DNA from: Desulfofustis sp.
GTDB lineage: Bacteria; Desulfobacterota; Desulfobulbia; Desulfobulbales; Desulfocapsaceae
NCBI GenBank assembly: GCA_013042475.1
Contig: JABDQA010000223.1
Span: 1-50,717, forward strand
Reading direction: 5' to 3'
DNA length: 50,717 nt
A program made the position numbers and the translations under genes. Below are positions 1-50,717 of this stretch, piece after piece; the stretch's first letter is position 1, and each line of letters opens with the position of its first letter. The notes under the pieces are model-generated. The model did not search any database, was not told the DNA's origin, and worked only from the letters and a program-made list of their open reading frames with translations.

Positions 1-878
<878 letters not shown>

Positions 879-903
879 CACGTTCCCGCCTGTTTACAAA
901 CAC

Positions 904-937
904 AAGGGGCAGCCGCTGACGGCTGCCCCTTCCTTTT
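904..937 (+). terminator. Intrinsic terminator after ahcY
   Basis: A perfect 12-bp stem (AAGGGGCAGCCG at 904-915 and its complement at 920-931) closes a CTGA tetraloop and is followed by CCTTTT. The A-rich 5' flank means it could also work on the minus strand, for transcripts leaving birA. Confidence 0.9.
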
Positions 938-1047
938 GGGTGATCGCTCTGACTCTCCAGTAACTTTTGACCAAGTTGTTGTGGATAGGTGTAGGCTATA
1001 TCGCGGAGTACCTTTACGGAGTTGGTTACTCATTGATTCTTGTAAGC

Positions 1048-1208
1048 GTGTATTTATAATTGCCTGGTGCTGGCGCGCTCGGCCTTTTCACAACTCCGCG
1101 CTGAAAAACCGACCGGATGACGGTCGCTACGCGACCTATTGCGATCGGTAATCATTTTCAGCGCTCCGTTGGGACTCACAATGCAGCACCAGACAATTAT
1201 AAATTCAC
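1048..1208. repeat. 161-bp imperfect palindromic element between ahcY and birA
   Basis: The outer arms 1048-1072 and 1184-1208 are inverted copies that match at 23 of 25 positions (core TTTATAATTG). An inner pair, CGCTGAAAA (1099-1107) and TTTTCAGCG (1155-1163), is also inverted. The centre carries two small hairpins (GACCG/CGGTC around 1111-1125 and GGTCGC/GCGACC around 1122-1136). There is no credible gene in this 344-bp gap (879-1222), which holds only the ahcY terminator and this element. It resembles a MITE or a large REP-type palindrome. I see no clear target-site duplication and no second copy in the window. Confidence 0.65.
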
Positions 1209-1222
1209 TTCTCGGATCTCCA

Positions 1223-1984
1223 TCAAGACCGCTCCATCGGGACGGATCCTACAAGTGTGACATCCCCTGAGATCACCTTGTGGCGGTTCCCATCAAGGTC
1301 CTGCACCACCAGAGAACCATCGAGATCGGGACCAAGGCTGATTCCCTCTACCGGTTTGCCATCCTCACGAACCCAGGTCATGTGTGTTCCCCGAAACGTA
1401 TCGAAATGGTTCCATGTGGAAAGAATGTGTGAAAATCCCTGCTTTTCAAAATCCCTCACAGCGTCGAGAAGATGTTCACGTAGATCGACAAAGAGCTGTT
1501 GGGGATCGATCCTGCAACCTCCCTCCATGAGCAAAGATGTTGCCATACCTTTGAGCTCTTCAGGGATCTCCGAAGTATTCAGGTTACAGTTGATACCGAT
1601 GCCGATAACCGCGAAGGGGGGTGTGGCAGCAGGTGAAGCTTCACAGAGAATGCCACCGCATTTTCTGGTGTCGATATAGAGATCGTTGGGCCATTTTAAG
1701 CCGACAGCGAGAGAGGAGTGGTCCTGCACACATTGGGCCGCGGCAACTCCGGCTACCATGGTGAGCTTGGGGTAATCCTGTAAATCTATGTCTGGCCTGA
1801 TCACATAGGAACAATAGAGGTTACACCCTGGCGGTGAATGCCACTGGCGCCCCAGCCGTCCGCGCCCGGCGGTTTGGGTGTCGGCAACCACCCCACTGCC
1901 ATGCGCGACGCCACTGGCGCCCATCTCTTTGGCAACGCGGTTAGTCGATTCAGTGGTCTGCAGAAACAGATCTTGGTAACCCAT
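1223..1984 (-). CDS. birA: Biotin--[acetyl-CoA-carboxylase] ligase, monofunctional
   Basis: BirA activates biotin as biotinyl-5'-AMP and transfers it to a lysine of biotin carboxyl carrier proteins. The protein (253 aa from the ATG at 1984) begins with the catalytic domain: TTESTN near the N-terminus, then the biotinyl-AMP loop GRGRLGRQWHSPPG, then LKWPNDLY and CGGILCE, then a small C-terminal SH3-like domain. There is no N-terminal helix-turn-helix, so it should not be a BirA-type repressor. The frame stays open to a TTG at 2002, but that codon lies inside the dsr terminator stem and the family N-terminus fits the ATG. No Shine-Dalgarno precedes this ATG; the terminator T-tract runs almost up to it. 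Confidence 0.93.
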   Translation of the reverse strand: MGYQDLFLQTTESTNRVAKEMGASGVAHGSGVVADTQTAGRGRLGRQWHSPPGCNLYCSYVIRPDIDLQDYPKLTMVAGVAAAQCVQDHSSLAVGLKWPNDLYIDTRKCGGILCEASPAATPPFAVIGIGINCNLNTSEIPEELKGMATSLLMEGGCRIDPQQLFVDLREHLLDAVRDFEKQGFSHILSTWNHFDTFRGTHMTWVREDGKPVEGISLGPDLDGSLVVQDLDGNRHKVISGDVTLVGSVPMERS

Positions 1985-1988
1985 AAAT

Positions 1989-2024
1989 AACAAAAAGCGC
2001 AAAGTTCGGCTGAACTTTGCGCTT
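1989..2024 (-). terminator. Intrinsic terminator of the dsrABD operon
   Basis: A perfect 13-bp stem (1995-2007 with 2012-2024, arm GAACTTTGCGCTT) closes a 4-nt loop. On the minus strand it is followed by TTTGTT. It lies 25 bp after the dsrD stop codon and only about 10 nt before the birA start codon. Confidence 0.9.
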
Positions 2025-2048
2025 CAATCGATATCAGAAGGAGTTGGT

Positions 2049-2285
2049 CTACCTATTCTTTTCCTCATTCTGAATACGACTCGGATCCGCATACATGGTG
2101 GTGGAACCGGAGGACCAGAACATCAAACGGCCTTCACGAACGAGTTCGTTGGCGACGTTCTTGATCTTACGCGGCTTGGAGTCCGGATCGCACTTGTAAA
2201 AGTCTTTGATATAGAGCTGCGGTTTCGGTGACTTTGCCGCTTTTTCACAAATCGCATCTTTTAGTTCATCATCACTCAGAGGCAT
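2049..2285 (-). CDS. dsrD: Dissimilatory sulfite reductase-associated protein DsrD
   Basis: A 78-residue protein matching the size and sequence style of DsrD, the small winged-helix protein encoded next to dsrAB in sulfate reducers. Recognisable segments are LYIKDFYKC, RKIKNVANELVREG and LMFWSSGSTTMY, the last being the wing-like hydrophobic end. Family knowledge: DsrD has been reported to stimulate DsrAB-dependent sulfite reduction, and its presence favours a reductive (sulfate/sulfite-reducing) rather than oxidative Dsr pathway. The start ATG has a good Shine-Dalgarno (AAGGAGA). It is the third gene of the dsr operon, 97 bp after dsrB, with a hairpin in between and an intrinsic terminator behind it. 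Confidence 0.95.
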   Translation of the reverse strand: MPLSDDELKDAICEKAAKSPKPQLYIKDFYKCDPDSKPRKIKNVANELVREGRLMFWSSGSTTMYADPSRIQNEEKNR

Positions 2286-2324
2286 CTTCTTTCTCCTTTT
2301 TTAATGTGACCAAAAGGGCATCAA

Positions 2325-2351
2325 AGCCCGCCACGCGATGCGCGACGGGCT
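2325..2351 (-). promoter_or_regulatory. Hairpin in the dsrB-dsrD intercistronic space
   Basis: Arms AGCCCG (2325-2330) and CGGGCT (2346-2351) enclose an inner CGCG/CGCG pairing. This gives a GC-rich stem of about 10 bp between the dsrB stop and the dsrD ribosome-binding site. It lacks an immediate T-tract, so it is more likely an mRNA stabiliser or processing element than a full terminator; partial attenuation is possible. Confidence 0.6.
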
Positions 2352-2382
2352 CCCGATCAGCAGAAAAACACAATCAAATCTA

Positions 2383-3510
2383 TTATTTGATATGGCTACT
2401 GAACTTGAACTGAGTGGTTGTACGCCAGGTATTATACGCCAGGCGGTAATCATCGATGCTCTTTTCTGTAAATGGGATATCGCATTTCTCAAAGAAACGC
2501 TCCCAACTGATCCTTTCAGCCCATTCACCGACGCGCTCATACTTCTTGGCATCTTTGGCATACGCTTCAAGAATCTTCTTGACCGCCTCGACGGTCTCCG
2601 GCCAGCGCGGTGTGTTGTTGGGCAGGAACGGAATAACGAGTTTGGAGAATTTTGGCTCCGAACGGGTATTGGAAACCTTTCCGCCGACCAGAATTGCAAT
2701 TCCATCACCTTCCGGGTCTGCCATCGGCATGGCCGGACACATGGTGTAGCAGTTACCACAGAACATACAGCGCTCAACGGTAACTGAGACAGACTTGATT
2801 TCCTCACCGTCAACCGTCGCTTTGGCGGGCTTAACCGCACCCAGCGGACAGGAGGCGATGGCCAGCGGCAATTCGCAGACACCGGTGATGCGCTTGTGAT
2901 CGATCATTGGGGGTTTACGATGGATACCGAGTATGGCGATATCGGACGCATGTACCGCACCGCACATATTCAAGCAGCAGGCCAGAGCGATACGCACCTG
3001 AGCCGGCAGGGTCATCGAGGTGAAATACTCGAACAGCTCATCCATGACTACCTTGACCGGTCCCGACGCATCGGTGGCCGGGGTGTGGCAGTGGATCCAG
3101 CCCTGGGTGTGAACGATATTGGTCACGCCGGCACCGGTTCCGCCTACGGGGAACTTGTTGCCGCGGCTGGCCAGATCGTCAAGCAGGGGCTGAACCTTGT
3201 CTTTTGCGTCAACCATGAACTCGATATTGTTCCTGGTGGTGAAACGCAGGTGGCCGTCGCAGTGGGCGTCGGCGACATCGCAGATTTCACGAACGAATTG
3301 GCAGGTCATCAGTCGTGCGGTACCAACCCGTACGGTATAGACTTCGTCGCCGGTTTCAGATTTGTGCATCAGGACGCCGGGCTGCAGAATTTCGTGCCAC
3401 AGCCACTTACCCTTGTTTTCTTTGATGACCGGCGGGAAGAACTGCGCGTAATGTGGTGGACCGAGATCCGTGATCCGTCCTTCCATCGGTTTGTCCGGAT
3501 TATATCCCAT
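2383..3510 (-). CDS. dsrB: Dissimilatory sulfite reductase subunit beta
   Basis: DsrB pairs with DsrA in the cytoplasmic alpha2beta2 enzyme that reduces sulfite, with the DsrC trisulfide as product. The 375-aa protein has the siroheme/[4Fe-4S] cysteines in HCHTPATDA (C141) and [11 protein letters not shown] (C178, C179, C183). A ferredoxin-type cluster motif C-x2-C-x2-C-x3-C lies at C248-C258 ([11 protein letters not shown]). The ATG has a strong Shine-Dalgarno (AAGGAG, 7 nt upstream) and follows dsrA by 44 bp. The complete cysteine set indicates a functional, reductive bacterial-type subunit. Confidence 0.98.
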
Positions 3511-3554
3511 GATATGTCTCCTTATATAATTAGTAGTAAATAGTAATAATCCGA

Positions 3555-4835
3555 TTAGGCAGCGTGACGGGCGCGGAATTCATCGATGTCGCGATCAAAG
3601 CCACCTTCAACCTCTTCCTCGGCCCAGAACACATAGGGGTTCTCACGAGGAATCCTGATCATCTGGGGAATCGGTTCAAGCCCCATGATCTTGATAAAGT
3701 TGTTCAGACCGATGCGCTGCATGGTTTCACCCACACGCTCGCGGTTCTTGCCGACTTCCATCCACCAGTCCCAGACAGTTTCGATGAACTCGATCAGTTC
3801 TTCGAATTCGTTCTCTTTTTCTATCTTCATAAACGGAACGATCAGGGTCGACATCTGGGCGCCGTCGAGGATCGGGGCCTTGGCGCCAACCAGAATAGAC
3901 GCTCCCTGATCCGCGCCGGGACGCAGGGCCCGAGGCAGGACGTTGATGCAATGCATACAGCGGGTACACTCCTTGTCGTCGATCTTCAGCTCGTCGCCTT
4001 CCATCCACATACATTCGGTCGGGCACAGGTCGATAACCTCTTTCTGGATGTCGAAAGGACCCCAGTCACGGCCGCTGTGCGAACCGCCATTGGACGGATA
4101 ATTGCCGGCGATGTATTCTTTTACCGCAGCCTGATCGATGCGGATCTCGTCTCTCCAGGTACCGATGACGGATATGTCGGAACGGGCGATCGCCGCAACA
4201 CAGTCGTTGGCGCAACCGGAGAATTTGAACTTGAATTTGTACGGAAAGGCCGGACGGTGAATCTCGTCCTGATAGTGCAAGGTCAGGTGATAGCAAGTCT
4301 CCTGGGTGTCGTAGCAGGACCACTCGCAACGGGACGTACCGAGACAACACTCCGGAGTACGCAGGTTGGAGCCCGAACCGCCAAGATCCTGGCCCATTTC
4401 ATGGGTCAGATCCCAGAAAAACGGTTCCAGAGCCTCGGTCCGGCAGCCAAGCAGGATGATGTCTCCGGTGGAACCGTGCATATTGGTCACGGCCGAACCG
4501 TGCTTCTCCCAGAGATCCATGAGCTTGCGCAGATTCTCGGTGGAGTAGTATTTCGATGCCGGCTGGGCAACACGAATGGTGTGAAAATGCTCAACACCCG
4601 GAAATTGCTCAGGAACATCCGAATAACGACCGACAATACCGCCGCCGTAACCGAAAACGCCGACGATACCGCCGTGTTTCCAATGGGTGATCCGATCCTT
4701 GTAGGACAATTCAAGCTGACCCAGAATGTCGTAAACTTCCGGCTTGGTCTCGGCCTGATGCTTCAGGTCGCTGACGAAGCTCGGCCAGGGGCCGCCTTCC
4801 AACTGGTCCAACAAGGGTGTCTCATGTTTTGCCAT
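3555..4835 (-). CDS. dsrA: Dissimilatory sulfite reductase subunit alpha
   Basis: First gene of the dsrABD operon and the main marker that this is a sulfate/sulfite-respiring organism. The 426-aa protein carries the siroheme/[4Fe-4S] ligand motifs [12 protein letters not shown] (C163-C174) and KFSGCANDC (C208, C212), then an inserted ferredoxin domain with CPTEC (271-275) and CTRCMHC (290-296). The ATG is preceded by a near-perfect AAAGGAGG. It is slightly shorter than the roughly 437 residues typical of the family, with no internal gap I can see. Transcription probably starts in the 264-bp region upstream, immediately behind pgi. Confidence 0.98.
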
Positions 4836-5031
4836 GATTTCCTCCTTTAAATTACTGTTAATACTGCAACCCTATCCAAAAAAATCTATATACAGATCAC
4901 GTATCATGAACAAAAGAGCGTGGCGACGACCGGTGCCGAACTCCCTCGCCTTTTGCTTTCTTTCAACTGGCATATCTCGCACAACGAAAGCACAATACAC
5001 TGAACCGGCGAGTAATTATGTAGCAGATGAG

Positions 5032-5058
5032 GATATAACCCCAGGTTTCTTTTGTCAA
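5032..5058 (-). promoter_or_regulatory. Candidate sigma70 promoter of dsrABD, bracketed by an inverted repeat
   Basis: On the minus strand a consensus -35 TTGACA (5053-5058) is followed after 15 bp by TATATC (5032-5037). The spacer is short, so confidence is limited. An 8-bp inverted repeat, TGAACCGG (5001-5008) and CCGGTTCA (5070-5077), brackets the element and could be an operator or a stem. Nearer to dsrA a second AT-rich candidate (TTGTTC, then TATATA) is also visible. No strong terminator separates pgi from this region. Confidence 0.45.
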
Positions 5059-5099
5059 CAAAAAAGCAACCGGTTCAGGCCCAGAAAATGAACAGTGAT

Positions 5100-6695
5100 T
5101 CACCGTTGAGAGGAAGCGGCGTTCCTTGAAATTTCAAGCGCTTCGAGGAATTGCTCCTCAATGGAGGTACCACATTTTTGAGGGTCCTTCATGTGCTCCA
5201 GAAACCGCCCCGCCAGAACCTTGCCCAACTCCACTCCCTCCTGGTCGAACGAGTTGATATGCCAACTGAACCCCTGAAACACGATCTTAGCTTCATAAAG
5301 CGCAAGCAGGCGGCCCATATTGAGGGGGTCGAGCCTTGCGGCGATGATCATCGAACTCGGCCGGTTGCCGCTGAAGCGCTTGTTCGGATTCTCATGATCC
5401 CGCCCCGTTGCCAGGGCGACAACCTGGGCCATCAGGTTGGCAAGCAGTTTCTGCTGCGAGGTAGTACCGTCAACCGATATATCTCTGGAGTACTGGCTTT
5501 CAAGAAAACCAATAAACTCAGCCGGAACGATTTCGGTACCCTGGTGCAGCAGTTGATAAAAGGCATGTTGACCGTTGGTGCCCGGTTCCCCCCAGACAAT
5601 CGGACCGGTTTTCACGGGCACTGGCAGCCCGTCAACGGTAATCGATTTACCGTTGCTCTCCATGTCGCATTGCTGAAGGTGGGCGGGGAATCGGTGCAGA
5701 GCCTGGCTGTAGGGCAGGACCGCCAGGGTCGGGTGGCCGAGGAAATTGTGATTCCATATTCCAAGCAAAGCCAGCAGCAACGCCATGTTGTCTGATACCC
5801 GGTGGGTCTCGCAGGCATCGTCCATCTCGGCGGCCCCTTTGAGAAATGTCCTCAGACCTTCTGCTCCCAGCGCGAAGCCGAGACTCACCCCACCAACCAT
5901 CGAAGTGACGGAGTATCTGCCGCCTATATAGTCATACATATAGAACGAGCGCAGATAGTTCTCCGGGTTGTCCATCGGGCTGTCTTTACCGGTCACCGCA
6001 ATGAAATGGCGGGCTGGCTCGAGCCCGGCCTGTTCGAATCTGGATCGCACCAGCGCTTCATTGGTGCGGGTTTCAAGGGTCGAACCGCTCTTTGAGACCA
6101 CTGTCACCAGGGTCCTAGCAGGATCAATCTGGGTCAGTACCCGGGCCGCGTCATCAGGATCGACATTGGCGATGAAATGAACCTGCCTGCCCTCGATGTT
6201 GTGGGCCTTCAAGGCCTCATAAACGGCTCTCGGCCCCAGATCCGAACCTCCAATACCGACATTGACCATGGTGGTGAACGCGGAGTCGCCTTCGATCTCC
6301 TCTAGAAATGTTCGCAGCTTTTTAAACTCTGCGTTTGCCTGCCGGGCAGATTCGGGCTCCTTGGCCTGATCTGTAAAGATATCTCGTGAAGAAGTGTGCA
6401 GAACCTGTCGATTTTCACTCTCCCAGCCCGCGATCCTGTTGATCACCGCCCCCCTGCGCATGGCCTTGAACCTGTCCACCAGTTGATGCTCGTCGGCAAA
6501 CTCCTGAAAGGCAGCCAGCACTTCAGCATTAATTCTCTGTGCTGCATAAAAAAGACGCAAACCAGCAGAATCGCACATCATCTCAGCAATTCTCCCATCC
6601 TGCTGTAAAGCTCCCGGGGCGGTGAGATCATAAGGGTTTACGGCCAGGTTCTGAAGTCTTTGCCACGCGTGGCTGTCAATCACATCAGTTTTCAT
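5100..6695 (-). CDS. pgi: Glucose-6-phosphate isomerase
   Basis: Interconverts glucose-6-phosphate and fructose-6-phosphate in glycolysis/gluconeogenesis. The 531-aa length is normal for the large bacterial Pgi family. Signatures include the phosphosugar-binding VGIGGSDLGPRAVYEAL, the SIS-domain VVSKSGSTLET, and later GGRYSVTSMVGG, which contains the family's GGR.S element. The downstream MESNGK..PVKTGPIVWGEPGTNGQHAFYQLLHQG region is also characteristic. It is the last gene of a minus-strand group containing rpe and dprA, 45 bp after rpe. Its stop codon lies just ahead of the dsr promoter region, and only a weak hairpin overlaps the stop. Confidence 0.97.
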   Translation of the reverse strand: MKTDVIDSHAWQRLQNLAVNPYDLTAPGALQQDGRIAEMMCDSAGLRLFYAAQRINAEVLAAFQEFADEHQLVDRFKAMRRGAVINRIAGWESENRQVLHTSSRDIFTDQAKEPESARQANAEFKKLRTFLEEIEGDSAFTTMVNVGIGGSDLGPRAVYEALKAHNIEGRQVHFIANVDPDDAARVLTQIDPARTLVTVVSKSGSTLETRTNEALVRSRFEQAGLEPARHFIAVTGKDSPMDNPENYLRSFYMYDYIGGRYSVTSMVGGVSLGFALGAEGLRTFLKGAAEMDDACETHRVSDNMALLLALLGIWNHNFLGHPTLAVLPYSQALHRFPAHLQQCDMESNGKSITVDGLPVPVKTGPIVWGEPGTNGQHAFYQLLHQGTEIVPAEFIGFLESQYSRDISVDGTTSQQKLLANLMAQVVALATGRDHENPNKRFSGNRPSSMIIAARLDPLNMGRLLALYEAKIVFQGFSWHINSFDQEGVELGKVLAGRFLEHMKDPQKCGTSIEEQFLEALEISRNAASSQR

Positions 6696-6740
6696 GGATC
6701 GTGCTCCGTGCTTGGGTGACTCACCGTAGATTTTTTCAGT

Positions 6741-7433
6741 TTAGTCTCTTCCAGTTACCGTACTCATGCTCGTGCCGGCCAGACGACGCAGTTCTGCGAT
6801 GGTCTCCTGGTATGAATCGCTGTTATAGACGGCAGATCCGGCCACGAAAATGTTTGCACCCGCTGCAGCCACGGCGGAGATGGTCTGGGAACTGATGCCG
6901 CCATCAACTTCGATACCCACCTCAAGTCCACGGCTGTCGATCATCGCTTTGAGGCGTCGGATTTTCTCCAGGGTGGCAGGGATAAAAGATTGACCGCCAA
7001 ATCCTGGATTGACTGCCATCAACATTACCAGGTCAAGGTCATCAAGCACAAACTCCAGGGTCTCCAGGGGGGTTGCTGGATTGAGGACGGCGCCGGCTCG
7101 CAGACCCTGCCCACGGATGTAGCTGAGTGTTCGCTGAAGATGGGTACAAGCCTCGACATGGACAGTGATCCAGTCAGCCCCTGCCTCGATGAATTGGTCG
7201 ATGTAGCTGTCAGCATCACTGATCATCAGATGCACATCGAGCGGTTTATCGGTTGCCTGCCGGGCTGCCTTCACGACCAATGGACCAATGGTGATGTTTG
7301 GAACAAAATGCCCATCCATGACATCCACATGGATCACATCGGCCCCGCCCTGTTCAACCGCCTGAATTTCTTCTTTGAGCCTGCCAAAATCGGCTGACAG
7401 GATCGACGGGGCAATCAGAATCTCACTCTTCAT
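6741..7433 (-). CDS. rpe: Ribulose-phosphate 3-epimerase
   Basis: A (beta/alpha)8-barrel epimerase converting D-ribulose-5-phosphate to D-xylulose-5-phosphate in the non-oxidative pentose phosphate pathway. Motifs seen are IAPSILSADFG at the N-terminus, HVDVMDGHFVPNITIGP (metal and catalytic residues), HLMISDAD, MAVNPGFGGQSFIP and EVDGGIS (catalytic Asp). The frame is open 16 codons further upstream, but MKSEILIAPSIL at 7433 is the proper family N-terminus, giving 230 aa. It sits 31 bp after dprA and before pgi, so two sugar-phosphate enzymes are adjacent. Confidence 0.96.
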   Translation of the reverse strand: MKSEILIAPSILSADFGRLKEEIQAVEQGGADVIHVDVMDGHFVPNITIGPLVVKAARQATDKPLDVHLMISDADSYIDQFIEAGADWITVHVEACTHLQRTLSYIRGQGLRAGAVLNPATPLETLEFVLDDLDLVMLMAVNPGFGGQSFIPATLEKIRRLKAMIDSRGLEVGIEVDGGISSQTISAVAAAGANIFVAGSAVYNSDSYQETIAELRRLAGTSMSTVTGRD

Positions 7434-7464
7434 AGGCAATTCTCTAAAACTCTGACAGCAACTA

Positions 7465-8586
7465 TCAGTGGCTGCCCTCAATTGTCGTGTGAATCATGTT
7501 TCCAGGCGTGGTCTCCACCAAACCTTCCAGTTCCAGAGTCAGTAACACTTCGTTGAACTTTGCCGCAGTTAAACCTGATCGGTGCAGCAGAACATCCCTG
7601 GACTGAGGATATGGTTCGACAATCGACAGCACGGCCTCCAGTATCGGCACCAGCTCAGGCCTGGATGATCTGTTCACCGACTGTGAAGCGGTGCCCCCGA
7701 AATCGAGTCCCAGATGGTTGATTACATCTGCCGCTGAAACTGCCAGTGTTGCGCCCTGCTGAAGGAGCCAGTGGGTGCCGGCGCTTTTCACCGAATCGAC
7801 CTGGCCGGGCACGGCAAATATCTCCCGCCCCTGCTCGAGCGCATGCTGAACGGTTATCAACGACCCCGATTTTTTAGAAGCCTCGACTACCACCACTGCT
7901 CTGCTCAAACCGGCGATGATCCGATTGCGAGCCGGAAATCGGAATCCCTCCGGAGGGGTGCCAAGCGGATATTCACTGATCAGCAGACCGGACGCCCGCA
8001 GCCGTTCATACAAATAGCTGTTCCCCCGGGGATAGACGACATCGAGACCGCAGCCGAGAACTCCGATCGTGGCGCCGTCTGCGTCTAGAGCACCACTATG
8101 CGCTGTTGCATCGATGCCCAGGGCCAGTCCCGAGACCACGCAAACTCCCGCCAGGGAAAGATCCCGGGCTAGTGTCCGGCCGACCCTGCGCCCATAACTG
8201 GTTGCCGCCCGGGAACCAACTACAGCCACCGAGGTCATTTCCAGCAACGCGCTGTTTCCGTACAGATAGATGACCGGCGGCGGCTGTCCTATATGACTCA
8301 GCAGTTCGGGATAATCTGGATCATCTCGAATCAGCGCTCGACCGCCGACTTTTTCCAGTGTCTTGAGTTCCCGCTCTGCCCGCTGCCGCAGCTGGCCAGC
8401 ATCACCGAGCTCCTCCAGGGAGCCGTATCGCTGACTGTCTATTTCCTTCACCACCAGAGCAGCCCTGTTCAAGGCCTCGGTCGGTGAACCAAAGCGACTG
8501 ACCAACCTGTAGAAGAGCGCAGGCCCGATGCCATGCACCAGGTTCAGTCCTATCCAGTCTCTGATATTCTCGACCATGGCGGGCAC
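7465..8586 (-). CDS. dprA: DNA-processing protein DprA (Smf)
   Basis: DprA binds incoming single-stranded DNA and loads RecA during natural transformation; it is also widespread in species not known to be competent. An N-terminal helical (SAM/HhH-like) region is followed by a Rossmann-type domain with VAVVGSRAATSYGRR, VVSGLALGIDATAHSGAL, GCGLDVVYPRGN and FPARNRIIAGLS. A C-terminal winged-helix (DprA_WH-like) covers about the last 60 residues. It starts with GTG at 8586; an in-frame ATG at 8577 is an alternative. A comF-family gene, another competence-associated family, lies at 44 kb. Confidence 0.95.
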   Translation of the reverse strand: MPAMVENIRDWIGLNLVHGIGPALFYRLVSRFGSPTEALNRAALVVKEIDSQRYGSLEELGDAGQLRQRAERELKTLEKVGGRALIRDDPDYPELLSHIGQPPPVIYLYGNSALLEMTSVAVVGSRAATSYGRRVGRTLARDLSLAGVCVVSGLALGIDATAHSGALDADGATIGVLGCGLDVVYPRGNSYLYERLRASGLLISEYPLGTPPEGFRFPARNRIIAGLSRAVVVVEASKKSGSLITVQHALEQGREIFAVPGQVDSVKSAGTHWLLQQGATLAVSAADVINHLGLDFGGTASQSVNRSSRPELVPILEAVLSIVEPYPQSRDVLLHRSGLTAAKFNEVLLTLELEGLVETTPGNMIHTTIEGSH

Positions 8587-8685
8587 GGTGGAAATAAGAG
8601 TCTAACCGATCCTTTCGGAGTGAGAGGTAGCGGGTTAACATACTGCTGAGATGACAGATTGTACCAGGCGGCTATGACATTTTTA

Positions 8686-10335
8686 TCAATCAGTCATGAA
8701 AACCCTGAGTTCTTCGATACGGGAGGGGTGTTTAAGTTTCTGGATTGCCTGGGCTTCGATCTGCCGAATTCGCTCCCGGGTAACAGCAAAACATTTACCC
8801 ACCTCTTCAAGCGTATGATCATACTCGACATCGATTCCATAGCGCATTTTCAGCACTTTTGCTTCCCGTGGCGTCAGGGTGGACATCACCTGGTTCAGAC
8901 ACTCGCTCAAACTGGCTGTAACAGAAACATCATGGGGACCTGGCCGATCATGGTCTTCGATAAAATCACCCAGGAAAGTCTCACCATCATCACCAATGGG
9001 GGTATCAAGCGAAATTGCATCCTTGGCTATTTTGAGGGCACTTTTTACCTTGCTCACTTCGGTGCCAAGCTGCTGGGCCATCTCTTCAGGAGTAGGTTCC
9101 CGATGCTCTTCTATGAGAAACTCTTTCGACACTCTCAGCAGGCGGTTAATCGTTTCGATCATATGGACCGGCAGACGGATCGTTCTCCCCTGGTCGGCGA
9201 TGCCCCTGGTAATCGCCTGCCTGATCCACCAGGTCGCATAGGTACTGAATTTGTAGCCGCGATGATAATCGAACTTATCCACCGCTTTCATCAGGCCGAT
9301 GTTTCCTTCCTGGATGAGATCGGAAAACTGCAGGCCACGGTTGACAAACTTCTTCGACACCGAGATGACCAGCCTCAAGTTGGCCCGCACCAGCGATTCC
9401 TTGCCGTGCCGGGTAATTTCACGGCCGGCCTCAATCTCTCGGTGCATATAGTCCAGGGCCTTGCCGTCGACGCCGGCTTCGATCATGAACTGTCGGTTAA
9501 CCTGAGCTTCAATGGCACCGACGAAGGCCGGATCATTCTGCTCGATAAGCGACAGGTTGGCGCCCTTCATAACACTGACGAGCACCTGCCTGAAGCGCCG
9601 GGATAACTCCTCGACAGCGGTGGTCATGGAGTCGATGCATTCCTGACAGATCAGTCTCTCGGAGAACAGCAGGGCAATCTCGCCGCCGATTGCCAGAATG
9701 CGGCCGCGCAGATCTTCGTAGGGCCCGTTTTCACGTACTTCGGTGAGCTCGTCAATGAGCTGTTCACGCTTCTTATCAAGGGCGATGGCAGTCTCGAAAT
9801 TGGCGATCAGCTTGTCGGTCTCGGCTTTCATTTCACTGGGCTGATCCTCGGCGATACCGAGCAGCAGCTGATGGACCTGGAGCTGGCCCTTCTGGATGTC
9901 GGAAATCAGCTCCTGCAGGACCGGCAGAGCAAGCTGAGCGGAGAGCACGGCGTTCTGAACCCGAAACTTGCCCTTCTCGATCATCTTGGCAAGTTTAAGT
10001 TCTTCTTTGTGGCTGAGCAGTTTGAGACTGCCCATCTCGCGAAGATAAATGTTCATCGGATCGGCAGAATGACCGCTGTCCCTGCCGGAAGAGCGGGAAA
10101 TGCGCCGTTTCCTCCTGTCGCCGCGGCGCCGATCGTTAAAGTTGCCGCTACGCCGATCGCTGTTGTTTTTCCTTCGTTCAACCGTGACCGATTCTGTACG
10201 CTCCGGCCTCTCTTCTTCTTCGGCGTGGTAGATTCCGGTCAGATCCCAAATAGTGCTGTCGTCATCCTGGGTATAACTTTCTTCCTCAGAATCGTACTCC
10301 TGCTCGCCATTATCGTTATATTCATCCGCAGCCAT
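8686..10335 (-). CDS. rpoD: RNA polymerase primary sigma factor RpoD
   Basis: A group 1 sigma-70 factor. Region 1.2 begins at [11 protein letters not shown] (about 92-102). A sigma70 non-essential region follows, then region 2 ([37 protein letters not shown]), region 3, and region 4 with the helix-turn-helix [20 protein letters not shown]. The canonical region 1.1 is not evident. Residues 1-50 are very acidic and 51-85 are arginine-rich ([18 protein letters not shown]), apparently disordered. The start ATG has GAGGACAGGG upstream. It is separated from dnaG by about 200 bp and probably has its own promoter there. The dnaG-rpoD order is as in the classic macromolecular synthesis operon, but rpsU is not visible. 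Confidence 0.97.
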
Positions 10336-10372
10336 TATCTATACCCTGTCCTCAATCGAGACCGAAGCCTTG

Positions 10373-10490
10373 GCAATCCAAGCAATTAGAGACATTGTTC
10401 CAGTCTGGAATATTCCCATTAATAGAGTATCGAGGTAATAAAATCAATCAAACATCGCACTCAACCGATCATTTTTAATACTTGGATTGC
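10373..10490. repeat. Inverted 10-mer in the dnaG-rpoD intergenic region
   Basis: GCAATCCAAG (10373-10382) recurs inverted as CTTGGATTGC (10481-10490), 98 bp apart. It spans the likely rpoD promoter/leader. It could close a leader RNA stem or be two binding sites; nothing else identifies it. Confidence 0.35.
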
Positions 10491-10536
10491 TCGGCAACTC
10501 AGGACCTTGGTGCAGTACCATTGCTGCGTCTTGAAA

Positions 10537-12357
10537 TCAGCCGTTTTTCAGGTCGCCGTCGACTTTCATCTTCTCCTGCAGCAATTCTTTCAGCAGCGTG
10601 CCATTTTGTTCCTCCTCCGCCTCCCTTATTCTTCGCATGAGTTCTTCAGAGCGCAGCTTCAGGTTCTGGCGGTTAAGCCATTGCAGCACATCTTCAAGCA
10701 TGGTGTCAGGACCATTGTCTTGTGCGTCATCGTCAAGGGACACTTCGGTGAGTATCGAAGCGACCAGGGCCCGTTCTTCACCGGGAGGCAACTCACTGAA
10801 CAGCTCCTCCGGATCGAGTGTGGTCGCTTTCTTTTCTCTGACCAGGGACTTGAGCTGCAGGCAGATCATTTCACCAGCCGTGCCGGCCAGTACTGCATCA
10901 ATGCCATAATCCAGCAAGCGCTCAAAGTGATTCGGGTTTTTGACCATGAAGCCGACGATGCTCCTCAGGGCACCATCAAGTCCTGACTGTCGAGAAGTTT
11001 TGGGGGGGTGTTGCGCTTCAACCGGCGGTCCAGGACGAGCTTCGTTACCAGGTACCAACTCGGCTGCCAGTCGGTCGGTATCGATACCCAGTACCGCACC
11101 GAAGTGGCGAACCATCGTGTCACGCTGTACCGGCGATGCAGCAGCTCCTACCAGGGGACGCAGCTCCTCGATAATCCTGAATTTACCGTCCAGGGTCAGG
11201 CCGTGCCGATCGATAAACTGCTGCAGGACAAATTCCGGCAGGGGTCCCGCCGCGTCGAGAGCCTTGGTCAGGCCGGCAGCACCAAATTCATTGATATAGG
11301 TATCCGGATCATGACCTTCGGGCAGCAGGGCCACACGGCCGCTCATCTGCTCGGCCAGGAAAAGCGGCACCGATCGTTCAGCTGCCTTTAGTCCGGCCTC
11401 GTCTCCATCGAAAAGCAATACCACGTCGTCGACCAGCGGCTTGAGCAGACGAAGTTGCTCTCTTGTCAGGGCCGTCCCCAGCGGCGCCACTGCCAGATCG
11501 ACACCTTTGGCCACCAGGGCAAGAAGATCGAAGTTGCCTTCAACGAGCACGGCCCTTCGCCGGCGGCGAATCGATTCGCGCTGCTGGTAAAGTCCGAAGA
11601 GCATCCTGCTCTTGTTATAGATCGGACTCTCGGGGGAATTGAGATATTTCGGTTCGCCTTCTCCCACTATTCTGCCGCCAAAGCCGCAGACTCTGCCCCG
11701 GGAATCATAAATTGGGAACAGTATACGATCTCTGAAGCGGTCGTAATTTCTGTTCTTCTCTTTACTGACCAGCAGACCAATTTCAATTGCCAGACTACGC
11801 TCATCCTCGCTCAACCGTGAGCCCAGAAAATTCCACCCAGCTCTCTCAACGGCGGGCGCGTATCCCAGAAGGTAGCCTTTTTGCGTCTGAAGGGGTATCC
11901 CCCTGCCGGCCAGATAGGCACGGGCCCCTGCCGCGTCCTGATGATTGAGCAGATAGTCATGATAGAAATCCGTCGCTTTACTGTTCAGTCCAAACATCTG
12001 CTGACGCCGTCGTTCCTGCTCGATTTCCGCAGCTGAACGTTTTTTCTCAGGCAGCTCCACCTGATAGCGCTGGGCCAAATGTTTCAAAGCCTCGCGAAAA
12101 TCCATCTGGTGGTATTCCATCATAAATGAGAATACATCACCTGACGCCTTACAGCCAAAACAGTGGTAAAATTGCTGATCTGGATGAACCGTGAAAGACG
12201 GAGTTTTTTCCTGATGGAAGGGGCAGGAACCCAGGTAACGGAAGCCGCTGCGTTTGAGGTCGACGTGCTCGCGGACGATCTCGACTAAATCCGCCCGCTC
12301 TTTAACCAGGTTTTTAGCCTCTTCCCATCCATCGTTTGTGCGCATGGTGTGGCTCAT
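10537..12357 (-). CDS. dnaG: DNA primase DnaG
   Basis: Synthesises RNA primers at the replication fork. It contains an N-terminal CHC2 zinc domain (CPFHQEKTPSF, then HCFGCKASGDVF), a catalytic core with the TOPRIM acidic residues (VEGNFDLLALV, LLFDGDEAG), and a C-terminal helicase-binding region. The 606-aa length is normal. The start ATG overlaps the stop codon of the upstream TIM-like gene as ATGA (12354-12357), so translation is probably coupled. Confidence 0.97.
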   Translation of the reverse strand: MSHTMRTNDGWEEAKNLVKERADLVEIVREHVDLKRSGFRYLGSCPFHQEKTPSFTVHPDQQFYHCFGCKASGDVFSFMMEYHQMDFREALKHLAQRYQVELPEKKRSAAEIEQERRRQQMFGLNSKATDFYHDYLLNHQDAAGARAYLAGRGIPLQTQKGYLLGYAPAVERAGWNFLGSRLSEDERSLAIEIGLLVSKEKNRNYDRFRDRILFPIYDSRGRVCGFGGRIVGEGEPKYLNSPESPIYNKSRMLFGLYQQRESIRRRRRAVLVEGNFDLLALVAKGVDLAVAPLGTALTREQLRLLKPLVDDVVLLFDGDEAGLKAAERSVPLFLAEQMSGRVALLPEGHDPDTYINEFGAAGLTKALDAAGPLPEFVLQQFIDRHGLTLDGKFRIIEELRPLVGAAASPVQRDTMVRHFGAVLGIDTDRLAAELVPGNEARPGPPVEAQHPPKTSRQSGLDGALRSIVGFMVKNPNHFERLLDYGIDAVLAGTAGEMICLQLKSLVREKKATTLDPEELFSELPPGEERALVASILTEVSLDDDAQDNGPDTMLEDVLQWLNRQNLKLRSEELMRRIREAEEEQNGTLLKELLQEKMKVDGDLKNG

Positions 12358-13091
12358 GATGGTCCGGCAACGCGCACCCGCTGCTGCATGGCCTCGACTA
12401 TCTGTAAAAATGAGTCCGGCTGCAGGCTGACGGCCCCAAGAAACAATCCAGAGACCCCTTTAATGGAAATATAGCGCTCATAGTTTCTGCTATTGACACC
12501 GCCGCCATAGATAATCGGGCGTGACGGATAAACCTGGGAAATATAACCGGCCACCTCAGCTATCTTATCAGGCGATTGCGGCTCCCGGTAGCTCGAGCCA
12601 TCGACCGGAGTGTAGCCTACGACCAGCTTGTCGCAGTCAATGTCAACCAGTGCGGTAAGCTGGGACATCGCATTGGTCTCATCAACACAGATGATTGGAA
12701 TGAGGGAGGCATCGGCCGCTTCGCTCACTTTGTTGACCACATCAAGGGGTGTTTCATGAAAATAATTCCTCCGCTCCCAATGACCGACGATGGCATAGCG
12801 GCAGATGCCTTTGATCATGTCTGCAGCCGTCGCGCCGGTATAGCTGCCGAGCGGAAAAGGTGAAATATCCTGGGCTGCAAGTGAAAAATGTTTCATTTTT
12901 ACCTGCTCGAGATACTCACCAAGCTGGGCAATCAGTAAATGCGGTGGGGCAAGGACAACCTCGACCCCATCGACCGGGGTATAGCCGCGCCTGAACTGAT
13001 CCATCCAGGAGCGGGCTTGGTCGATGGTCTTGTTACATTTCCAGTTGCCTATTACCCGATAGGTTGTGGCTGGTGTTTCCCTCTTCTTCAT
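12354..13091 (-). CDS. Triosephosphate isomerase-family protein lacking the catalytic glutamate
   Basis: The 245-aa protein aligns with TpiA: GNWKCN (15-20; catalytic-type Lys18), YAIVGHWERR (99-108; His104 and Glu106 retained) and late phosphate-loop-like YGGGVNS and FLGAVSL. The canonical AYEPVWAIGTG segment, with the catalytic base Glu and the flexible loop, is instead GYTPVDGSSYR (159-169), which places Thr161 at the Glu position. The Ser of GHSERR is Trp105. Because of this I name it by family only: it may be inactive, have another function, or use a different base. The gene is translationally coupled to dnaG (ATGA overlap) and follows the DUF167 gene by 46 bp. No other tpiA is in the window. 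Confidence 0.8.
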   Translation of the reverse strand: MKKRETPATTYRVIGNWKCNKTIDQARSWMDQFRRGYTPVDGVEVVLAPPHLLIAQLGEYLEQVKMKHFSLAAQDISPFPLGSYTGATAADMIKGICRYAIVGHWERRNYFHETPLDVVNKVSEAADASLIPIICVDETNAMSQLTALVDIDCDKLVVGYTPVDGSSYREPQSPDKIAEVAGYISQVYPSRPIIYGGGVNSRNYERYISIKGVSGLFLGAVSLQPDSFLQIVEAMQQRVRVAGPS

Positions 13092-13137
13092 AGGGCCGAG
13101 CTCCTGTGGTTGGCCGCCAGAGAAGTGAGCATCATTC

Positions 13138-13437
13138 TCAAAGCAGAGAATTCAGACGATCGGCCAGAGAGTCTTCAGATAATGACGTGAAATAGAAAGT
13201 TTTCTTTCTGGCATGCTCACCGGATGCCAGAACAATGGTGTTGGCTTTAACCCCGAACAGCTCAGCCAGGTATGCCTTTGCTGCCTTGTTGGCCTTACCC
13301 TCAACCGGGGGTGCCGCCACCATGATTTTCAATCCGTATTCATGCAGCCCGCCGCATCTGTTCCGAGAGGAACGCGGCTGGACGTAAACATTCAGGGTTG
13401 GATATCCATCCTTTGATCGGCCGATCGCAAGGGACAC
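13138..13437 (-). CDS. DUF167 (YggU-like) family protein
   Basis: A 99-aa small basic protein of the YggU/DUF167 family, whose biochemical role is unknown. Family signatures: LNVYVQPRSSRN near the start, LKIMVAAPPVEGKANKA in the centre (the most conserved stretch of the family) and LFGVKANTIVLASGEHARKK. It starts with GTG, two bases after the TAG stop of the DivIVA gene, with no other Met before the conserved core. The order YggT, DivIVA, DUF167 is a recurring one in bacterial division/envelope gene neighbourhoods. Confidence 0.9.
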   Translation of the reverse strand: MSLAIGRSKDGYPTLNVYVQPRSSRNRCGGLHEYGLKIMVAAPPVEGKANKAAKAYLAELFGVKANTIVLASGEHARKKTFYFTSLSEDSLADRLNSLL

Positions 13438-13439
13438 TG

Positions 13440-14756
13440 CTATTCGTCGCTCAAATAAGCGATACCGCCGTCTTTCAATTTAGTGCGCAGGTTTTCCTCA
13501 CTCTCCCCGGCCTGCTCATCAGACGGTTGTTCATTGCCGATTATTTCGTCCAGGGCTGCGTCATCTTCGAGTTCTGCCAGTTCGGTGAAATCGATCTTCT
13601 GAAACAGTTCGTCATATTCAGATGTGGTCGGTCCACCGCTGCCCGTGGCATATTCGCTTAGTCTGTTCAGATGGTCATGGAGTAGGTCTCGGAGATCGTT
13701 GTGCAGTTGTCGGCGCTGTGCATTAAGCTTGTCAATATCTTCTCTGATTACGACCAACTCCTGAGAAGCTGTGTCTCGAAGCCGAGCTATCTCCTCTTTG
13801 GTTTCGGCGATTATCCGCTTTTCCTGAAGCTTGGTTTCTTCTGCCAGTTCGTCAGACTTTTCTTTGGCTTCGGCGATCATCCGTTCCGCCTGCAGCTTTG
13901 TTTGTTCAGCCAGTTCGTCAGACTCTTCTTTAGCTTCGGCGATCATCCGCCCCGCCTGCAGCTTTGTTTCTTCTGCCAGTTTGTCAGACTCTTCTTTGGC
14001 TTCAGCAATCATCCGCTCCGCCTGCAGCTTTGTTTCTTCTGCCAGTTCATCAGACTGATGCCTGGCTTCATCCAGTGTTTTCTGATGTTGCTCGGCTGCA
14101 CTTATCAATTCAGCTTTCTCGGCCTCGATAACCACGATCTTGTTGCGCATTCCTTCAAGAGCAGCTCGGGACATTCTCGATTTGCTCTCGGCTTCAGACA
14201 GCGAAGTCTGGGCCCGACCAAGTTCCCCCTTCAGATTGTCTCGTTCCCGTTCCACCTCTTCAAGCAATTGTTGCACCCGCTTGAATTCCTCATTCCGATT
14301 CGTCTGCTGCTGCCTGGTTTCGCCGAGCTGCGCAGTGAGCGTGTCAATTTTCTGCTTGAACACACCCGCTTCAGACAGGGACGTCTGGGCCCGATCAAGT
14401 TCGCCCTTCACTTTGTCTCGTTCCCGTTGCACCTCTTCAAGCAATTGTTGCACCCGCTTGAATTCCTCATCCCGATTCGTCTGCTGCTGCCTGGTTTCGC
14501 CGAGCTGCGCGGTGAGCGTGTCAATTTTCTGCTTGAACACATCAAGCACGTCATCAAACGATTTTTTATCATCGGCAGCCAGAGCCAGTTCTTTCTCCTG
14601 CTCACCAATCTGCTCTTTCTGCTGCGTGATCTGGTCATGCAGATCGGCGATCTGCGCTGCGGCAAGTAGCAGAAACTCCCTCACTTCTACAGGGTCGATC
14701 CCCCTGAATCTCGGGGTGAAGGCTTTCTGGGCTATATCATCTGGAGTTAAGGCCAT
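13440..14756 (-). CDS. DivIVA-domain protein with long repetitive coiled coil
   Basis: The N-terminus (about 1-35: LTPDDIAQKAFTPRFRGIDPVEV followed by FLLLAAAQ) is the DivIVA membrane-curvature/pole-targeting domain. The rest (about 40-370) is continuous predicted coiled coil followed by an acidic, probably disordered tail. Two in-frame repeat sets enlarge it: a 59-residue unit present twice and a 22-residue unit (S-D-E-L-A-E-E-T-K-L-Q-A-E-R type) present about four times. At 438 aa it is much longer than classical DivIVA (about 160-250). It follows YggT by 40 bp and precedes DUF167. By family it probably acts as a scaffold at poles, septa or curved membrane; its partner is unknown. Confidence 0.88.
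   Translation of the reverse strand: MALTPDDIAQKAFTPRFRGIDPVEVREFLLLAAAQIADLHDQITQQKEQIGEQEKELALAADDKKSFDDVLDVFKQKIDTLTAQLGETRQQQTNRDEEFKRVQQLLEEVQRERDKVKGELDRAQTSLSEAGVFKQKIDTLTAQLGETRQQQTNRNEEFKRVQQLLEEVERERDNLKGELGRAQTSLSEAESKSRMSRAALEGMRNKIVVIEAEKAELISAAEQHQKTLDEARHQSDELAEETKLQAERMIAEAKEESDKLAEETKLQAGRMIAEAKEESDELAEQTKLQAERMIAEAKEKSDELAEETKLQEKRIIAETKEEIARLRDTASQELVVIREDIDKLNAQRRQLHNDLRDLLHDHLNRLSEYATGSGGPTTSEYDELFQKIDFTELAELEDDAALDEIIGNEQPSDEQAGESEENLRTKLKDGGIAYLSDE
13791..14054 (-). repeat. Four tandem 66-bp (22-codon) repeats inside the DivIVA gene
   Basis: Units at 14054-13989, 13988-13923, 13922-13857 and 13856-13791 each encode a 22-residue version of SDELAEETKLQAERMIAEAKEE. Nucleotide identity is high among the first three and lower in the last. 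22 residues is about two 11-residue coiled-coil (hendecad) turns, so adding or losing a unit keeps the coiled-coil phase. Confidence 0.9.
14187..14540 (-). repeat. Two tandem 177-bp (59-codon) repeats inside the DivIVA gene
   Basis: Copies 14364-14540 and 14187-14363 are nearly identical. For example, GTGTCAATTTTCTGCTTGAA occurs at 14341 and again at 14518, exactly 177 bp apart. Each encodes FKQKIDTLTAQLGETRQQQT to RAQTSLSEA. The high identity suggests recent duplication. Confidence 0.92.
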
Positions 14757-14796
14757 GGGTATGAATCCACACAGATCCGAAGTTTCAGTTTATTAA

Positions 14797-15096
14797 TTAC
14801 CCTATGGAGCGAGCCATCTGCTGCATGGTCGGCACAAGAAAACTTTGCAAAAACAGTATAATAATTATTAAAATTATCGGGGAGAAATCGATTGCTCCTA
14901 TGCTCACCGGCAGAAATCTCCTGATCCTGCCCAGCACCGGTTCGGTAATTTCGTAGAGAAAACGCACAATCGGGTTGTAAGGGTCAGCGTTCACCCAAGA
15001 AATCACCGCCCTGCCAATGATAACCCACATATAGGCGGTCAGCAAAAAGTCGATGATCCCAGCCAGGGCCAAGAGAAAATTAGAGGCTACAAACAT
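14797..15096 (-). CDS. YggT family integral membrane protein
   Basis: A 99-aa inner-membrane protein with two hydrophobic segments (about 5-30 and 66-90) flanking the family motif ISWVNADPYNPIVRFLYEITEPVLGRIRRFLP. YggT proteins are linked by neighbourhood and phenotype to cell division and osmotic/envelope function; the exact role is unsettled. It lies between metG and the DivIVA gene with short gaps (30 and 40 bp), consistent with one operon. Confidence 0.92.
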   Translation of the reverse strand: MFVASNFLLALAGIIDFLLTAYMWVIIGRAVISWVNADPYNPIVRFLYEITEPVLGRIRRFLPVSIGAIDFSPIILIIIILFLQSFLVPTMQQMARSIG

Positions 15097-15126
15097 AGTT
15101 ACTCCGTTTTGAAAAACTCCGTCACA

Positions 15127-17076
15127 TTAGGCAAGTTTTGTCCCCGGCTTTACTGCTGTAGACACCGATGCCAGGGTGAGGCGATCGTTGCCGTCACTAT
15201 CCTTGAACTCAGCGGTGAGCAACATCCCTTCCGAGAGGATTCCCATGAGTTTAGCCGGTTTGAGATTGGCCACGATGATAACCCTTTCGCCAACCAATTC
15301 TTCCGGCCTATAGCTCCCCGCAATACCGGATACGATGGTTCGCTCCTCCGGTGCCACTACTTTGAGTTTCAAAAGTTTAGTAGATTTCGGAACCGGCTCG
15401 GCAGCAACAATTTCAGCCACCCTGAGCTCTATATCTTTGAATTTGTCGAAGCCGATCAGTGAGTCTTTTTTTTTCGTTTCAGTCCCACCATTTTTAGTCT
15501 TTCTCGCCTGGCTCTTATGGTCAGCAGCCTGCTTTTTGACATCGATGCGTGGAAACAGGTTGTCAACCTTGCGCAGCTTTGTACCAGGGATGGACAAGCC
15601 CCAGTCGCCGCCCTGTTCAAGAGTCTGCATCATAGCACTTGCGGAGTCAATCCCCAACCCGTCCATCATTTTGGCAGCCGTCCGGGGCATCACCGGCTTA
15701 AGCAGCAAGGCCAACAGCCGTAGGCTTTCACCCAGGTTGTAGAGCACCGTCTGCAGCCGGGGCCGCATGCTGTCATCCTTGGCCAGTGACCACGGTTCAT
15801 TCTGAACGATATAGCGGTTTGCCGCGCCCACGAATTCCCACACCGCCTGGAGCCCAAGGTGAAATTTAAAATCACCCATATGAGTTCGATACGCGCCGAT
15901 CATCTCTGCGGCATTATTCTGAAGTTGATCATCCCTGTCCGTGGCGTCCGGCCCCGGCAATATCGAGGCGCAATACTTGTCAATCATCGACACAGACCTG
16001 CTGAACAGGTTACCGAGGTCATTGGCCAGATCGGCGTTGTTTCTGGCGATGATGGCACTGGAGCTGAAAGAGGCATCGAGTCCAAAAGACATCTCCCGCA
16101 GGCTGAAATAGCGGAAAGTGTCAACTCCATAATCCTGAACCAGCTGCGCGGGTTGAATTACGTTTCCCAGGCTTTTGGACATCTTGGTTTCATCAACGTT
16201 CCAATAGCCATGCACGTGAAGCTTCTTGTAAAGTGGCACCCCGGCAGCCATCAGCATGGTAGGCCAGTAGATGGCATGGGGTTTAAGAATATCCTTGGCG
16301 ATCAAATGCTCGGCGCCGGCCCAATAACGTTCGAACATTTCGCCGCCGGGAAAACCGATACCGGTCAAGTAGTTAATGAGGGCATCGAACCACACATAGG
16401 TGACGAAATTCTCATCGAACGGCAGCCTGATTCCCCAATTGAGCCTGCTGGCAGGACGGGATATGCACAAATCATCAAGGGGATCACTAAGGAAGGAGAG
16501 CACTTCGTTGCGATAGCGCTCGGGGGTGACAAACTCGGGATTGTTCTTGAGGTGGTCGATGAGCTGCTCCTGGTACCTCGACATCTTGAAAAAATAGTTC
16601 TGCTCGGTGATTTCTTTGGGCTCCACCAGGTGATCAGGACATTTGCCCTCAACCAGCTCACGCTCAATTAAAAATCTCTCACAGCCAGTGCAGTAGAGCC
16701 CGCTGTATTCATCGAAATAGATGTCGCCGCCATCATGGACGGTCTGCAGGATATGTTTGACCACCGCCACATGATCATCATCGGTGGTTCTGATAAAGCG
16801 GTCATAGTCAATATCGAGCAGCGGCCAGGTGTCCTTGAACAGGTTCGCTATCCGGTCCACATACTGGCGCGGTTCAATATTCTCCTTGGCCGCGGCCTCT
16901 ACGATTTTATCACCATGTTCATCGGTGCCGGTCTGAAACCTGACGTCATCTCCCCGGAGCTTGCAGAACCTGCTGTAGGTATCGGCTACCACCGTTGAAT
17001 AGGCATGCCCCAGATGGGGTTGGGCGTTTACATAGTAAATCGGAGTGGTGATATAGGTCGTCGCTCTCTCGCTCAT
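15127..17076 (-). CDS. metG: Methionyl-tRNA synthetase
   Basis: Charges tRNA-Met. It has the HIGH-type motif as HLGH (21-24), a zinc knuckle C129-x2-C132...C146-x2-H149, the KMSKS loop (298-302), and an anticodon-binding helical domain. After a lysine-rich linker near 540 it has a C-terminal tRNA-binding OB-fold (Trbp111-like, LRVAEIVAAEPVP to MGILSEGML), as in dimeric MetG1 forms. At 649 aa it is full length. It follows ricT by only 6 bp. Confidence 0.97.
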   Translation of the reverse strand: MSERATTYITTPIYYVNAQPHLGHAYSTVVADTYSRFCKLRGDDVRFQTGTDEHGDKIVEAAAKENIEPRQYVDRIANLFKDTWPLLDIDYDRFIRTTDDDHVAVVKHILQTVHDGGDIYFDEYSGLYCTGCERFLIERELVEGKCPDHLVEPKEITEQNYFFKMSRYQEQLIDHLKNNPEFVTPERYRNEVLSFLSDPLDDLCISRPASRLNWGIRLPFDENFVTYVWFDALINYLTGIGFPGGEMFERYWAGAEHLIAKDILKPHAIYWPTMLMAAGVPLYKKLHVHGYWNVDETKMSKSLGNVIQPAQLVQDYGVDTFRYFSLREMSFGLDASFSSSAIIARNNADLANDLGNLFSRSVSMIDKYCASILPGPDATDRDDQLQNNAAEMIGAYRTHMGDFKFHLGLQAVWEFVGAANRYIVQNEPWSLAKDDSMRPRLQTVLYNLGESLRLLALLLKPVMPRTAAKMMDGLGIDSASAMMQTLEQGGDWGLSIPGTKLRKVDNLFPRIDVKKQAADHKSQARKTKNGGTETKKKDSLIGFDKFKDIELRVAEIVAAEPVPKSTKLLKLKVVAPEERTIVSGIAGSYRPEELVGERVIIVANLKPAKLMGILSEGMLLTAEFKDSDGNDRLTLASVSTAVKPGTKLA

Positions 17077-17082
17077 AATTGT

Positions 17083-18012
17083 TCAACCCTTTTTCCCGGG
17101 TTTTTCTGCCGTCTCAACGTCGCCTTTCGGATCACTTTTCCTCGGTGCCTTTTCCGCCCTGAGAATTTCCGCTGTCATCCAATCAGGCTTGAGCAGCAGT
17201 TTTTCCTCACCTTCACCGGTGTTTACGACAATCGCCTCCTGGAGGGGAATTTGTCGTTTCACCCGAAAGATGTCATCACCAATCTTCAGTCGGCGCCCCA
17301 CCCTGGGCATTTTTCTGCGCTGATTTTTATAGGTATCATATTCGTAAGTGAGGCAGCAGAGCAGACGATTACACACCCCTGAAATTTTGGTGGGATTGAG
17401 CGGTAGATCCTGTTCCTTGGCCATCTTGATCGACACCGAATCGAATTTCTTCATGAACGACGAGCAGCACAGCTCTCTGCCGCATACACCGATACCGCCA
17501 ATCATCTTGGTCTCATGGCGCACTCCCACCTGACGCATTTCTACCCGAGTGCGAAATTCTTGAACCAGATCCTTCACCAGGGCCCTGAAATCGACCCGGG
17601 AATCGGCAGTGAAATAGAAGATCATTTTGCTGCCGTTAAAAAATTTTTCAACCCTGATCAAACGCATGATCAATTGATGCTTGTCGATCAGAGTCTGGCA
17701 AATGTCGAAGGCCGAATGTTCATGGGCAGCGAGTTTTTGATAGCGGTTTTCTTCGTCAGATGTTGGTCGCCTGGATATCTCAAAACTTGCCCGGCGTATC
17801 ACTTCGGACTGGGGATTAGGTGGTGCGAAACCATAGACTATCGCTGGTTCGAGACCATGGTCGGTCTTAACCATGACGGCCTCGTCACGCCTCAGATTTG
17901 GCATTTTTGCCATGGCGGTAAATTCCTGGCCGTCCCTGCGAAACCTTACCCGGTAAAAATGGGCCTCCGTTTCTTCTACCTTGTTGCTTTGTTCTACGTT
18001 CTGCTCACTCAT
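17083..18012 (-). CDS. ricT: PSP1-domain protein, RicT/YaaT family
   Basis: A 309-aa protein with the PSP1/RicT core: cysteine motifs GGIGVCGRELCCSSFM and NPTKISGVCNRLLCCLTYEY, which in Bacillus RicT help bind Fe-S clusters in the RicAFT (Y) complex. Outside Firmicutes its function is not established. A lysine-rich disordered tail ends the protein. It lies between holB and metG, the same order seen in many bacteria (holB-ricT/yaaT-metG), which supports the call. Confidence 0.9.
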   Translation of the reverse strand: MSEQNVEQSNKVEETEAHFYRVRFRRDGQEFTAMAKMPNLRRDEAVMVKTDHGLEPAIVYGFAPPNPQSEVIRRASFEISRRPTSDEENRYQKLAAHEHSAFDICQTLIDKHQLIMRLIRVEKFFNGSKMIFYFTADSRVDFRALVKDLVQEFRTRVEMRQVGVRHETKMIGGIGVCGRELCCSSFMKKFDSVSIKMAKEQDLPLNPTKISGVCNRLLCCLTYEYDTYKNQRRKMPRVGRRLKIGDDIFRVKRQIPLQEAIVVNTGEGEEKLLLKPDWMTAEILRAEKAPRKSDPKGDVETAEKPGKKG

Positions 18013-18057
18013 AATTACATCAAATCACTGCACCAGATCTGCTGTGGAACGAACACG

Positions 18058-19014
18058 TTAAAATACTTCAGCCACTGGTGATTGTAAATTAAAAAGGAGG
18101 ACCTCGGAAACCAGGGTTCTATTGCAGTTCCTGTCCAATTGGCGCTGCGCTCTGTCCAGTGCCGCAAGTCTTCGCTTTTGAATGTCGATTTCTATGTGGT
18201 CCCCCTCGGTCATCAGGTCTCTCACCCACATCCTCAAAAGCCCCAGCATCAGCGGCAGATCTTCTTTTAAGGCGGCAAGTGCAGCGGCAGTTTCAAGAAC
18301 CGGGGTTACCCCATCCACACCAACCGCAGACGCAGTCTCTACGACTTTTACAACCGCACGGTAACGACCCACCAGTTCTTTGTTATTCAAAGTCAGGGCA
18401 GTTCCTGGACTGCCTCCGGCCAGCTCAGCCAGCAGCCGAGCTTCGTCAGGACCTATTTCCGGCAATTTCTGTCCGATCACCCGGGCACATTCTCCAACCG
18501 GCAGACCGTAGAACATCAATGTCTGACAGCGCGACACAATGGTCGGCAGCAATTCCCTGCTTGATTCAGCGGTGAGTATCAGCAGATTGTTCTCAGGCGG
18601 CTCCTCGAGTGTCTTGAGCAAACTGTTGCCCGCCTCAGTGGTCATCGCATGGACATCTTCGATAATTACTACCCTCATCACAGACTCGTAGGGAGGAAAT
18701 GAAAGAGAGCGGCACAACTCCCTGACCCGATCGATTTTTATGGAACCTTTGTCCGGTGACACAATAACCACATCGGGATGATTTCCTGAACGGAGCTTGC
18801 GGCAGGATGAACAGGTTCCGCAGCCGCTATAGTCATCCGGTGCCGCACAGTTGATCCGGGCTGCAGTAAGCAGGGCGGCAAATTTTTTACCAACCCCGTC
18901 CGGGCCCCGAAACAGGTAGGCGTGGGGCATCCTGCCGGATCCCAGAGTGCGGGCGAGTAAATTTTTGACTTTTGGCTGGCCGGCCAGCGAAGCAAAGGAA
19001 AAATCGTTTAACAT
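18058..19014 (-). CDS. holB: DNA polymerase III subunit delta'
   Basis: A clamp-loader AAA+ subunit. Walker A-like GPDGVGKK (37-44), a four-cysteine zinc module (C56, C65, C68, C71), the Walker B region VVIIEDVHAMTTEAGNSLLKTLEEPP and the SRC motif (TIVSRCQ) are visible. At 318 aa the length is normal. It is 3 bp downstream of the YhaM-like gene and 45 bp upstream of ricT. Confidence 0.95.
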   Translation of the reverse strand: MLNDFSFASLAGQPKVKNLLARTLGSGRMPHAYLFRGPDGVGKKFAALLTAARINCAAPDDYSGCGTCSSCRKLRSGNHPDVVIVSPDKGSIKIDRVRELCRSLSFPPYESVMRVVIIEDVHAMTTEAGNSLLKTLEEPPENNLLILTAESSRELLPTIVSRCQTLMFYGLPVGECARVIGQKLPEIGPDEARLLAELAGGSPGTALTLNNKELVGRYRAVVKVVETASAVGVDGVTPVLETAAALAALKEDLPLMLGLLRMWVRDLMTEGDHIEIDIQKRRLAALDRAQRQLDRNCNRTLVSEVLLFNLQSPVAEVF

Positions 19015-19017
19015 TAT

Positions 19018-20076
19018 TTAGAAAAGTGTGTGTTGCCGGGTTGAGCCGGGTCCGTCGTCCTCAGCCTTGGTTTCGGCGTGGTCGCTTCCATCGAGCGTCG
19101 GTTTGAGCAGGATATAGCGTTCCAGACTCCGCTGATAGTCGCTCCAGGTTGGACCGTCCGCTTTGAGCTTCGTACTCAGCTGGTCGACCAGACTCATTTT
19201 GGCATCCATATCATCGATGAAACTCAGTAAAAGGGCCTCTGCGGTCATCGGCACTACCGGTGATCCGAATTCTTGCCTGCCGTGGTGGCTGAGCACAAGG
19301 TGCTGAAGATGGACAAGCAGCTCTTTGGGAAAATCCTCAATCTCCGCTGCCACACTGGCAAGAAATTCACTGCCGATCACCACATGTCCCTTGAGCCTGC
19401 CGATATCAGTGTAATCAATGACTCCCACCTCGCTCTGGAGTTCCACGGTTTTTCCTATGTCGTGCAGGAGCGCGCCGGCAATGACCAGATCCTTTTCGAC
19501 GGTCTGGTAGTGACCAGCGAGCAGCGAGGCCACCCGGGCCATGGACAGCGAATGCTCGAGCAACCCACCCCGGTAGGCGTGATGTATTCCTTTGGCCGCG
19601 GGGGCATGCTGAAATCGTTCACCCACCTCGGTTTGATGAAATATTTTATGCAGCAGTTTACTGAGAAAGGGATCTGCTATTTCGCTGAGCCGCTGATCAA
19701 GCTCCGATTCCATCGAAGCCGGATTCCTGCTGCTGGCGGCCAGATAGTTTTCCATTTTCAGGTTTGCCTGGTCTGCAGCTTCGATATGATCCACCCTCAA
19801 CTGCAGCTTGTCGCGGTAAGTCTGGACCGCGCCGCTCACTCGAACAACCTTTCCGGGGATGCATATTTTTTCCAGCGCCTCGGCATTGTCCCAGGCGGGC
19901 CCTCCGATATCCCCACTCCTGTCAGCAAAAACTAATTGCAGATAAGGCTTACCTGCACGTGTTTCGGCTAATCGAACCGATTTCACCAGAAACAGGTCAT
20001 CGACCTGCTGCCCCTCTTTAAGCGCGTCAATAAATAGTTTTTTTTCCATTAATCGAAACGGTCCAGCTCCATACAA
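19018..20076 (-). CDS. YhaM-like 3'-5' exoribonuclease (OB-fold plus HD domain)
   Basis: An N-terminal OB-fold nucleic-acid-binding domain (about 12-105, with LQLVFADRSGDIGGPAWDN) precedes an HD phosphohydrolase domain. HD ligands are in GGLLEHSLSMA, ALLHDIGKT (His205-Asp206), GHVVIGSEF and LSHHGRQEFGSPV. This is the architecture of YhaM/CBF1, a 3'-5' exoribonuclease. The first start is TTG at 20076, 6 bp after the upstream stop and with AAAGGA before it. The ATG at 20049 (MEKKLF) matches the usual family N-terminus but has a poor ribosome-binding site. I keep the longer form without certainty. Confidence 0.85.
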   Translation of the reverse strand: MYGAGPFRLMEKKLFIDALKEGQQVDDLFLVKSVRLAETRAGKPYLQLVFADRSGDIGGPAWDNAEALEKICIPGKVVRVSGAVQTYRDKLQLRVDHIEAADQANLKMENYLAASSRNPASMESELDQRLSEIADPFLSKLLHKIFHQTEVGERFQHAPAAKGIHHAYRGGLLEHSLSMARVASLLAGHYQTVEKDLVIAGALLHDIGKTVELQSEVGVIDYTDIGRLKGHVVIGSEFLASVAAEIEDFPKELLVHLQHLVLSHHGRQEFGSPVVPMTAEALLLSFIDDMDAKMSLVDQLSTKLKADGPTWSDYQRSLERYILLKPTLDGSDHAETKAEDDGPGSTRQHTLF

Positions 20077-20082
20077 GACCGG

Positions 20083-20502
20083 CTATCCTTTCAGTTTCTT
20101 CCATGTTCTATCGAGTTCGAGCCGGTAGGTACCGACATATTCATAGGGCGGGCCTGTTCCCCATTCTGAAGGACCCACAAGCGAAAACACCAAAGTACCT
20201 TCTTTTTTTCGATAAAGGTGATAGGCGTGCCCTGGTTTTTTGGCAAAACCGCACTCGGCCCGATGCAGCTCCTGATTTTCTCTGGCTTCCGCCAGAATCC
20301 TCTGAGCCTTGGCACGCAGCTGCTCCATTTGCCCGGCCAGCAGTCGGAGCTGAGCCGTTGCCTGCACAGTGAGCAGATCATCTGCCTCTCCCAGTTCCCT
20401 GGCCAGCTCAACCAGTTCCATGGCCGGTGCCAGCCGGCTCACCGGATAAGGGGAACTGTGCGCCGGCGGCCGCACATTTTCACCTTTATATTTCTTACCC
20501 AT
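20083..20502 (-). CDS. DUF2452 family protein
   Basis: A 139-residue protein matching the DUF2452 pattern: PYPVSRLAPAMELVELARE, a central helix rich in Gln/Arg (QLRLLAGQMEQLRAKAQRIL), AECGFAKKPGHAYHLY, VGPSEWG and a C-terminal YRLELDRTW. The function of the family is unknown. The frame is open to 20640, but the residues before MGKKYKGENVRPP are cysteine-rich and unlike the family, and ATAGGGAC precedes the ATG at 20502. It is probably the first gene of the minus-strand operon that runs to dnaG. Confidence 0.8.
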   Translation of the reverse strand: MGKKYKGENVRPPAHSSPYPVSRLAPAMELVELARELGEADDLLTVQATAQLRLLAGQMEQLRAKAQRILAEARENQELHRAECGFAKKPGHAYHLYRKKEGTLVFSLVGPSEWGTGPPYEYVGTYRLELDRTWKKLKG

Positions 20503-20557
20503 GTCCCTATATTCCGGCTGGCTATAACATTTCGTGTTTTTCTCCGGATCAGTAGTA

Positions 20558-20702
20558 TATACATAGCGGCAGAAGTTAAAGGCGCACTGCCGGGCGCTAC
20601 ACGAGAAAAAAGTTGGCAAAGCTGCCAGGCAGCACTGCAATCCTGCAGCTCAGCATACAACGCTGCTAGAGTGGATGGATTGGACTTCTGCTGCTATGTA
20701 TA
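20558..20702. repeat. 145-bp inverted-repeat structure in a divergent intergenic region
   Basis: TATACATAGCGGCAGAAG (20558-20575) recurs inverted at 20685-20702 with 17 of 18 matches. The interior holds smaller palindromes (GCTGCC-A-GGCAGC near 20620, CTGCA/TGCAG near 20634). It occupies most of the space between the DUF2452 and MTA/SAH deaminase starts. No ORF in it is credible. It has no sequence similarity to the element at 1048-1208 beyond general layout. Confidence 0.6.
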
Positions 20703-20751
20703 GTAACGATTATTGCCCAAATAACATCTGCTTTTTTGGTATTTGCATACT

Positions 20752-22059
20752 ATGCAGAAAAGGATCCTTATACGCGACTGCACCCTTTTAACAGATGCGG
20801 CAGCACCTTTGCGCTCCCACCACTTCGTAACCATCGAAGGCCCTCTGGTAAGCTCGCTGGGTCCAATGGCCAATTGTCCCGATCCCGAGGATTTTTGTGT
20901 GCTCGAGGGGCAGGAAAAACTGGTTATGCCCGGCCTAATCAACGGCCACAATCATGCTGCCATGACCCTGTTTCGTGGCTTTGCTGACGATCTGAGCCTG
21001 CACAGCTGGCTGCATGAACATATTTTCCCGGCCGAGGCCGCCCACGTCAAGCCGGAAATGGTCTACTGGTCTGCCAAGCTGGCCGCCGCCGAAATGATCA
21101 GTTCCGGCACCACCTGCGTGGCCGACGGCTATTTCTACTCGAATCATGCCGCCCGGGCTTTCAGCGATGCGGGCCTGCGCGCCGTGGTGGGCCACGGCAT
21201 CGTCGATTTCTCCGTTCCCAGCGTCCCCGACCCGACCAAGAACATTGAAACCGTCGCCCAATTCATCGACCAGTGGCTGGGCCAGGATCAACTGATCTGT
21301 CCCGCTGTCTTCGCCCACAGCCCCTACACCTGCTCACCGGCAACGCTGGTCAGGGCAAAACAACTGGCCGACGACAAAGGGGTGCGTTTTTTTATTCACC
21401 TGGCCGAATCGCCAAATGAACAGCAGCAGATCATCGATCCCCAATCCAGTTCGCCGACCGGACACCTTGCCGCCCTGGGTCTGCTGGATTCCAACTGCAC
21501 CTGCATCCACACGGTCTGGTTACACAATGGTGATATCTCCACTCTGGCCGATCACCGCGTCGGTATCGTCACCTGTCCCCAGAGCAACGCCAAGCTTGGT
21601 TCGGGTATCGCTCCTGTTGCTGAACTCATTGACAAAGGTGCCATCATCGGGCTCGGCACCGATGGGTGTGCCTCAAACAACAGCCTGGATTTGTTCAGGG
21701 AAATGGATATGCTGGCTAAATTACAAAAGCTCTATCACAAGGAGGCGACAGCCCTCAGCGCAAGACAGGTAATTGACTGCGCCACCGCCTCGGGCGCCCG
21801 GGCAATCGGTCTCGAATCGGTCGGCAGCATCCTTCCTGGAAGGCGCGCCGATCTCCTCCTGATCGATATGCATCAGCCCCATCTCGTACCCTTCTACAAC
21901 CAGGACACTCTCGTATACGGAGCAAGCGGTAGCGATGTCGACAGTGTGATTGTCGAAGGCAGATTGATCATGCATGAGAAGAAGATACTAACCTTTGATC
22001 TCGATGAAGTTATCGACCGAGTCCGCAACCTAGCTAAACGTGTTGTAACTGCAACTTGA
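20752..22059 (+). CDS. mtaD: 5-methylthioadenosine/S-adenosylhomocysteine deaminase (amidohydrolase)
   Basis: Amidohydrolase-fold metalloenzyme that deaminates MTA and/or SAH to the inosyl forms. Metal-ligand motif NGHNHAAM (His66, His68), then HLAESPNEQQ, HTVWL and GTDGCASNN (metal-binding Asp), the last a strong signature of the MtaD/TrzN-ATZ branch. The ATG at 20752 is preferred over a TTG nine bases upstream, giving 435 aa; the Shine-Dalgarno is weak. With ahcY in the same window the cell may have two SAH routes. Other members of this branch deaminate related adenosine compounds, so exact substrate is inferred. Confidence 0.87.
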   Translation: MQKRILIRDCTLLTDAAAPLRSHHFVTIEGPLVSSLGPMANCPDPEDFCVLEGQEKLVMPGLINGHNHAAMTLFRGFADDLSLHSWLHEHIFPAEAAHVKPEMVYWSAKLAAAEMISSGTTCVADGYFYSNHAARAFSDAGLRAVVGHGIVDFSVPSVPDPTKNIETVAQFIDQWLGQDQLICPAVFAHSPYTCSPATLVRAKQLADDKGVRFFIHLAESPNEQQQIIDPQSSSPTGHLAALGLLDSNCTCIHTVWLHNGDISTLADHRVGIVTCPQSNAKLGSGIAPVAELIDKGAIIGLGTDGCASNNSLDLFREMDMLAKLQKLYHKEATALSARQVIDCATASGARAIGLESVGSILPGRRADLLLIDMHQPHLVPFYNQDTLVYGASGSDVDSVIVEGRLIMHEKKILTFDLDEVIDRVRNLAKRVVTAT

Positions 22060-22100
22060 AACCCGTTTAAATCAATGCCACACAAGTGGAGCACCCGATC

Positions 22101-22655
22101 ATGAACAGACAAATGGTCATCTCGGTCATGTCCAAGGACCGAACCGGCATAGTTGCCGACATCACCGGCGCCGTTTACGAACTCGGCGGTGATTTGGCAG
22201 ATCTGAACCAATCCACCCTGGGCGGTTATCTGACCATGATTTTATTCGCCACTTTCGACCGGGAGATCACCCCGGACATGCTGATTGATAAGATCGACGC
22301 CATAGACAGTCCCACGAAACTTGACGTCGTGGCCAGGGATCTACAGGAACCCCCCGATCCTGCTCTTTCCGCGCTTCCCCCAAAAACATACATCATGACC
22401 ACCCAGGGGCTCAATCGCAAAGGTCTGGTTTACGGCGTCAGCTCGTTTTGTTTCGAGCATGATATAAATATCCTCGATCTGGCCACCACTATCAAAGGAG
22501 AGACCTATACCATGGTGCTCCAACTCGATTTGAGCAGGGTGGAAACGATCGCAGAGGTGCGGGACGCCCTTGACCTTTACGCCCGGGAACAGGATCTCCA
22601 GATAGTGCTGCAGCACCATGACCTGTTTAAGGTGACCAATGAAATCCCGTTTTAA
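22101..22655 (+). CDS. Tandem ACT-domain protein (GcvR-like)
   Basis: The protein (184 aa from the ATG at 22101) has two ACT domains: about 1-70 (MVISVMSKDRTGIVADITGAV) and about 95-175 (YIMTTQGLNRKGLVYGVSSF). This is the layout of GcvR, the glycine cleavage regulator. ACT domains bind amino acids or similar ligands. GTGGAG lies 9-13 nt upstream of the chosen ATG; a GTG at 22086 is an alternative. The next gene is a UPF0210/DUF711 protein; small ACT proteins (UPF0237) are commonly paired with UPF0210 in other bacteria, so the two probably work together. Confidence 0.85.
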   Translation: MNRQMVISVMSKDRTGIVADITGAVYELGGDLADLNQSTLGGYLTMILFATFDREITPDMLIDKIDAIDSPTKLDVVARDLQEPPDPALSALPPKTYIMTTQGLNRKGLVYGVSSFCFEHDINILDLATTIKGETYTMVLQLDLSRVETIAEVRDALDLYAREQDLQIVLQHHDLFKVTNEIPF

Positions 22656-22830
22656 TACGTTTTCATCCCAAGACTCTGATTTTCGTTCTAACTCGAGGCA
22701 TGCGAAAATATTTTACCGCTGGCATATAATTCATATTCCAAGGATAAAACTTGAAGCATAACAAAGAGATCGAGCTAAAAGACAGTTTAGGATGAAAACT
22801 AATTCATAATCGTCTTCCCAAGGAGTTCGC

Positions 22831-24216
22831 ATGCTGCGCTCAGATCAGATTCTGGCCACCGTCGAGATGATCCAGAAGGAAAATCTCGATGTCCGCACCG
22901 TCACCATGGGTATCAACCTGCTCGACTGCAGGTCACCCTCGGTCAGCCACACCTGTAAAAATATTGAAGATCGTATTGGTGAAAAGGCAGGCAGATTCGT
23001 TGAATCCTGCAACTTCGTTTCACGTAAACTGGGTATACCGGTGGTGAACAAACGCATTTCAATCACCCCGATATCTTTTGTCGGGGCGGGTTTCAATCGC
23101 GATGACTTCGTCGAGCTGGCTCTAAGTCTGGACCGGGCGGCGGCCAGTGTGGGGGTCGATATCCTGGGTGGCTTTTCGGCCCAGGTGGAGAAGGGGCTCA
23201 CTAAGACCGACCGGGAATACATCCTGAGTCTGCCCGAAGCGCTAAGAGCCTCGGTAGCGGTGTGCGCCTCGATCAATATGGCCTCCTCCCAGAAAGGCAT
23301 CAACATGGACGCTCTGGCCATGCTCGGTCCGACCATCAAGGAGATCGCCGAGCGGACAGCGGACCAGGGGGGCTTCGGGGCAGCCAAATTTGTGGTGTTC
23401 TGCAACCAGCCCGGTGACAACCCCTTCATGGCAGGCGCCATCCATGGCGTCGAGGAAGCGGACACGGTGCTCAATGTCGGTGTCTCGGGCCCGGGAGTCA
23501 TCGCCCGTTCGCTGGAAAAGCTGATCAATTCGAGAAAGGATGAAGAAAACGGCCTCAAGCTCGATGAAATTGCCGAGGAGATCAAACAGACCACCTTTCG
23601 TGTCACCCGATGCGGGGAACTGGTCGGCAGGCAGGTTTCCGATATGCTGGGAGTCAACTTCGGCGTAGTCGATCTGTCGCTGGCGCCAACCCCCAAAGTT
23701 GGTGACAGCGTCGGTGAGATCCTTCACATTCTCGGAGTCGACGCCATTGGAGCGCCCGGATCGACGGCGATTCTGGCCATGCTCAACGATGCGGTAAAAA
23801 AAGGCGGTATATTCGCTTCAAAAACCGTGGGCGGCCTGAGCGGCGCCTTTATTCCAGTCATGGAGGACGCGCTGCTGGCAGAGGCAGTAGGTAATGACGA
23901 CCTCTGCCTGGAAAAACTTGAAGCCATGACCTGTGTCTGTTCGGTGGGCATCGACATGGTCGCCATCCCTGGGTCGGTGGATGGCGATACCATTTCAGCC
24001 ATTATCGCCGATGAAATGGCGCTGGGCATGGTCAACAACAAGACCACCGCCGTCAGAATCATTCCGGTTCCCGGCAAAGAGGTCGGTGATTCGGTCAGTT
24101 TCGGCGGCCTCTTCGGAGCCAGCCCGATCATGGCGGTTCGCAACGTGGGAAAATCGTCGCGCTTCATCGGCTGGGGCGGCCGTATTCCAGCCCCGATTCA
24201 CAGTTTCAAAAACTAA
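22831..24216 (+). CDS. UPF0210 / DUF711 (PFL-like) family protein
   Basis: A 461-aa protein of the UPF0210 family, which is annotated by structure as PFL-like and has no established reaction. Family features: LDVRTVTMGINLLDC, FVGAGFNRDDFVELA, GFSAQVEKG, ASINMASSQKGINMDA, NVGVSGPGV, GGLSGAFIPVMED and VSFGGLFGASPIM. Strong Shine-Dalgarno (AAGGAG) 6 nt before the ATG. The 175-bp gap after the ACT gene contains a TATAAT (22725-22730) and an inverted GTTTTCATCC (22659-22668 and 22790-22799). It may therefore have its own promoter while staying functionally linked to the ACT gene. Confidence 0.9.
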   Translation: MLRSDQILATVEMIQKENLDVRTVTMGINLLDCRSPSVSHTCKNIEDRIGEKAGRFVESCNFVSRKLGIPVVNKRISITPISFVGAGFNRDDFVELALSLDRAAASVGVDILGGFSAQVEKGLTKTDREYILSLPEALRASVAVCASINMASSQKGINMDALAMLGPTIKEIAERTADQGGFGAAKFVVFCNQPGDNPFMAGAIHGVEEADTVLNVGVSGPGVIARSLEKLINSRKDEENGLKLDEIAEEIKQTTFRVTRCGELVGRQVSDMLGVNFGVVDLSLAPTPKVGDSVGEILHILGVDAIGAPGSTAILAMLNDAVKKGGIFASKTVGGLSGAFIPVMEDALLAEAVGNDDLCLEKLEAMTCVCSVGIDMVAIPGSVDGDTISAIIADEMALGMVNNKTTAVRIIPVPGKEVGDSVSFGGLFGASPIMAVRNVGKSSRFIGWGGRIPAPIHSFKN

Positions 24217-24251
24217 AGCAGCAGGGATCAGGACTGACCAAGCGTATCCAG

Positions 24252-25157
24252 TCACCACCGATCGATATCCATTACCGGCGGCACATCTGCACAAAAACTG
24301 AGAGGTTTTCCGCTGATTGGATGGACCACCTCCAGGCGATGGGAATGAAGGCAGTGAGCCGAAAAAGAGTGCTCACCGACCCGCTCGGGCCCCCCATATC
24401 TTATATCACCCACCAAGGGGTAACCGGCTTCAGACAGGTGGGCCCTGATCTGATGGGTCCTGCCGGTGACCAGCTCCACTTCGACTAAGCTAATGGGGTC
24501 CGGGACCGCACACGTTCTCACTACCCGGTAGCTGGTCACCGCCTCTTTGCCGCCACGGCTGGTTGATTTCATTCTGTTGGAGTAGCGATCCCTGATCAGG
24601 TTCGAGACGTAACGTCCCGTGCTCGGCTCAGGTCTGCCCAAAACAAGAGCCAGGTAGATTTTCTTGGTGCTACGTGACCTGAATTGGGTACTCATCGACT
24701 TGTGCGCCTGGGGGTGAATGGAGAAGGCAATCACCCCGCTGGTATCACGATCCAGCCGCTGGACCATGCCGATCTCCAGCCGGCGCCCAAAGCGGCGGTC
24801 TCTTTTCAGCCATACCTGCAGAGACTCGAACAAGGTTCCCTTATAGCGGGCGGGAGTGGGCTGGGTTTCTATACCGGTTGGCTTATTGACGACGATGAGA
24901 TAATCGTCTTGGAAGAGCACAAGATCCTCACTCAGCCTGAAAGGCTCGAGAGCACCGCGGTCGCGGTGCAGCTCGATCTGCAAAGCCTCGTCAAGAATGA
25001 TCCCTGCCTTGCGCACCCGGCGGCCGTCGATATGGACACCGCCGATATCAATTATTTTCCTGATCAGCGTGCGGGAAAGATCCGGACTGCAGGCAGCGAG
25101 AAACTGGTCCAACCGTTGGCCCTTATCTCCGGTGGCAGTCAAATAGCGCTTAACCAT
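24252..25157 (-). CDS. RluA-family 23S rRNA pseudouridine synthase
   Basis: An N-terminal S4 RNA-binding domain (about 12-75) precedes a pseudouridine synthase domain. The catalytic Asp is in QRLDRDTSGV; the His that normally opens this motif (HRLD) is Gln here, a tolerated change. Further motifs are VVNKPTGIETQP, KIYLALVLG and TGRTHQIRAHL. The target uridine cannot be assigned to RluC, RluD or another member. It converges with the UPF0210 gene. The 264 bp upstream (25158-25421) contain no gene I recognise. Confidence 0.92.
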   Translation of the reverse strand: MVKRYLTATGDKGQRLDQFLAACSPDLSRTLIRKIIDIGGVHIDGRRVRKAGIILDEALQIELHRDRGALEPFRLSEDLVLFQDDYLIVVNKPTGIETQPTPARYKGTLFESLQVWLKRDRRFGRRLEIGMVQRLDRDTSGVIAFSIHPQAHKSMSTQFRSRSTKKIYLALVLGRPEPSTGRYVSNLIRDRYSNRMKSTSRGGKEAVTSYRVVRTCAVPDPISLVEVELVTGRTHQIRAHLSEAGYPLVGDIRYGGPERVGEHSFSAHCLHSHRLEVVHPISGKPLSFCADVPPVMDIDRW

Positions 25158-25421
25158 AATCTCTGGGAGGAAGCAGTTTCCGGTCGTTCCAAGCTACGGC
25201 CTGATAAGGTTAAACAGGCAGCAATTGTCCCTGAAGCACTTCCGGGGGGAAAACCTCTGTACTGTGCCGGCCTAATTCCGATGGCTTCGCGCACCTCTAA
25301 CAGCATATCATTCGTTGGTAAGTCCGCTTTGATCTGGTATGGTCACGGCGAAAGTATACCAAGAGATATTAAACAGGGTGGTAGCTGAATGGCCACTCAC
25401 TGCAATTTGTAAAACAGCCCC

Positions 25422-25922
25422 ATGTTAACCACGATTTTACCACCTGTGCCCAAGACCATCTCTCAGGGCTATGAACTTCTGGTTTCCGATCTTGACAGTG
25501 TGATTACCGCTATGCATCAGCACCTGCAGGATTTCATCGGCTGCGCTCCCGGCTGCTCATCCTGCTGCAGACAATTCAGCATCCTGCCGCTCGAGGCGGC
25601 GTTCTTAGCCGATTCAGTTGACGTTTTTCTGCAGTCACCCGGCAGCGGTGGACTCTGCTCACAACTTATTGACAATCGCTGTTCAATCTACCCGCAGCGG
25701 CCGTTGATCTGTCGTACCCAGGGACTGCCAATCGGATATATCGACGAAGATCGCGAGCAGATCGAGGTATCGGCATGCCGGTTAAATTTTCCCGAAGATC
25801 ATCAATTTGACCACCGGGACCTGCTCCTGCTCGACTCATTCAACTCCCGCCTGGCCGCACTCAACAGCACCTACTGCCAAACCTTTGAAATCGCTGACGA
25901 AATCAGGATACCCTTGGGTTAA
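25422..25922 (+). CDS. YkgJ-family cysteine cluster protein
   Basis: A 166-aa protein with the putative metal or Fe-S binding cysteine pattern of the YkgJ family (UPF0153/CxxCxxCC-like). The cysteines are C41-x3-C45-x2-C48-C49 and a second group C79, C87, C97 and C119 around DNRCSIYPQRPLICRTQG. Function is unknown. No evident Shine-Dalgarno precedes the ATG. It ends 15 bp from the convergent PAP2 gene. Confidence 0.85.
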   Translation: MLTTILPPVPKTISQGYELLVSDLDSVITAMHQHLQDFIGCAPGCSSCCRQFSILPLEAAFLADSVDVFLQSPGSGGLCSQLIDNRCSIYPQRPLICRTQGLPIGYIDEDREQIEVSACRLNFPEDHQFDHRDLLLLDSFNSRLAALNSTYCQTFEIADEIRIPLG

Positions 25923-25937
25923 TGGCCGCACCCTTTT

Positions 25938-26933
25938 TCAGGCATCTGCTCTAAATAGCCCTTCTCCATAGCATTTCACCGCCGCATAGAACAGCAACGG
26001 CAGGGAACCGATGGAAGAGATGATCAACCAAGGCCAGCGGTCGTGTAAAAAGTGTTTGAGCCCAAGAAATAAGCCGACAACCGCCAGGCAGAAAAGGCAC
26101 AGATACCAGCAGATCCTAATCCCCCTGAACGGTGGGGGAGGAGTAAGTTCGGTGGAGCCGCCGGCAAGACCTGCACTCCCTCCCGATACCCTGAGGCCGT
26201 AGAAAAAGAGCAGATGAATCAGCACCCAACCCCCAAAAATTGAAAACGTCACATCGGTGGGCCAGTGGGCTTTGGTCATAATCCGGGCTGTGGCCATAGC
26301 CAAGACGAAGACGGTGGTAAACAGAAACAGTGCGGTGCCGAGGCGCCGCCGGCGGTTGTTTTCAAAACTGAACCACAGTACATAGACCAGACCCATGAGG
26401 GTAATCGCAGAGGCCGTGTGACCGCTCGGAAAACTGGCCCTGTAGGTGCCCTCGTCTAAAAAATATGGTCCTACTTCCCACCATTCGTAGAACGGTCGAG
26501 TTCCCCAAAAATATTTCTTGGGACGGGGTCTGGCCATGGTCCATTTGAGCAGCTTGACCATCAGCGTCGAACAGCAGAAGATCGACACCACCAGAAACTC
26601 GAGACGCAGACGGTTGCGTCGCAGCCAGTCTGCTACTCCGGGCCTGACCAGAAGCTTGGTCTGCAGGCCGCTCATTATTATGCGACTGCTGCAGTCGTAA
26701 TCGATCAGACTCGAGCACAGGTAGAGCAGTACACAAATCACACTGTACCAGACGATCAGATCTCCTCCGCCAAATCGTTCAAGCTCGAACATTGATTCTG
26801 ACATAAGATCAACGAATTCCTGGCTTTTTTTCCCATGGAGCCATGAGGTCAGATCAATATCGTGGGGGGTGACGATTGCCATGCTGGCAGCGCCAACCAC
26901 CAGTACGACAAATAGAAGTTTCACTTGAGTCAT
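25938..26933 (-). CDS. PAP2-superfamily membrane phosphatase
   Basis: An integral inner-membrane phosphatase with the three PAP2 motifs: K130-x4-R135-P (KWTMARPRP), PSGH (169-172) and R217-x5-H223-x3-D227. Several hydrophobic segments surround the motifs, which would face the periplasm as in lipid phosphatases such as PgpB or LpxE/LpxF. An extra C-terminal pair of membrane segments (about 270-325) follows a proline-rich loop. Divergent from the GT2/GT39 genes, which makes lipid A or undecaprenyl-lipid modification a reasonable but unproven role. Confidence 0.87.
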   Translation of the reverse strand: MTQVKLLFVVLVVGAASMAIVTPHDIDLTSWLHGKKSQEFVDLMSESMFELERFGGGDLIVWYSVICVLLYLCSSLIDYDCSSRIIMSGLQTKLLVRPGVADWLRRNRLRLEFLVVSIFCCSTLMVKLLKWTMARPRPKKYFWGTRPFYEWWEVGPYFLDEGTYRASFPSGHTASAITLMGLVYVLWFSFENNRRRRLGTALFLFTTVFVLAMATARIMTKAHWPTDVTFSIFGGWVLIHLLFFYGLRVSGGSAGLAGGSTELTPPPPFRGIRICWYLCLFCLAVVGLFLGLKHFLHDRWPWLIISSIGSLPLLFYAAVKCYGEGLFRADA

Positions 26934-27197
26934 TGTATTCTCATAATGTCCAGGTCCTCAGGGTCAGCATGGTGCCGGTGGATGTAAACTGATTTCCACT
27001 AGCGTATTCTCGGGTTACCTGCAACCAAAAAGATTTTTCCTTCGACAGGTTTGCTGTCCCCAGTCAAGGAAACAGTAAATGAAGGTCTACCGCAGGTGGT
27101 GTTAATCACTTGCGCTTCAATTCGTATTTTAATATTTTCAATGCATTGCACCGTGTACCCGTGCTCACGTTTCTGCAGGCAACCGAAAAGGAGCCCC

Positions 27198-27932
27198 TTG
27201 ATCGCCATCGTAATCCCCTGTTTCAACGAGGCACACCGGCTAAGCCCCGGTCCGTTCGTCTCCTTTCTCGGCGGCAGCGCCGATCTGTTTTTCATCTTTG
27301 TCGATGACGGTTCAACTGATCAAACCGCCGTGAAACTCGAACAGATCGATGCTCAAACGGGGGCCAAAAGCCGCGTCCTGCACCTTGGCACTAACCAGGG
27401 AAAAGCAGAAGCAGTGCGCCAGGGCATCCTCCTGGCCCTGGAAGACGAGCCCGACCATGTCGGCTATTGGGATGGGGACCTGGCCACCCCGCTGTCGGAG
27501 ATCCCTTCTTTTATCGAATACAGCAATGACCCAACCAGGAAAATGCTTTTCGGCTCACGAATTCAACGACTCGGTGCCGAAATAGAACGTCACTGGTACC
27601 GTCACTATCCAGGTCGGGTAATCGCCTTCTGGATCAATGCCATCCTCAAACTTCCGGTCCACGATACCCAGTGCGGAGCCAAAATCATCAAAACCGACCT
27701 GGCCAGACAGATCTTCGCCGAACCGTTTATTTCTTCCTGGCTCTTCGATGTGGAGCTTTTTGCCAGGATCATTGGCTTGTTTGGGAGGCGACAGGCCGCC
27801 GGGATGATTTACGAGATACCCCTGCAGCGGTGGGCCGATGTGGGTGAATCAAAGATATCTTTAGCGTATCTGCCCAAGATTCCAGTCGAGCTCTTCAGAA
27901 TTTACTGGAAATACAGAAAAGACCTGCGTTGA
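27198..27932 (+). CDS. Family 2 glycosyltransferase (DPG/ArnC-like polyprenyl-phosphate sugar synthase)
   Basis: A GT-A fold enzyme: IAIVIPCFNEAHRL at the N-terminus, VDDGSTDQT (nucleotide-sugar Asp), NQGKAEAVRQG, and YWDGDLATPL with a DxD-like metal site. The end resembles dolichyl-phosphate glucosyltransferases (SSWLFDVELFAR, then VYEIPLQRW-like). The start is most likely the TTG at 27198, because AAAAGGAG lies just upstream and the frame above it has no family match; this gives 244 aa. It lies 7 bp before a GT39 gene. The pair suggests transfer of a sugar to a polyprenyl phosphate, then to an envelope acceptor. Confidence 0.87.
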   Translation: MIAIVIPCFNEAHRLSPGPFVSFLGGSADLFFIFVDDGSTDQTAVKLEQIDAQTGAKSRVLHLGTNQGKAEAVRQGILLALEDEPDHVGYWDGDLATPLSEIPSFIEYSNDPTRKMLFGSRIQRLGAEIERHWYRHYPGRVIAFWINAILKLPVHDTQCGAKIIKTDLARQIFAEPFISSWLFDVELFARIIGLFGRRQAAGMIYEIPLQRWADVGESKISLAYLPKIPVELFRIYWKYRKDLR

Positions 27933-27939
27933 CACGACG

Positions 27940-29646
27940 ATGAACAGACTTCTCTCAATTCTCTATCCCGCGGCGCTGCTGCTTGTCTTCTCTCTATTCT
28001 ATTTTACCGAGTTGCACGCTCCTGTGGTGATTGACTATGACGAAGGGGTCTACGCCGAAGTCTCCCGCGCCATGTTCGAGCGGCTGGAGCCGATCATCCC
28101 GGAACTCAACGGTGATGGTTTTTTCGAGAAACCGCCCATGCTCTACTGGGCTCAAATGCTCGGTTATGAGTTGTTCGGCATCACTCCTCTGGGTGCCAGA
28201 TTTTTCAATGCAGCGGTGGCGCTTGCCACGCTGATGGTCTTCTATTTCGGGGCGGCAGCGCCGCTGGGCAGGCGTATCGCCTTTCAGGCAACCATGTTGT
28301 TGGGTAGCTCGATTATATTTCTCTATCTGGCCCGAGTGGCAATGACCGACATGCTGCTGACGTTCTTTCTGGTATCCTGTCTGGTGGTTTCCTGGCATGG
28401 TGTGGAAAGATTTCTTGCCCACGGCAGCGGTGCATCTCTCTTCTGGTGTGGCTGTCTGGCAGCGGGGCTGGCCATGCTTAGCAAAGGCGTGATCGGCGCC
28501 TTATTTCCCATTGTCACCGCTCTCATTTATCTGGTCTCAATCGGCAAACCCACACTGCTCTTTAAAAGAAATTGGTTTATTCCAGGAACACTTATTCTGG
28601 TAGTCACCGGCTTTTCCTGGTACATGCTGCTTGGCCTGTTTCACCCGGATGGCTTCAATTTCATGAAGGAGCTCTTTATCGAGCATCACCTGGGCAGGTT
28701 CTCCTCAACCATGGAAGGTCATGGCGGGCCATTCTTCTACTATCTGATCGTGCTTTTCTTTGGTTTTATGCCCTGGTTTGGCTATCTGCTGCTTGGTTTT
28801 CTCCACCTGCCACTGACCACCAAGGGTGATCCTGCACTGCGTTATTTAAGATTATTCATCATTTTTTCTCTGCTCGTTCTGCTCTTTTTTTCAGCAGCCG
28901 CCACCAAGCTCCCCAACTACATCCTACCGGCACTTCCAGGCTTCGCCCTGGTGGCCACCTGCTTTTTTGAACGCCACCCCCAGTCCGATCAGCCAGCCGG
29001 TGCAGCCAGACCCGGCCGGATCTTTGCGGCCTGGCTCGGAGCCGTTCCTGTGGGTCTGCTCGGTATCGTGTGCTTGGGACTGCCGCTGCTCTATCCTTAT
29101 CTAGCTGAAGTTCTGGGAGAAGATGCTTACAAGGTACCGGTTTTGTTCGAACCTGTGGATCTCGGTTTTATTCCCTACCTTGCCGGACTGCTCTTCCTTG
29201 GATCCGCCCTGCTCATCCTGCGAGCCCGCACATTTGGGGGCACCAGACAATTCGAAGCCCTGCTGCTTAGCGCCTTCGTCAACGGTTGTACGCTTTTTTT
29301 CCTGATTATTCCCCTCTACAATCGTCTGATGGATGAACCCCTTGCACGGCTTGCCGAAGAGGCAGCTATCCTGACCCCTGCAGATGGCAGAATCGTCATG
29401 TATGAGATTGACGACCGGCCAAGCGTCAACTTTGTTTCGGGCCGCCTCACCGTCGATCATGACGAGCGCGACTGGCCAGAATTGGCTGGACTCTTTGCCC
29501 AACAGGAAATCGAGGTTGGTCTGACCACCGCTTTCTATTTTGAAAGACTGCAGAATCTCGGCCTGAGTCCGGTGGAGCTGTCACGCGATGGCGGGTTTGT
29601 GCTATTCCGCCTGACCCCCTCGGAATCACCTCCTCCCTCACCATAA
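27940..29646 (+). CDS. GT39/ArnT-like membrane glycosyltransferase
   Basis: A 568-aa polytopic membrane protein with about 10-12 hydrophobic segments. A DE motif in the first periplasmic loop (YDEGVYAEVSRAM, D34-E35), EKPPMLYW, and the RFFNAAVALAT segment are typical of ArnT/PMT enzymes that move sugars from polyprenyl phosphate to lipid A or proteins. The C-terminal part (about 460-560) is a soluble periplasmic-type domain. It is directly downstream of the GT2 gene, which would make its lipid-linked donor. The acceptor is not shown by the sequence. Confidence 0.88.
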   Translation: MNRLLSILYPAALLLVFSLFYFTELHAPVVIDYDEGVYAEVSRAMFERLEPIIPELNGDGFFEKPPMLYWAQMLGYELFGITPLGARFFNAAVALATLMVFYFGAAAPLGRRIAFQATMLLGSSIIFLYLARVAMTDMLLTFFLVSCLVVSWHGVERFLAHGSGASLFWCGCLAAGLAMLSKGVIGALFPIVTALIYLVSIGKPTLLFKRNWFIPGTLILVVTGFSWYMLLGLFHPDGFNFMKELFIEHHLGRFSSTMEGHGGPFFYYLIVLFFGFMPWFGYLLLGFLHLPLTTKGDPALRYLRLFIIFSLLVLLFFSAAATKLPNYILPALPGFALVATCFFERHPQSDQPAGAARPGRIFAAWLGAVPVGLLGIVCLGLPLLYPYLAEVLGEDAYKVPVLFEPVDLGFIPYLAGLLFLGSALLILRARTFGGTRQFEALLLSAFVNGCTLFFLIIPLYNRLMDEPLARLAEEAAILTPADGRIVMYEIDDRPSVNFVSGRLTVDHDERDWPELAGLFAQQEIEVGLTTAFYFERLQNLGLSPVELSRDGGFVLFRLTPSESPPPSP

Positions 29647-29686
29647 AGCAGGTTTGTGCGGGCGTCGCCACAGCGGTGCGAGCCCA

Positions 29687-29716
29687 TTGACTTTTAAATA
29701 TTATTTGTATAATATT
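29687..29716 (+). promoter_or_regulatory. Promoter of the lrp-putA unit overlapped by an AT-rich palindrome
   Basis: A -35-like TTGACT (29687-29692) and a consensus TATAAT (29708-29713) with a short 15-bp spacer. The palindrome AATATTAT-TTGT-ATAATATT (29697-29716) covers the -10. Such AT-rich palindromes are typical Lrp/AsnC binding sites, so self-regulation is likely. Confidence 0.55.
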
Positions 29717-29739
29717 CATCAATAAAGGAGATAATTCGA

Positions 29740-30222
29740 ATGATAGACGATATTGATCTTCATATTTTGAATATTATTCAAAATAATGGAAAAATCTCCA
29801 ACGCCAAACTTGCCAGGCAACTGCAGATGGCTCCGTCGGGTGTGCTGGAACGGGTACGCAAGCTCGAGAAAAAGGGCATTCTCGAAGGCTACGAAGTGCG
29901 ACTCAACCCGGTCAAGCTTGGCCTGACCGTCACCGCGTTTATCCACATACTGACTTCCGACAGTGTCGGCAGTACCAAAATCGGCGAACAACTTGCCGAG
30001 ATTCCGGAAATCCAAGAAGTGCACTGGATTGCCGGCGACTACAACTACCTCGTCAAGACCAAACTCAAAGATGCTTCTGATCTCCGGGCCTTACTGAAAA
30101 AATGTGGCCAGATTGAAGGCTTGAGCGATACCAGAACAACCCTGGTACTGGAAACCGTCAAGGAAACCCAGGCCATACCAGTAGAGCAACTGACCCGTCA
30201 CCTGAACAGCGGCGGGGTATAA
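29740..30222 (+). CDS. Lrp/AsnC-family transcriptional regulator
   Basis: A 160-aa regulator: N-terminal helix-turn-helix (about 4-50, DLHILNIIQNNGKISNAKLA) and C-terminal RAM/ACT-like ligand domain (about 65-145, including VHWIAGDYNYLVKTKLKD). Strong Shine-Dalgarno (AAAGGAG). It ends 24 bp before putA. Lrp-type regulators next to putA commonly activate or repress proline degradation, so proline or glutamate is the likely ligand. The 5' coding region contains a 21-bp palindrome (29764-29784) that may be a second operator. Confidence 0.93.
   Translation: MIDDIDLHILNIIQNNGKISNAKLARQLQMAPSGVLERVRKLEKKGILEGYEVRLNPVKLGLTVTAFIHILTSDSVGSTKIGEQLAEIPEIQEVHWIAGDYNYLVKTKLKDASDLRALLKKCGQIEGLSDTRTTLVLETVKETQAIPVEQLTRHLNSGGV
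29764..29784. promoter_or_regulatory. Palindrome inside the start of the lrp-family gene
   Basis: ATTTTGAAT (29764-29772), a 3-bp centre, and ATTCAAAAT (29776-29784) are perfect inverted arms. It is about 68 bp from the promoter palindrome, roughly 6.5 helical turns, as would fit wrapping of DNA on an Lrp octamer. Confidence 0.4.
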
Positions 30223-30246
30223 AATCGTTAAACTAAAGAGGACACC

Positions 30247-33200
30247 ATGAGTAGCGACCACCTGGACAGCCGGATTGCCGAAAAAAGCAGGGAATTCCTG
30301 CTCAGCATCAAAGGCGAGGCGCCTTCGGTTTTCAACAAGAATTTCTGGACAGGAAAAGTAATGGACTGGTGTATGCGTAATGAGCAGTTCAAAGTTCAGA
30401 TGTTTCGTTTTGTCGATGTGCTGCCCTACTTGAACAGTTCCTCCTCACTGACCAGGCACATCAAGGAATATTTCGCCAGCGATACCGAGGACATCCCGTC
30501 GATTCTCAAATGGGGCGCCAAAAGTGCCGGGTTTGGCGGCAGCCTCACCGGTGCCATTCTCGGACGCACGATCAGGGCCAATATCGAAAAAATGGCCCGC
30601 TCCTTCATCATCGGCGAAACCACCAAAGAAGCGGTCAAATCGATCCACAAATTGCGCAAGGATGGGTTTGCCTTCACCGTTGACATCCTCGGGGAAGCGA
30701 CTGTCAATGAAACCGAGGCGGACGCCTACATGCAGCAATACCTTGCATTGTTTGATGCCCTCGAGGCGGCCCGTAGTTCCTGGCACCCGTTGGGCGGAGG
30801 GAATGACAAGGACTGGGGCTACGCTTCGCTGATAAACGTCTCGGTCAAGCCCTCGGCACTCTTCTCCCAGGCCGATCCCAAAGATTTTGAGGGCTCTGTG
30901 CGTGGAATTTTAACCCGGCTCACTCCCATCTACAGAAGGGTGAAAGAACTTGATGGCTTCATGTGCATCGACATGGAATCCTATCACCACAAGAACATCA
31001 CCCTGGAGCTCTATCGCCGCCTTCGGTCGGAACCCGAATTCAAGGATTACCCCGGACTTCGTCTGGCGCTGCAGTCCTATCTCACTGACACTGACCAGGA
31101 CCTCACCGATCTGCTCAATTGGGCCCGCTCCAAGGGGTTGCCCATCTCAATCAGGCTGGTCAAAGGGGCCTACTGGGATTATGAAACAGTAGTCGCCCGC
31201 CAGAACGGATGGGAAATTCCGGTGTACACCATCAAAGCAGAGAGCGATGCCGCGTTTGAGAGACACACCAGGATGATCCTCGAAAACCACGATGTCTGCT
31301 CCTATGCCTGCGGTTCCCACAATATTCGCTCCATTGCTGCGGCGATGGAAATGGCTCGCCAGATAGGCGTTCCCGAGGACCGTTATGAATTTCAGGTCCT
31401 TTACGGTATGGCTGAGCCGGTCCGTAAAGGACTGCTCAATGTCGCCAAACGGGTTCGACTTTATGCTCCTTACGGCAACCTGCTGCCGGGCATGGCTTAT
31501 CTGGTCAGAAGACTGCTGGAAAACACTGCCAATGAATCATTTTTACGGCAGACCTTTGTGGAGGAAGCTGAAATCGAGGCCCTGGTCGAGAATCCGACCC
31601 TTACCCTCGAGAAACTGGAGTCTCAGACTCCTGCAGAAAAAGCGAAAGCAGCCGTCAACTCTGCTGTCACCACGTTCTCCAATGAACCGATGGCCGATTT
31701 TACCAAAGCCGAAGTTCGCAGTAGCTTCGCATCGGCGATCGCCGATGCGAGAACACAGCTGGGACGTACATACCCGTTGTTTATCGGAGGCCAGGAAGTG
31801 AGCACCGACGACACGCTCGATTCGGTGAATCCGGCCGAACCGACCGAGGTGATTGGTACCATTTGCCAGGCCGGCATCACCGAAGTCGATCAAGCTCTTG
31901 AGGCAGCACGCACTGCCCGAGCCTCGTGGGCTGAGCTGGCCGGCCGGGAACGGGCTGCCTATCTGTTCAAAGCGGCGGACATTGCCCGCCGACGCATATA
32001 CGAACTTTGCAGTTGGCAGATACTTGAAGTCGGCAAACAGTGGGATCAATCTTACGCCGATGTCGCGGAAGCGATCGATTTCCTCGAATACTATGGCCGC
32101 GAGATGATCCGGCTCAGCTCGCCCCGGCGAATGGGCCGTGCGCCCGGTGAAGACAACAGGCTTTCATACCAGGCCAAGGGTATTGCAGCGGTCATTGCAC
32201 CGTGGAACTTCCCACTGGCAATAAGTTGCGGTATGTCAGCAGCCGCCATCGTGGCCGGCAACCCGGTGCTGTATAAACCCGCCGGTCCCGCTTCGGTGGT
32301 CGGCAATACCTTGCAGGAAATATTTAAGGAAGCCGGTCTGCCGGATGGTGTTTTCAACTATATTCCCGGGCGTGGCTCAGTGATCGGCGATTATCTGGTA
32401 GAACACCCAGACACTTCACTCATTGCCTTCACCGGCTCCATGGAGACCGGTCATAGAATCTTAAGCAGAGCCTCCGCCGTTGGCAACGAGCAGGCCCAGA
32501 TCAAACGGGTGATTGCCGAACTTGGTGGAAAAAACGGTATTATCATAGACGACGACGCCGACCTGGATGAAGCGGTCGGGCAGGTCATTTACTCGGCCTT
32601 TGGCTTCCAGGGACAGAAGTGTTCTGCCTGCTCCCGGGTCATTGTCGTCGAGCCGATTTACGAGCGCTTCATCAGCCGACTGGTTGAGGCGGCCCGTTCA
32701 ATTGCCATCGGGCCGGCTGAGAATCCGGCTTACTTCATGGGACCAGTGGTGGACGCAGCGGCTTATAAGAACAACGTGTCCTATGTTGAAATCGCCAAGC
32801 AGGAAGGTAAGCTGCTGCTCAGCCGCGATGTTCCCGACACTGGCTACTATGTGCCGCTCACCATTGTCGAAAACGTGACGCCGGAGCACCGGATTGCCCA
32901 GGAGGAAGTATTTGGTCCAGTGCTCGCCGTCATGAAGGTAAAGGACTTTGAGCAGGCGCTGGAATGGGCCAACGCCACTCGGTTTGCTCTCACGGGAAGC
33001 GTCTTTTCACGCAGCCCGGTACATCTCGAACGGGCCCGTTCTTCGTTCAACGTCGGCAATCTCTATCTGAACCGTGGCTCCACGGGAGCCCTGGTCGAAC
33101 GCCACCCCTTCGGCGGCTTCAAAATGTCAGGTGTAGGCTCCAAAGCCGGAGGACCAGATTATCTGCTGCAGTTCATGGACCCGAAACTGGTCTCAGAAAA

Positions 33201-33255
33201 CACCATGCGCCGTGGCTTTGCCCCCATACAGGAGGACGACGACTGGATCAGCTAG
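30247..33255 (+). CDS. putA: Bifunctional proline dehydrogenase / L-glutamate gamma-semialdehyde dehydrogenase
   Basis: A 1002-aa PutA oxidising proline to glutamate. The FAD-binding proline dehydrogenase barrel covers about 100-440 (GFAFTVDILGEATVNETEAD, RLVKGAYWDYE, YEFQVLYGMAE). The NAD-dependent aldehyde dehydrogenase covers about 510-985, with APWNFPLAISCG, FTGSMETGHRI, the Glu in ELGGKNGII and catalytic Cys792 in FQGQKCSACSRV. There is no N-terminal ribbon-helix-helix DNA-binding domain, so regulation probably falls to the Lrp-family gene immediately upstream. AGAGG precedes the ATG. Confidence 0.96.
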   Translation: MSSDHLDSRIAEKSREFLLSIKGEAPSVFNKNFWTGKVMDWCMRNEQFKVQMFRFVDVLPYLNSSSSLTRHIKEYFASDTEDIPSILKWGAKSAGFGGSLTGAILGRTIRANIEKMARSFIIGETTKEAVKSIHKLRKDGFAFTVDILGEATVNETEADAYMQQYLALFDALEAARSSWHPLGGGNDKDWGYASLINVSVKPSALFSQADPKDFEGSVRGILTRLTPIYRRVKELDGFMCIDMESYHHKNITLELYRRLRSEPEFKDYPGLRLALQSYLTDTDQDLTDLLNWARSKGLPISIRLVKGAYWDYETVVARQNGWEIPVYTIKAESDAAFERHTRMILENHDVCSYACGSHNIRSIAAAMEMARQIGVPEDRYEFQVLYGMAEPVRKGLLNVAKRVRLYAPYGNLLPGMAYLVRRLLENTANESFLRQTFVEEAEIEALVENPTLTLEKLESQTPAEKAKAAVNSAVTTFSNEPMADFTKAEVRSSFASAIADARTQLGRTYPLFIGGQEVSTDDTLDSVNPAEPTEVIGTICQAGITEVDQALEAARTARASWAELAGRERAAYLFKAADIARRRIYELCSWQILEVGKQWDQSYADVAEAIDFLEYYGREMIRLSSPRRMGRAPGEDNRLSYQAKGIAAVIAPWNFPLAISCGMSAAAIVAGNPVLYKPAGPASVVGNTLQEIFKEAGLPDGVFNYIPGRGSVIGDYLVEHPDTSLIAFTGSMETGHRILSRASAVGNEQAQIKRVIAELGGKNGIIIDDDADLDEAVGQVIYSAFGFQGQKCSACSRVIVVEPIYERFISRLVEAARSIAIGPAENPAYFMGPVVDAAAYKNNVSYVEIAKQEGKLLLSRDVPDTGYYVPLTIVENVTPEHRIAQEEVFGPVLAVMKVKDFEQALEWANATRFALTGSVFSRSPVHLERARSSFNVGNLYLNRGSTGALVERHPFGGFKMSGVGSKAGGPDYLLQFMDPKLVSENTMRRGFAPIQEDDDWIS

Positions 33256-33298
33256 ACGAACACCCGCTTTCGCATACTGCAGCTCGATAAATTGAGGA

Positions 33299-34312
33299 TT
33301 ATTCATCGCTCTCTTCATCTTCAGGCCATTGACAAGGCAGCGTCTTGAAGGTCGACTCGGCTATGGGTTCGATGAATTTGACATGGACGCTGTAATCATT
33401 GTGCAGATGAAAGCCGACCTTGGTGATTTGACCTTTGATCTGAAGCGGTGCCTGCGGCCGTTCGTCAAACTCCAGAGCCAGCTCAACTTCGGCGGCGAGC
33501 AGTGCCCGGGCCGTTTCCTGCCGTGAACATTTGATATCGAAACAGAGCCCGGACTGGGAGATATCTGAAAGCCCCCCTTTGAAGCGATTCGCTCCAGGAC
33601 TGCCGTCTTTTTGCAACACCACTGCACCGGCTACGCCCGAGATTGGATGCCTCCTGGTCGAACGTCGGTCCAACTCATTGGCAGCAATCGCCTCCCCGCT
33701 TTTGCCTTGTTTACGGCAGAATTCAGCCACCTTTTCATAAAGGCCGGGATGCACCTCCTGCCATGCCTCCGCCGCACTGCGCGTCAGGCTATAGAGTTTG
33801 GTCTCCGCCTGGGTGGCAGCTGAGAGCGGGCAGAGTGATATTTCAAAAAAACTCGACTCACCGACGATATCGCCGCGCCCCAACTGGGCAGCGATCATAT
33901 TTTTTCCATCCTTACGATAAAACAGCGCCACCTTGCCATTGTCGATAAAAAACAGCCTGTTGCTGATCTTGCCCTGGACCTGCAGCAGTTTGTTGGTGTC
34001 CAGAAGTGCAGATTCCATACTGTAAAACAGCCCATTGGACTCCTCCTCAGTCAAATCTCCATAGAGAGCGTCCCACACGGCGAGATGATCTTTGTCGAGC
34101 AGTTTGGTCTTCTGATCCTCGATTATTTCCCCGGTGGACACGATCAGTTTCAGATTGACCGGGTCAATTTTGATCAATCGCTCCCGCAGCGCATCAGCTT
34201 CATTGAAGTTTCCTGCCAAAGCTGCTTTGCTAATTGCCGCCGCCAGATCGTCACTGGTTAAATTCTCCTCTACGGCCTCTGAATTCAGCTGGTTCTGTTC
34301 TTCTTTTGACAT
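33299..34312 (-). CDS. Cyclic-nucleotide-binding-fold plus PilZ domain protein
   Basis: A 337-aa cytoplasmic protein. An N-terminal helical region (about 20-85) is followed by a cNMP-binding cupin fold (about 85-200, LFFIDNGKVALFYRKDG and GDIVGESSFF). The phosphate-binding Arg expected after the GE motif is not evident (CPLSAATQAE). The C-terminal PilZ domain (about 214-320) has an intact c-di-GMP signature: RRSTRR (216-221) and D250-I-S-Q-S-G255. The frame is open upstream to 34588, but GAGGAG before the ATG at 34312 decides the start. It may read c-di-GMP; cAMP binding is doubtful. Confidence 0.85.
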   Translation of the reverse strand: MSKEEQNQLNSEAVEENLTSDDLAAAISKAALAGNFNEADALRERLIKIDPVNLKLIVSTGEIIEDQKTKLLDKDHLAVWDALYGDLTEEESNGLFYSMESALLDTNKLLQVQGKISNRLFFIDNGKVALFYRKDGKNMIAAQLGRGDIVGESSFFEISLCPLSAATQAETKLYSLTRSAAEAWQEVHPGLYEKVAEFCRKQGKSGEAIAANELDRRSTRRHPISGVAGAVVLQKDGSPGANRFKGGLSDISQSGLCFDIKCSRQETARALLAAEVELALEFDERPQAPLQIKGQITKVGFHLHNDYSVHVKFIEPIAESTFKTLPCQWPEDEESDE

Positions 34313-34427
34313 GACTGACTCCTCGGATCGATCATGAATCTGGTTGCCGAACAACTTTTGGTTATTATTGCATAAAATCTTGAAATATGTCAAAAATTCA
34401 GAAAAACATTCACTCAAGGCCGAGCCC

Positions 34428-35195
34428 ATGATTGTTGTTCTTTCATCCGCCAAGACCCAGAATTTTGCCCCTATACAGGATGTGCCGCTGTCACAGCCGC
34501 CGCTTCTCGCTAAAACAAAAGCCCTCCTGCACCGTTGCCGGGAACTGAGCGGGGAAGAGATCAAAGAAATCATGAAGGTCAGCGACAAACTGGCAGAGAG
34601 TACCTTTCAAAGATTTCTCGATTTTACCATTCCCCACCTGGAAACATCGGCAAGTCCAGCTCTTTCGACCTTCGCCGGTGACGTTTTTTCCGAAATTCAC
34701 TGGCAGGAATACCGCCGCGAGGAATTACTTCGCGCTCACGACCGAGTAAGGATACTGTCAGGGCTTTACGGCGTTTTGCGACCGCTAGATCTGATGCAGC
34801 CCTACCGTCTTGAAATGGGTTATAAACTGCAGGTCGAGTCGGCGGCCAACCTCTACGAATTCTGGACTGAAGCGGTGACGGCACAATTAAACTCTGACTT
34901 AGAGAAGACCGGCAGCAGTTGCCTAGTAAATTGCGCCTCGAAAGAGTATTTTCGCTCGATCTCTGCAGCGCAGCTTAGAGGTGCTGTGCTGACCCTGACA
35001 TTCAAACAGAAGAAGGACGGCAAAATCAGGTCAATCGCCATCTATGCCAAACGGGCCAGGGGTATGTTCGTTGACTGGTTTATCACCAACCAGGTAAATG
35101 AGGTGGATACACTCAGTAATTTCAATGGAGGAGGGTATCGATTTTCTGAGGATCTTTCTAGCGATGATGAACTGGTATTTATCACCGAGCTCTGA
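34428..35195 (+). CDS. yaaA: YaaA family protein (UPF0246, peroxide stress)
   Basis: A 255-aa protein of the YaaA/DUF328 family, linked in E. coli to limiting free iron and DNA damage during peroxide stress. Family elements: the N-terminal MIVVLSSAKT, SDKLAESTFQRF, ILSGLYGVLRPLDLMQPYRLEMG, NCASKEYFRSI and a C-terminal YAKRARGMFVDWFI. The frame is open to 34344, but the family N-terminus and AAGG place the start at 34428. Divergent from the PilZ gene (115 bp) and convergent with the protease gene (6 bp). Confidence 0.92.
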   Translation: MIVVLSSAKTQNFAPIQDVPLSQPPLLAKTKALLHRCRELSGEEIKEIMKVSDKLAESTFQRFLDFTIPHLETSASPALSTFAGDVFSEIHWQEYRREELLRAHDRVRILSGLYGVLRPLDLMQPYRLEMGYKLQVESAANLYEFWTEAVTAQLNSDLEKTGSSCLVNCASKEYFRSISAAQLRGAVLTLTFKQKKDGKIRSIAIYAKRARGMFVDWFITNQVNEVDTLSNFNGGGYRFSEDLSSDDELVFITEL

Positions 35196-35201
35196 TACGC
35201 G

Positions 35202-36386
35202 TCAATTCAGATAGTTACTGAATTCTGTCTGAGCTCGGGAAAACTTTATGGCAAACCCCAGGCCCTCGAATTTCTCAGTTATTTTTTTCTTGGTGTTCAC
35301 CCCGACGACACGGCCATCTTCGGTGACCAGCGGTCCCCCTGAATTACCAGGATAGATCTCAGCGTTTGTCTGGATATAATCGCCCCTGTTGCTGGAAATT
35401 ACTCCTGAAGTCACCGTGTTGTTAAGTTTGAGCGGAGAACCGATGGCATAGACGTCCTGGCCTAGAGTCAGCTCATTTTCATTCTGGGGACGCAGATAGG
35501 GGGTTATAAAACCATTTAGTTTCAGCAGAGCCAGGTCATAGTTTTCACTGACCCCGTAAAAAACCGCCGACTCGCGCCGGCCGTCGGCGAATACTACTTC
35601 AAATCTGTTCTGATTCGCCAGGCTTTTGTTGGCCTGATTGTACTCCCGCTGATTGCGCTTAAACTCTGTCAGCGCTGCCCGGTAGGACTGCCTCCTGGTT
35701 GAATAATCGGATTGCCACTCGTTGAAAGTCCGTTCACGCTTGTTCAGATCTGTCTTGAGTTCAGCTTTTTGCTGGGGACTTATCTCCTCGCGATTATCGG
35801 TCATGGCCTGCCCCAGGCGAATCCTGTAATCTTCCAGCCTTTTCCTGTAGTTTTCTATCCTTATGCGTTCCTGATCGAGGCTGGTCTGTAATTTATTCAG
35901 GCGCTGGGCGGCCTCACTCATATTTTCCCTGACTTTCCTGTCAACCTCCTGACTGCCTCGTACCACATGCCGATTGGTAACGATCAGCCCATCGTTGGAA
36001 ATAAAGAATCCAGATCCATATCCCGCTTCGGTGACGATGGTGACCACTGCCAGGTTAGCCATCTCGATGGGAGTGGATGGGGCGAGTTTTTCGCTCAAGG
36101 CCTGCTCCAGATCAGTGCCATCGGCAGCACCGCCGGGAGTTTGCAGTTGAGAAGATGGAACCGGACTCCGGGCGGCAGGCAATCGATCATAAATTATCTT
36201 TTCGACATCGGAAAGATCTATGGTGATCGTGCCGCCAAATTGTTGATAGCTCAATCGGGAGTCTTTTCTTATGATTGAATCGGTGTGGATAATCCTGCCA
36301 TCCTTCAAGTGCAATTCGTGCGAGACTGCTGCGCTCGGCGATGCCAGCAGGAAGAAGTACAGGCTGAGAACCAGAATCAATCGCAT
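35202..36386 (-). CDS. Secreted trypsin-like serine protease with coiled-coil insertion
   Basis: A signal peptide (about 1-20, cleavage near SAA) precedes a small beta segment (about 24-66, LHLKDGRIIHT...) and a linker. An HtrA-like trypsin fold follows: GSGFFISNDGLIVTNRH (His140), DLALLK (Asp284) and GNSGGP (Ser349). Between His and Asp, residues about 146-258 are an Arg/Lys/Glu/Gln-rich predicted coiled coil that HtrA proteases lack. There is no PDZ domain. It should act in the periplasm or outside the cell. A TATACT-type -10 lies just upstream (36434 region), so it probably has its own promoter. Confidence 0.85.
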   Translation of the reverse strand: MRLILVLSLYFFLLASPSAAVSHELHLKDGRIIHTDSIIRKDSRLSYQQFGGTITIDLSDVEKIIYDRLPAARSPVPSSQLQTPGGAADGTDLEQALSEKLAPSTPIEMANLAVVTIVTEAGYGSGFFISNDGLIVTNRHVVRGSQEVDRKVRENMSEAAQRLNKLQTSLDQERIRIENYRKRLEDYRIRLGQAMTDNREEISPQQKAELKTDLNKRERTFNEWQSDYSTRRQSYRAALTEFKRNQREYNQANKSLANQNRFEVVFADGRRESAVFYGVSENYDLALLKLNGFITPYLRPQNENELTLGQDVYAIGSPLKLNNTVTSGVISSNRGDYIQTNAEIYPGNSGGPLVTEDGRVVGVNTKKKITEKFEGLGFAIKFSRAQTEFSNYLN

Positions 36387-36473
36387 AAGCTCTATGCCTC
36401 AGATCGAAATTGTGGTCAGGATATTACCAGTATAACACAGGCGCTGAAGTCGCAAAAACGAACCGGGAGGAGG

Positions 36474-37091
36474 TTAAAGCAGGTATTTGATCAGTACGAA
36501 CCCGCCAATCAGAAGGATCATGAAGGCAATGGAAAGAATGTTAAAATATTTGTCGATAAAATTTTTCATTGGCGCTCCAAACTTCCAGATAATGGCGGCG
36601 ACAAGAAAAAAACGGGCCGAGCGCGACACCAGCGAGGCGATTACGAAAGTGAAAAAGTTTATCTCAAATGCCCCTGCGGTAATAGTAAACAGCTTGTATG
36701 GCAGAGGAGTAAAGCCTGCTGTCCCTACCGCCCAGGCATCATATTTCTGGTAAAGATTCTGGACACTGAGATATTTATCTTCAAGTCCGTACCAGCCAAT
36801 GATCTGCTGTCCCAATGACTCCATGAACCAGAGGCCAAGGCAGTAGCCGAACATGCCTCCAAGCACAGATCCGGCGGCACACACCGCTGCGTACTTGAAA
36901 GCGCGGGTAGGTGCGGCAATGCACATGGCAATCAGAAAAACGTCAGGCGGAATCGGGAAGAAGGATGACTCGACGAAGGCAATGATGAATAGGGTCCAGA
37001 CGCCATAGGGCCCGGCAATCCATTCCATGCAATAATCATAGAGCCGTTTCAGAGGGCCGTTGGCCGTCCCTGTGGTACTATTTCCAGCCAT
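36474..37091 (-). CDS. YqaA-type DedA/VTT membrane protein
   Basis: A 205-aa inner-membrane protein with the VTT (SNARE-associated/DedA) fold: FVESSFFPIPPDVFLIAM, a conserved GGMFGYCLG, and AGFTPLPYKLFTITAGAFEINFFTFVIASLVSR. These features mark the YqaA branch. DedA-like proteins have been connected to recycling of undecaprenyl phosphate and membrane lipids. It overlaps the end of pcm by 14 bp, so it is in the lipoprotein-pcm-yqaA operon. Confidence 0.92.
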   Translation of the reverse strand: MAGNSTTGTANGPLKRLYDYCMEWIAGPYGVWTLFIIAFVESSFFPIPPDVFLIAMCIAAPTRAFKYAAVCAAGSVLGGMFGYCLGLWFMESLGQQIIGWYGLEDKYLSVQNLYQKYDAWAVGTAGFTPLPYKLFTITAGAFEINFFTFVIASLVSRSARFFLVAAIIWKFGAPMKNFIDKYFNILSIAFMILLIGGFVLIKYLL

Positions 37092-37722
37092 GCTCCCCGA
37101 CCAGATCTACGAATCTCACTTTTTCAAGCTCTTTGATCTGCACCTCGTCTTCCTTTTTCTCAAGCAATTGCAGCACCTGCAGATGCTGATCACCAACCGG
37201 AATTACCAGTCGTCCACCTTCTTCGAGCTGGTCGATCAGAGGCTCGGGAACATCTGGGCCGCCTGCAGTGACAATGATTGCATCGTAAGGACCGTGCTCG
37301 GGCCAGCCCAGGGTTCCATCGTCAAGTTTGGCCACGATGTTGAAGTATCTCAGCTGGTCAAATACTCTGCGCGCCCCGGCCAGCAGTAGATTTATACGCT
37401 CAACCGTGTAAACCTGGCTGCAGAGTCTGGAAAGGATTGCCGCCTGATACCCGGAACCGGTTCCCACTTCCAGAACCCGCTCCGATCCAGTGAGTTTCAG
37501 CGCCTCTGTCATCAACGCGACAATGTAAGGTTGGGAAATCGTCTGACCGGCCGAGATGGGCAGGGGAAAGTCCCCGTAGGCCCTGGACTGCAGGGCATCA
37601 TCGACAAAACAGTGGCGCGGCACTGCACGCATGGCTTCGATCACCTGCGGGTCAGAAATGCCTCGCGGAATAAGCTGTTCCTGCACCATCCGGTCACGAA
37701 TGGTTGCGAATCTGTCATTCAC
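37078..37722 (-). CDS. pcm: Protein-L-isoaspartate O-methyltransferase
   Basis: An SAM-dependent repair enzyme acting on isoaspartyl residues. The family motifs VPRHCFV, ISAGQTISQPYIVALMTEAL, VLEVGTGSGYQAAIL (SAM site) and YDAIIVTAGGPDVP are present. At 214 aa the length is normal. It begins with GTG at 37722, 5 bp after the lipoprotein gene stop; an ATG at 37689 would cut into the conserved N-terminus. Confidence 0.96.
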   Translation of the reverse strand: MNDRFATIRDRMVQEQLIPRGISDPQVIEAMRAVPRHCFVDDALQSRAYGDFPLPISAGQTISQPYIVALMTEALKLTGSERVLEVGTGSGYQAAILSRLCSQVYTVERINLLLAGARRVFDQLRYFNIVAKLDDGTLGWPEHGPYDAIIVTAGGPDVPEPLIDQLEEGGRLVIPVGDQHLQVLQLLEKKEDEVQIKELEKVRFVDLVGEHGWK

Positions 37723-37727
37723 TCTCG

Positions 37728-38105
37728 TTACTCTTTCCCGGCCTTGTCACGTTCCCGCTCGAACTCGCCGGTCTCGGAGGCGTTATACTGAATATCGGTG
37801 ACCATCTCGCCATCGAAAGTGACGATAATCCGGCTGACGCTTTGAGGACCAAACCATCTGCCTACGTATAATGTCCGCTGTGCCGTAGAAAGATGCTCTT
37901 CGTAATAAAGCCAGCGCTCAGCCCCAGCCTCTGTTTCCTGTCGTTCATCGGGATCGCCGAGATAGGTCAGCACATCCGTTTTGGTCGATGCCCCGGGACT
38001 GATCAGACTGGCGTCAGAAGCCAGATGTCTAACCGGTTCGTGGACACACCCGGACAACAGGATGGCTCCAAGGCTTACCAAGACAAACCATTTCACCATC
38101 GACAT
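37728..38105 (-). CDS. SmpA/OmlA (BamE)-like lipoprotein
   Basis: A 125-aa protein with a lipoprotein signal peptide and lipobox LLSGC (Cys20). The mature domain contains TKTDVLTYLGDPDERQE and WLYYEEH, as in SmpA/OmlA/BamE-fold lipoproteins. BamE belongs to the Bam machinery, whose central subunit BamA is encoded at 45 kb. The assignment to BamE itself is only a fold match. The ATG at 38105 has GGAG 6 nt upstream; an open frame above it lacks signal-peptide features. First gene of the operon with pcm. Confidence 0.8.
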   Translation of the reverse strand: MSMVKWFVLVSLGAILLSGCVHEPVRHLASDASLISPGASTKTDVLTYLGDPDERQETEAGAERWLYYEEHLSTAQRTLYVGRWFGPQSVSRIIVTFDGEMVTDIQYNASETGEFERERDKAGKE

Positions 38106-38210
38106 AATATCTCCAAAGAATTCCTCTCCCTGTCTTCCCGACACGACGCATGCGTGTTCGTACTGAATTGTGATTCGTTAGCCCCGCCGGGCAGAATAGC
38201 AAACATATGC

Positions 38211-38239
38211 TCTATAGCCTGTAGCAGCGCAATTTTCAA
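38211..38239 (-). promoter_or_regulatory. Candidate sigma70 promoter of the lipoprotein-pcm-yqaA operon
   Basis: On the minus strand TTGAAA (38234-38239) and TATAGA (38211-38216) are separated by exactly 17 bp, about 106 bp upstream of the lipoprotein ATG. Confidence 0.5.
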
Positions 38240-38332
38240 CTTTAATGTGCGTCGCCGCCAGACTTTGAAAGGCAATAAGAACTCTGATTTACCGGGGATT
38301 CCCGGCACCTGAGATGGCGAGAGTCAGCGTTT

Positions 38333-40207
38333 TTAGTCAACTGCCTTCTGCAAAATCCTGTAATTGCGCTCCACCATTTCCAGGGGGTCAACCGTCAGAC
38401 CCGCCTGAATCATTGCGTTGTCGTAGATCTGTAAAGCAACCTCAGCAGCGAAGCTTTCATCCGAATCAACCAGATCGGCCAGTTTGCAGATAAGCGCGTT
38501 GGCGGTATTTATCTCGAGGTTCTTTTTGGAGATCTCGCCAGTCAGCCCCTTTTCCATCCGACCGACGGCCATGACCCGCTCCATCGAAGAAGTCATGAAC
38601 CCGTCTGGATTGACAATCATCGCTGGAGAATCGACGAGACGGGAAGATATGGAAACATCGGCAACTTTGTCGTTCAAGGTCTTCTTCATCCAGCTTATCA
38701 ATTCCTCGCCTCGTTTTTCATCGAGCGCCTGATCATTTTCGTCCTGCGGGGCGTCCCTGTTCTCGCCTTTATCGTCGAGTGATAAGTCGGCTCGGTCGGC
38801 GGAAACAAACTTCTTTCCCTCGTAGTCCGCCAGATGGCTGAGTACGAAATCGTCGATCGGTTCAGTGGTGTAAATGATTTCAATGTCCTTCTTTTTGAAC
38901 ATCTCGACGTACGGACCAGCCTCTATCGCCGTCCTGCTTGGTCCGTTTATGTAATAGATCTCTTCCTGATCCGGCCCCAATCTCAGCAGATACTCGTCAA
39001 GGCCAATAGGGATCGATTCCTTTGATTTTGATGACTCGAACCGCAACAATTTACCGAGTTCGCCGCGAAATTCAAAATCGCTGGCCACACCTTCCTTGAG
39101 ATAGATGCCAAAGGTCTCCCAGAACTTCAGATACGATTCCTCGTCCTTCTTAGCCTCTTCGGCCAGGAATTTGAGAAACCGCTTGGTGATAACCTTTCTG
39201 ATTTTGGCCACCAGGGCATTGTCCTGCAGGGCCTGCCGGGAGATATTGAGCGGCAGATCCTCGCTATCGACAACCCCTTTGAGGAATCTGAGCCACTCGG
39301 GCAGGATCGTTTCTGAATGCTGGTCGATGAGAATTCGTTTACAGTAGAGGTTGACTCCGGGGCTGACCCGGCCAAATCCCATGATTTCGAAATTTTCCTT
39401 GGGGACGAACAGCAGCGAATTGATGGCCAGGGGAGCGTCGGTGGAAAAATGAAGCTGGTAGGTCGGTTCATCAGCAGCATTGGCAATGAATTTATAAAAC
39501 TCGAGGTATTCCTCGTCTTCGATTTCGGCTTTATTCCTGGTCCACAGGGCTTGGACGGTGTTGACCGTCTCTCCTTCCAATTTGATGGGAAATGGCACGA
39601 AAGCGGAATATTGCTTGATGATTGATTCCACTTTCCATTTCTTGGCGTAATCCTCACATCCTTCTTTCAGCGCGATGATAATCTTGGTGCCTCGATGTAG
39701 GCCGGGACACTCGCTGATATCAAATGAACCGGTACCGTCGGATGACCACTCATGCCCCTCCGAGCCGTCCCAGGAACGACTTTGAACCCTTACCTTGGCG
39801 CCAGCCATAAAGGCAGAGTAGAAGCCGACACCAAACTGGCCGATGAGGCTGACATCTTTGCGCGCCGCCTCCGCCAGTTCGGCAAGAAAGCTGTTCGAAC
39901 CGGAATGGGCGATGGTGCCGAGATCGGCGATAAGCTCATCACCGGTCATGCCAATACCAGTATCGGCAATGGTCAGCTCTTTCCTCTCTTCATCAAGATC
40001 GATGGAGATCTCAAGCGGCACGTGGGAGTCAAAAAGATCTTCCTGATCCCTGGTCAAACTTTCATGCCGGTATTTTTCCAACGCGTCCGCCGCGTTCGAT
40101 ATTAGCTCTCTGACGAACACATCCCGCTCGGTGTAGAGCGAGTTGATGACAATATCGAGTAATTTTTTCGTTTCTGCTTGAAATTCATGGGTTGTTGCGC
40201 TGCTCAT
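38333..40207 (-). CDS. htpG: Chaperone HtpG (Hsp90 family)
   Basis: A 624-aa Hsp90. N-terminal GHKL ATPase with ELISNAADALEK, ADTGIGMT and GQFGVGFYSAFM, then middle and C-terminal dimerisation domains. Start ATG has AGAGGT upstream. I find no CIRCE element or clear sigma32 promoter upstream; the upstream gap does contain several small hairpins. Confidence 0.97.
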   Translation of the reverse strand: MSSATTHEFQAETKKLLDIVINSLYTERDVFVRELISNAADALEKYRHESLTRDQEDLFDSHVPLEISIDLDEERKELTIADTGIGMTGDELIADLGTIAHSGSNSFLAELAEAARKDVSLIGQFGVGFYSAFMAGAKVRVQSRSWDGSEGHEWSSDGTGSFDISECPGLHRGTKIIIALKEGCEDYAKKWKVESIIKQYSAFVPFPIKLEGETVNTVQALWTRNKAEIEDEEYLEFYKFIANAADEPTYQLHFSTDAPLAINSLLFVPKENFEIMGFGRVSPGVNLYCKRILIDQHSETILPEWLRFLKGVVDSEDLPLNISRQALQDNALVAKIRKVITKRFLKFLAEEAKKDEESYLKFWETFGIYLKEGVASDFEFRGELGKLLRFESSKSKESIPIGLDEYLLRLGPDQEEIYYINGPSRTAIEAGPYVEMFKKKDIEIIYTTEPIDDFVLSHLADYEGKKFVSADRADLSLDDKGENRDAPQDENDQALDEKRGEELISWMKKTLNDKVADVSISSRLVDSPAMIVNPDGFMTSSMERVMAVGRMEKGLTGEISKKNLEINTANALICKLADLVDSDESFAAEVALQIYDNAMIQAGLTVDPLEMVERNYRILQKAVD

Positions 40208-40711
40208 GATGACCTCTTATTGTACGTAAATGAAAATTGTCGGGCTCTAGCCACGCAGGCGGAGCCCATAGCTACCCTGTTAAATCGGGCAAAATGTTAA
40301 CCATGGATAAATCGCTGTCAACCATTACCGGAAAAGGTTTCGCATCCCTTACATGCACCGATTCAGAGGTTTATAGCAGGTGGATTACGGCGTCAGTTGC
40401 AAAAGCCGCTATACCACTTGTTTTGTCCATCCATATGGTCGTCATACCTGACAAACTCGGTCGCTTGCGGAGCAATATTTATTTCTTCAAGACCCCAGGC
40501 AACCACTCGTCAACGAGCCGCCCCCCGATGGTGAAAGGCTCTGGAAAAACCATTACAAAGCTTTTCGATTGGTTTTGGGGTACTACTCACTACAGGTGCG
40601 CCAATTCGCTGCAATTGGCTATTAAGCGATATAACAACCGTATGCGATAGATAAAATACGCGATAGATCAAATACGCGACAAAATAAATTCGGAGATTCA
40701 AACAGTACTGT
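40208..40711. other. 504-bp divergent intergenic region htpG-hemG
   Basis: No credible gene. It contains an inverted GGGCTC/GAGCCC pair (40242-40247 and 40262-40267), an AAAACCA/TGGTTTT pair around 40547-40576, a GCCAATT/AATTGGC hairpin near 40600-40620, and a 16-bp tandem repeat next to hemG. It must hold the promoters of both genes, but I could not pick them with confidence. An open frame at 40237-40650 (+) lacks a family match or a strong ribosome-binding site. Confidence 0.55.
40645..40692. repeat. Three tandem 16-bp repeats upstream of hemG
   Basis: CGATAGATAAAATACG (40645-40660), CGATAGATCAAATACG (40661-40676) and a diverged third copy CGACAAAATAAATTCG (40677-40692). The array ends 19 bp before the hemG ATG. 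16 bp is about 1.5 helical turns. They could be regulator sites or simple slippage repeats. Confidence 0.75.
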
Positions 40712-42109
40712 ATGCATCATCGTAAAGATACTATCATCATCGGCGCCGGACTTACCGGCCTGGTAATCGGTCATAAACTCAAACATCAGCACCCGGGCCA
40801 TCAGTTAATGGTGCTCGAGAAATCTGCTCGCGCCGGCGGAGTGATCAGCTCCTTCACGGAGAATGGTTATCTGGCAGAATCGGGTCCACATGGGTTTCTG
40901 GACAATTGCATTGAGAGCAGGGAACTGCTGCAGGAAACCGGACTTGAAACGGAATGCGTCCGGGCATCCTTGCAAACTTTTGTACGCTACGTCTGCATCG
41001 ATTCGAAACTGATGATGATTCCGCAGTCCCCGCTGAAGATTATCAGGGCTCCCCTGATCCCCTGGAAAGACAAGTTCAGGGTAGCTGGCGAGCTCTTCAA
41101 AGAACCCCTTGCCGGTGAGCCGACGGTGGCTAAGTGGGCAGAATACCGTTTTGGCAAAGCATTGCTTCCCTATGTTGACGCGGTTTTCACAGGCACCTAT
41201 GCGGGCGATTACAACGAACTCAAAATAGATGCGGTGATGCCCGGGGTCCGGCAGATGGAGCAAGAGCATGGCTCCATCATCCGCGGAGTGCTGGCTAAAA
41301 TCCTACAGGCACGCAAAAAAAAAGGCAATAAGCAGAAGCTCTCCATGCCGTCAATGACCAGTTTCCCTGACGGAATGGCTCGGCTGCCCCAGCGTCTTGC
41401 CGAAATACTGGGCCCGGAGTCGATCTCCTTCAATTGCGAGGTAACTGGAATTCAGAAAGACGCCAAAGGCTGGCTGGTGGAAACGGTGCATGACACGTAT
41501 CAGACCGCCAATTTGGTACTGGCCTTACCGGTTAATCAGGGTCTTAGACTTCTTACCGCGGTCGATGACACCTCACCATTGCAACAGATTCCAGAAGCTT
41601 GGATAGCCACTGTGGTGTTCGGTTTCGAAGGGGCCACACTGCCGCCCGGGTTCGGCTTTCTGATTCCTGAAAGGGAACAACGGTTCACGCTGGGCACGTT
41701 GTTTTCCTCAAACATGTTCCCCAACCGGGCCCCAAATGGCCATATCATATTTGAAACGCTGGTCGGCGGGCGAAGACACCCTGAACGGTTGGAGCTTGAC
41801 GACGAGACGCTGATCCAGGATGCACTGACGGATGTCAAAGGCCTTCTCGCACTTCCCCATAACCCAACCTACACACGCGTGTTGCGTCCTGCCGGCGGCA
41901 TCCCCCAATTGGAGAAAGGCTATCCCCAGCTGCTAAAGTGGCGCAATGATCTGGTCCGTGAAAACCCCGGACTCTATGTCTGCGGCTTCGGGTGGGAAGG
42001 AATAGGCCTCAATGACATGATCAAGACCGCCTGTTCAGTTGGTGAAACAATTATCTCCCAGACAACACAGATCCAGGAGCAGGCAGAGGCCAAAAAGATA
42101 TATTTCTAG
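40712..42109 (+). CDS. hemG: Protoporphyrinogen oxidase, HemY/HemG-type
   Basis: An FAD enzyme oxidising protoporphyrinogen IX to protoporphyrin IX for haem synthesis. It has the dinucleotide site DTIIIGAGLTGLVIGHKL (about 6-23), LAESGPHGFLDN, the central substrate domain, and a C-terminal FAD-contact segment GLYVCGFGWEGIGLNDMIKTA. At 465 aa it fits the oxygen-dependent-type HemY family despite the probably anaerobic host. The Shine-Dalgarno is poorly placed (GGAG about 17 nt upstream), and a 16-bp repeat array lies directly in front. Confidence 0.88.
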   Translation: MHHRKDTIIIGAGLTGLVIGHKLKHQHPGHQLMVLEKSARAGGVISSFTENGYLAESGPHGFLDNCIESRELLQETGLETECVRASLQTFVRYVCIDSKLMMIPQSPLKIIRAPLIPWKDKFRVAGELFKEPLAGEPTVAKWAEYRFGKALLPYVDAVFTGTYAGDYNELKIDAVMPGVRQMEQEHGSIIRGVLAKILQARKKKGNKQKLSMPSMTSFPDGMARLPQRLAEILGPESISFNCEVTGIQKDAKGWLVETVHDTYQTANLVLALPVNQGLRLLTAVDDTSPLQQIPEAWIATVVFGFEGATLPPGFGFLIPEREQRFTLGTLFSSNMFPNRAPNGHIIFETLVGGRRHPERLELDDETLIQDALTDVKGLLALPHNPTYTRVLRPAGGIPQLEKGYPQLLKWRNDLVRENPGLYVCGFGWEGIGLNDMIKTACSVGETIISQTTQIQEQAEAKKIYF

Positions 42110-42247
42110 CACGGGAACTGTTACCTCAGAAATTCAAGACATTTGCACAGGCAAAGACCGAAGAAAGAGCCAAGAAGCAGCTCTTAGGCGGGATGGGTAG
42201 GCACCGTCGCAGGTAAAAGGAGCCGCCTTTCTGTCGTGGAAAGTCGC

Positions 42248-43564
42248 TTAGAGCCGCTGCAGTTTCTCGCTCAGCAGTTTCAATTGGGAGGCCACCGACG
42301 CATCTCGCCTGTTGAGGGTAGAAACCACCTTGACCGCATGCATGACTGTCGAGTGATCGCGATTGAACACTTTGCCGATTTCAGCCAGGGTCTCTTCGGT
42401 GTGTTTGCGGCATAGGTACATGGCCACCTGGCGGGGAAAGGCAATAGCCCGTTTGCGCGTTTTCGAGCGCAGCTCTTCGAGGCTGAGCTTGAACTGGTCG
42501 GAAACCAGCTCGGTTATTCCCCGAGAGGTCAACTCTGGTGTTGATCCTGCGAGGTATTTTACCACCTCTTCCACCAATTTCTCATCAACTGTATTGTCGT
42601 TGAGCGCCGCCCTCGCACCGATGGCAATAATCGTTGACTCGATCTTGCGGACATCTCCTTTCACGTGCCTGGCAAGGTAATCGACGAACACTTGGGGGAG
42701 CTCCACATTCTGCTGTTGAGCCTTCCTGCTGATAATCCTTCGACGGGTGTCGAGGTCCGGTTTCTGAATCGAGGTGACAAGACCCGACGACATGCGGGAG
42801 ATGAATTCATCGTCGATTCCCTTGAGCTCCCTCGGGCTCGTATTGGCAGTCATGACCACCCGTTTGCCAGACTTAATAAGACAGTCGAGCACTTCGTTGA
42901 GCTCCTCCTGGGTTTTACTCTTGCCGGTCAGGTTCTGCATGTCCTCCACCAGCAGAACATCGCATTGATCCTGATACTTGCGCTTGAAATGATCCATTTT
43001 GTTGGTCTTGATATTGACGACCATTTCCGACGCGAACTGCTGGGCAGTCAGATAATGGAGCCTGACCATGGGCTGCGTCTCGAGAAGCTGATGAGCAATG
43101 GCATGGGTCAGATGTGTTTTCCCCAGACCAGTGGTGCTGTTAATAAACAGGCAGGGGCCTATCGAATCATCGAGCATCGACATAGAGCGGCAGGCTGATT
43201 GGGCCAGAATGTTGGACTGACCTACCATGAAATCAACAAAAGTATAACGTGGGTGAAGTGCACGTACTACTGACTTACCCGAGGGTACCGAGGGCAGGCG
43301 CATTTGCACAGGATGATCGATGGCCGCTGAAGGGGCAGACTCGGTAACTGTAACCGTCTTGATGGAGGCGTCAATTTCAGATATTTTCCGGCCGATCAGC
43401 TCAAGATAGTTCTGTCTGACATAGGCTCCGAAATAACGATCAGGGCAAGATAAGACTAGTGTCGAGTCCTCTTTACCATGCAGATTGAGGGGCTCGATCC
43501 AGAGACTGTAAACGGACTCAGACAGTAGATCCTGCAACGCTGCTTTTGCTTTCTCCCAGACCAT
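42248..43564 (-). CDS. dnaA: Chromosomal replication initiator DnaA (divergent)
   Basis: Domain I is at about 1-80, a short linker follows, then an AAA+ core with Walker A STTGLGKTHLTHA (143-156; GGVGLGKTH in most DnaA) and Walker B LLVEDMQ (204-210; usually LLIDDIQ). The C-terminal domain IV has the DnaA-box helix-turn-helix NRDHSTVMHA (401-410), preceded by KRAIAFPRQVAMYLCR. At 438 aa it is full length. The ATG at 43564 is preferred over a TTG 15 bp upstream; neither has a good Shine-Dalgarno. dnaN, recF and gyrB are not next to it. The substitutions leave open whether it is the main initiator or a second DnaA-like protein. Confidence 0.88.
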   Translation of the reverse strand: MVWEKAKAALQDLLSESVYSLWIEPLNLHGKEDSTLVLSCPDRYFGAYVRQNYLELIGRKISEIDASIKTVTVTESAPSAAIDHPVQMRLPSVPSGKSVVRALHPRYTFVDFMVGQSNILAQSACRSMSMLDDSIGPCLFINSTTGLGKTHLTHAIAHQLLETQPMVRLHYLTAQQFASEMVVNIKTNKMDHFKRKYQDQCDVLLVEDMQNLTGKSKTQEELNEVLDCLIKSGKRVVMTANTSPRELKGIDDEFISRMSSGLVTSIQKPDLDTRRRIISRKAQQQNVELPQVFVDYLARHVKGDVRKIESTIIAIGARAALNDNTVDEKLVEEVVKYLAGSTPELTSRGITELVSDQFKLSLEELRSKTRKRAIAFPRQVAMYLCRKHTEETLAEIGKVFNRDHSTVMHAVKVVSTLNRRDASVASQLKLLSEKLQRL

Positions 43565-44123
43565 TATCGCACAATTCAATAGTTAATAACTGTTGTTTCA
43601 GGCCATTTGGCCGGAAACATATATAAAATTATTGAAAGTGGGACATATCATAATCCCACAGATCGCAAATACACTCACAGGTACTGACAACGGATTTGCT
43701 TCTCTCCAAGAAGACAACCGAGGAACAAGAATATGGTTGCTGATAAACCCTATTTCGAAGCGAAGGTCAAAGACGGTTTGTCGAGATTTTTATGAGATGA
43801 GAATATCTTATCAACGGTGCTTTAAAGTACCCGCAGGCGCAGGGATGACAACTGCCAGGTGTACCAAACTTTTGTCGGATGAGGTTTTGAAACGGTCAGG
43901 GTTTTTCAACGCTATCCTAACATTTTAGAAATGTACGGGTGAGTTTTTCAACAACTTAATAAAAGAATTAAATTTAATATTATAAGCAAATACGACACGT
44001 ATATAAATATTACTTAAATTATCTTTACCAAAGTATGGGTCTCCCCCTGTTTTCAAGGGACCTGGCTGAAATCGACCCACCATTTTTTTTTGAAAAGAAT
44101 CAGTTTGCAAATCCTCATGGTGT
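43565..44123. other. 559-bp AT-rich intergenic region between comF and dnaA
   Basis: No credible gene. Nearest dnaA there is an inverted GTGGGA/TCCCAC pair (43638-43643 and 43654-43659). At 43829-43850 there is a degenerate palindromic CCCGC...GCAGGG repeat ending GGATGACA. GTTTTTCAAC occurs twice (near 43900 and 43943). An unusually AT-rich stretch runs from 43950 to 44030. The AT-rich stretch beside dnaA suggests an origin-like unwinding region, but I find no cluster of consensus DnaA boxes (TTATCCACA). Confidence 0.45.
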
Positions 44124-44846
44124 TCATGCCCGGGCGAAGGTTACCACATCCACGTTGGCGGCGCCTTTTTCTTTTAAAATCAAGCTGCACTCGGAGGCGG
44201 TGGCACCGGTGGTGAAGATATCATCGACCAGACATATTCTCTTTTTTTCCAGTTTTGTACCCGGTTTAACTAGGATCGATCCGACCAGATTTTTCCTTCT
44301 TGCAGGTCCGCCGAGACCACTTTGGGCAGGTGTGTTTTTAGCCTTTATGAGAATAGTCGGATCGATTTTTTCTGATTGATCCGCAAAGAAAATACGAGCC
44401 AGCACCAACGCCTGGTTCAGACCGCGTTTTCTCAAGCGGGCAGGAAACAGCGGGACCGGCACAATCAAATCATACTCCTTGTTTTCAAAACAACCGCCCC
44501 CTTTTTTTACAAGGCTGCGTAATCCGGCAGTTACTCTGGTGTCGGCGTTAAACTTGAGTCGGTGTAGCAGGGTGCGGATGGGGTCACCGTATTGGACTAG
44601 TGATCGGGCCTTATCGAAGGGTGGCTGGTGCTTCAGACAGCTGAAGCACCAGCGATCGTGGTCCCCCGCATCGCTGGACAACCCCATTCCGCATAACGGG
44701 CACAGCGGTGACGTGACATACACCACCCGGGCTAGGCAAGAACAGCACCAATTTCGGTCATCAGTGTCCACCAATGGCTGACCACAACCGCAGCAATATG
44801 GGGGGAAAAGAATTTGGAGCAGGTTCGCCTTGAGCAAATCGACCAT
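44124..44846 (-). CDS. comF: ComF-family phosphoribosyltransferase-like protein
   Basis: N-terminal zinc-ribbon-like cysteines (CCGCGQPL, CCSC, CPLCGMGL, CFSC) and a PRTase fold with a PRPP-binding motif ICLVDDIFTTGATASE, RGLNQA and VPVPLFPARLRKRG. ComF takes part in DNA uptake in competent species, but the family is widespread elsewhere (gluconate-periplasmic GntX-like). The ATG at 44846 (MVDLLKANLLQILFPP) fits the family start; a GTG at 44882 is in frame and possible. Divergent from bamA. Confidence 0.9.
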   Translation of the reverse strand: MVDLLKANLLQILFPPYCCGCGQPLVDTDDRNWCCSCLARVVYVTSPLCPLCGMGLSSDAGDHDRWCFSCLKHQPPFDKARSLVQYGDPIRTLLHRLKFNADTRVTAGLRSLVKKGGGCFENKEYDLIVPVPLFPARLRKRGLNQALVLARIFFADQSEKIDPTILIKAKNTPAQSGLGGPARRKNLVGSILVKPGTKLEKKRICLVDDIFTTGATASECSLILKEKGAANVDVVTFARA

Positions 44847-45093
44847 ACCTACTTTTCCGACCACCGAATTGTCCTCCACCACATAGATATTTTTTTCCTC
44901 AGGAGATAAGGCGAGAGCGGCAAGTCATTGCCTCCTGGTACTGAGAGCACCTTCACCTGCGTTGCATTTTTCCGTAAACATGGCATAATGCACCATTCGG
45001 GTTTTTGTTGCTTTTTTAACTGATTATCAGGCTGATATAGCTGGAAAAGGAGTACCACGAACACGTGGCTCCACTCTGGAGAAGGAACAGCGC

Positions 45094-47778
45094 ATGACTG
45101 CTCAAAGAACCAAATCGAGAATTTTTCTATCCGCGCACCGTGTCTTACTTCTTATTGCTGTTGCCTGGCTGGGAGCGTCAATGGCCTCACCTGCTTTAGC
45201 AGTTGATCAAAACACAGCCTTCCTGCCGTTTCAGATCATCGCCCAGACTGTGGATGAAAGCTTAACCGATAAAGTTGACGATAATCTTACCAATGTGCTG
45301 CTGCTCAACAATTTCCAGATGCTGGACAGGGAAGAGGCTGAAGAATTGGTCGATTACACTAAATGGCCGCCCGATACGGCCGCCCTGGACTCCATAGCCA
45401 AAGTGACCGGCCTGGACAGCGTGGCCGCCGGTTCGGTCACAATTATCGGCAGCCAGATAAGTATAGACGTGAAGGTTTACGACGTGCTCAATCCGGAGAA
45501 TCCCAGATATTTTTTTAAGGAAGCCGGATCGATGGCAGAACTCGAACTCATCATCGGACAAGTCATGGATGAGGTCATCGCCTATGCCGAGCGGGATCAA
45601 TTGATCGGGCGTATTGCCCCCGATGGTAACGCCCGGATCGACTCCGGAGCGATTTTGAGAAAGATACAATCCAAAGCCGGCGACACATATGATCCCGCCA
45701 TCCTGCGTGACGATCTCAAGGCCATCTACTCGATGGGCTATTTCGATGATGTTCAGATTGACGTCACTGATGGCGACACCGGCAAAGTCGTGACCTTCCG
45801 GGTGGTTGAAAAACCGGCCATTTCCTCGGTCAGCTTTTCGGGTATCGACGAACTTGATGACGATGATGTCACCGAGGTGATCACCATCAAGGAAAATTCG
45901 ATTCTCAATCCGGCCAGGGTTAACGAAGCGGCGGCGGCCATAGAAACTTTGTACAAGTCGAAAGGCTATTACAATACCACCGTCACTCCCAATATAAGTT
46001 ACCCAACCCCCGAGACCGCTGCCGTCCGTTTTGTGGTTGAAGAAGGCAAGAAGATCTACATCAAAGAGATCAGTTTCGAAGGCAATGACAGCTTCGACAG
46101 CGACGATCTTGAAGATGTTCTTGAGACGAAAACCAAATGGTTCCTTTCCTGGTTGACGGAGGCGGGTCTGCTCGACCGAGGCAAACTCGAACAGGACTCG
46201 GCCAGGATTGTCGCTTTCTATCACAACAACGGCTACCTCGAGGCGAGAGTCGGAGAGCCGGTGATCACTCAGGAAGAAGAGTGGCTCTATATCAAATTTA
46301 TAATTGAAGAAGGACCGCGCTTCAAAGTCGGCACCGTCAACCTCGAAGGCGATCTGATCAGTGAGAAAGAGGTGTTCCTGTCCATGCTGGCGATCAGAAG
46401 CGAGGAGTATCTGAGCCGCAAAACCCTGCGCGACGATATTTTAAGGATCCAGGACTACTATTCCGAGCAGGGCTACGCCTTTGCTGAAGCCCGACCCAAG
46501 ATGGATATTTCGGAGTCAGGTTCGCGGGTCGACATCACCCTCTCTGTCGATCGAGGCGACCTGGTCTATATCAGCCGAATCGCCATCCGGGGCAACACCA
46601 GAACCAGGGACAACGTCATCCGGCGCGAGCTCGAAATCGAAGAAGGCGGCGTGTTCAACACCAAGGGCATCAGGGACAGTAACAGGAACCTACAGCGGCT
46701 CAATTTTTTCGAAGAGGTCAACATCACTCCGGAGCCGGCGCTCGATCCATCAAAGATGAATGTCTCGGTCGACATCAAGGAGAAGAGCACCGGCCAGTTT
46801 AGTATCGGCGCTGGCTACTCATCGGTTGACAATCTGATCCTCATGGGTGAGATCTCCGAGAACAATTTTCTGGGCATGGGCCACCGCCTGTCACTGAGTG
46901 CCAATGTCGGCGGCCGGAGCAGCCGCTTCAACCTGAGCTGGACCAACCCCAGGATTTATGATTCCAAAGTTTCTACCGGTATCGACCTGTTCAATTGGAC
47001 CCGGGAATACGACGATTACACCAAGGATTCCAAGGGTGGCGCCATTCGATTTGGACATCCGCTCTGGGCAAAGTGGCGCATGTTCGAGAGCTACAGCTAT
47101 ACCGATACCGAGCTCACCGATGTGGATGACGACGCCTCTTTCATCATCCGGGAATCGCAGAACGTGCCGGTAACCTCCGCAGTTAAAGTGTCTTTCGTCA
47201 GGGATACCAGGGACCGCCTCTACGGCGCCAGTGAAGGCTCGCGGAATTCTCTGTCGCTCAAGTACGCCGGTGGACCGTTTGGTGGCGATTCCCAGTTTAC
47301 CAAAGGCGAGGGAAAGACCAGCTGGTATTTCCCCATTGTCTACGGCACGGTCTTCCATTTCCTCGGTGCCGCCGGTCAAGTATGGGAGAATGAAGATGGT
47401 AAATTACCCGTCTATGAGCGCTTTTACCTGGGAGGCATCAATACGATCCGAGGTCATGAGTTCGCCCAGGTAAGTCCGATTGATCCGGATACCGGCGATC
47501 GGGTTGGTGGCGACCAGATGTGGTATGTCCAGTCTGAGATCGTCCTGCCCCTGCTCAAGGATCAGGGTTTATACGGCGTGCTTTTTCTCGATGCCGGTGA
47601 TTCAATCGCCACCGATATAGATTTCGACGATGGCCGCGACGTGGCCGTCGGTACCGGGGTCGAGGTTCGCTGGCTGTCGCCGATTGGGCCGCTGCGCGTG
47701 GTCTGGGGATACAACCCCGATCCCCTGGAAGACGAGCCTGATTATGTCTGGGATTTTACCGTCGGAGGGCAGTTCTGA
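45094..47778 (+). CDS. bamA: Outer membrane protein assembly factor BamA with extra N-terminal domain
   Basis: Signal peptide (about 1-36, ending SPALA) precedes an extra alpha/beta domain (about 38-165) with AFLPFQI, a leucine-rich helix and AAGSVTIIGSQISIDVKVYDV. This pattern recalls TolB-N/CsgG-like periplasmic domains. Five POTRA domains follow from about 168 to 565, then the 16-strand beta-barrel with the L6 motif IRGHEF and a C-terminal Phe. It inserts beta-barrel proteins into the outer membrane. GAGAAGGAA precedes the ATG. At 894 aa it is longer than E. coli BamA (810) because of the extra domain. An intrinsic terminator follows. Confidence 0.94.
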   Translation: MTAQRTKSRIFLSAHRVLLLIAVAWLGASMASPALAVDQNTAFLPFQIIAQTVDESLTDKVDDNLTNVLLLNNFQMLDREEAEELVDYTKWPPDTAALDSIAKVTGLDSVAAGSVTIIGSQISIDVKVYDVLNPENPRYFFKEAGSMAELELIIGQVMDEVIAYAERDQLIGRIAPDGNARIDSGAILRKIQSKAGDTYDPAILRDDLKAIYSMGYFDDVQIDVTDGDTGKVVTFRVVEKPAISSVSFSGIDELDDDDVTEVITIKENSILNPARVNEAAAAIETLYKSKGYYNTTVTPNISYPTPETAAVRFVVEEGKKIYIKEISFEGNDSFDSDDLEDVLETKTKWFLSWLTEAGLLDRGKLEQDSARIVAFYHNNGYLEARVGEPVITQEEEWLYIKFIIEEGPRFKVGTVNLEGDLISEKEVFLSMLAIRSEEYLSRKTLRDDILRIQDYYSEQGYAFAEARPKMDISESGSRVDITLSVDRGDLVYISRIAIRGNTRTRDNVIRRELEIEEGGVFNTKGIRDSNRNLQRLNFFEEVNITPEPALDPSKMNVSVDIKEKSTGQFSIGAGYSSVDNLILMGEISENNFLGMGHRLSLSANVGGRSSRFNLSWTNPRIYDSKVSTGIDLFNWTREYDDYTKDSKGGAIRFGHPLWAKWRMFESYSYTDTELTDVDDDASFIIRESQNVPVTSAVKVSFVRDTRDRLYGASEGSRNSLSLKYAGGPFGGDSQFTKGEGKTSWYFPIVYGTVFHFLGAAGQVWENEDGKLPVYERFYLGGINTIRGHEFAQVSPIDPDTGDRVGGDQMWYVQSEIVLPLLKDQGLYGVLFLDAGDSIATDIDFDDGRDVAVGTGVEVRWLSPIGPLRVVWGYNPDPLEDEPDYVWDFTVGGQF

Positions 47779-47807
47779 TACCGATCAACCAAATCATTCA
47801 GCACCTG

Positions 47808-47843
47808 GTGCCGGTCGCGCTTCCGCAGCCGGCACTTTTTTTT
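47808..47843 (+). terminator. Intrinsic terminator after bamA, abutting the mfd start
   Basis: GTGCCGG (47808-47814) pairs with CCGGCAC (47829-47835), with GCG/CGC pairing inside. Eight T residues follow at 47836-47843. The mfd ATG begins 2 nt later. An alternative small hairpin GCACC-T-GGTGC (47801-47811) would compete with the stem. Confidence 0.88.
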
Positions 47844-47844
47844 C

Positions 47845-50717
47845 ATGACCTACCCCGCCCCGCTGCTTAAACAAAGCGCCCGCCTTATCAGCGGGTTGAG
47901 GGGCTCCGCAGTTGGTTGGTTCTGCGCCAATGTTGCTCCCGATAGACCAGTCTGCTGCGTAGTGGTTGACGAGCAGATGATCGATGGGCTGGAACGGGAT
48001 CTCACGCTCTTTGCGGATCGTCCCGTCATCACCTTTCCGGGCTACGAGATCCCGCCCTATACCCCACTCTCCCCCGATCAGCACACCACGGCATCGCGAC
48101 TCTCAACCCTGTTTCACCTCACCCAAAGTACCACTCCCTACATACTGGTAATCTCAATCGAAGCGCTGCTGCGCCGGGTTATGACCCCGAAATTGCTGCA
48201 GGATCACGCCGAGTTGATCATGGAAGGGGAAGAATGCGATCTCTCCGAACTTCAGTCTTCACTCATCAGTATGGGATACGAATCGGTTTCACTGGTAAAG
48301 AGCTATGGCGACTTCTCCGTCCGGGGCGGTGTCGTCGATATCTATCCACCGCCGTTCTATCTGCCAGACGGAACCCTGCTTGACAGCCCTATCCGGCTCG
48401 ACTTTTTCGGTGATTTCATCGAGTCGATAAAACCCTTCGACCCACTCAGCCAGCGCTCCCAGGGGCGCTGTGAAGAAGCGGTGATTCTGCCAGTCAGCGA
48501 TATAGTTTTGCCAGTACATGATCCAGCCGCCCTGCATCAACTTAGCGGCCGCTGGCTCGAGCTTGCCGAAGAGCGCGACTGGTCGTCCGAAAAAACCCAT
48601 GAACTCGGGGAGCGCATCAGAAGCGGTCGAAGATTTGCCGGCATCGAATTTTTTCTGCCCTTTTTCCAAAGCCAGCAGAAAACTGCCACTATACTCGATT
48701 ACCTGCCCGACGCCTGCGGTGTGCTGCTGCATGAACCAGAGGCGCTCAGCGGCCAGGCTGCGCTCGTTCATGAACGCATCCAGACCAATTACCAAAGTGC
48801 CGTCACTCACAATCAGCCAGCGATTGATCCGGATGACCTATTTATCGGTTTGGAGCAGCTGAGCCCCTGCCTGGAGCGTTTCGAGCAGTTTGGCATCACT
48901 GATTTCTATGCAGACGAAGTCGCCCCGCTTACCCTGAAGACCAGCAACCATCAGCTCCTCAAACAGGAAATAGCTTACAGCAGAAAGCAGCACGGCCTGC
49001 TCAAAGTTCTCGCCTCTCAGCTTGATGGTTGGCTCGAACGTGGAGACATGGTGGTGATCTTCTGCCGCTCGGCCCAACGCTGTAAAAACCTGGCAGAACT
49101 TCTGGGCAGGTACGATTTTACCTTCCAGGTGCTGGTCCCGCCGCTTGATCTCGATCGGCTCGATCCACCCGGAGAACGGTCTGTGTATCTTTGCGAACAT
49201 CCCCTGCAGAACGGCTTCAGTCTGGAAGAGAAAGGGCTGCACCTGGTTTCCGAGAGCGAACTCTTCGGCGAGCGCAGGATAGGCTATAAGAAACGTGCCA
49301 GCAAACCGTTAGGTGAGCCGATATCCTTTGCCCAGCTCCAGCAGGGAGACGTGGTGGTGCACCGTGAGCACGGTCTCGGCATATATCGTGGTCTGGAGAC
49401 CATATCCCTGCAGCAGATCACCAACGATTATCTGCTGCTCGAATACCGTGACGGCGATAAACTCTATGTCCCCGTGGACCGCTTGAACCTGGTCAGTCGC
49501 TACGAGGGGCTCTCGGACAAGGAACCCAGAATCGACAAACTCGGCGGCCAATCCTGGAAAACCACCAAACAAAAAGTGTCCGACGAAGTCTGGAAAGTTG
49601 CCCAGGATCTTCTGGATATTTACGCCCAAAGAGAGATCCGCAACGGCAGGGCCTTTTCGCCACCGGGTGAATTTTTCAGAGAACTTGAAGAATCCTTTTC
49701 CTTTGATGAAACGCCCGGGCAATACCAGGCCATCAACGACACCATCAGCGACCTTACCACTGCTCGCCCCATGGATCGGCTGATCTGTGGCGACGTCGGC
49801 TACGGTAAAACTGAAGTTGCGATCAGGGCCGCTTTCAAAGTCGTCGAGGACTCATCCCAGGTCGCAATCCTGGTACCCACCACGGTGTTGGCTGAGCAGC
49901 ACGCCAAAACTTTCGCTGAGAGGCTCAGGGACTTTCCGGTAAAGATCTCCAGTCTCAATCGATTCAGATCAGCAAAGGAGCAAAAGGAAATCGTCGCCGG
50001 TCTAGATGAAGGTTCAATCGACATTGTCATCGGCACCCACCGTTTGCTCTCCAAGGATGTTTGCTTCAACAAACTCGGATTGCTAATAATTGATGAAGAA
50101 CACCGATTCGGCGTGGCCCACAAGGAAAAGATCAAACGGTTCAAAGCCGAAGTCGATGTACTGACCTTGACTGCAACACCTATTCCTAGGACATTACAGC
50201 TCTCGCTGCTCGGTATTCGCGATCTTTCCGTCATATCGACAGCACCGGAACATCGGCGGCCAGTGAAAACCTTTGTCGCCCGCTACGACGATCTTGTGAT
50301 CAAGGAGGCAGTGAATCGTGAGTTGTTGCGGGGCGGCCAGGTATTTGTCGTCCACAACCGGATTAAATCCATTCACCGCATGGCGCAAACTGTGCAGAAA
50401 CTCGTCCCCCAGGCCCGAATTGCCGTTGCCCATGGACAGATGGCGGGCAATGAACTCGAGGAGATCATGGTGGCGTTCGTCAACAACAAAATAGATGTGC
50501 TGATCAGCACCACCATCATCGAATCGGGACTCGATATCCCCAGTGCCAACACTATTATAATTAATAGAGCCGATCGGCTGGGTTTGGCCGAGATCTATCA
50601 GCTCCGTGGTCGAGTCGGTCGCTCCGCAACCCAGTCCTTTGCCTATCTCCTGGTCCCGTCTGTCGATCACCTGTCGAAAGATTCTCGGGAACGGCTCAAG
50701 GCGCTGATGGAGTACAA
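47845..50717 (+). CDS. mfd: Transcription-repair coupling factor Mfd, 3'-truncated by the window edge
   Basis: The frame is open from the ATG at 47845 to the window end (957 codons). Mfd removes RNA polymerase stalled at lesions and recruits UvrA. Visible in order: UvrB-like N-terminal domain (YTPLSPDQHTTASRL, then YGDFSVRGGVVDIYPP), the RNA polymerase interaction domain (about 490-560, GDVVVHREHGLGIYRG), and the RecG-like motor with Walker A GDVGYGKTE (649-657), DEEH (750-753), TATPIPRTLQ and SGLDIPSANT...GRVGRS. The C-terminal TRCF domain is outside the window. No Shine-Dalgarno is present; the codons between the bamA stop and this ATG contain no other start. Confidence 0.97.
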   Translation, partial: MTYPAPLLKQSARLISGLRGSAVGWFCANVAPDRPVCCVVVDEQMIDGLERDLTLFADRPVITFPGYEIPPYTPLSPDQHTTASRLSTLFHLTQSTTPYILVISIEALLRRVMTPKLLQDHAELIMEGEECDLSELQSSLISMGYESVSLVKSYGDFSVRGGVVDIYPPPFYLPDGTLLDSPIRLDFFGDFIESIKPFDPLSQRSQGRCEEAVILPVSDIVLPVHDPAALHQLSGRWLELAEERDWSSEKTHELGERIRSGRRFAGIEFFLPFFQSQQKTATILDYLPDACGVLLHEPEALSGQAALVHERIQTNYQSAVTHNQPAIDPDDLFIGLEQLSPCLERFEQFGITDFYADEVAPLTLKTSNHQLLKQEIAYSRKQHGLLKVLASQLDGWLERGDMVVIFCRSAQRCKNLAELLGRYDFTFQVLVPPLDLDRLDPPGERSVYLCEHPLQNGFSLEEKGLHLVSESELFGERRIGYKKRASKPLGEPISFAQLQQGDVVVHREHGLGIYRGLETISLQQITNDYLLLEYRDGDKLYVPVDRLNLVSRYEGLSDKEPRIDKLGGQSWKTTKQKVSDEVWKVAQDLLDIYAQREIRNGRAFSPPGEFFRELEESFSFDETPGQYQAINDTISDLTTARPMDRLICGDVGYGKTEVAIRAAFKVVEDSSQVAILVPTTVLAEQHAKTFAERLRDFPVKISSLNRFRSAKEQKEIVAGLDEGSIDIVIGTHRLLSKDVCFNKLGLLIIDEEHRFGVAHKEKIKRFKAEVDVLTLTATPIPRTLQLSLLGIRDLSVISTAPEHRRPVKTFVARYDDLVIKEAVNRELLRGGQVFVVHNRIKSIHRMAQTVQKLVPQARIAVAHGQMAGNELEEIMVAFVNNKIDVLISTTIIESGLDIPSANTIIINRADRLGLAEIYQLRGRVGRSATQSFAYLLVPSVDHLSKDSRERLKALMEY

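Follow-up and report, generated by a model that had tools for sequence, protein, structure and literature searches.

Protease gene and gene neighborhood

The window (the whole 50,717-nucleotide stretch of Desulfofustis sp. DNA analyzed here) encodes, on its reverse strand, a secreted serine protease of the HtrA/S1C type that is PDZ-less, has an intact catalytic triad, and carries a long insertion between the catalytic histidine and aspartate. Its gene is the last in a single-strand run, after htpG, a gene for a BamE-like protein, pcm, and a DedA gene. The features of the protease and of the run are:

35202..36386, minus strand: hairpin protease coding sequence, 394 aa, stop included (ORF listing)
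36321..36386, minus strand: Sec-type signal peptide, residues 1-22; cleavage set by eye before the invariant His23-Glu24 (sequence, alignment)
36183..36320, minus strand: N-terminal beta unit, residues 23-68 (HELHLKDGRIIHT...); modeled with six strands, motif in 13/13 type A sequences (see below)
36117..36182, minus strand: linker, residues 69-90; low confidence (pLDDT <50 at mature residues 47-64) and fast-evolving
35952..36116, minus strand: protease domain part one, residues 91-145, with catalytic His140 (35967-35969); Pfam, alignment, model
35796..35951, minus strand: hairpin arm 1, residues 146-197; model helix and heptad period
35778..35795, minus strand: hairpin turn, residues 198-203; six residues in the model
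35613..35777, minus strand: hairpin arm 2, residues 204-258; model helix and heptad period
35205..35612, minus strand: protease domain part two, residues 259-394, with Asp284 (35535-35537), Ser349 (35340-35342), and a shortened L3 segment with T324, R334, and Q339
36474..37091, minus strand: DedA/VTT-domain membrane protein, directly upstream after a gap of 87 nt; Pfam VTT_dom E 5.5e-12; same order in relatives
37078..37722, minus strand: pcm, protein-L-isoaspartate methyltransferase; Pfam PCMT E 7.5e-64
37728..38144, minus strand: small BamE-like putative lipoprotein; weak Pfam BamE match (E 0.0082), under cut-off
38333..40207, minus strand: an ORF that we take from its sequence to be htpG (Hsp90); likely first in the run

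A promoter-like site lies at 40321-40294; because promoter and terminator matches are no better than chance, we only infer that the run is an operon. The sequence-only reading of this DNA had proposed synteny of homologs as a check. Among the nine Desulfofustis-like loci (the window and L038-L045), htpG is found upstream in 9/9, pcm in 8/9, and DedA in 7/9, as called by our own ORF script, which overlooked the BamE-like gene of the window; the run is thus kept in this clade, but the htpG/pcm run is missing from all four of the other type A loci (L046-L049). Outside the clade, a divergent htpG (L051:1093-3015; 35% identical to that of the window) is located directly upstream of a type C hairpin protease. 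A similar linkage at L052 was dropped as a mere weak 29% match. On the other side of the protease gene, and on its strand, positions 33299-34588 encode a protein that pairs a cyclic-nucleotide-binding domain with PilZ at its C-terminus; yaaA lies between the two genes on the opposite strand.

Protease core and inserted hairpin

The catalytic residues are where the sequence-only reading had placed them, at His140, Asp284, and Ser349 (GNSGG), and are invariant in a nine-row alignment of close relatives. The Pfam Trypsin_2 match (E 9.4e-32) is split into two stretches, the best of which begins at residue 254. Also as claimed, the window protein has no Pfam PDZ match at E<=1, whereas L002 and L003, the two ordinary HtrA paralogs from the same genome that were scanned, do; ordinary HtrA proteins among the other matches in this genome are L002, L003, and L004. 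The Do/HtrA models of NCBIfam fall far short of their cut-offs, with the Do-family model TIGR02037 at 125.8 bits vs 416.2 bits. Another protein of this genome with a trypsin-like domain is L005 (G000:C30, around 15629-15766), an ORF of about 1000 aa that, by eye, has a protein-kinase-like N-terminus, a membrane helix, the trypsin-like domain, and a repeat-like C-terminus.

An AlphaFold2 model of mature residues 23-394, computed with 46 aligned sequences as input, has a mean pLDDT of 89 and a pTM of 0.72. It ends with the last strand of the protease followed by a short helix, with nothing beyond. The additional N-terminal beta unit noticed in the sequence is modeled as six strands (mature residues 2-43) behind the Sec-type signal. 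The core aligns with DegS, DegP, and HtrA1, with a best Z of 25.6 to DegS (rmsd 2.2, 177/372 residues aligned; Foldseek, VIA-align). The inserted block (pLDDT 86-98) has the bounds given by the sequence-only reading, residues 146-258. It is predicted to form two helices, numbered 124-175 and 182-236 in the mature protein and 146-197 and 204-258 in the precursor, with a six-residue turn between them. A second AlphaFold2 job headed by L050, a DUF4124-type relative with 38% identity, again gave a hairpin, whose helices span 47 and 55 residues. This job is only partly independent of the first, since the window protein and four other type A rows were included in its alignment.

Both arms of the window protein have a heptad period of 3.5, and 2 and 0 of 5000 shuffles, respectively, equaled the observed power. 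The family profiles of all three types (A, B, and C) peak at a hydrophobic period of 3.46-3.54, and the signal is weakest in arm 2 of type C (p 0.037). The predicted helix pair and the 3.5-residue heptads together argue for an antiparallel coiled-coil hairpin, as had been suggested from the letters alone, and its position and length are conserved in relatives. The 46-row alignment A2 has recurrent mid-arm residues, with L184 in 91% and W224 in 52% of its rows. The net charge of the insert spans -7 to +13 across 83 rows; a basic, Skp-like client surface is therefore not a family trait. We infer that the arm would project from the active-site rim only because it directly follows the helix of the catalytic histidine; given a pTM of 0.72, the model leaves the direction of the arm free.

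The segment containing loop L3 runs from the start of the S-G strand to Q(T)NA. It comprises 12 residues in type A (13/13) and type C (50/50), 16-18 in type B, and 20-24 in ordinary HtrA (16/18 rows measured; two gave no length). According to PMC5666011, the PDZ signal in DegS is routed via L3, and T176, R187, and Q200 of DegP relay activation between protomers. The path that the PDZ signal takes in DegS is thereby reduced along with the PDZ domain itself. The activation cluster is retained in the window copy as T324, R334, and Q339, with the arginine one place earlier than that of DegP when read ungapped; T/S, R, and Q are kept in type A (13/13), and T, R, and Q in type B (20/20). This retention speaks for a trimer. 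In type C (L050-L100 and L103), the activation arginine is lost in 44/50 and the glutamine in 25/50, which suggests that the activation relay of type C is altered; owing to these losses, a common trimer relay does not hold for the family as a whole.

Relatives, descent, and known similarities

Homologs with E<=1e-20 were found in 31 of the 58 genomes searched, including that of the window. In a scan of genome contigs, the best 80 of 173 loci comprised hairpin-bearing loci or fragments (L038-L103) and ordinary HtrA (L104-L117); a further 20 zinc-ribbon-type sequences (L018-L037) were drawn from the genomes of relatives. Three subgroups make up the 83 measured rows (13 type A, 20 type B, 50 type C), with the fragments L099, L101, and L102, as well as L083, in which the motif was not found, left out of the length counts. 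Alignments A2-A4 were thinned by hand for size and redundancy to 46, 35, and 46 rows, and L042 was excluded from A2, since its start motif was not found.

The protease-hairpin unit is constant, and the N-terminal module varies by subgroup. Type A, found in the Desulfofustis clade and in cable-bacteria relatives, has the N-terminal beta unit in 13/13 by motif check. Its His-Asp spacing is 144 residues in eight sequences, the window protein among them, 142 in three, 140 in one, and 117 in one. Type C has a DUF4124-like N-terminus in 50/50 by the same kind of check (Pfam on its own assigns DUF4124 to 17 of the 46 A2 rows) and a spacing of 137 in 37, 138 in 10, 136 in two, and 126 in one. The loop had been described as short in HtrA proteases, and the spacing is indeed 30-31 residues in 8/14 ordinary HtrA loci, those in which the motif could be located; the catalytic pair of Streptococcus pneumoniae HtrA is H122-D152 (PMC12745498). 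Type B (L018-L037) belongs to the same order and family as the window; 19/20 sequences have an N-terminal CPxC...ECxxC zinc ribbon by motif check, which is followed by a hydrophobic, membrane-type helical stretch, and the spacing is strictly 108 in 20/20. Type B could possibly be a signaling protease that acts from cytoplasm to periplasm.

A tree was built on the columns of the protease core, with the insert removed, from the 83 hairpin rows and 18 ordinary HtrA rows. A 100/99 branch separates the two sets; types A and B are each set apart by a starred branch, and type C requires two changes. The simplest reading of this tree, with its 18 ordinary rows and some long branches, is a single origin of the arm followed by exchange of the N-terminal module, although with an ordinary sample of this size more than one origin is conceivable.

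The insert-spanning profile A4 matches 60/146 genomes of the order of the window at E<=1e-40, and all of the 62 matches listed there cover nearly the whole profile, except that in G150. In a phylum-wide sample, in which at most eight candidates were scored per genome, 10/297 genomes match, two of them over the core only. Around one of the genomes from another lineage of the phylum (G391), 21/116 genomes in its order and 42/192 in its class match at 1e-50; the match in G528, which is part of both sets, is limited to 107-273. The named hosts include Desulfofustis, Candidatus Electrothrix, Desulfosarcina, Desulfatitalea, Syntrophaceae, and Competibacteraceae. Two genomes encode divergent second copies (G142:C1:1094906-1095646 and G156:C1:726963-727703; E ~1e-48) alongside a copy of type A length.

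Compared with its two closest relatives, the window protein is 53-57% identical in the insert vs 80-86% in the core; across four close relatives, identity in the linker is 9-27%. Because synonymous changes are saturated or close to it, we compared dN alone rather than dN/dS: against the two closest relatives it is 0.30-0.32 for the insert, 0.86-0.99 for the linker, and 0.07-0.16 for the two parts of the core. The values indicate that the arm is under constraint, weaker than that on the core. The two outcomes that the sequence-only reading had named as refuting its idea can be set aside. Disordered filler in a single strain is contradicted by the high-confidence model of two helices, the heptads, and the conserved spacing in relatives, and a segment lying outside the protease fold in homologs by its location between His and Asp in 83/83 measured rows.

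Among the structure matches listed by Foldseek, VIA-align, and the search of the family profile against the PDB, there is no hairpin-bearing chain. The profile search yielded 101 PDB sequences at E<=1e-8; none of the 60 listed carries the hairpin, the best stretches all start past it, none earlier than profile position 139. The single printed alignment jumps over profile positions 35-140. The BFVD structure search returned generic protease matches, headed by a 407-aa protease labeled Podoviridae (rmsd 12.8). Common descent of the arm with ExoVII, OmpH, or SMC was rejected, as these are weak coiled-coil-to-coiled-coil matches, all under the cut-offs of Pfam and NCBIfam. A defense role was likewise rejected, since the PADLOC matches reflect the protease fold and coiled coil only and no defense context was seen, as was a phage or plasmid origin of the gene, for no entry among 50,697 phage and 72,556 plasmid records spans 80% of the protein; a Rhizobium plasmid match that seemingly spanned the insert turned out to be an ordinary HtrA. 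In the open-licence literature, no publication describing such an insertion was found by title or the beginning of the abstract, and the text of PMC11535027 contains no match to it.

Possible roles of the hairpin and comparison with known systems

The gene run combines a chaperone (htpG), protein repair (pcm), and a protease. We tentatively propose a periplasmic protease for envelope quality control in which the modeled hairpin would substitute for PDZ in substrate handling and control, at a probability of roughly 40%. The hairpin of ~113 residues, in the loop after the catalytic His, would be the element of substrate handling and control: at the active-site rim it could bind or funnel unfolded clients, or else block the cleft until a client binds. 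The protease core would assemble as the usual HtrA trimer, giving three arms on a Skp-like body to bring clients to three active sites, and the N-terminal module would determine location or sensing. Against this reading, the insert evolves faster than the core and varies in net charge, type C has mostly lost the activation arginine and in half of its sequences the glutamine, and the htpG/pcm context is restricted to the Desulfofustis-like clade, apart from the htpG beside L051. A bolder version, which we consider unlikely, is a tentacled protease whose trimer arms would make a Skp-like cage over the active sites, such that one chain both holds and cuts; here the arms would replace PDZ and L3, and the N-terminal sensors would be exchangeable, with one reading the cytoplasm through the zinc ribbon and membrane helix.

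Docking is a frequent role of antiparallel coiled coils, and the hairpin might instead bind a specific partner (an envelope complex or the arm of another molecule), thereby anchoring the protease or building oligomers with no contact to substrate. The near-fixed length within each subgroup and the recurrent mid-arm L184 and W224 fit a specific contact, and the arm persists while the N-terminal module changes; however, a segment that immediately follows the catalytic His is likely to affect the active site, and no candidate partner gene is conserved beside the protease across subgroups. On balance we rate docking somewhat below substrate handling.

We give still less credence to an autoinhibitory gate, in which the arm would lie over the cleft and limit entry until displaced by tension, a ligand, or a client, with the N-terminal module as sensor. 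The 60-loop of thrombin is a comparison for such a gating insertion. The insertion does sit in the loop following the catalytic His, the L3/PDZ route is reduced in types A and C, and the N-terminal module is swapped among subgroups, with a zinc ribbon and a membrane-type helix in 19/20 type B sequences, but a contact between arm and cleft has no direct sign and an arm of 50 residues far exceeds the needs of a lid. A neutral insertion tolerated in an ordinary HtrA would agree with the lower identity of the insert relative to the core, but is highly improbable given that 83 measured sequences from several families, including the Competibacteraceae, keep the insert at one position and with near-constant length, that it has heptads, and that the core-only tree is compatible with one origin.

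Returning to the proposed quality-control protease, the window protein is like DegS, DegP, and HtrA1 (MEROPS S1C) in its core fold, GNSGG motif, catalytic triad, and T-R-Q residues; unlike them, it is PDZ-less, has a His-Asp spacing of 144 vs 30-31 and a shorter L3, and scores under the Do-family cut-off. A large helical addition to a chymotrypsin fold is also found in peptidase S46 (DPP7/DPP11), although there the helices are placed between Asp and Ser; the best stretch of the S46 Pfam match to the window protein is the His motif only (116-146). HtrA/Deg proteins have 0-3 PDZ domains each (PMC3640471). Most possess at least one, and the absence of PDZ does not disqualify a protein from this family, since Arabidopsis Deg5 is PDZ-less too. 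Like the window protein, Deg5 is an HtrA protease without PDZ and hence needs other control; unlike it, Deg5 is a protein of the chloroplast lumen, and the available text describes no inserted hairpin (PMC3640471).

In form, the predicted arm resembles that of Skp/OmpH, set on an HtrA body. According to PMC7577714 and PMC8573040, the body of Skp is a beta-structured trimer; a coiled-coil arm of two helices extends from each protomer, and the arms form a cavity for unfolded proteins. Skp and, by prediction, the window protein share a periplasmic location and a two-helix coiled-coil arm on a small beta body, the trimer being shown for Skp and inferred here; unlike Skp, which is not a protease and has a nine-strand trimer barrel with three strands from each protomer, the window protein has a protease double barrel as its body. 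The OmpH score is 21.5 bits vs a gathering score of 32.4, no better than those of other coiled coils (Pfam), and the resemblance is one of form, not descent.

A domain layout that had no annotation is thereby added for Desulfobulbales-type and Desulfobacterales-type bacteria and for some gammaproteobacteria, and the membrane-spanning zinc-ribbon version could relay a signal across the inner membrane. HtrA proteases are the classic example of envelope quality control under PDZ regulation. The subfamily described here, absent from the structures and literature searched, lacks PDZ and has a shortened sensor loop and a conserved arm by the catalytic His. With it, one can ask cleanly whether the capture of substrates and activation can shift to another loop of the same fold.
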